Both the position numbers and the translations under genes were made by a program. A stretch of 22,463 nt of DNA from a virus. Positions 1 to 22,463 of the stretch are shown here, piece after piece (within the stretch, counting starts at the first letter, position 1; each line of letters opens with the position of its first letter). The stretch is taken from positions 1 through 22,463 of IMG/VR virus record IMGVR_UViG_3300007640_000265. The stretch is one strand, 5' to 3'. The notes beneath the pieces are model-generated. The model was given only the letters and a program-made list of their open reading frames with translations. It had not been told where the DNA came from and did not search any database.

Positions 1-49
1 AACGTCTAATCTTCATCTCATCTTTTTTTAGTTTTAATTTATATTTCAT
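1..49 (-). CDS. N-terminal fragment of a gene leaving the window
   Basis: On the minus strand an ATG at 49-47 opens a frame that stays open to the window edge and encodes 16 residues (MKYKLKLKKDEMKIRR). A purine-rich GAGAGG lies about 6 bases before the ATG and can serve as a ribosome binding site. The frame follows the downstream end of the small-gene cluster in the same orientation as its neighbours. The visible residues are strongly basic and give no family information. In related phages a polymerase or nuclease gene might lie here, but nothing visible supports that. Confidence 0.45.
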   Translation of the reverse strand, partial: MKYKLKLKKDEMKIRR

Positions 50-81
50 CTTGTCCTCTCTTTCTGTTTTGATAAATTGTT

Positions 82-144
82 GCAGTGGGCAGTGGCGTCC
101 AAGACAGCAGCTATTAGTCCGACCATTTACATAGCACTGCCCAC
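82..144. repeat. Inverted repeat with a tandem GCAGTGG doublet
   Basis: The heptamer GCAGTGG occurs twice in tandem at 82-95. The 10-base arm GTGGGCAGTG at 85-94 is matched perfectly by CACTGCCCAC at 135-144, leaving about 40 bases between the arms. It lies just past the stop of the gene ending at 149 and before the gene starting at 49. No T-run directly follows the stem on the minus strand, so it is not a canonical terminator. It could be an operator, an RNA structure or a processing site. Confidence 0.4.
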
Positions 145-148
145 ACGA

Positions 149-496
149 TCACTTGTTTTTCTCTTGTGGAAGTTCCCACGTTTTGATGTCAGCCATGACT
201 TGGCTTTCTTTTACGTCCAAGTAATGAGCTATTTTTTGTATTGTCACGCCATCTTTTAGCATTCGATTAATTTGCTTGGCGCGGACCGATGCCCGTTTAG
301 GCCACTTGTAGGCGTTTCGGTCATTGATCTTTGTTGGAGTTTTTGGTTCACGCATAGGCTTTGGTTCTGCCTTTACTTGCTTCTTGTGGTTCTTCCATCC
401 TTCCTGCTCTCGTTGCAGTTGCATCATTGTGGCTAGTTCTTTTTCGGTTGGGTTCCGATTCTCTAGCTTCTTAAATTCCTCAAACAAATTGACCAT
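149..496 (-). CDS. Hypothetical basic protein with HTH-like C-terminus
   Basis: This encodes 115 residues. I place the start at ATG 496-494 because it overlaps the stop of the upstream gene (TAATG). A longer reading frame from 556 would run through that upstream gene. The N-terminal part (about residues 3-35) is charged and probably helical. The middle (about 36-70) is Lys/Pro/Arg-rich and probably disordered. Residues about 70-107 contain a segment beginning INRMLKDGVTIQKIAHYLDV, which resembles a helix-turn-helix of the kind that counts on a small recognition helix. A DNA-binding or regulatory role is therefore plausible, but I do not recognise a named family. It is probably co-transcribed with the DUF3846-like gene. 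Confidence 0.75.
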   Translation of the reverse strand: MVNLFEEFKKLENRNPTEKELATMMQLQREQEGWKNHKKQVKAEPKPMREPKTPTKINDRNAYKWPKRASVRAKQINRMLKDGVTIQKIAHYLDVKESQVMADIKTWELPQEKNK

Positions 497-723
497 TAAT
501 CCCAACGAGCCTCGCCTTTCAGGACAACAGCGTCCCCAACAATACCTGTGCCACATAGCTTTGTAGCCTCGTCATTGAACGGCAAGCCGTCGAGCAAGCC
601 TTCCTCATTGACTAGGATTTGCCAGTCTTGATGCGTGGGGGAATGAACCATTTGGACCAGTCCACCTACGAGTTCTTGGGCCTCTTGTAATGAGGGCCGA
701 CGATCTTCGAATACATGAATCAT
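496..723 (-). CDS. DUF3846-like small phage protein
   Basis: This 75-residue protein resembles the DUF3846 family of small phage and plasmid proteins, whose function is unknown. Features seen: an N-terminal helix followed by LVGGLVQMV, then VNEEGLLDGLPFNDEA, then IVGDAVVLKG near the C-terminus. The spacing of these three blocks is the usual family pattern. The ATG at 723 has a strong AAGGAGA about 5 bases upstream. A promoter-like sequence lies at 779-751, so this gene probably opens a new transcription unit just after the terminator that closes the replication operon. Its stop overlaps the ATG of the following gene. The family assignment rests on pattern recognition, not on a search. Confidence 0.8.
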   Translation of the reverse strand: MIHVFEDRRPSLQEAQELVGGLVQMVHSPTHQDWQILVNEEGLLDGLPFNDEATKLCGTGIVGDAVVLKGEARWD

Positions 724-750
724 ATCTATCTCCTTCTTTGTAGATTGGGA

Positions 751-779
751 TTTATACCAAGTATTCCCATACGACGCAA
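751..779 (-). promoter_or_regulatory. Sigma70-like promoter for the DUF3846-like gene
   Basis: On the minus strand TTGCGT (779-774) is followed after exactly 17 bases by TATAAA (756-751), and then by a ribosome binding site and ATG 723. It sits immediately downstream of a hairpin terminator, as expected for a new transcription unit. The -10 matches consensus at 5 of 6 positions, but the -35 matches at only 3 of 6. Confidence 0.5.
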
Positions 780-780
780 G

Positions 781-813
781 TAAAAAGTTAACCGGGAGCG
801 CCCGGCAGTTAAC
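781..813 (-). terminator. Rho-independent terminator after primase/helicase gene
   Basis: Read on the minus strand, the stem is GTTAAC-TG-CCGGG, loop CGCT, then CCCGGTTAAC, followed directly by CTTTTTA-type U-rich sequence. The ten-base arms pair fully apart from a two-base TG bulge. It lies 27 bases past the stop of the 840-3128 gene and just before a promoter, so it most likely ends the replication operon. The motif CCGAACAA (823-830) lies between the stop codon and the stem. Confidence 0.75.
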
Positions 814-839
814 CGTAATAACCCGAACAATTTATCGTG

Positions 840-3128
840 TTAGATGTTATCGCGCCCGGTTTGACGTTCGTATTCTCCGCGAGACAAGGGTCCGTCCATA
901 GTCCCAAGCCACTTCTCTTCGCCACTTGTTGTCAGCGCGTACTTGCGAATCATGCCTTGCTCCATGGCTTTAGTCACCAATCCTTTAACTGTGGTGCGCT
1001 GGCCTGCATTCTTGAGAGCGATAATGCATGGTTCATTAGGCTCTGATTCTTGAACGACATTGTAAACGCCATCGTTCTTGCCATCATGGGTAAGCGCACG
1101 ACCTTCGTTCTCACGCATACGGACTAGATCAACAAGATGCGCGAGGCGATCACGCTGCGTCTGAGATAGGATAAGCGATGCGATGTCCACGCTACGATCT
1201 TCAAGCAATCCTGTGTCTGGATTACGAATGAAGTGACGGATTTCACGATTGGCAGGACCGTTGGATTTAACGACTGCGCCGTCAAACACACCGTTTCGTG
1301 TATATGGAATGTTGAGGTCACGACAGCGTTGCTTGGCTGTTCCCTCATCGACAGACCAGACAGCGAATGCCGAGCGAACGCCATCAACGATAGCGGATGT
1401 GCCGCGAATAAGATTTCGCGCTTGCTCTGGTGTTGTGACTGGATCGTTGTCTCTGATCTTCGCCATGTGGTGGTTGACCATGACAGTTGCACCTGTCTCT
1501 GTTGCCATCTGTGCGAGCAGACCCATGAATGCAGCACCCGCTGCGGGATCAGCGTTCACATCTGCGTGAACAAATGATGCGAGCGGGTCAATAACGATGA
1601 GCTTAAGATTATCCATCTCTAGCATTTGATCGTAGATGCGAGAGAAGTCTGGACCCACTTCGTAAGAGTTATCGACCTTCATCATGATTGGGAATACGCC
1701 GCCGAGGTTGGGCAATGGTAGAACGCGCAGCTTGTGATCGTAGTGTTCACGATAGCCCATGGGATCAAGACGAGAGATACGTCTGTGCATCTCGTCCTTG
1801 TCATCCTCTGCGGTCAGGATGATTGCATCACCGTGCTCTGCGACTAGGCCACCGAATGCGTTTTGCATAGATGCGCCAGAGGCGACCTTCATGGCTAAGT
1901 CGAGCGTCATCATACCTTTGCCCGAGTCACCTGCCGCTGCGAATACCACTGGCACACCAAGGGGCAGCGTGTCTCCGATAAGAAACTTTTGCTGTGGTGG
2001 CGAGCCAACAAAGTATTCGTTGACCAACAGACTATTGTCTAAAAGATTGATCGGCTTTTTTACTTTGTTTTCATGGCTTTGCAAGAAGTTGCTAACGCTA
2101 AATTCTTCTTCGATAGCGTCCGCTGCGTCCCACTTTTCAGGCTTCGACGCAGGGATGTGCAGCATCAAAGTTGACTTTGCCCCTGCTTGTTTCGCCTGCG
2201 CTTCTACGATCTTTGCTAGGCGTTTGCCTGCCTCATCGTTGTCAGGCCAGAGGATGACTTCTTTGTTGCGCAAGGGGGAGAAGTCAAATTTATGCGCGGT
2301 GTTTTCGGAGAGCATGCCCGAACCACCAATGGTGCAGGTAGCTGCATATCCGAGTTCCGTGAGTGCGTCCGCGCACTTCTCCCCCTCGACCCAGATAACC
2401 TTGTCGGCTGCTAGGATGTCGGGTATATTGTATAGGGGTCTAGGTTCGGGTAAACCTTGACGACCATTCATGAACTGGCGGAATTGCTTCTTAGGCTTTC
2501 CAGAGTCATTCCGAACAATTTCGCCAGTCTCATCTCTATCAAAGTATTTACGCACAGTAACGAGCACTTCACCGTGTTCGTCGGTGTAGGTGTACTCATC
2601 TTCGTAGGGCGTGTTTGGCCCAATCTGCTGCTTGACTGGCTTTTGTTCGGGTTGTTGAAAGCCGTTGGTAGCTGTGGTGTTTGTGACCTGAAAGTTCTGC
2701 GGATTGTTATTGAGCTTTACGATGTTTTCAGGTGGGGCCACATAGTCAGGCGTGAGGTAGGATTCAAAGTAATCCGCAACCTCTTGCATTGTCCAACCGC
2801 GACCTTCTTTTAGCACTTTTGAAATGCCGCCTACACCGTCACCAGACTCAAAATCTTTGCCAGACATGAACCATGGACTGTTGATGTCGATATTAATTCT
2901 TAGCGATTGACCCTTTTCACCACCCAGTGAGCCGAGCATAAAATCATTCCCGCGAATCATTCCCTGCGGGTACGTTTCTATTAATGCCTGCCGCTGAACA
3001 CTGCGTGGAACTTCGCGAGAAATACGCTCTGCGATGTCTTTTGATGACTTGCCAAACCTTCCCAAACTCATTATCTTGTCCTCATACCCAAACGATCTAC
3101 TAGATATGGGGTGATGCTCTCCTCGCAT
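840..3128 (-). CDS. Replicative primase/helicase (Toprim + RepA-like AAA)
   Basis: This 762-residue protein combines a Toprim domain with a RepA/AAA_25-type helicase ATPase. Its likely role is to prime and unwind the phage replication fork. Residues about 60-125 resemble a primase N-terminal region, but no zinc-finger cysteines are seen. The Toprim segment is at about 240-305, with VIWVEGE (catalytic Glu) and WPDNDEAGK (acidic pair). The ATPase is at about 385-600. It has Walker A GDSGKGM near 400, the family motif EDDKDEMHRR near 441, Walker B LIVIDP near 510 and RGTSAIVDGVR near 575. A wing-like C-terminus follows. The start at 3128 leaves a 12-base gap after the nuclease gene but has a weak ribosome site. 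The internal ATG at 3071 (MSLGRFGKS) is preceded by GAGG and may be the true start. A terminator follows at 813-781. Confidence 0.9.
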   Translation of the reverse strand: MRGEHHPISSRSFGYEDKIMSLGRFGKSSKDIAERISREVPRSVQRQALIETYPQGMIRGNDFMLGSLGGEKGQSLRINIDINSPWFMSGKDFESGDGVGGISKVLKEGRGWTMQEVADYFESYLTPDYVAPPENIVKLNNNPQNFQVTNTTATNGFQQPEQKPVKQQIGPNTPYEDEYTYTDEHGEVLVTVRKYFDRDETGEIVRNDSGKPKKQFRQFMNGRQGLPEPRPLYNIPDILAADKVIWVEGEKCADALTELGYAATCTIGGSGMLSENTAHKFDFSPLRNKEVILWPDNDEAGKRLAKIVEAQAKQAGAKSTLMLHIPASKPEKWDAADAIEEEFSVSNFLQSHENKVKKPINLLDNSLLVNEYFVGSPPQQKFLIGDTLPLGVPVVFAAAGDSGKGMMTLDLAMKVASGASMQNAFGGLVAEHGDAIILTAEDDKDEMHRRISRLDPMGYREHYDHKLRVLPLPNLGGVFPIMMKVDNSYEVGPDFSRIYDQMLEMDNLKLIVIDPLASFVHADVNADPAAGAAFMGLLAQMATETGATVMVNHHMAKIRDNDPVTTPEQARNLIRGTSAIVDGVRSAFAVWSVDEGTAKQRCRDLNIPYTRNGVFDGAVVKSNGPANREIRHFIRNPDTGLLEDRSVDIASLILSQTQRDRLAHLVDLVRMRENEGRALTHDGKNDGVYNVVQESEPNEPCIIALKNAGQRTTVKGLVTKAMEQGMIRKYALTTSGEEKWLGTMDGPLSRGEYERQTGRDNI

Positions 3129-3140
3129 TGCCCCATTTTT

Positions 3141-3926
3141 TTATTCAGCCCAACAAGTATTCTGGTATTCACAGAATTTGCAGAGAAAAAAATCTTTGCT
3201 TTGCGCTATTCGAGGCAGCATGTCATTGGCTTTTGCAGCCGTCAATATATTTACTGCCTTATCGCTCGCTTGCTGTGCGAGCACAGGATTGTACGGAACC
3301 AGTTCGTAGTAGACTTCTGATGTATTTTTATTGACTACGGTAAACAGCGCGGGGTTGTCCGTTAGCTCCATGTACGTTTGGTATAGCGCAATCTGTGTTG
3401 CGTATGTTGGATTTGCTTTTGCTACACCATGCCGAACAAATGATTGGAACTTTTTATCGTTCGCTGATTTGTTTTCCCACAGGCATGGGTAGTCCATTTC
3501 AACTGGACCGCCACATAGCACACCGTCGATGTGACCTCTGATTTCGCCGTCAGCGATTGAGAAACCGAACTGTTCGCCGTTCTTATCTTCTGTGCGCAGA
3601 TCGAACCCTGCGTCACGAAACCACTTGGCGACATAATCTTCGATGTGATGACCGAACTCAAAAATGCGCAGCGTTTGTGCGCTAAACTCTTTCCCTTCGT
3701 CTATGGGATGGTTCAGGTAGCGATACTGTATTTTGCGCGAGCATTCATCACCAATGCTTGATGCGCCGATATACTTGCGGCGTTCGCGCTTTCCTTCTCT
3801 TGCAACAATCGAATTGTCGATTGCTGCTTTGATGTGCTCCACTGCGGGATCATCAATCCTAGAATGGGATTGAAGTAGAAGGCCAACTGCCTGTTGACTT
3901 AAAGTAGGTTTCTTCGAGCTTTCCAA
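3141..3926 (-). CDS. Cas4/RecB-like PD-(D/E)XK exonuclease with Fe-S cluster
   Basis: This 261-residue protein has the layout of a PD-(D/E)XK exonuclease with a probable 4Fe-4S cluster, as in Cas4 and AddB-type nucleases. Visible elements, in order: a Cys in GDECSRK (about residue 61), GHHIEDYV (about 92), GHIDGV with the metal-binding Asp (about 131), ENKSA with the Glu-x-Lys catalytic pair (about 151), a Gln-containing helix ATQIALYQTY (about 176), and a C-terminal CKFCEYQNTC. One early cysteine plus three late ones is the usual Fe-S pattern. It probably processes DNA ends for recombination or genome maturation beside the helicase and Sak4-like ATPase. The start codon is TTG (3926-3924) with GGAG about 7 bases upstream. 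It overlaps the previous gene by 68 bases. No CRISPR array or other cas gene is present. Confidence 0.85.
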   Translation of the reverse strand: MESSKKPTLSQQAVGLLLQSHSRIDDPAVEHIKAAIDNSIVAREGKRERRKYIGASSIGDECSRKIQYRYLNHPIDEGKEFSAQTLRIFEFGHHIEDYVAKWFRDAGFDLRTEDKNGEQFGFSIADGEIRGHIDGVLCGGPVEMDYPCLWENKSANDKKFQSFVRHGVAKANPTYATQIALYQTYMELTDNPALFTVVNKNTSEVYYELVPYNPVLAQQASDKAVNILTAAKANDMLPRIAQSKDFFLCKFCEYQNTCWAE

Positions 3927-4083
3927 TGTTAATCTCCGCTGCTAGACGTTCTGCTTCCTGTAATCCAAAGATGAGTGTGTGGACTTGATCTTCTGTTAGG
4001 TCAGAGAATCGGGTGTCCCACCCAAACTTTCCAAGTATAAATGCCAACTCTTCGATTGGCTTTGGTGCTGCTGGCACTGTCAA
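3859..4083 (-). CDS. Hypothetical small protein, TTG start
   Basis: This encodes 74 residues of unknown function. The start appears to be TTG (4083-4081), which overlaps the stop of the upstream gene as TTGA. The purine-rich AAGGGAG lies about 8 bases upstream and supports this start. The sequence has a Pro/Ala-rich opening and a helical central part with EELAFILGKFGW and DLTEDQVHTLIFGLQEAERL. The second half is acidic and Leu-rich like a small helical bundle. Its last 68 bases overlap the start of the nuclease gene in another frame, which suggests translational coupling. I do not recognise a family. Confidence 0.65.
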   Translation of the reverse strand: MTVPAAPKPIEELAFILGKFGWDTRFSDLTEDQVHTLIFGLQEAERLAAEINIGKLEETYFKSTGSWPSTSIPF

Positions 4084-4388
4084 TGCATTGTCTCCCTTCC
4101 TGTTGAGCCGAACAATTCTATGACTTCATTGATTTCGTCCGGGTCTGCATCTTTGTTTCGAAAGCCGATGTTCAAGACTTCTTGGCCTTCGATGATGACT
4201 GTTGCTGTACCGAACAAGACAACATGTTCGGCTTCTTCTATATGATCCTGAATGACCTCATTGGCTGCTTTTTGAACTTCGGCAATATTACTGGGATCAT
4301 TGACCCAACAAACCATTTCGAACTCTGATGTTTCGACGTTTTCATCGTCTTGTTCAGCAATCATCAGGTACATTTCAAATCTCGGCAT
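4080..4388 (-). CDS. Hypothetical acidic protein
   Basis: This encodes 102 residues of unknown function that are strongly acidic, with many Glu/Asp in EQDDENVETSEFEM and NKDADPDEINEV. I place the start at ATG 4388 because GGAG lies about 8 bases upstream. An extension to 4403 would start inside the previous gene, and an internal ATG at 4373 (MYLMIAEQ) is another possibility. The protein may adopt a small alpha/beta fold. The gene contains two CCGAACAA motifs. One of them (4210-4217) is part of the inverted repeat CCGAACA-N8-TGTTCGG at 4210-4231. It overlaps the upstream gene by 14 bases and the downstream TTG-start gene by 4. Confidence 0.7.
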   Translation of the reverse strand: MPRFEMYLMIAEQDDENVETSEFEMVCWVNDPSNIAEVQKAANEVIQDHIEEAEHVVLFGTATVIIEGQEVLNIGFRNKDADPDEINEVIELFGSTGRETMH

Positions 4389-4539
4389 TCGGCTTCTCCA
4401 CAATGCGTTTGGCTAGATCAGCGATTAGATTAGCCGTTGCTCTTGTGGTTAACTCTACATGACCGACCTCTTTGCCGTCTACCCACATGTAAACGACAGG
4501 TCCGTCAGCCCCATCTCGTACTGTAATTAGCTTTATCAT
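4375..4539 (-). CDS. Hypothetical 54-aa protein
   Basis: ATG 4539-4537 overlaps the helicase stop as ATGA, giving a 54-residue protein. A longer frame open from 4728 lies out of frame inside the helicase gene and should not be used. The sequence begins MIKLITVRDG and contains VVYMWVDGKEVGHVEL, which reads like paired beta strands. It ends in a helix, TANLIADLAKRIVEK. That beta-beta-helix pattern suits a small phage accessory protein, but I recognise no family. It is probably translationally coupled to the helicase. Confidence 0.7.
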   Translation of the reverse strand: MIKLITVRDGADGPVVYMWVDGKEVGHVELTTRATANLIADLAKRIVEKPNAEI

Positions 4540-6230
4540 TCTGCTGCCTGTTGCATGATTTTTAGTTGCGCTTGATTGTAGTGAGCCTTGTAGCGATGCT
4601 CGGCCCATAGGAATCCAAGAGCGCAGCTTGCGCGATACTTGGTCCATGAGAAGTCCATGACGTTTACCTCGACACCTGCATTTCGTAGCAATTCGATTTG
4701 CTTTGCTGATGCTTTCTGGTTGAGCCAACGCTTGGTTTTGTTTGCTGCATTGTCGTCTTCGATCTCACGCAGGAAGTCATCCGCTGCTCGCATTGCATTG
4801 ATCTTGTCACCAATGGCAACTGTGCGCACTGGCATGGACTGTGGCTTGACCATAGCGACCCAAAAGTCATTGACGTATAGCGGAGCGATACAAACAACGC
4901 CGTTGAATCCAAGAGCCATCATAATGTCGCTCTCAGGGAATGGTTCGATCCACAAGAATGGCGACATCTTCATTAGATCGTACTCAGTCATCACAAAGTT
5001 TTCGAGTACGTCTTTTTCGGCTTTCTGGAAGATGTGACCACAGAATGGACATTCGCGTGTGGTTGGCGCGACTTCAGCTTCACATTCTGGGCATACCTTA
5101 ACTGGAGCTTCGCCACCCTCTCGCTTGACTGCGCCATCTAGGTTGGCTGTGTCATCAAGAGAACCGTGCGTAATAACGGACGTTCCAAAGTCCATGACGA
5201 TGCAGTCTGTCTTGACCGTATTCGGATATAGCTCAGGATCAACGATGCGCAGCCCACGACCAATCATCTGCACCATAGTGCCCTTCTGGGAGCATGGACG
5301 CGTTAGGACAACGCAAGAAACTGGTGGAGCATCGAAACCCTCTGTAAGCACCGCTACGTTCACAATTACCTGTGTGTCGCCATGCTCTAGGTCATGCAGC
5401 ATTTGCTCACGCTCGCCTTTGTCTGTCTCTCCTGTGACGTAATCAGCTTTGATGCCTGCGAGCAGGAAGGCTTCGCAAAGATGTTCGGCATGTTTGACTG
5501 TGGAGCAGAACACAACTGTCTTGCGATCACCTGCCTTATCCTGCCATTCCCGAACAATTCTATCGTTAATGACTTGGCGGTCCATAATCGCGGCGACCTC
5601 TTCCATGTCGTACTCTTTGCCGCGCTTAGTAACTTTGTTCAGATCATCGTTTACGCCAAGGTCAACGACAAACGTCTTGGGGCGCACAAGATAGCCTTCA
5701 TGAATTAATGTTGCTAATTCGATCTGATGTGCGCAATTATTGAAAACCGAACGTAGACCTTTGCCATCCCCACGGTTGGGTGTAGCTGTGAAGCCCACGA
5801 TTTCTGCGGTGTCATTGTCTTCAAGGATAGCGTCAATTACACGGCGATACGTGGGAGCCGCTGCATGGTGGCCTTCGTCAATGACGACCATATCGAACTT
5901 GGGACGCTTTGCGAGATTGCGTTCACGCGAAATGGTTTGCACCATTGAGAACACGGCATCTCCTTCCCAGTGTTTGACCGTACCGTTAACGATACTTGTG
6001 GTCATCAGGGGATTTACCTTTTTGAACTTGGATTCGTTTTGCTCAACAAGTTCGTCGCGATGCTGAACGACTAGAATCTTTTTGCCCTTCTTGTGACGCT
6101 TGCCTACGAGCGCAGAGAGCATGATGGTTTTGCCTGCACCTGTTGGTGCGACAACTAAAGTGTTGCCGTGCTTGTCGAGCGCAGAAAGCGCGTCATTCAC
6201 GGCTACCTCTTGGTAGGGACGTAGTAACAT
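4536..6230 (-). CDS. DEAD/DEAH-box superfamily 2 helicase with zinc ribbon
   Basis: This 564-residue SF2 helicase resembles the ResIII/UvsW-like enzymes that phages use to unwind branched DNA during recombination and replication. Seen in order: Q-motif region LRPYQEVAV at the N-terminus, Walker A APTGAGKT (about 28-35), motif II DEGHH (about 118-122), motif III GFTATP (about 146-151), motif V VLTEGFD (about 294-300) and motif VI QMIGRGLR (about 321-328). A four-cysteine zinc ribbon, CPEC...CPFC (about 380-397), follows the helicase core. The C-terminal 160 residues contain KRWLNQKASAKQIELLRNAG and look like a DNA-binding or partner-binding extension. A 94-base GC-rich intergenic region with alternative hairpins precedes the gene, unlike most junctions here. 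The ATG at 6230 has a modest AGGTG site. Confidence 0.93.
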   Translation of the reverse strand: MLLRPYQEVAVNDALSALDKHGNTLVVAPTGAGKTIMLSALVGKRHKKGKKILVVQHRDELVEQNESKFKKVNPLMTTSIVNGTVKHWEGDAVFSMVQTISRERNLAKRPKFDMVVIDEGHHAAAPTYRRVIDAILEDNDTAEIVGFTATPNRGDGKGLRSVFNNCAHQIELATLIHEGYLVRPKTFVVDLGVNDDLNKVTKRGKEYDMEEVAAIMDRQVINDRIVREWQDKAGDRKTVVFCSTVKHAEHLCEAFLLAGIKADYVTGETDKGEREQMLHDLEHGDTQVIVNVAVLTEGFDAPPVSCVVLTRPCSQKGTMVQMIGRGLRIVDPELYPNTVKTDCIVMDFGTSVITHGSLDDTANLDGAVKREGGEAPVKVCPECEAEVAPTTRECPFCGHIFQKAEKDVLENFVMTEYDLMKMSPFLWIEPFPESDIMMALGFNGVVCIAPLYVNDFWVAMVKPQSMPVRTVAIGDKINAMRAADDFLREIEDDNAANKTKRWLNQKASAKQIELLRNAGVEVNVMDFSWTKYRASCALGFLWAEHRYKAHYNQAQLKIMQQAAE

Positions 6231-6257
6231 TGGAACACCTATTCGCTAGAAAAGTGA

Positions 6258-6292
6258 GGGGGGATTGCGGCCCACGGCCCCCCTGTCCGTGG
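6258..6292 (-). promoter_or_regulatory. Mutually exclusive GC-rich hairpins before helicase gene
   Basis: Two structures compete for the same bases. A six-base G-run at 6258-6263 can pair with a C-run at 6278-6283. On the minus transcript this stem is followed by TCAC-TTTT, like a terminator. Alternatively CCACGG at 6272-6277 pairs with CCGTGG at 6287-6292. The heptamer CGCTAGA flanks the area as a direct repeat (6244-6250 and 6318-6324). The arrangement resembles an attenuator, but this is inference from pairing by eye. Confidence 0.4.
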
Positions 6293-6324
6293 TCTAGCAG
6301 GCGCGGATTGGCCTTGCCGCTAGA

Positions 6325-6948
6325 TTAGCGTTGCGCCCATGACGGAACTGCACCAGATGCTTGAGGCTGCGCAGGGGCAGTCTGTTGCATATTCTGAGCA
6401 GCCGCAGGGGTCTGCATTACAGGAGCTTGTCCACTTGGAACGAACTCCCGCGAATTAGGTGTTAGGGCAGCGATCAGACGATTGCTATCAGCGTAACCGT
6501 TTGTGCCCTTCTTAATGCCGACCTTAGCACAGATTTCCAATGCGTTTAAGTCAAAAACGCCAGAAATGTTACGAGCTTGCTGTGCCTGCGGCGACATGTC
6601 CGCAGGATCAATGTTACGCGCACTTTCGACCAATGACTTCAATGTGCGTAAACCAATCTCTTTGGCTTGTGGCATACCGCTTGGACCCATCTTGTCACCA
6701 TCGACAAAGACGCGATCCCAGAACTTGCGGCGATCATATTCGCCACCAACGATAGTGAACTCAAGTTCCATCCACTTTGCCGCTGTGGACATGGATTTCT
6801 TAAACCACATACCTGCGCCAAATTCAGCGATTTCCATATCGCCTTGCTTGACGACCATGACCGCGCGACAGACTGTGCCGTTTGGAATTAGAGAGAACTC
6901 ACGTTCCTGTGGATTATTGTCCTGTGGGACTTCATTAAGATTAAGCAT
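6325..6948 (-). CDS. DUF669-family protein, likely ssDNA-binding
   Basis: This 207-residue protein resembles the DUF669 family, which in phages often sits beside Sak4-like ATPases and is thought to bind single-stranded DNA. The N-terminal two thirds is a beta-rich domain. It contains LIPNGTVCRAVMVVKQG (about 20-36), WMELEFTIVGGEYDRRKFWD (about 57-76) and AKVGIKKGTNGY (about 141-152), which match the family pattern as I know it. The last 40 residues are Gln/Ala/Pro-rich and low in complexity, ending PSWAQR, like the flexible tail of an SSB protein. Its ATG at 6948 has GAGG upstream. The gene overlaps the end of the ATPase gene by 8 bases, so the two are probably produced together. Confidence 0.8.
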   Translation of the reverse strand: MLNLNEVPQDNNPQEREFSLIPNGTVCRAVMVVKQGDMEIAEFGAGMWFKKSMSTAAKWMELEFTIVGGEYDRRKFWDRVFVDGDKMGPSGMPQAKEIGLRTLKSLVESARNIDPADMSPQAQQARNISGVFDLNALEICAKVGIKKGTNGYADSNRLIAALTPNSREFVPSGQAPVMQTPAAAQNMQQTAPAQPQASGAVPSWAQR

Positions 6949-7813
6949 TTACTTGTTCCTCTTCGCTAGAGTGTTGTGTTGAGGGATCGACGAATGTCAA
7001 TTCCTTGTTAGGTTCTGGCTTACCGCTACTCATTTTATCCATAAGTTTACCCAAGTGCGGTTCTTCCAACGTGTCTAGCCTACCCGAACGATCTTTTGCG
7101 GGATAGCCCCACTCATTCAACGGCTGACACACGAAAGCACGATACTGACCGTGATCACCAGTTAGAATTGCCATTGTGATCATTTCATCAACAATCCCGG
7201 GCAATTCACGACCAGTTTTCGAGCCTTCAATTTGCAGCGCATATTGCTTGCGCCCATAATCATCTGTGATCTCATCTAAGATGCCGACAAAGATAACGTT
7301 CTTTTCGCGGATGTGTTGCAGGTGTGTTAGCCAAGACATCATTTCGCGACCATGCATCCCATAGGCTGCACGAGTATCTAGCTTCCCAGAGCGATCAGAA
7401 CGCGCCTCTGGTTGCTGTAGACACCACTGGAAGCACAAACGTCCTGCAACTGTAATAGAGTCTACAAAGAGCGTATCGTACTTCGACATCATTTCCACGC
7501 TGTCACCAAACATCGACACGACATAATCGTAGTGCGCTTGACTGTATGGCTGATCTTCACTCAGCGCGGGATTTGGACCCCCAATAAAACATGCGAGGTC
7601 ACGACACTCTTGCCATGTTCGTGGACGTAGAACGTCAACAGGGAACCCTTCGATAGCGGCATCCCCTGCCTCTAAGTCTAAGAACACAGTGGATTCAGGA
7701 TTTAGGGTACGGGCCAGTGTGGTTTTACCCACACCGCTTGCACCGCATACTACGATCTTGTGGCCTTTCTTTTCAGCTAGGCGTTGATCGGCTGTGATAA
7801 TTTGTAGGGCCAT
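6941..7813 (-). CDS. Sak4-like AAA ATPase (RecA-type single-strand annealing)
   Basis: This 290-residue protein resembles the AAA_24/Sak4 group of RecA-fold ATPases, phage recombinases that anneal or exchange single strands. Walker A GASGVGKT is at about 24-31, followed by TVFLDLEAG (about 42-50). The Walker B region is TLFVDS (about 114-119). A sensor-like segment VIFVGILDEITDDYG (about 173-187) and a conserved QIEGSKTGRELPGIVDE block follow. The start overlaps the previous stop as TAATG. The gene is flanked by a DUF669 SSB-like gene and a small coiled-coil gene, an arrangement that supports a recombination role. Confidence 0.87.
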   Translation of the reverse strand: MALQIITADQRLAEKKGHKIVVCGASGVGKTTLARTLNPESTVFLDLEAGDAAIEGFPVDVLRPRTWQECRDLACFIGGPNPALSEDQPYSQAHYDYVVSMFGDSVEMMSKYDTLFVDSITVAGRLCFQWCLQQPEARSDRSGKLDTRAAYGMHGREMMSWLTHLQHIREKNVIFVGILDEITDDYGRKQYALQIEGSKTGRELPGIVDEMITMAILTGDHGQYRAFVCQPLNEWGYPAKDRSGRLDTLEEPHLGKLMDKMSSGKPEPNKELTFVDPSTQHSSEEEQVNA

Positions 7814-8211
7814 TAGTCTACCTCTTCGATTGAGAAACCACCAATTTCCACGCTACGGCATGGCTCAAGCATTTCTTGAATAGCGGGTGGTGCGGCTGTG
7901 TATTTACGCTCATCTACTGCAAGCGTAAGTTTTCCATAGTGACGTGCATCCTGCTCTGGCATGGACTGCAACACGTTACCAAGCTGATCTTGATCCCACA
8001 CGACCTTCTTGCGCACCGTAGCTTTGAGCTTACGATTACCCGCAACAATATATGTGGTGCCAAAGTCTTTACCGTCTGCGCGTAACGCATCACGGGCTTG
8101 GTCTAAGAATGTATCTGAGATTTGTTGTTCGATGTCTTTAAGTTCGACCTTCAAGTCCGCAATCACGTACTTGAGTTCTTCTCGACGTTCGAACAGTTCA
8201 CGACTATTCAT
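7813..8211 (-). CDS. Hypothetical coiled-coil protein of recombination module
   Basis: This encodes 132 residues. About residues 5-45 form a charged, heptad-like helix (ERREELKYVIADLKVELKDI), probably a coiled coil. The rest is mixed alpha/beta with KLKATVRKKVVWDQDQLGNV and YGKLTLAVDERKYTAAPP. Small proteins of this general shape often precede Sak4-like ATPases in phages, but I cannot name the family with confidence. The ATG at 8211 has a clear AAAGGA site 5-7 bases upstream. This is the first gene after the promoter and operator candidate at 8276-8250, so it may open the early operon. Its stop overlaps the ATPase start. Confidence 0.75.
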   Translation of the reverse strand: MNSRELFERREELKYVIADLKVELKDIEQQISDTFLDQARDALRADGKDFGTTYIVAGNRKLKATVRKKVVWDQDQLGNVLQSMPEQDARHYGKLTLAVDERKYTAAPPAIQEMLEPCRSVEIGGFSIEEVD

Positions 8212-8249
8212 GTCGATTCCTTTCCGCTTTAAATTACTAGAACCCTATC

Positions 8250-8276
8250 TATCCCATATAGCTTGGGATATGTCAA
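8250..8276 (-). promoter_or_regulatory. Candidate early promoter with embedded inverted-repeat operator
   Basis: On the minus strand a consensus -35 TTGACA (8276-8271) overlaps the DUF1064 stop codon. Right behind it lies a perfect 7-base inverted repeat, TATCCCA-N7-TGGGATA (8270-8250 on the minus strand). It fills the space where a repressor would block polymerase. The -10 is weak (GATAGA or TAGATA, depending on spacing). The segment GCTTGGGAT (8261-8269, plus strand) recurs at 8617-8625 inside the candidate promoter of the regulator gene. The promoter would drive the recombination/replication genes. Confidence 0.45.
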
Positions 8277-8647
8277 CGACTTTTTTTAGATAAAAATATT
8301 TCTATGCCGTGAACAGCCTTCATGAGTTTCTTTTTTAGTTTAAACTCAGGGGTTTCGACGCCCTTGGCATCTTCGACCACCTCGTACCAGTCGCCGTTCT
8401 TGTCCTGCTTTTGATAGCGGAAGTCTGCAATGTATGCGCAAATCTTTTCACCATTGACCGCTATGTTGTACCGCACTTGTAGTTCAAGGTCTTTGACCCG
8501 ATCTGCGCGTTCGAGCGATTTCAGATACAAATACCGCTCTGACTCCCACTTGGAGTCAAACTTGATGCCATCCACAGTTACTTTCTTGTTGCCGTACTTG
8601 GGTCTTGACCCACGTCGCTTGGGATTATATACAGTAGGAAACGTCAT
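8273..8647 (-). CDS. DUF1064 nuclease, PD-(D/E)XK fold
   Basis: This 124-residue protein resembles DUF1064, a phage family with a PD-(D/E)XK nuclease fold related to Holliday junction resolvases. Seen: the N-terminal YGNKKVTVDGIKFDSKWESE, where the Glu of KWESERY is the likely first metal ligand (about residue 35). Then come YIADFRY with the conserved Asp (about 74) and VVEDAKG with the acidic-x-Lys catalytic pair (about 90-94). Its role is probably to resolve branched recombination or replication intermediates. The ATG at 8647 is only 2 bases from the ATG of the divergent plus-strand gene. It therefore has no private upstream region and must be transcribed by read-through from the virion genes or from a promoter inside the opposing gene. 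Confidence 0.85.
   Translation of the reverse strand: MTFPTVYNPKRRGSRPKYGNKKVTVDGIKFDSKWESERYLYLKSLERADRVKDLELQVRYNIAVNGEKICAYIADFRYQKQDKNGDWYEVVEDAKGVETPEFKLKKKLMKAVHGIEIFLSKKSR
8605..8633 (+). promoter_or_regulatory. Candidate promoter of the plus-strand regulator gene
   Basis: TTGACC (8605-8610) and TATACA (8628-8633) are separated by 17 bases, ahead of the plus-strand ATG at 8650. The -35 overlaps the short palindrome GGGTC-TT-GACCC (8600-8611), and the spacer holds GCTTGGGAT (8617-8625). The whole element lies within the opposite-strand DUF1064 coding region, so coding constraint may explain part of it. Confidence 0.4.
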
Positions 8648-8649
8648 TT

Positions 8650-8883
8650 ATGGGAAATTCCTCTATGCCAAATCCAGTAAAATACAAATCAGTCGGTGTT
8701 TCAATAGAGGCTTACGACAAATTAGTTTATATCGCAGAAAAAGAAGATCGCGCCATTGGGCGTCAGTTGTCGCGCATGATTGACGAGGCATACGATGAGA
8801 TTCAAGCGCGTGTGAACGCACGGCAATCATACCGCCCTGCCGCAGTTGGCATTGGCGGTATCGCTTCAGTTATTGAAGACTAG
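8650..8883 (+). CDS. Small ribbon-helix-helix-like regulator, only plus-strand gene
   Basis: This 77-residue protein resembles the Arc/CopG ribbon-helix-helix DNA-binding fold. A short basic strand KYKSVGVSIEAYDKLVYIAE (about 11-30) is followed by a second helix, IGRQLSRMIDEAYDEIQARV (about 37-56), and an Ala/Gly-rich tail. It is the only convincing plus-strand gene. Its start lies 2 bases from that of the divergent DUF1064 gene, and its TAG overlaps the TAG of the convergent 962-residue virion gene within CTAG. Minus-strand transcripts running from virion to replication genes would be antisense to it. The ATG at 8650 has AGGAAA about 10 bases upstream. A second in-frame ATG at 8665 (MPNPVKYK) is possible. 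A repressor or autoregulator role is inference from fold and position. Confidence 0.8.
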   Translation: MGNSSMPNPVKYKSVGVSIEAYDKLVYIAEKEDRAIGRQLSRMIDEAYDEIQARVNARQSYRPAAVGIGGIASVIED

Positions 8884-11768
8884 AGTAGTCCCATATTCCC
8901 AAGTCCGCCCAGTAGTGTAGCTGCCACTGCTGGGTTTTGCTTTGCCTGCTCACGAATGCTGGAGCTTTGCGGCAGGCTGGGCATTTCTACCGGGGCAACT
9001 TCAGGAACTGGAATAGTTGTTCGGGTTATCTGTGGCGCTGCCGGGACGCGAGATTCAAGTTGCTCGCCTAAGCCTTCAGCAATACGCTCCGCTTCCGCAC
9101 CTAATGAGGATGTAACTCCTGCAATGCCACGAGCAGTCTGCTGACGAGCCGCTGCGCCAAGAACATCGTTTAGTGTTTCTAAGAAAACCTTCATCTTTCC
9201 AGATTTAGTTTTTTGCGTTGCCGCCTGTGGTCCGTACTTCTTCATGAATGTTGTATAGAACGGTCCTGTGGACAGCACACGACCTACGACACTAAGCCGA
9301 GCAAGTGTTCCCAAATTCTCTAACGGACTGGCTGCAATGTTGGCGGCAACAAGATCACCACCTTCAGCAGATACGCCAAGAACCTTCATGTTTTGACCAA
9401 ATAAACCGATAGCTTTCGCTTCTTCTGGATCAAACAGCGCATCAATCTTGCCAGACTTTTTAGCCTGTTCGATTCGCTTGGATAGCAGTTTGAATGCTTT
9501 CTTGTCTGTTAAGAATGTATCTTCGAAGTCACCGATCAGACTTTGCATATAGTATGACTGCAACTCTGCGCGTTCCGCAGGCTTGTCTTTAAAGAACTTG
9601 CCTAGCTGTGTGATGTCTTCACCACGCATAGATGGGCTTGCAAGAAGATCAGCAGCTTCACTGGATGTGATGTTGCCGCTACGAAGTTTGCGAGCGACTT
9701 GAACTGCGTCAAAGTCTGCCTTCTCCTTCATAATATCCCGAACATTTTTTAGCAGATTGACGCCAGCATCGTCCGCCCCGGATGCAACAAAGTCATCAAT
9801 CACGCTTTGATCAATTCTAGTAAGAGACAAAGAATCTAGCTGGTCAGCCAGCTTTCTGACTTCTTTTGCTTGTGACCCGAACAATTCATCGGCTGTTGTG
9901 CCCAGCGCCTCCAGCTTTTCTTTAAATCTGCTACCACTAAACTTTCTTGTGGAATCTAAAGTTGATCCTGACTCACGCATTGCCTTACGCAACCATTCGC
10001 CTGCGGCACGATTGCGAATATCATCAAATGCACCTTTGCCTAGATTGGTTTCTATCACGGACTGAGCATCTTTTAAGAGCTTAGGGTTGTCTGCTCTAAT
10101 AAGGTTATTATAAGCATTTTGAGGGTTTAGTTCTTTCCCACCCTTTACTGCTTTGTTCAAACTTTTCAGGCTTGCCGCACTAGATGTTTTTTCAAACGCA
10201 TCCATGCCATCGCTAAAAAACTTGCGGACTTTAGGAATCTCTTGAGCGACCTTTCTCATCAATGCCTTGTCTTCAGCCGTGGCTGCACCAGACTCCATCA
10301 TGTCGCGGAAAGTCTTGCGACGGAATGCGTTTTCAACAGCTTGTGGTGAAATGAAAGCATCCAACTTATCAAGAAAGTTATCTTTCATTAATCTAACACT
10401 GTCTGAGCCATAGTTGCCCATCCATGTGTCATTCAATGTTTTACGAGCTTTGTAGATTTGAGTGAATGACGCATCGTCTGGCAGTTTCATCAATTCATCA
10501 ACAGCCTGTCGAGACTTTCCAAGGTTACCACTACCCGCTGCGACTAAACGATCTAGTTCAACCTGCGCATCTGCTTTCAATCCACGAGTGTTAAACAATC
10601 GCGCATCACCAACCGCACTTGTTGTTAAGTTCTGAATGTTGGCATATTTCTTTTGAACTTCATCATCAAATGCCTTGAAAGCATTTACAAAAGCATTTTG
10701 GATGTCTGCGTTGAGCGCAGCGTCTTTGTCCGCTGCTTTACCCATTTGAACCGCAATGTCATCCATGTGCTTGATTAGATTGTTTGTCGCCATCTTTTCA
10801 GCTTGCAACAATGCGGTGTCGCCTGACTTAACAGCGTTTGTCAAAACTGCCGCCGTGCGATCAATGTCCAAACCACCTTCAGCACCATATGATCTTAGCT
10901 TTTCTAAGTCAGCCATGATTTGATCATGATTGTCTCTAAGACGCTTAGATGTGCCCAATGCCTTTTCTGACATTGCTTGCTGACGACCAATCAATGATGG
11001 ACCGCCCATAGCTGAAATGGATGGTTTATAGTTAGAACCAATGGCCTCTGCGACTTCTTGCTGCGCTTGCGGTGTTAACTTCGCACCAACACGACCACGA
11101 CCCGCTATCCCGCCGAAACCTCTAGCAACAAGACCAAAGATACCTTCACCCGCAGCACCGATAGCTGCTTCGGTTAAGATGTCACCACCGATGTCGCCTA
11201 ATTCCTGACGCTGTACGCCCTGTAACGACTCTGTAGCTTCTTCAACAGCTTTACCTGCGCCAGTACCAAGTCCCGCACCGATAACCGCACCTAGAAGCGG
11301 CACAGGGATTGCTGCTTGCCCTGCAAGCGCACCTGCAACACCACCAACAATCTCTTCACCCGCAGAGCCTACAAAGTCTTGTAGGTCCATAAGAGAGAAA
11401 CCGCTTTCATCAATTGCTATTGGTTTATCGGTATCTACGCCAATTAACGCAGCACCTCTTGGTGTTAGGGCAAGATTGCCACGGCTATCACGGATGTAAT
11501 CACCTTCACGAAATCCGTACTTCGAAAGAACTGCTTCTTCTTCACCGCCTGTTTCAGCACGAGCCAACTGACGACGCAACTTAGATTCTCGAATCCCAGT
11601 CTCTCTGTCAATTGGTGTTTCATCTTTAGAGGCAAGTGGAGAAACTGGCCTGTCCATTTGCTTGATCAAACGCTCGGCTTGTAGCATCTCAGGATACGTT
11701 GGCTTATCCCCTTTGATTTCAAAAGGGATAAACTCTCCGGGTCTGATTTCAAGCTGAATCTCAGGCAT
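8880..11768 (-). CDS. Large putative internal/ejected virion protein
   Basis: This 962-residue protein of unknown function has the character of a phage internal or ejection protein. About residues 138-172 and 200-222 are Gly/Ala/Val-rich and hydrophobic, suggesting membrane-active segments that could help DNA cross the cell envelope. Most of the remainder is helical and charged. The C-terminus is Pro-rich (APVEMPSLPQSS) and ends in a small hydrophobic Leu/Gly tail. No lytic transglycosylase motif is evident. The start at 11768 follows the previous stop by 2 bases with AGGAAA upstream. Its stop overlaps that of the convergent regulator gene. Two CCGAACA-type motifs lie within the gene (about 9738 and 9878), with a reversed copy at 9018. 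The ejection role is inferred from composition and position among virion genes. Confidence 0.75.
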   Translation of the reverse strand: MPEIQLEIRPGEFIPFEIKGDKPTYPEMLQAERLIKQMDRPVSPLASKDETPIDRETGIRESKLRRQLARAETGGEEEAVLSKYGFREGDYIRDSRGNLALTPRGAALIGVDTDKPIAIDESGFSLMDLQDFVGSAGEEIVGGVAGALAGQAAIPVPLLGAVIGAGLGTGAGKAVEEATESLQGVQRQELGDIGGDILTEAAIGAAGEGIFGLVARGFGGIAGRGRVGAKLTPQAQQEVAEAIGSNYKPSISAMGGPSLIGRQQAMSEKALGTSKRLRDNHDQIMADLEKLRSYGAEGGLDIDRTAAVLTNAVKSGDTALLQAEKMATNNLIKHMDDIAVQMGKAADKDAALNADIQNAFVNAFKAFDDEVQKKYANIQNLTTSAVGDARLFNTRGLKADAQVELDRLVAAGSGNLGKSRQAVDELMKLPDDASFTQIYKARKTLNDTWMGNYGSDSVRLMKDNFLDKLDAFISPQAVENAFRRKTFRDMMESGAATAEDKALMRKVAQEIPKVRKFFSDGMDAFEKTSSAASLKSLNKAVKGGKELNPQNAYNNLIRADNPKLLKDAQSVIETNLGKGAFDDIRNRAAGEWLRKAMRESGSTLDSTRKFSGSRFKEKLEALGTTADELFGSQAKEVRKLADQLDSLSLTRIDQSVIDDFVASGADDAGVNLLKNVRDIMKEKADFDAVQVARKLRSGNITSSEAADLLASPSMRGEDITQLGKFFKDKPAERAELQSYYMQSLIGDFEDTFLTDKKAFKLLSKRIEQAKKSGKIDALFDPEEAKAIGLFGQNMKVLGVSAEGGDLVAANIAASPLENLGTLARLSVVGRVLSTGPFYTTFMKKYGPQAATQKTKSGKMKVFLETLNDVLGAAARQQTARGIAGVTSSLGAEAERIAEGLGEQLESRVPAAPQITRTTIPVPEVAPVEMPSLPQSSSIREQAKQNPAVAATLLGGLGNMGLL

Positions 11769-11770
11769 TA

Positions 11771-13657
11771 CTATTTCCTAACTAGCTTACCATCCACAAA
11801 CACAAGTGAACCTAATCCTTGCAGGTCTTCAAACGTACCATACTTTTCAAGAATCTTATCATAAGTTCCTGCTTGGTGGTTAGATGGATCAAGCAACTCT
11901 TCAAGTGCGTTATCAAAGTCATTTTGCTTTGCAGCGAAGATTTGATCAAGACCATCAAGCGCGTTTAATGAAGCATCAAGGTTTGTAAAGAAGCCAATGT
12001 TACCCATCAAATCATCTGTCCACATTTCAACGTCTTTGTTTGAAATGCCATTACCAGTCTCTTGTGTAAGAAAACGCTTGTATTGGTTGAGCAGCTTTTT
12101 CGTTTCGTAGTTGTAGTCTTCGACGTTAGTCGGCTCACCAGTCAAATACTGTGACGGAGCGATAGCCTTCATCAAAGAGTGTAGCTTTTGGTATGCGACT
12201 TCTACAGTACCGCCGCCCTCTGCAATCTCTGTCGCCGCTGTACGCAACGCTTCAATTGTCTCACGCGCATCAACAACACCATCACGACCTTGAATGTGCT
12301 TACGAATTGCAGCTTCAGGCTTTAGGAAGAAGCCACCGTTCGGGTCTTTCGAATCATAGACATATGGAACTTTCCATGATTCTGATGAGCCTTGACCGTC
12401 TACAAACTTCCGATCCTTAGTCTTGCTATAGTCGCCACCAGTTGTCTGAGCCTTCAAGACTTCTAAATTCGCATCTAAAGTAGCTTTTGCGTCTTGCTCT
12501 TTCATTTTTAAATTGGATTCATACCATTTCAGGTATTTCTCTTGAGCAAAATCTTTATCGGCTTTTGCTGCCGCTAATGCCGCATCAACATCTGCACGAC
12601 GCTGCTGCAATGCGTATTGACCTGCCGCAAGCTGTGCAGCTTTTGCGTCCGCAGTTGCCTTGTCTATATATGGCATCGCTGCTTCACCCGCTGTGCTCAA
12701 CGCTTGAAGAGCACCAGAGAAGCCTTTGCCACCTGTTTTGTTATTCATTAATGCAAGACCAAACGCCATAAGAGCACGGCTTTTGTCGATCTTACCGCTT
12801 GCATCAATTCCTGTGGCTTCCTGAAACTCTTTCTTATACCGAGCAATTGCATCCGCTTTGGACTCACCCTTCTTGGGTTTTGATACATCAGCCATAGCTG
12901 CGTTGAACGCTTCTTCAGCCGCGTTTGTCTTTTTCGAGTCTTTTGTCAAAGATTCACGCATCTTCATATAAGCTGCGCGTTCGCCCGGTTTTTCAACAGT
13001 TGTGCCACGTCCACCTGTCGTAGCCGCTTGAAGAGTTTCTTCAGGCGTTGGCATTTGATCATCAACAGCAGGTTTGGGCTTAGGCTTCGCATCTATCTGC
13101 GAAAGTAATGCACCAATCTCATCAACTGAGTCCGCTGCAAACACATCTGCGTCATCATCCATAGCTGCAATGCGAGCCGCTTCGTCTGCTAGTATCTCAC
13201 GTTGACGCAAGTTTCCTACGTCCTCAAAACGGCCCGGGGCTGCGGCATCTTGAATAGCGCGACGGGCTTTTTCCATTGCGCCAAGATCAGATTCACCAAA
13301 GCTAAAAGACTGGCCTGACGGCGTTTTTATGTTGCCAGTACCACCGAAAAATCCACCTTCGTCTTCATAAAGACCCTCAAGCGGTACAGACAGTGAGTCA
13401 TCCATTGTCCGCTCCGCATAGCTCTCAAGTAGCTCAGGTGGAAGACCTGCATCTGCCATTTCTATAAATGAAGCCATGCGACCACCGGGGGATGTTCTTG
13501 CGCTAGGTATGTTTGCAAACATTCCTGCCGCTTCTGGCCCCTCAAGAGCAAACAAACTTTCTAGACCGCCACGAGGCGTTGTTCGGTCTGGGTTGTCCAT
13601 ATAGCGTTGAGCTACTTCCTCGTACCGTTGTAGCGGCGTCATAGGTCTTCTAGCCAT
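11771..13657 (-). CDS. Putative structural or internal virion protein
   Basis: This 628-residue protein is of unknown function. The N-terminal 200 residues are acidic and low in predicted structure (for example DDDADVFAADSVDEI). Residues about 285-330 hold a Gly/Ala-rich stretch, ALMAFGLALMNNKTGGKGFS. Residues about 335-405 form a long Ala/Lys/Gln-rich helix (QRRADVDAALAAAKADKDFA), probably a coiled coil. The C-terminal domain is mixed helical (TKKLLNQYKRFLTQETGNG). The ATG at 13657 has AGAGG 5 bases upstream. It lies between two other large coiled-coil genes, typical of internal or tail-core proteins of marine tailed phages. The assignment as structural is contextual. Confidence 0.75.
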   Translation of the reverse strand: MARRPMTPLQRYEEVAQRYMDNPDRTTPRGGLESLFALEGPEAAGMFANIPSARTSPGGRMASFIEMADAGLPPELLESYAERTMDDSLSVPLEGLYEDEGGFFGGTGNIKTPSGQSFSFGESDLGAMEKARRAIQDAAAPGRFEDVGNLRQREILADEAARIAAMDDDADVFAADSVDEIGALLSQIDAKPKPKPAVDDQMPTPEETLQAATTGGRGTTVEKPGERAAYMKMRESLTKDSKKTNAAEEAFNAAMADVSKPKKGESKADAIARYKKEFQEATGIDASGKIDKSRALMAFGLALMNNKTGGKGFSGALQALSTAGEAAMPYIDKATADAKAAQLAAGQYALQQRRADVDAALAAAKADKDFAQEKYLKWYESNLKMKEQDAKATLDANLEVLKAQTTGGDYSKTKDRKFVDGQGSSESWKVPYVYDSKDPNGGFFLKPEAAIRKHIQGRDGVVDARETIEALRTAATEIAEGGGTVEVAYQKLHSLMKAIAPSQYLTGEPTNVEDYNYETKKLLNQYKRFLTQETGNGISNKDVEMWTDDLMGNIGFFTNLDASLNALDGLDQIFAAKQNDFDNALEELLDPSNHQAGTYDKILEKYGTFEDLQGLGSLVFVDGKLVRK

Positions 13658-13666
13658 ATAAACCTC

Positions 13667-15370
13667 TTATCCCATTTGGTTTAGACCCTGCATTGTTGCG
13701 TATGTTCCAACGCCCTGCATGAATGGGTCTACTTGTGTCTGCGGTGTCTGTGTATATTGGCTATACATAGACGCTGATGGCGATCCTGCCACGAATGTCT
13801 GACCGTAGCTGTATGGTGCCAAGGCTTGCTGCGTTTTCGATAGCTCATTCTGACGCTTGAAGTCTTCGGCCTGTTGAGCATATTGACGCTCTTTGCCGCC
13901 CATTTCGTACATGAACTGCATATCGGCAGGAGACATACCTGCAAACACGCGACCAATGTCTGCCGCTGTGCCTGCTAACTGACCATATGCTTGACCGATG
14001 TCAGCTTGCGCACCGCCGATCTGACCGTATGTCTGACCAAGGCCACCCATCAAACGGCCTGCTTCTAGGCTGCGTTTCTTTTCGTCTTCAGCCGCTCTTG
14101 CTTGCGCCTCTGCACTTGAAAGACCCATGCTACGATACATGTCAGCCGCTTTCAGCATACGATCTTCACCAGACTCAAATGCCTGTGCCTCTGCGCCCAA
14201 CTGCGTTGTGCCCAAGCGACCAAGCTCCTGACCGCCTGCCAATTGACGCTTCATGGCATCTTCATATGCTTTTTGCTTCATTTGGCCTTCGGTAGTTGCG
14301 GCGGCTAGACCACGTTTCGCTGCATCTTCAAACGCCTGTGATTCAATAATAGTGCCTTTTGCACCTAGCTCACCAGTTAGACCAGATGCCTGTAATGCAC
14401 GTTTGCGCTCGGCCTCGTCAGTCGCCATAGCGTTCGCCATGGACTTGTCGTAACCTTGAGACAAAAGGTTCGCAACGGTTTGTTGCTTTGTTTCTTCGAT
14501 AGCACGTTCAGTTTCTGCGGCTTGAACACCCGCACGAGAACCGCCAAAAGCACCTGCACCAATCGCCTGCGCTGCACCCGCTTGACGACGCTTCGCACCC
14601 TCACGATCAATCTTTTTAAGAGCAGCATCAATGACCTGCTCTTTGTAGGGGTCCATAAACTCTGTTACGCTAGTTGGATCAAAGCTACCTAAGCCTTGCT
14701 CGGCAAGTTCAAATGCACGACCAGTTCTGCGATCAAAGGCACCTTCTGCGCCAAATTGACCGCCTGAGTCTAGACTTGAAGGTGAGAACTGACCAAGACC
14801 ACCTTCGATTGTTGTTTTAGCACCGCCTAGTAGATTTTGTGCGCGGCCTTGCGCATCAAAAGTATCTGTGCCTTGCTGAATGTCGCTACGAACACCTGAC
14901 AACGCAGTGTCATAGATGTTCTTTACGCCTGTAGTGCCACGGCCCTCTTGCAAATATGTCTTCGCATCTGGAAAGTAATCTGTAAGTGCTTTTCCAATAG
15001 ATGTTGCGCCAGTTTCTAACGCAGTACCTGCTTCTGGCAAATAGCGTGGCTTGCCATCATCCGTCTGAAAGTACGGGATATAGCGATCCATAAACGCTTG
15101 GCGTTGCTCTGCATCACCAAGTGTAGCCGTTACAGCCGCCTGAAGTGGATCGGCACCCGCCTGATCGTAGTCTGGAATGTTAAATAGTTCAGGGTCATCA
15201 ATGATGCCGCCCATCAGAGTTCCAGCAGGAATTATTTCTCCAGTTACTGGATCAGTCGTTTCCTCAGTAGTGGGCGTACCAAAAATTCGGGCAAGAAGTG
15301 CCTGATCTATGTCTTGAATATACTGCGGACGGGCCTGCGTTATCGTGGATTCTGTTACTGTATCAGCCAT
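13667..15370 (-). CDS. Putative virion protein rich in Gly, Ala and Gln
   Basis: This 567-residue protein resembles structural proteins seen repeatedly in uncultured marine phages (from memory, no search). Residues about 235-265 hold MDPYKEQVIDAALKKIDREG, a recognisable conserved block, followed by GAFGGSRAGVQAAETERAI. From about 270 to 440 the chain is helical and Ala/Gln/Lys-rich. Around 443-475 short Gly/Gln/Tyr repeats appear (LGQTYGQIGGAQADIGQAYG). The end is Gln/Tyr/Thr-rich and low in complexity. Start and upstream stop overlap as TAATG. It probably belongs to the internal core or tail, but the exact role is unknown. Confidence 0.75.
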   Translation of the reverse strand: MADTVTESTITQARPQYIQDIDQALLARIFGTPTTEETTDPVTGEIIPAGTLMGGIIDDPELFNIPDYDQAGADPLQAAVTATLGDAEQRQAFMDRYIPYFQTDDGKPRYLPEAGTALETGATSIGKALTDYFPDAKTYLQEGRGTTGVKNIYDTALSGVRSDIQQGTDTFDAQGRAQNLLGGAKTTIEGGLGQFSPSSLDSGGQFGAEGAFDRRTGRAFELAEQGLGSFDPTSVTEFMDPYKEQVIDAALKKIDREGAKRRQAGAAQAIGAGAFGGSRAGVQAAETERAIEETKQQTVANLLSQGYDKSMANAMATDEAERKRALQASGLTGELGAKGTIIESQAFEDAAKRGLAAATTEGQMKQKAYEDAMKRQLAGGQELGRLGTTQLGAEAQAFESGEDRMLKAADMYRSMGLSSAEAQARAAEDEKKRSLEAGRLMGGLGQTYGQIGGAQADIGQAYGQLAGTAADIGRVFAGMSPADMQFMYEMGGKERQYAQQAEDFKRQNELSKTQQALAPYSYGQTFVAGSPSASMYSQYTQTPQTQVDPFMQGVGTYATMQGLNQMG

Positions 15371-16461
15371 TACGCCATGCCCTCCAGTTTATCCATCATG
15401 CCATACATTTTCTGGATACCTCTATTAACGTCACCGTTGCCTGCGCCCTTTACTGCATCACGAGTCATTACGAACTCGCCTGCCGTTAGCATAGCAGGAA
15501 CATCATCTTTTGTGCCAGAACCTTCGCTCGGCATGATGCCACCGTCACGGCGTGGGAAATATGTTGGACCACCCTTGTTCAACTGAATGAAGTTTGAGTT
15601 CGGGTTTGGATTGTCTTCAAAGTATTGTTTGATTTGATCTGCGGTCCCTCTTGGTCGGCGCACTGTTCTTAGTCTAATTCTATCTGGGTCAGCCATGACC
15701 TCTCTATACGAGCGATTTGCTCGTGCCGCTGCAAGATCAGCCGCTGAGGGTGTGTCATCAGGTGGGAAGATTGAGTCCATCAACTTAGAGCCAAGGCCCA
15801 TTGCTAATGCTTCACCAATCTCTGTGTTAAGCATACGGCCTATGCCGTCTTTTGGATCAAGGCCAAAGAACTCACCTATGCCAAGTAAGCCTTCTTTGTA
15901 GCCACTTGATATAGGGTCTGGTTTTTCTTGGCCCTCCAATGCCGATTTTAAATAATCTTTTCGCTCATTGAGCTTTTCGAAGGCGTTTCCACGACCACCC
16001 TTAATATTGCTAGGAGCCACTTCATCAATGTCTCCAAAGCCAAACGCTTGAGCTAATGATGTGTCACCTGTCAAAGCACCAAGTCCACCGCCAATGGCAC
16101 CGCTGACAAGAGCATCACGTAGGCTTGGCTTGCGACCTTGAAGAAGATCGCCCAAAACTTGAGTTGTTACAGCTTGACCTGCGGAGCTACCAAGAAATTT
16201 CTTGCCAACATCCAAGCCTTTTTTGAATAAGTCTCTCCACTTAAAAAACTCAGGCTCGCCCGTTATGGGGTTAATGCTGTTTTGCCCAGAACCGACTGTA
16301 TAGCGCAGTGGGTCCATGCCAGAATCTTGAAAGGCCATACCCAAACCACGGGCTATTTGAGGGTTTTCCTGCAAAACATCTTGAGGCACAACCATCTCAC
16401 CCGGGCTAACGTGAGCCATCATGGTATCGCCGTTTCTTCCGTATTGTGCCATGTCTTGCAT
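15370..16461 (-). CDS. Putative virion protein with duplicated Gly-Glu motif
   Basis: This encodes 363 residues. I place the start at ATG 16461 (MQDMAQYGRNGD) because GAGG lies 6 bases upstream. A frame extended to 16485 would start inside an inverted repeat without a ribosome site. Both ends carry a similar block: near the N-terminus SPGEMVVPQDVL, near the C-terminus TAGEFVMTRDAV, each shortly after a Gly/Asp-rich RNGD or RRDGG segment. This kind of block is frequent in structural proteins of marine phages. The middle contains a Gly/Ala-rich helical region (AIGGGLGALTGD) and RPRGTADQIKQYFEDNP. The next gene overlaps by TAATG. A structural role is inferred from position and motif. Confidence 0.75.
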   Translation of the reverse strand: MQDMAQYGRNGDTMMAHVSPGEMVVPQDVLQENPQIARGLGMAFQDSGMDPLRYTVGSGQNSINPITGEPEFFKWRDLFKKGLDVGKKFLGSSAGQAVTTQVLGDLLQGRKPSLRDALVSGAIGGGLGALTGDTSLAQAFGFGDIDEVAPSNIKGGRGNAFEKLNERKDYLKSALEGQEKPDPISSGYKEGLLGIGEFFGLDPKDGIGRMLNTEIGEALAMGLGSKLMDSIFPPDDTPSAADLAAARANRSYREVMADPDRIRLRTVRRPRGTADQIKQYFEDNPNPNSNFIQLNKGGPTYFPRRDGGIMPSEGSGTKDDVPAMLTAGEFVMTRDAVKGAGNGDVNRGIQKMYGMMDKLEGMA

Positions 16462-16478
16462 ATTAAACCTCGTGACCG

Positions 16479-16503
16479 CTGACATTAAGTTACCAAATGT
16501 CAG
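16479..16503. repeat. Perfect 8-bp inverted repeat in the leader of a virion gene
   Basis: CTGACATT (16479-16486) and AATGTCAG (16496-16503) pair perfectly around a 9-base loop, between the stop at 16513 and the chosen start at 16461. A TATACT sequence overlaps its upstream edge on the minus strand (about 16508-16503). It could be an operator, an mRNA processing hairpin or chance. No T-run follows, so termination is unlikely. Confidence 0.45.
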
Positions 16504-16512
16504 TATAAATTA

Positions 16513-16743
16513 CTAGAGTGTAGACCCAGAAATAGGCTCAGGTGCCGTTACCTGTATAGATGTACTGCGTTTTTCACCGCCTGTCCAAGAGTTGTTGCAT
16601 TGTGGGCAGTTGCCATCTGGGTAACTTGCAATCTCCTCTGGCGTGTCAACCGCGTTATCACAAGTCGCACAATGGACTGTATCTGTGCTTGTCGCAGGTC
16701 GCCATTTTGACCCATTTGGCATTGTAATTACTGTGTCTGTCAT
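16513..16743 (-). CDS. Small zinc-ribbon-like protein
   Basis: This 76-residue protein carries two Cys pairs, CATC (about 25-28) and CPQC (about 46-49), separated by 17 residues. That spacing suits a small zinc ribbon. The N-terminal MPNGSKWRPATSTDT and the Ser/Thr/Pro-rich tail look flexible. The ATG at 16743 overlaps the upstream stop as ATGA. It lies among virion genes, so it could be a minor tail component or a small regulatory protein. Function is unknown. Confidence 0.7.
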   Translation of the reverse strand: MTDTVITMPNGSKWRPATSTDTVHCATCDNAVDTPEEIASYPDGNCPQCNNSWTGGEKRSTSIQVTAPEPISGSTL

Positions 16744-17036
16744 GATGTTGTCACCGTTACATATCCAACCTGTCCTGTGCCTTGCGAGCCGCGAACATGT
16801 GGCGTGTTGATTTCAGCGACCTTTAAATAGCCGCCATGATTGAAGACGCCACCTAACTCTAGGCCGCTGTCATCTGTTTGTAGCGCAGTAAAGACTGTAA
16901 ACGTGTTACGTCCTTCCCCTGCGTTTTGTATTTGCTCAAGATATGTCGAGTATGATCGAACTAACTCTGCAAAATATTGATAATCGTATTCTTCAGGTGG
17001 GACTGGAAAGAACGGTAATGGTAGGTTTCTAGACAT
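16740..17036 (-). CDS. Small virion-module protein of unknown function
   Basis: This 98-residue protein begins with a Pro-rich segment, PLPFFPVPPEEYDYQYF, followed by a short helix, LVRSYSTYLEQIQNAGEG. It ends in a beta-rich half (FTALQTDDSGLELGG, GQVGYVTVTTS). I have the impression that similar small proteins follow the gp10-like gene in marine phages, but cannot verify this. Start and upstream stop overlap as TAATG, with GGGAGAAGG just before. It is probably a tail-associated protein, judged from context only. Confidence 0.7.
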   Translation of the reverse strand: MSRNLPLPFFPVPPEEYDYQYFAELVRSYSTYLEQIQNAGEGRNTFTVFTALQTDDSGLELGGVFNHGGYLKVAEINTPHVRGSQGTGQVGYVTVTTS

Positions 17037-19405
17037 TACCTTCTCCCGTCAGGCCGCACTTCTACCCTTGGCGATCCTAGTCTCCATGCAACTCCAGTGT
17101 CATCGCTTTCAATCCTGAAGGCAAACGATCTACCTCTAAGCCGAACAAATATCTGGTCTGTGAACTGCTCAACCGGGACACTAGCTGTTTTTGCAACAGA
17201 ACCATTGTTCGAGTTAGAGTAGTTTGCGCCGGGGAAGTTGCGTACCTTCAGCGTCATTGTGGCACTAGGTGTGGGGTTTGACGAGTCACGGAACGTCATA
17301 TCTGGTATTAGACGCTTCATGAATACAAATTGTTCGCCTTCTCCAAGGTCCATCTGGCTGGACTCAATGTAGGCGCTAATCCCTTGCGCTGGGCTTGTGC
17401 TGCCGTCATCAAAGCCGATTTCATGCAAGTACAAGGAGTGATCTGGAGCAGCAGCAATAGGCTCGGCATTTACACCACGATCCAACCAAACCGTGCGAGA
17501 CAAGGTGCCATAGTACCATACTTTTTGCTGATAATTATAGGTAACGTAGCGATCATTCTCATTGCTTGAAGCGGATGGATAGAACCATGTTACCTCAGAG
17601 AATGCAGTGTTGGTGGACGCTGTAACCTTTTCTAGCTGATCGTTATTAATGTCAGTAAAGACATAATCACGCACAGAACATGGCAAACGTTGCACGGCAC
17701 CGCCGTAGACGTAGAACTCTTCTGCACCCATCCAGAATACATTGTCTTCAACGTTGATAGCTGCAAGCGGACCTGCAATCGTAATGTTTTCAGAGATAGC
17801 ATTGATGCCAAATGTGAATGGAGGTCCAAGATACTGCATGGCGTGTAGCGATACGTCAGTAAAGACAAGCACCTGCTGCCTTGTTTCGATAGCGGTTACG
17901 ATCTGCGATCCAGAACCGATGCGCAAATCACCTGCCGTATTCTCGACATTTGCATTCCAGTTAAGAATGTTTTCTTGGTCAGAGAAGCGAATAAGCAAGG
18001 GGTCTTGAATGCCCGGGGCTGTTTCGGCGTCACAGCCGAATGCAATCACATGGCGATCTCGGTCAGAAACAAGAACCTGCTTCGCAACAGTTGGCGTATT
18101 GTTGTAATTCTCTATCTGATCGACTGTAATCGTTAAATCATTAGCAGGCGTTGCACCACCTAAGCTCGTTCCAAGAATAGTTAAAGTATCAGAAACCTGA
18201 TAGTTCACACCACCACCAACAATGCTCACGATGTTGTAAACACCGCCAACGGCTTCAATGATAAACTCTGCACCACCGCCAGAGCCGCTTGTGCTGTCCT
18301 GTGTAACGCGTGTGTATGTCGCAGAGCCTGTGGATGTACCAGACGATGAAATGGCTGCTATGGTACCAGTTGAGCCTAGCAGAACAGCACGATTGGTCGT
18401 ACCGTTTGTCTTGTCCCAATAGTAAATACCAGCGTCACGCACGTTAATAATAAGGTCTTCACCAAAGTTATCGTGTGACCAGATACGCAATGTCTGACCA
18501 GATGCTGTTAAGGATGACGCTGAACCCCAAGCCCCACGGCCCCAAGTTCCTGCACCCCAACCGTTACCTACGATAGTCGTATCTAGGCCAGTGTTAATCT
18601 GGTACGTGCCAACTACGCTTGCACCACCGCTACCACTATCAGAGGTCGTCGCAAAAACATACGTTGGGTTTAGACCAGTTGATGTTGTTATACTGCCAAT
18701 AGAAGAAACTTCACGCGCCTCTACTTGGTAAGTATCGCTGTCTACAATCGCTGTGACCTGATATTCTTGGTTAAGAACATCTGCGGTTATTGCATCACCA
18801 AGCGTTGCGGCCCCTGAGAATGTAACGAAGTCATTCTCCAACGCGCCGTGGTCTGTGTCAGAAACGAGCAATGTTGCACATGTAACTGCATCGCCAGATG
18901 TGTGTGCCGCCGCTGTGGTGTCGTTTACACCACGAGTACAGCCTGTCAAGATATTACCAGATATTGATGCATATGTGATAATTTCATCATTGATCTTGAT
19001 GCGACCAGAGTCAGGAAACCCCGTACTTGACGTTAAGGTAATGTTAGTATCAATGATCGCAACATTATCGCCAAGCGTGTTTGCGTTTGCCGTAAACGTT
19101 ACATCGCCTGCGCTTGTTGTAGTGCGAATAGGAGTGATGTCAGAATAACCACCACCTTCGTTGATGTAATACTTGAGATGTGTACCAACTCCAATGTAGC
19201 TTGTGCCGTCAAGCGCGACCCAAGGATGCAAAGCACGGCATGTGCCTAGAAAGTTGGTGCTAGATTGCTTGATCCAGCCGCCAATCTTCTCTGGGTATCC
19301 AAAGCGAAAGCGCACCTTGTCCATATCAAACCAACCACCCTCATTGGTGTATGAAGTGGTTTCACGGTTAATCCCGGGGCGAAACTGAAGTTTAGTAAAC
19401 GGCAT
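17036..19405 (-). CDS. P22 gp10-like neck/tail DNA-stabilisation protein
   Basis: This encodes 789 residues. I place the start at ATG 19405 (MPFTKLQFRPGIN), which has AGGAG about 8 bases upstream. A frame extended to 19438 would begin inside the promoter region. The opening block PGINRETTSYTNEGGWFD and VRFRFGYPEKIGGW are familiar from phage head-to-tail stabilisation (P22 gp10-like) proteins. Further segments, NVFWMGAEEFYVYGG and the Asn/Asp-rich VSDRDRHVIAFGCDAETAPG, suit a beta-propeller architecture. Two probable insert domains are visible. About residues 90-165 contain a Thr/Ser-rich Ig-like or strand-repeat segment. About 355-425 contain GGVNYQVSDTLTILGTSLGG, a repeat type common in marine phage tail proteins. 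Transcription probably starts at the TATAAT at 19433-19428. Confidence 0.8.
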   Translation of the reverse strand: MPFTKLQFRPGINRETTSYTNEGGWFDMDKVRFRFGYPEKIGGWIKQSSTNFLGTCRALHPWVALDGTSYIGVGTHLKYYINEGGGYSDITPIRTTTSAGDVTFTANANTLGDNVAIIDTNITLTSSTGFPDSGRIKINDEIITYASISGNILTGCTRGVNDTTAAAHTSGDAVTCATLLVSDTDHGALENDFVTFSGAATLGDAITADVLNQEYQVTAIVDSDTYQVEAREVSSIGSITTSTGLNPTYVFATTSDSGSGGASVVGTYQINTGLDTTIVGNGWGAGTWGRGAWGSASSLTASGQTLRIWSHDNFGEDLIINVRDAGIYYWDKTNGTTNRAVLLGSTGTIAAISSSGTSTGSATYTRVTQDSTSGSGGGAEFIIEAVGGVYNIVSIVGGGVNYQVSDTLTILGTSLGGATPANDLTITVDQIENYNNTPTVAKQVLVSDRDRHVIAFGCDAETAPGIQDPLLIRFSDQENILNWNANVENTAGDLRIGSGSQIVTAIETRQQVLVFTDVSLHAMQYLGPPFTFGINAISENITIAGPLAAINVEDNVFWMGAEEFYVYGGAVQRLPCSVRDYVFTDINNDQLEKVTASTNTAFSEVTWFYPSASSNENDRYVTYNYQQKVWYYGTLSRTVWLDRGVNAEPIAAAPDHSLYLHEIGFDDGSTSPAQGISAYIESSQMDLGEGEQFVFMKRLIPDMTFRDSSNPTPSATMTLKVRNFPGANYSNSNNGSVAKTASVPVEQFTDQIFVRLRGRSFAFRIESDDTGVAWRLGSPRVEVRPDGRR

Positions 19406-19427
19406 ACAACAATCTCCTGCTACCCAG

Positions 19428-19433
19428 ATTATA
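19428..19433 (-). promoter_or_regulatory. TATAAT -10 element of candidate late promoter
   Basis: A perfect TATAAT lies on the minus strand, about 22 bases before the gp10-like start at 19405. There is no good -35; 16-17 bases upstream the sequence is TCGAAC or CTCGAA, which is one arm of the neighbouring palindrome. An activator or repressor binding the CGAACAA arm could compensate or block. The predicted leader is very short. Confidence 0.4.
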
Positions 19434-19447
19434 CACAATTAGAGCAA

Positions 19448-19487
19448 TTGTTCGAGTTATCTTTTTTGAAAAAAATAAGCCGAACAA
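19448..19487. repeat. 40-bp palindrome between endolysin and gp10-like genes
   Basis: The centre-symmetric inverted repeat has outer arms TTGTTCG (19448-19454) and CGAACAA (19481-19487). The inner arms are TTAT / ATAA and T6 / A-run. By hand 16 of 20 position pairs match. It starts 2 bases after the endolysin stop and lies just upstream of a TATAAT sequence. The outer arms are copies of the octamer CCGAACAA scattered through the window. It could act as an operator or as a terminator of the lysis unit. No T-run follows its outer arm on the minus strand, so a standard terminator is less likely. Confidence 0.55.
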
Positions 19488-19488
19488 G

Positions 19489-20112
19489 TTATGATAGCCA
19501 CCCGTAAATCTTCTTGGTCTTTTCGATACGATCATCAAGACCATGGTAGCCGCCATTCACACGCTTTGTAATACTCTTAATGATACTGTCATTCACACCT
19601 TTGTCAGCAAGTCCAAACAGCCCGTTTTTCTCAAAAAAGAAGATTGCGCTGTCCATAGCAAGCTCATCAGCAATGGGTGATGGATCGTCTACAAGACTGT
19701 CACGCCCAATATGTTCGGCAAATGCTCGCACGTTGTCCTTGCCAGTCAACTGAATGAAACCTTTTCCAGCGTACAGCCAGCCATCATTTGACCCCGCCGC
19801 ATTGCCCATGCGCCCGTTATAGACCTTGTTTGCCAGCTTCTGCGGGTTCATTGCGTATGGCGCAGCTTCGGCCTCTGAGGCAAAGCGAGAAGGCCACACA
19901 CGGCACATAGTAGACGCGCGGTAGTTTAGGTTTTCTTCGCTGATCATAAAGTTACCACTTTCGTGCGCTGCCTGACCTAGCAAGTGCGCCCCACGATTGG
20001 CGTTAAGGTTGTAGTGATCTGCAATCGCTCGTGCTGTATTAGGCCCAAATGCCCCATCTGGTGTTACGCCGCATTTCTTTTGCAGCATTTTTAGTGCATC
20101 ACCTTTTGCCAT
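19489..20112 (-). CDS. Endolysin, GH19-type lysozyme/chitinase fold
   Basis: This 207-residue protein resembles the GH19 family of phage endolysins, which cleave the peptidoglycan glycan backbone at the end of infection. The first residues, GVTPDGAFGPNTARAIADHY (about 15-34), look like half of a peptidoglycan-binding repeat. The catalytic region contains GQAAHESGNF (about 46-55) with the general-acid Glu51 and EENLNYRA (about 59-66) with the second acidic residue. YAGKGFIQLTGKDN (about 114-127) is the typical family block. No signal peptide is seen, so export depends on the holin. The start overlaps the upstream spanin-like gene as TAATG. A 40-bp palindrome follows the stop. Confidence 0.9.
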   Translation of the reverse strand: MAKGDALKMLQKKCGVTPDGAFGPNTARAIADHYNLNANRGAHLLGQAAHESGNFMISEENLNYRASTMCRVWPSRFASEAEAAPYAMNPQKLANKVYNGRMGNAAGSNDGWLYAGKGFIQLTGKDNVRAFAEHIGRDSLVDDPSPIADELAMDSAIFFFEKNGLFGLADKGVNDSIIKSITKRVNGGYHGLDDRIEKTKKIYGWLS

Positions 20113-20477
20113 TATTTCATACTCCCCTTCATATCAAACATTCCCTCATGGTCACGGTTGATATATTTCAGTTCATTTTCAAGCAACGCTACACGCTGCT
20201 GTAATGTGGTAATTGCTTTAATAGTAGAAGCAAGCTGCTCATGTTCTTCCCAGATTTCATCAGCTTCATCCCACAGATACTCAATCTCCATAAACGCATC
20301 TTTTACGTCACGCTTGAGATTGACGTTATCTTCAATAGCCATCTTTGAACCAAGTTGACTAACTGTTTCTTCTAGGCTCGCAATAGTTGCAGCCTGTTGT
20401 GATACCCACCAGACACCGCCAGCAAGTTGCACAGCCATCGCCGCTACAAGAGCTATAGGTACTTTCAGGTTTTCCAT
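20112..20477 (-). CDS. TM plus coiled-coil protein, possible inner-membrane spanin
   Basis: This encodes 121 residues. I place the start at ATG 20477, overlapping the holin stop as TGATG; an adjacent GTG at 20480 is an alternative. Residues about 6-24 (VPIALVAAMAVQLAGGVWWV) form one transmembrane segment, followed by an extended charged coiled coil that continues almost to the end (LEETVSQLGSKMA, LQQRVALLENELKYI). That topology matches inner-membrane spanins (Rz-like, N-terminal anchor plus periplasmic coiled coil). No outer-membrane lipoprotein partner is visible inside or near the gene. It lies between holin and endolysin, so a lysis role is likely, but the spanin label is inference. Confidence 0.75.
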   Translation of the reverse strand: MENLKVPIALVAAMAVQLAGGVWWVSQQAATIASLEETVSQLGSKMAIEDNVNLKRDVKDAFMEIEYLWDEADEIWEEHEQLASTIKAITTLQQRVALLENELKYINRDHEGMFDMKGSMK

Positions 20478-20866
20478 CACTTCTTACCACCAAAGAACTT
20501 CGTAGCTGACCTCACGGCGAAGCTACTAGCTACGATTACACCCAACGTATATTGATACCACTCTGGCATTGTCTCCAAAGCAGCAAATCCTTCGGCTACC
20601 GTGGTACGCCCCCAATCTCCTGTGAAGCACAAGATTAATGGAATGCTGAAAAGCAGTACCAAATATTCGTCCTTCCAAGAGTTCATGGTGCCCTGCGCCA
20701 TGATCTTTTCCCACTCAGCCTCAGACGTAGCGGCAGACTTCATTATGGTCGCTTTCGCTTCCGCCTCGACCAGCTTTAGATTAGCAGCGGCAGCTTGGGC
20801 ATCGGCTTTACCCTTGAGCCATCCACCTGCTAACTCAGTCAGTGGGCCTATAAGTGCTTGTATCAT
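20477..20866 (-). CDS. Holin, GTA-type three-TM family
   Basis: This 129-residue protein resembles the three-TM holin family named after gene transfer agents. The N-terminal IGPLTELAGGWLKGKADAQA and the long Ala/Glu/Lys-rich helix (about 22-55) are typical. They are followed by the conserved SWKDEYLVLLFSIPLILCF with the first clear membrane span (about 63-81). A second span is at about 105-122 (YTLGVIVASSFAVRS). The holin would form inner-membrane lesions that release the endolysin. The start overlaps the upstream gene as ATGA with GGAGTGAG before it, and the stop overlaps the spanin-like gene. Confidence 0.88.
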   Translation of the reverse strand: MIQALIGPLTELAGGWLKGKADAQAAAANLKLVEAEAKATIMKSAATSEAEWEKIMAQGTMNSWKDEYLVLLFSIPLILCFTGDWGRTTVAEGFAALETMPEWYQYTLGVIVASSFAVRSATKFFGGKK

Positions 20867-21066
20867 TTCTTCTCACTCCCCAACCATACGGCAATCGTAC
20901 CAGTCATAGCACCACTAACAACACTAATCATAGCACTCTGCTGCGTTGACAAGTCATCAAGAGACATACCCCATTCAATCACACGGATATACATAATCGT
21001 CATTACCAACATCATTAGACGAGGCATTATCTTCCATTCAAGAAAGCGTTCCATCGTTACTGTCAT
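20863..21066 (-). CDS. Small two-TM protein of the lysis cassette
   Basis: This 67-residue protein begins MTVTMERFLEWKIMPRLMML. It has two likely transmembrane segments, about 14-32 (rich in Met, Leu, Ile) and about 45-62 (MISVVSGAMTGTIAVWLG), separated by a short polar loop, DDLSTQQSA. The size and topology suit a second holin or an antiholin. It is directly coupled to the GTA-type holin gene by ATGA. GAAAGG lies about 7 bases before ATG 21066; an alternative start is the internal Met at 21054. Family unknown, function inferred from position. Confidence 0.75.
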   Translation of the reverse strand: MTVTMERFLEWKIMPRLMMLVMTIMYIRVIEWGMSLDDLSTQQSAMISVVSGAMTGTIAVWLGSEKK

Positions 21067-21229
21067 TCGCGTACCTTTCAGCTATTCGCTTATGATGCGT
21101 GATTATAACCACTTTTCCTGATTTGTCATATACCACGTATTGTCCCAAATTATTGTACCTTAACGTCGAGGCAAAAGAGTCCGCTGTTTTGATGTTTTTT
21201 GAGGACTTTTGCTTGGCTTTTCTCGGCAT
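21038..21229 (-). CDS. Small hypothetical protein, start uncertain
   Basis: The frame open from 21229 encodes 63 residues. Its C-terminal half, YVVYDKSGKVVIITHHKRIAERYAND, looks conserved in style: short strands followed by a helix. The N-terminal half is Lys/Ser-rich and coincides with the overlapping 54-residue gene in another frame. A more likely start is TTG at 21148-21146, one base after that gene's stop, with AAGG about 9 bases upstream; it would give about 36 residues. It overlaps the two-TM gene by 29 bases. The function is unknown. Confidence 0.6.
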   Translation of the reverse strand: MPRKAKQKSSKNIKTADSFASTLRYNNLGQYVVYDKSGKVVIITHHKRIAERYANDSNDGTLS

Positions 21230-21314
21230 AACACGCGTCTTCAGTAGAGAATGTACCTAGTTGATAATGCTCTAACATACCGTTGGTAAGATGTATCCAG
21301 ACAAGAACCCACAT
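21150..21314 (-). CDS. 54-aa protein encoded in the overlap before the lysis genes
   Basis: ATG 21314-21312 overlaps the stop of the preceding gene as TGATG and opens a 54-residue frame ending with TAA 21152-21150. The sequence starts MWVLVWIHLTNG, a hydrophobic strand or helix. It continues LEHYQLGTFSTEDACYAEKS with a cysteine, then a Lys-rich helix and GLFCLDVKVQ with a second cysteine. I recall small proteins of this shape (MWVLVWI opening, HYQLGT block, two cysteines) in marine phages, though I cannot verify it here. It overlaps the next frame by 80 bases if that one starts at 21229. Confidence 0.7.
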   Translation of the reverse strand: MWVLVWIHLTNGMLEHYQLGTFSTEDACYAEKSQAKVLKKHQNSGLFCLDVKVQ

Positions 21315-21781
21315 CACCAGCGATCCAGATAAACGCCTAAATAATAAATAGCCAAAATAACACCTGTTGCAGCAAGAGCAATAATAGTAACAGTTTGTAT
21401 AAGCTCAATCTGTTCCTCCCGCTTCTTCATGGCGGCTTTCTTGGCTTCCTGTCGCGCTTTTCGAGCTTCGGCTTGCCACTGAATCCACCTGTCCCACTGC
21501 CCCGGTCTTCCGTACAAGCGGATGTAAGACTCTAATTCTTTGCGCTGTTCTCTTATTTTCTCAAGCTGCTGAAACTCTTCCCAGTCACCTTCAGCACCAC
21601 CAGTAATAGCAGTAATCGGACTGTTCTTCTTTTTCTGAACAGCGTCCTTTAATTCTTCTTCTGCTGTGAGAAATTTGCCCACATTGGACATAAGATCGGC
21701 TGTCTCACGTCCGTTCTGGATGCAAGTGCGGATGACGCTGTAGGCCGCGTTAGCAGCGGCTATGGTTTCCAAAATCGCCAT
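21314..21781 (-). CDS. Hypothetical protein with C-terminal membrane anchor
   Basis: This 155-residue protein starts MAILETIAAANAAYSVIRTC, an Ala-rich amphipathic helix, followed by a polar helical core (LKDAVQKKKNSPITAITGG) and QLEKIREQRKELESYIRLYG. A Lys/Ala-rich charged helix (about 101-122) leads into one transmembrane segment at about 130-149 (VTIIALAATGVILAIYYLGV). Proteins like this recur before the lysis genes of marine phages as far as I recall, with unknown function. The ATG at 21781 has only a distant GAGG (about 14 bases upstream), so initiation may be weak. Two hairpin terminators precede it. Confidence 0.75.
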   Translation of the reverse strand: MAILETIAAANAAYSVIRTCIQNGRETADLMSNVGKFLTAEEELKDAVQKKKNSPITAITGGAEGDWEEFQQLEKIREQRKELESYIRLYGRPGQWDRWIQWQAEARKARQEAKKAAMKKREEQIELIQTVTIIALAATGVILAIYYLGVYLDRW

Positions 21782-21872
21782 TAGGTCAAAGTTAACCTCG
21801 CAGGACAGAAATAATCGGGACTTACACGATATACTCTATCATAATATCCGAAGCGTTTCGACCCACAGTCGT

Positions 21873-21894
21873 AAAAACAGGCTTTGTAAAAGCC
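21873..21894 (-). terminator. Rho-independent terminator, second of a tandem pair
   Basis: On the minus strand GGCTTT-TAC-AAAGCC (21894-21880) is a perfect six-base stem with a three-base loop, followed directly by TGTTTTTA. This is a compact, canonical intrinsic terminator lying after the stop at 21939 and before the gene that begins at 21781. Confidence 0.7.
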
Positions 21895-21900
21895 CAGTTG

Positions 21901-21932
21901 AAAACTCTGGCCCCAAGCTATCAGGACCAGAG
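21901..21932 (-). terminator. Rho-independent terminator, first of a tandem pair
   Basis: On the minus strand CTCTGG (21932-21927) pairs with CCAGAG (21910-21905), and the outer arm is followed by TTTT. It starts 7 bases after the stop of the gene ending at 21939. The loop is larger (16 bases) than in the next hairpin, so this one is the weaker of the two. Confidence 0.6.
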
Positions 21933-21938
21933 TACAAA

Positions 21939-22175
21939 TCATTTTCGTTCCACCAGACGATCAAGTTTCTCGTCCAGCCTGTCTAACCTGTCGAGCACAC
22001 GAGTTATGTCGTGATGCACCTCGGCTTTTGTGATATACTCTTTCGCCATCTCTTCACGAGTGCGGTTAAGCAGGATTTGGATACGCTGCACCTCGGCATA
22101 CGCGCTACGAAGAATCCAACCTGTGAGTCCCAACGCAACGGTAAGCACCGCTGACCACAACATATCCATTTCCAT
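21939..22175 (-). CDS. Small anchored coiled-coil protein
   Basis: This 78-residue protein has an N-terminal transmembrane segment, MLWSAVLTVALGLTGWIL (about 5-22). A long charged coiled coil follows, ending ITRVLDRLDRLDEKLDRL with a regular seven-residue pattern. The topology resembles small virion or lysis-associated phage membrane proteins. The ATG at 22175 overlaps the previous stop as TAATG. It is the last gene before two tandem terminators. Family unknown. Confidence 0.75.
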   Translation of the reverse strand: MEMDMLWSAVLTVALGLTGWILRSAYAEVQRIQILLNRTREEMAKEYITKAEVHHDITRVLDRLDRLDEKLDRLVERK

Positions 22176-22408
22176 TATTCAGCCGCTACCTCTTGCGCGT
22201 TCTCTGGTGTATTTGCCAGAGATTCTTTGAGCATATCAATGAAGAACTTACGACCACCTTCTAGCTGGGTCGTGTTAAACCGTGTGGATGACAGCTTGCG
22301 ATCCAAGTCTGCAACGTGGTTTACCATTTCCTGCTGCTCGGCAGTCATGTCTTCAAAAGTGTATTCTTTGTCGTCGATGACGATAGGCGTTGTTTTTTTC
22401 TCAGCCAT
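22175..22408 (-). CDS. Small acidic protein, possibly DUF6447-like
   Basis: This 77-residue protein begins with a Lys/Thr-rich lead followed by IVIDDKEYTFEDMTAEQQEM and NHVADLDRKLSSTRFNTTQL, then a helix with KFFIDMLKESL. The pattern of a beta hairpin followed by two long helices is like small phage proteins of the DUF6447 group, but this match is only an impression. The ATG at 22408 has AGGAG about 9 bases upstream. It follows the end of another gene by 16 bases. Confidence 0.75.
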   Translation of the reverse strand: MAEKKTTPIVIDDKEYTFEDMTAEQQEMVNHVADLDRKLSSTRFNTTQLEGGRKFFIDMLKESLANTPENAQEVAAE

Positions 22409-22424
22409 TTGTCAGTCTCCTAGA

Positions 22425-22463
22425 TTAAGGGTTTGCAGTTGCCCAAGGGGCGGTTTCTACGGC
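22425..22463 (-). CDS. C-terminal end of an upstream gene
   Basis: The frame on the minus strand reads AVETAPWATANP and then TAA (22427-22425), 16 bases before the next ATG. Its frame is open to the window edge. The tail looks like the end of a structural protein, and the neighbouring gene is in the same orientation, so this is likely a gene cut by the window border. Another frame is also open over this short stretch, so confidence is limited. Confidence 0.4.
   Translation of the reverse strand, partial: AVETAPWATANP

Follow-up and report, generated by a model that had tools for sequence, protein, structure and literature searches.

A small gene opposed to its neighbours in an uncultured phage group: a probable regulator with a candidate promoter and operator inside DUF1064

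What is a single short gene doing on the plus strand of a phage genome whose neighbouring genes run the other way, and how might it be expressed from there? In the window, by which we mean the whole linear IMG/VR fragment of 22,463 bases analysed here, every other convincing gene lies on the minus strand: replication and recombination genes at 840-8647 (primase-helicase, Cas4-like nuclease, helicase, Sak4-like ATPase and DUF1064) and, from 8880 upward, presumed virion and lysis genes. The opposed frame has 77 codons (8650-8883) and is set between DUF1064 (8273-8647, minus strand), the first gene of the replication/recombination run, and a convergent minus-strand gene of 962 amino acids (8880-11768), presumably for an internal virion protein. 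DUF1064 is a Holliday-junction-resolvase-like nuclease gene, matching PF06356 (E=2.7e-20; 73.3 bits against a Pfam gathering cut-off of 24.7) and PHROG 190, ‘Holliday junction resolvase’ (E=9.5e-36); the 962-amino-acid gene, whose body is highly variable among relatives, has no significant match in Pfam or PHROG. An earlier note on this DNA called the small gene the only convincing one on the plus strand, which holds within the 22-kb fragment but not in relatives of 49-56 kb, where a further block of small genes lies on the same strand past the primase. This block (49714-56263 in G001, with equivalents in G002-G005, all near-complete) includes, as named by eye, Fis-like helix-turn-helix, gamma-glutamylcyclotransferase-like and Q/G/M-rich repetitive proteins, and an XRE-like one in G005. 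The closest match of the primase-helicase (840-3128, minus strand) in the collection is not from a marine phage; it is a Wolbachia phage WO protein, 38% over 93% of the length.

Searches with DUF1064 and the small protein gave about 150 loci, which after deduplication left more than 100 distinct IMG/VR relatives with the same three-gene order, so the synteny that the earlier note had suggested checking is indeed kept. Relatives with the same context and a degraded plus-strand frame, which it had named as grounds for giving up its reading, were also sought and none was found: in the enlarged set, the frame is broken in 0 of 111. The overlap of the two convergent stop codons within CTAG (8880-8883), likewise described there, is borne out as a 4-base overlap in all 107 complete loci, always of the form YTAR (CTAG, CTAA, TTAA or TTAG), and it persists even where the bodies of the convergent genes are only 22-26% identical. 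The small gene is also under purifying selection (median pN/pS 0.155). Judged by these comparisons between relatives, the small plus-strand frame is a real gene. Its start, however, is not the ATG placed earlier at two bases from that of DUF1064. Relatives share the protein sequence from MPNP onward, and their conserved start is the ATG at 8665, which lies 16-20 nt from the DUF1064 ATG and gives a gene of 72 amino acids (8665-8883, plus strand), intact in all relatives. The ATG at 8650 belongs to the invariant motif TTATGGGAA, and only 25 of 111 relatives have this ATG in frame with the small gene, so that the two-base spacing fits the longest frame of this clade and not the conserved start, and 8650 was rejected as a general start.

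The earlier description of the product as a ribbon-helix-helix protein is plausible, though it stands on marginal scores. The pattern KSVGVSI-x-AYDKLxxIAxxEDRxIGRQLxRMIxxxY resembles a ribbon followed by helices A and B. The top PDB profile match, in register, is HP0222 (1x93), which we take to be a ribbon-helix-helix protein, with marginal E-values of 0.066 and 0.13. RHH_7 was matched, again marginally, in 4 of 24 members (best E 0.13), Mnt aligned in the expected helix register at a marginal P=0.026, and the similarity to Arc is marginal also. An AlphaFold monomer shows two fairly confident helices (14-27 and 29-55) and no beta strand, and hence no ribbon, at a mean pLDDT of 64-68; a structure search with this model, being below 70, returned nothing usable. 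The small protein is thus probably of ribbon-helix-helix type, with moderate support at most, and the gene probably encodes a DNA-binding regulator. After a linker variable in both length and sequence, the protein ends in a conserved acidic tail, SVIED or SVLED (8860-8883), like a short interaction motif.

To which of its two neighbours does the gene belong? Two relatives (L006 and L009) match the window at 99% identity in the small gene and 98% in DUF1064, but at only 24% in the virion gene; the drop in identity, from about 93% to 60% and then 45%, comes precisely at the shared stops. The small gene thus stays with DUF1064 when the virion gene is replaced, which places it on the replication side, and it was never seen apart from DUF1064. 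The module swap point is the stop codon of the convergent 962-amino-acid gene, which ranges from 22% to 100% identity among relatives and yet keeps its last 14 residues conserved (of ..ATLLGGLGNAGLL or ..LLGGLGNAGLL type). Elsewhere in the replication run, three relatives (L007, L009 and L011) have variable insertions between DUF1064 and the 132-amino-acid gene and between the latter and Sak4 (8212-8272 and 7813-8211 in the window); in L009, o132 lies about 500 bases further on, and the genes flanking the insertions stay 83-97% identical.

The strongest mark left on this locus is found not in the small gene but in the opposing one. Codons 4-16 of DUF1064 (8600-8638) have almost no synonymous variation, and at codons 6-9, 12-14 and 16 it is zero among 109 sequences, against a mean synonymous-difference rate of about 0.4 over the whole gene. 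None of 20,000 permutations of codon columns matched the minimum of this stretch, in a shuffle which ignores the relatedness of the sequences, though one tree is common to all columns. The 5′ codons of three neighbours (Sak4, o132 and the ssb-like gene) vary synonymously as normal, and in the divergent L377, whose small protein is about 61% identical, the element is exact, yet 33 of 71 other same-residue DUF1064 codons are changed. Two other causes of such constraint were considered. An upstream coding extension of the small gene was rejected, since its spacing from DUF1064 varies between 16 and 20 nt and this shifts the frame; a hairpin in the DUF1064 mRNA was judged unlikely, because changes in the left arm break pairs without compensation, as seen by reading and not by computation.

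Read on the plus strand, the element (CTTGACCCACGnnGnTTGGGATTATATACA) spells CTTGACC-N17-TATACA, that is, a putative −35 hexamer TTGACC at 8605-8610 (with CTTGAC at 8604-8609) and a −10 hexamer TATACA at 8628-8633, separated by a spacer of 17 nt, within the 16-18 nt of sigma70-type promoters. The −35 is invariant in 111 loci and in L377, and the TATA of the −10 is kept in its variants TATAGT (L315) and TATAAA (L201). This candidate promoter, hereafter P+, falls within codons 5-15 of DUF1064 (8605-8633) and its predicted start is near 8640, some 25 bases upstream of the ATG at 8665. Compared to the published alphaproteobacterial (Sinorhizobium) consensus, CTTGAC-N17-CTATAT (PMC2873474), the corresponding CTTGAC-N17-ATATAC agrees at 10 of 12 positions. 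By E. coli weights P+ is only average (mean p 0.36 against synonymous recoding), so the case for a promoter is built on conservation and position and not on score. Ten genomes have the pattern once each, and a scan of 2.9 million viral contigs gave 62 distinct matches, every one within a DUF1064 gene, with 61 facing the small gene and the sole exception on a contig ending there. From this we infer that DUF1064 codons 4-16 contain a sigma70-type promoter for the small gene.

The constraint does not stop at the two hexamers. The spacer (8619-8627) and the bases following the −35 (8611-8614) are invariant or nearly so, which, among these relatives, is more than a bare promoter needs. Four half-site-like TGGG words span this region and beyond (8599-8654): those at 8620 and 8651 on the plus strand and at 8609-8612 on the minus strand are present in 108 of 108 loci, and that at 8599, on the plus strand, in 105 of 108. 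Such words may constitute an operator overlapping the promoter. L377 is without TTATGGGAA and the TGGG copy it carries at 8651, and a few lineages (L076, L024) have lost the symmetry of a palindrome over the −35; as some lineages lack the upstream arm and some the TTATGGGAA copy, the comparison sets no outer limits to the putative operator and leaves 8605-8631 as its core. The same variation weakens the palindrome TGGGTC-TT-GACCCA as an essential operator, because a few lineages have changes in its left arm while its right arm is constant. TTATGGGAA itself (8648-8656, plus strand; 102 of 102) lies between the two start codons, where it may serve as leader and ribosome-binding region; one variant group has CATATATGGGAA in its place, and no second well-matching copy was found in most genomes. 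Its resemblance to the 3′ half of the T7 promoter brought up a T7-like phage promoter, which is disfavoured by the loss of the motif in L377. An RNA polymerase search in nine records gave no match, but the controls were without score too and the search is uninformative.

At its other end the small gene seems to be closed as well. A predicted intrinsic terminator, a hairpin of 11 pairs followed by TTTTGCTTTG, lies on the plus strand at 8907-8935, where the coding sequence of the convergent gene has its 3′ end; its −18.3 kcal/mol compares to a mean of −5.9 for synonymous recodings of the same C-terminus, and none of 60 reached it. Among 56 distinct relatives, a plus-strand terminator-like hairpin at p<=0.05 is present in 26, and in other clades none was found. 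With promoter, gene and terminator all inside two opposing genes, the small gene looks, in the clade of the window, like a complete transcription unit buried in two opposing coding sequences.

The reading we prefer, with a probability of roughly 0.55, is that the small gene encodes an autoregulated repressor which would gate entry into the replication operon, its promoter and operator being written into DUF1064. The phage of the window would then be a lytic, marine and podovirus-like one, in which a self-contained monocistronic regulator unit is set against the direction of the last virion gene on one side and of the first replication gene on the other. Host RNA polymerase would start near 8640 at the sigma70-type promoter lying entirely within the DUF1064 coding sequence, and the transcript would cover the 72-amino-acid gene and stop near 8940, at the hairpin in the 3′ end of the virion gene. 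The small protein, probably a ribbon-helix-helix one, would bind the extra invariant bases in and around the promoter and repress its own gene and, sitting on DUF1064 codons 3-16, might also limit minus-strand transcription into DUF1064 and the replication operon. Here we infer the binding of the protein to the element, as well as the direction and timing of its effect. More tentatively, and with some doubt, one may go further and imagine the repressor unit of a lytic phage (promoter, operator, gene and terminator) lying wholly within two opposing genes, with the operator writing the N-terminus of DUF1064, and protein binding and polymerase traffic together setting the switch.

The earlier note saw in the same layout a possible switch by mutual transcriptional interference, on top of any repression by the protein. 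In a fuller form of this reading, face-to-face promoters lying in each other's genes, together with late read-through from the virion genes, would exclude one another through occlusion, collision or antisense RNA, and the protein would add to this. There is some material for it. A candidate minus-strand promoter for DUF1064, P−, with TTGAAA-17-TTTACT, lies inside the small gene (8676-8704; in the window, p is about 0.09 relative to synonymous recoding), and most relatives have on that strand a sigma70-like promoter that outscores synonymous recodings (mean p 0.07, the relatives being non-independent), which is suggestive, so that the small gene and DUF1064 appear to carry each other's promoters. 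In the window the predicted starts of P+ and P− face each other about 30 bp apart, a geometry that allows interference; between 8273 and 8883 no terminator was called on the minus strand, and late antisense read-through over the small gene is therefore possible too. Precedents for such arrangements exist in coliphage 186 and in noncontiguous operons (PMC7498355, PMC7708051, PMC7154746). However, P− is not invariant as P+ is, its place and sequence differing between clades (elsewhere TTGACA-18-TATGTT, about 128 nt into the small gene). Plus-strand transcripts starting near 8640 would barely overlap DUF1064, reaching its first codons only, and the predicted terminator at 8907-8935 would end them soon after the small gene; both argue against interference as the main function. 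Conservation is at its strongest around the small gene's own promoter, which argues first for a regulated promoter, and the interference reading, which is less well supported than the regulation of P+, seems to us rather improbable as the primary explanation.

That the protein acts elsewhere, on host promoters or host defence, with the element being simply its strong promoter, we hold to be unlikely. It would agree with the promoter core being the most conserved part, with the lack of a second copy of the element in the phage genomes, where no second phage target is therefore visible, and with a C-terminal tail (..SV(L/I)ED) that could contact a partner, but it leaves the invariance of the spacer and of 8611-8614 in excess of what a promoter needs, and the gene was in no case found away from DUF1064. 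Partition and the control of replication are among the other tasks of ribbon-helix-helix proteins, and the repeated TGGG words with an AT-rich stretch, occurring once per genome and adjoining the replication genes, could mark a replication origin or the site of an initiator protein, the small protein then being an accessory replication or partition factor. This is the least probable of the explanations, and quite improbable in itself, given that four genomes show no GC-skew turning point at the locus, that the element is promoter-shaped and at the right distance from the gene, and that variants of the −10 retain TATA.

As to the way of life of these phages, the PF00589 integrase, as a mark of the integration and lysogeny genes of temperate phages, was found in none of the five relatives of 49-56 kb, and all 14 control genomes scored. 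The sole match in the genome collection is a contig of a Rhodobacteraceae metagenome-assembled genome, which could be a binned phage. Three phages inspected for an opposed small gene beside DUF1064 (Azospirillum Cd, Rhizobium TM3_3_3 and Paracoccus Shpa) have none. The cultured relatives, by one virion protein of about 36% identity, are the Roseobacter phages CRP-901 and CRP-902, of similar genome size, with two functional modules and no RNA polymerase gene (PMC10149686); unlike the window, CRP-901 has its replication and virion modules on opposite strands, and in neither phage could the small gene be detected.

By analogy, the small-gene unit may work like the immI region of Salmonella phage P22 and the arrangement of coliphage 186, without any claim of membership in a switch family. 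In P22 immI (arc, mnt, ant and sar; NC_002371), a small ribbon-helix-helix repressor is found by opposed, overlapping promoters with its operator at the promoter, and an antisense RNA is also present; P22 is, however, temperate, its promoters lie between genes and not inside coding sequence, and arc is cotranscribed with ant. In coliphage 186 the early promoters pR and pL likewise face each other, with transcriptional interference and with regulators that bind in the stretch between (PMC7498355, PMC7708051), but this is a temperate CI/Apl switch of other protein families, whereas here the partner is a nuclease/replication operon and no integrase was found. The noncontiguous operons or excludons, in which an opposite-strand gene within a co-oriented run gives overlapping transcripts (PMC7154746), are similar in layout, which is the only likeness seen here; they were described in bacterial chromosomes, and in the clade of the window a terminator-like hairpin bounds the inserted gene. 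A literature search for ribbon-helix-helix early regulators of lytic phages yielded no paper that combined all of these terms.

As far as we are aware, very little is known of how uncultured marine lytic phages control transcription, and here the comparison of sequences alone leads to one short, uniquely placed regulatory element and a probable protein to go with it. It suggests that, by constraint on the silent sites of its neighbour, a whole regulatory unit can be fitted in with hardly any DNA of its own, and that in a phage a regulator can stay with one module whilst the other is exchanged right at the shared stop codons. If this is true, the transition between the replication and virion genes of a widespread phage group would become directly testable.
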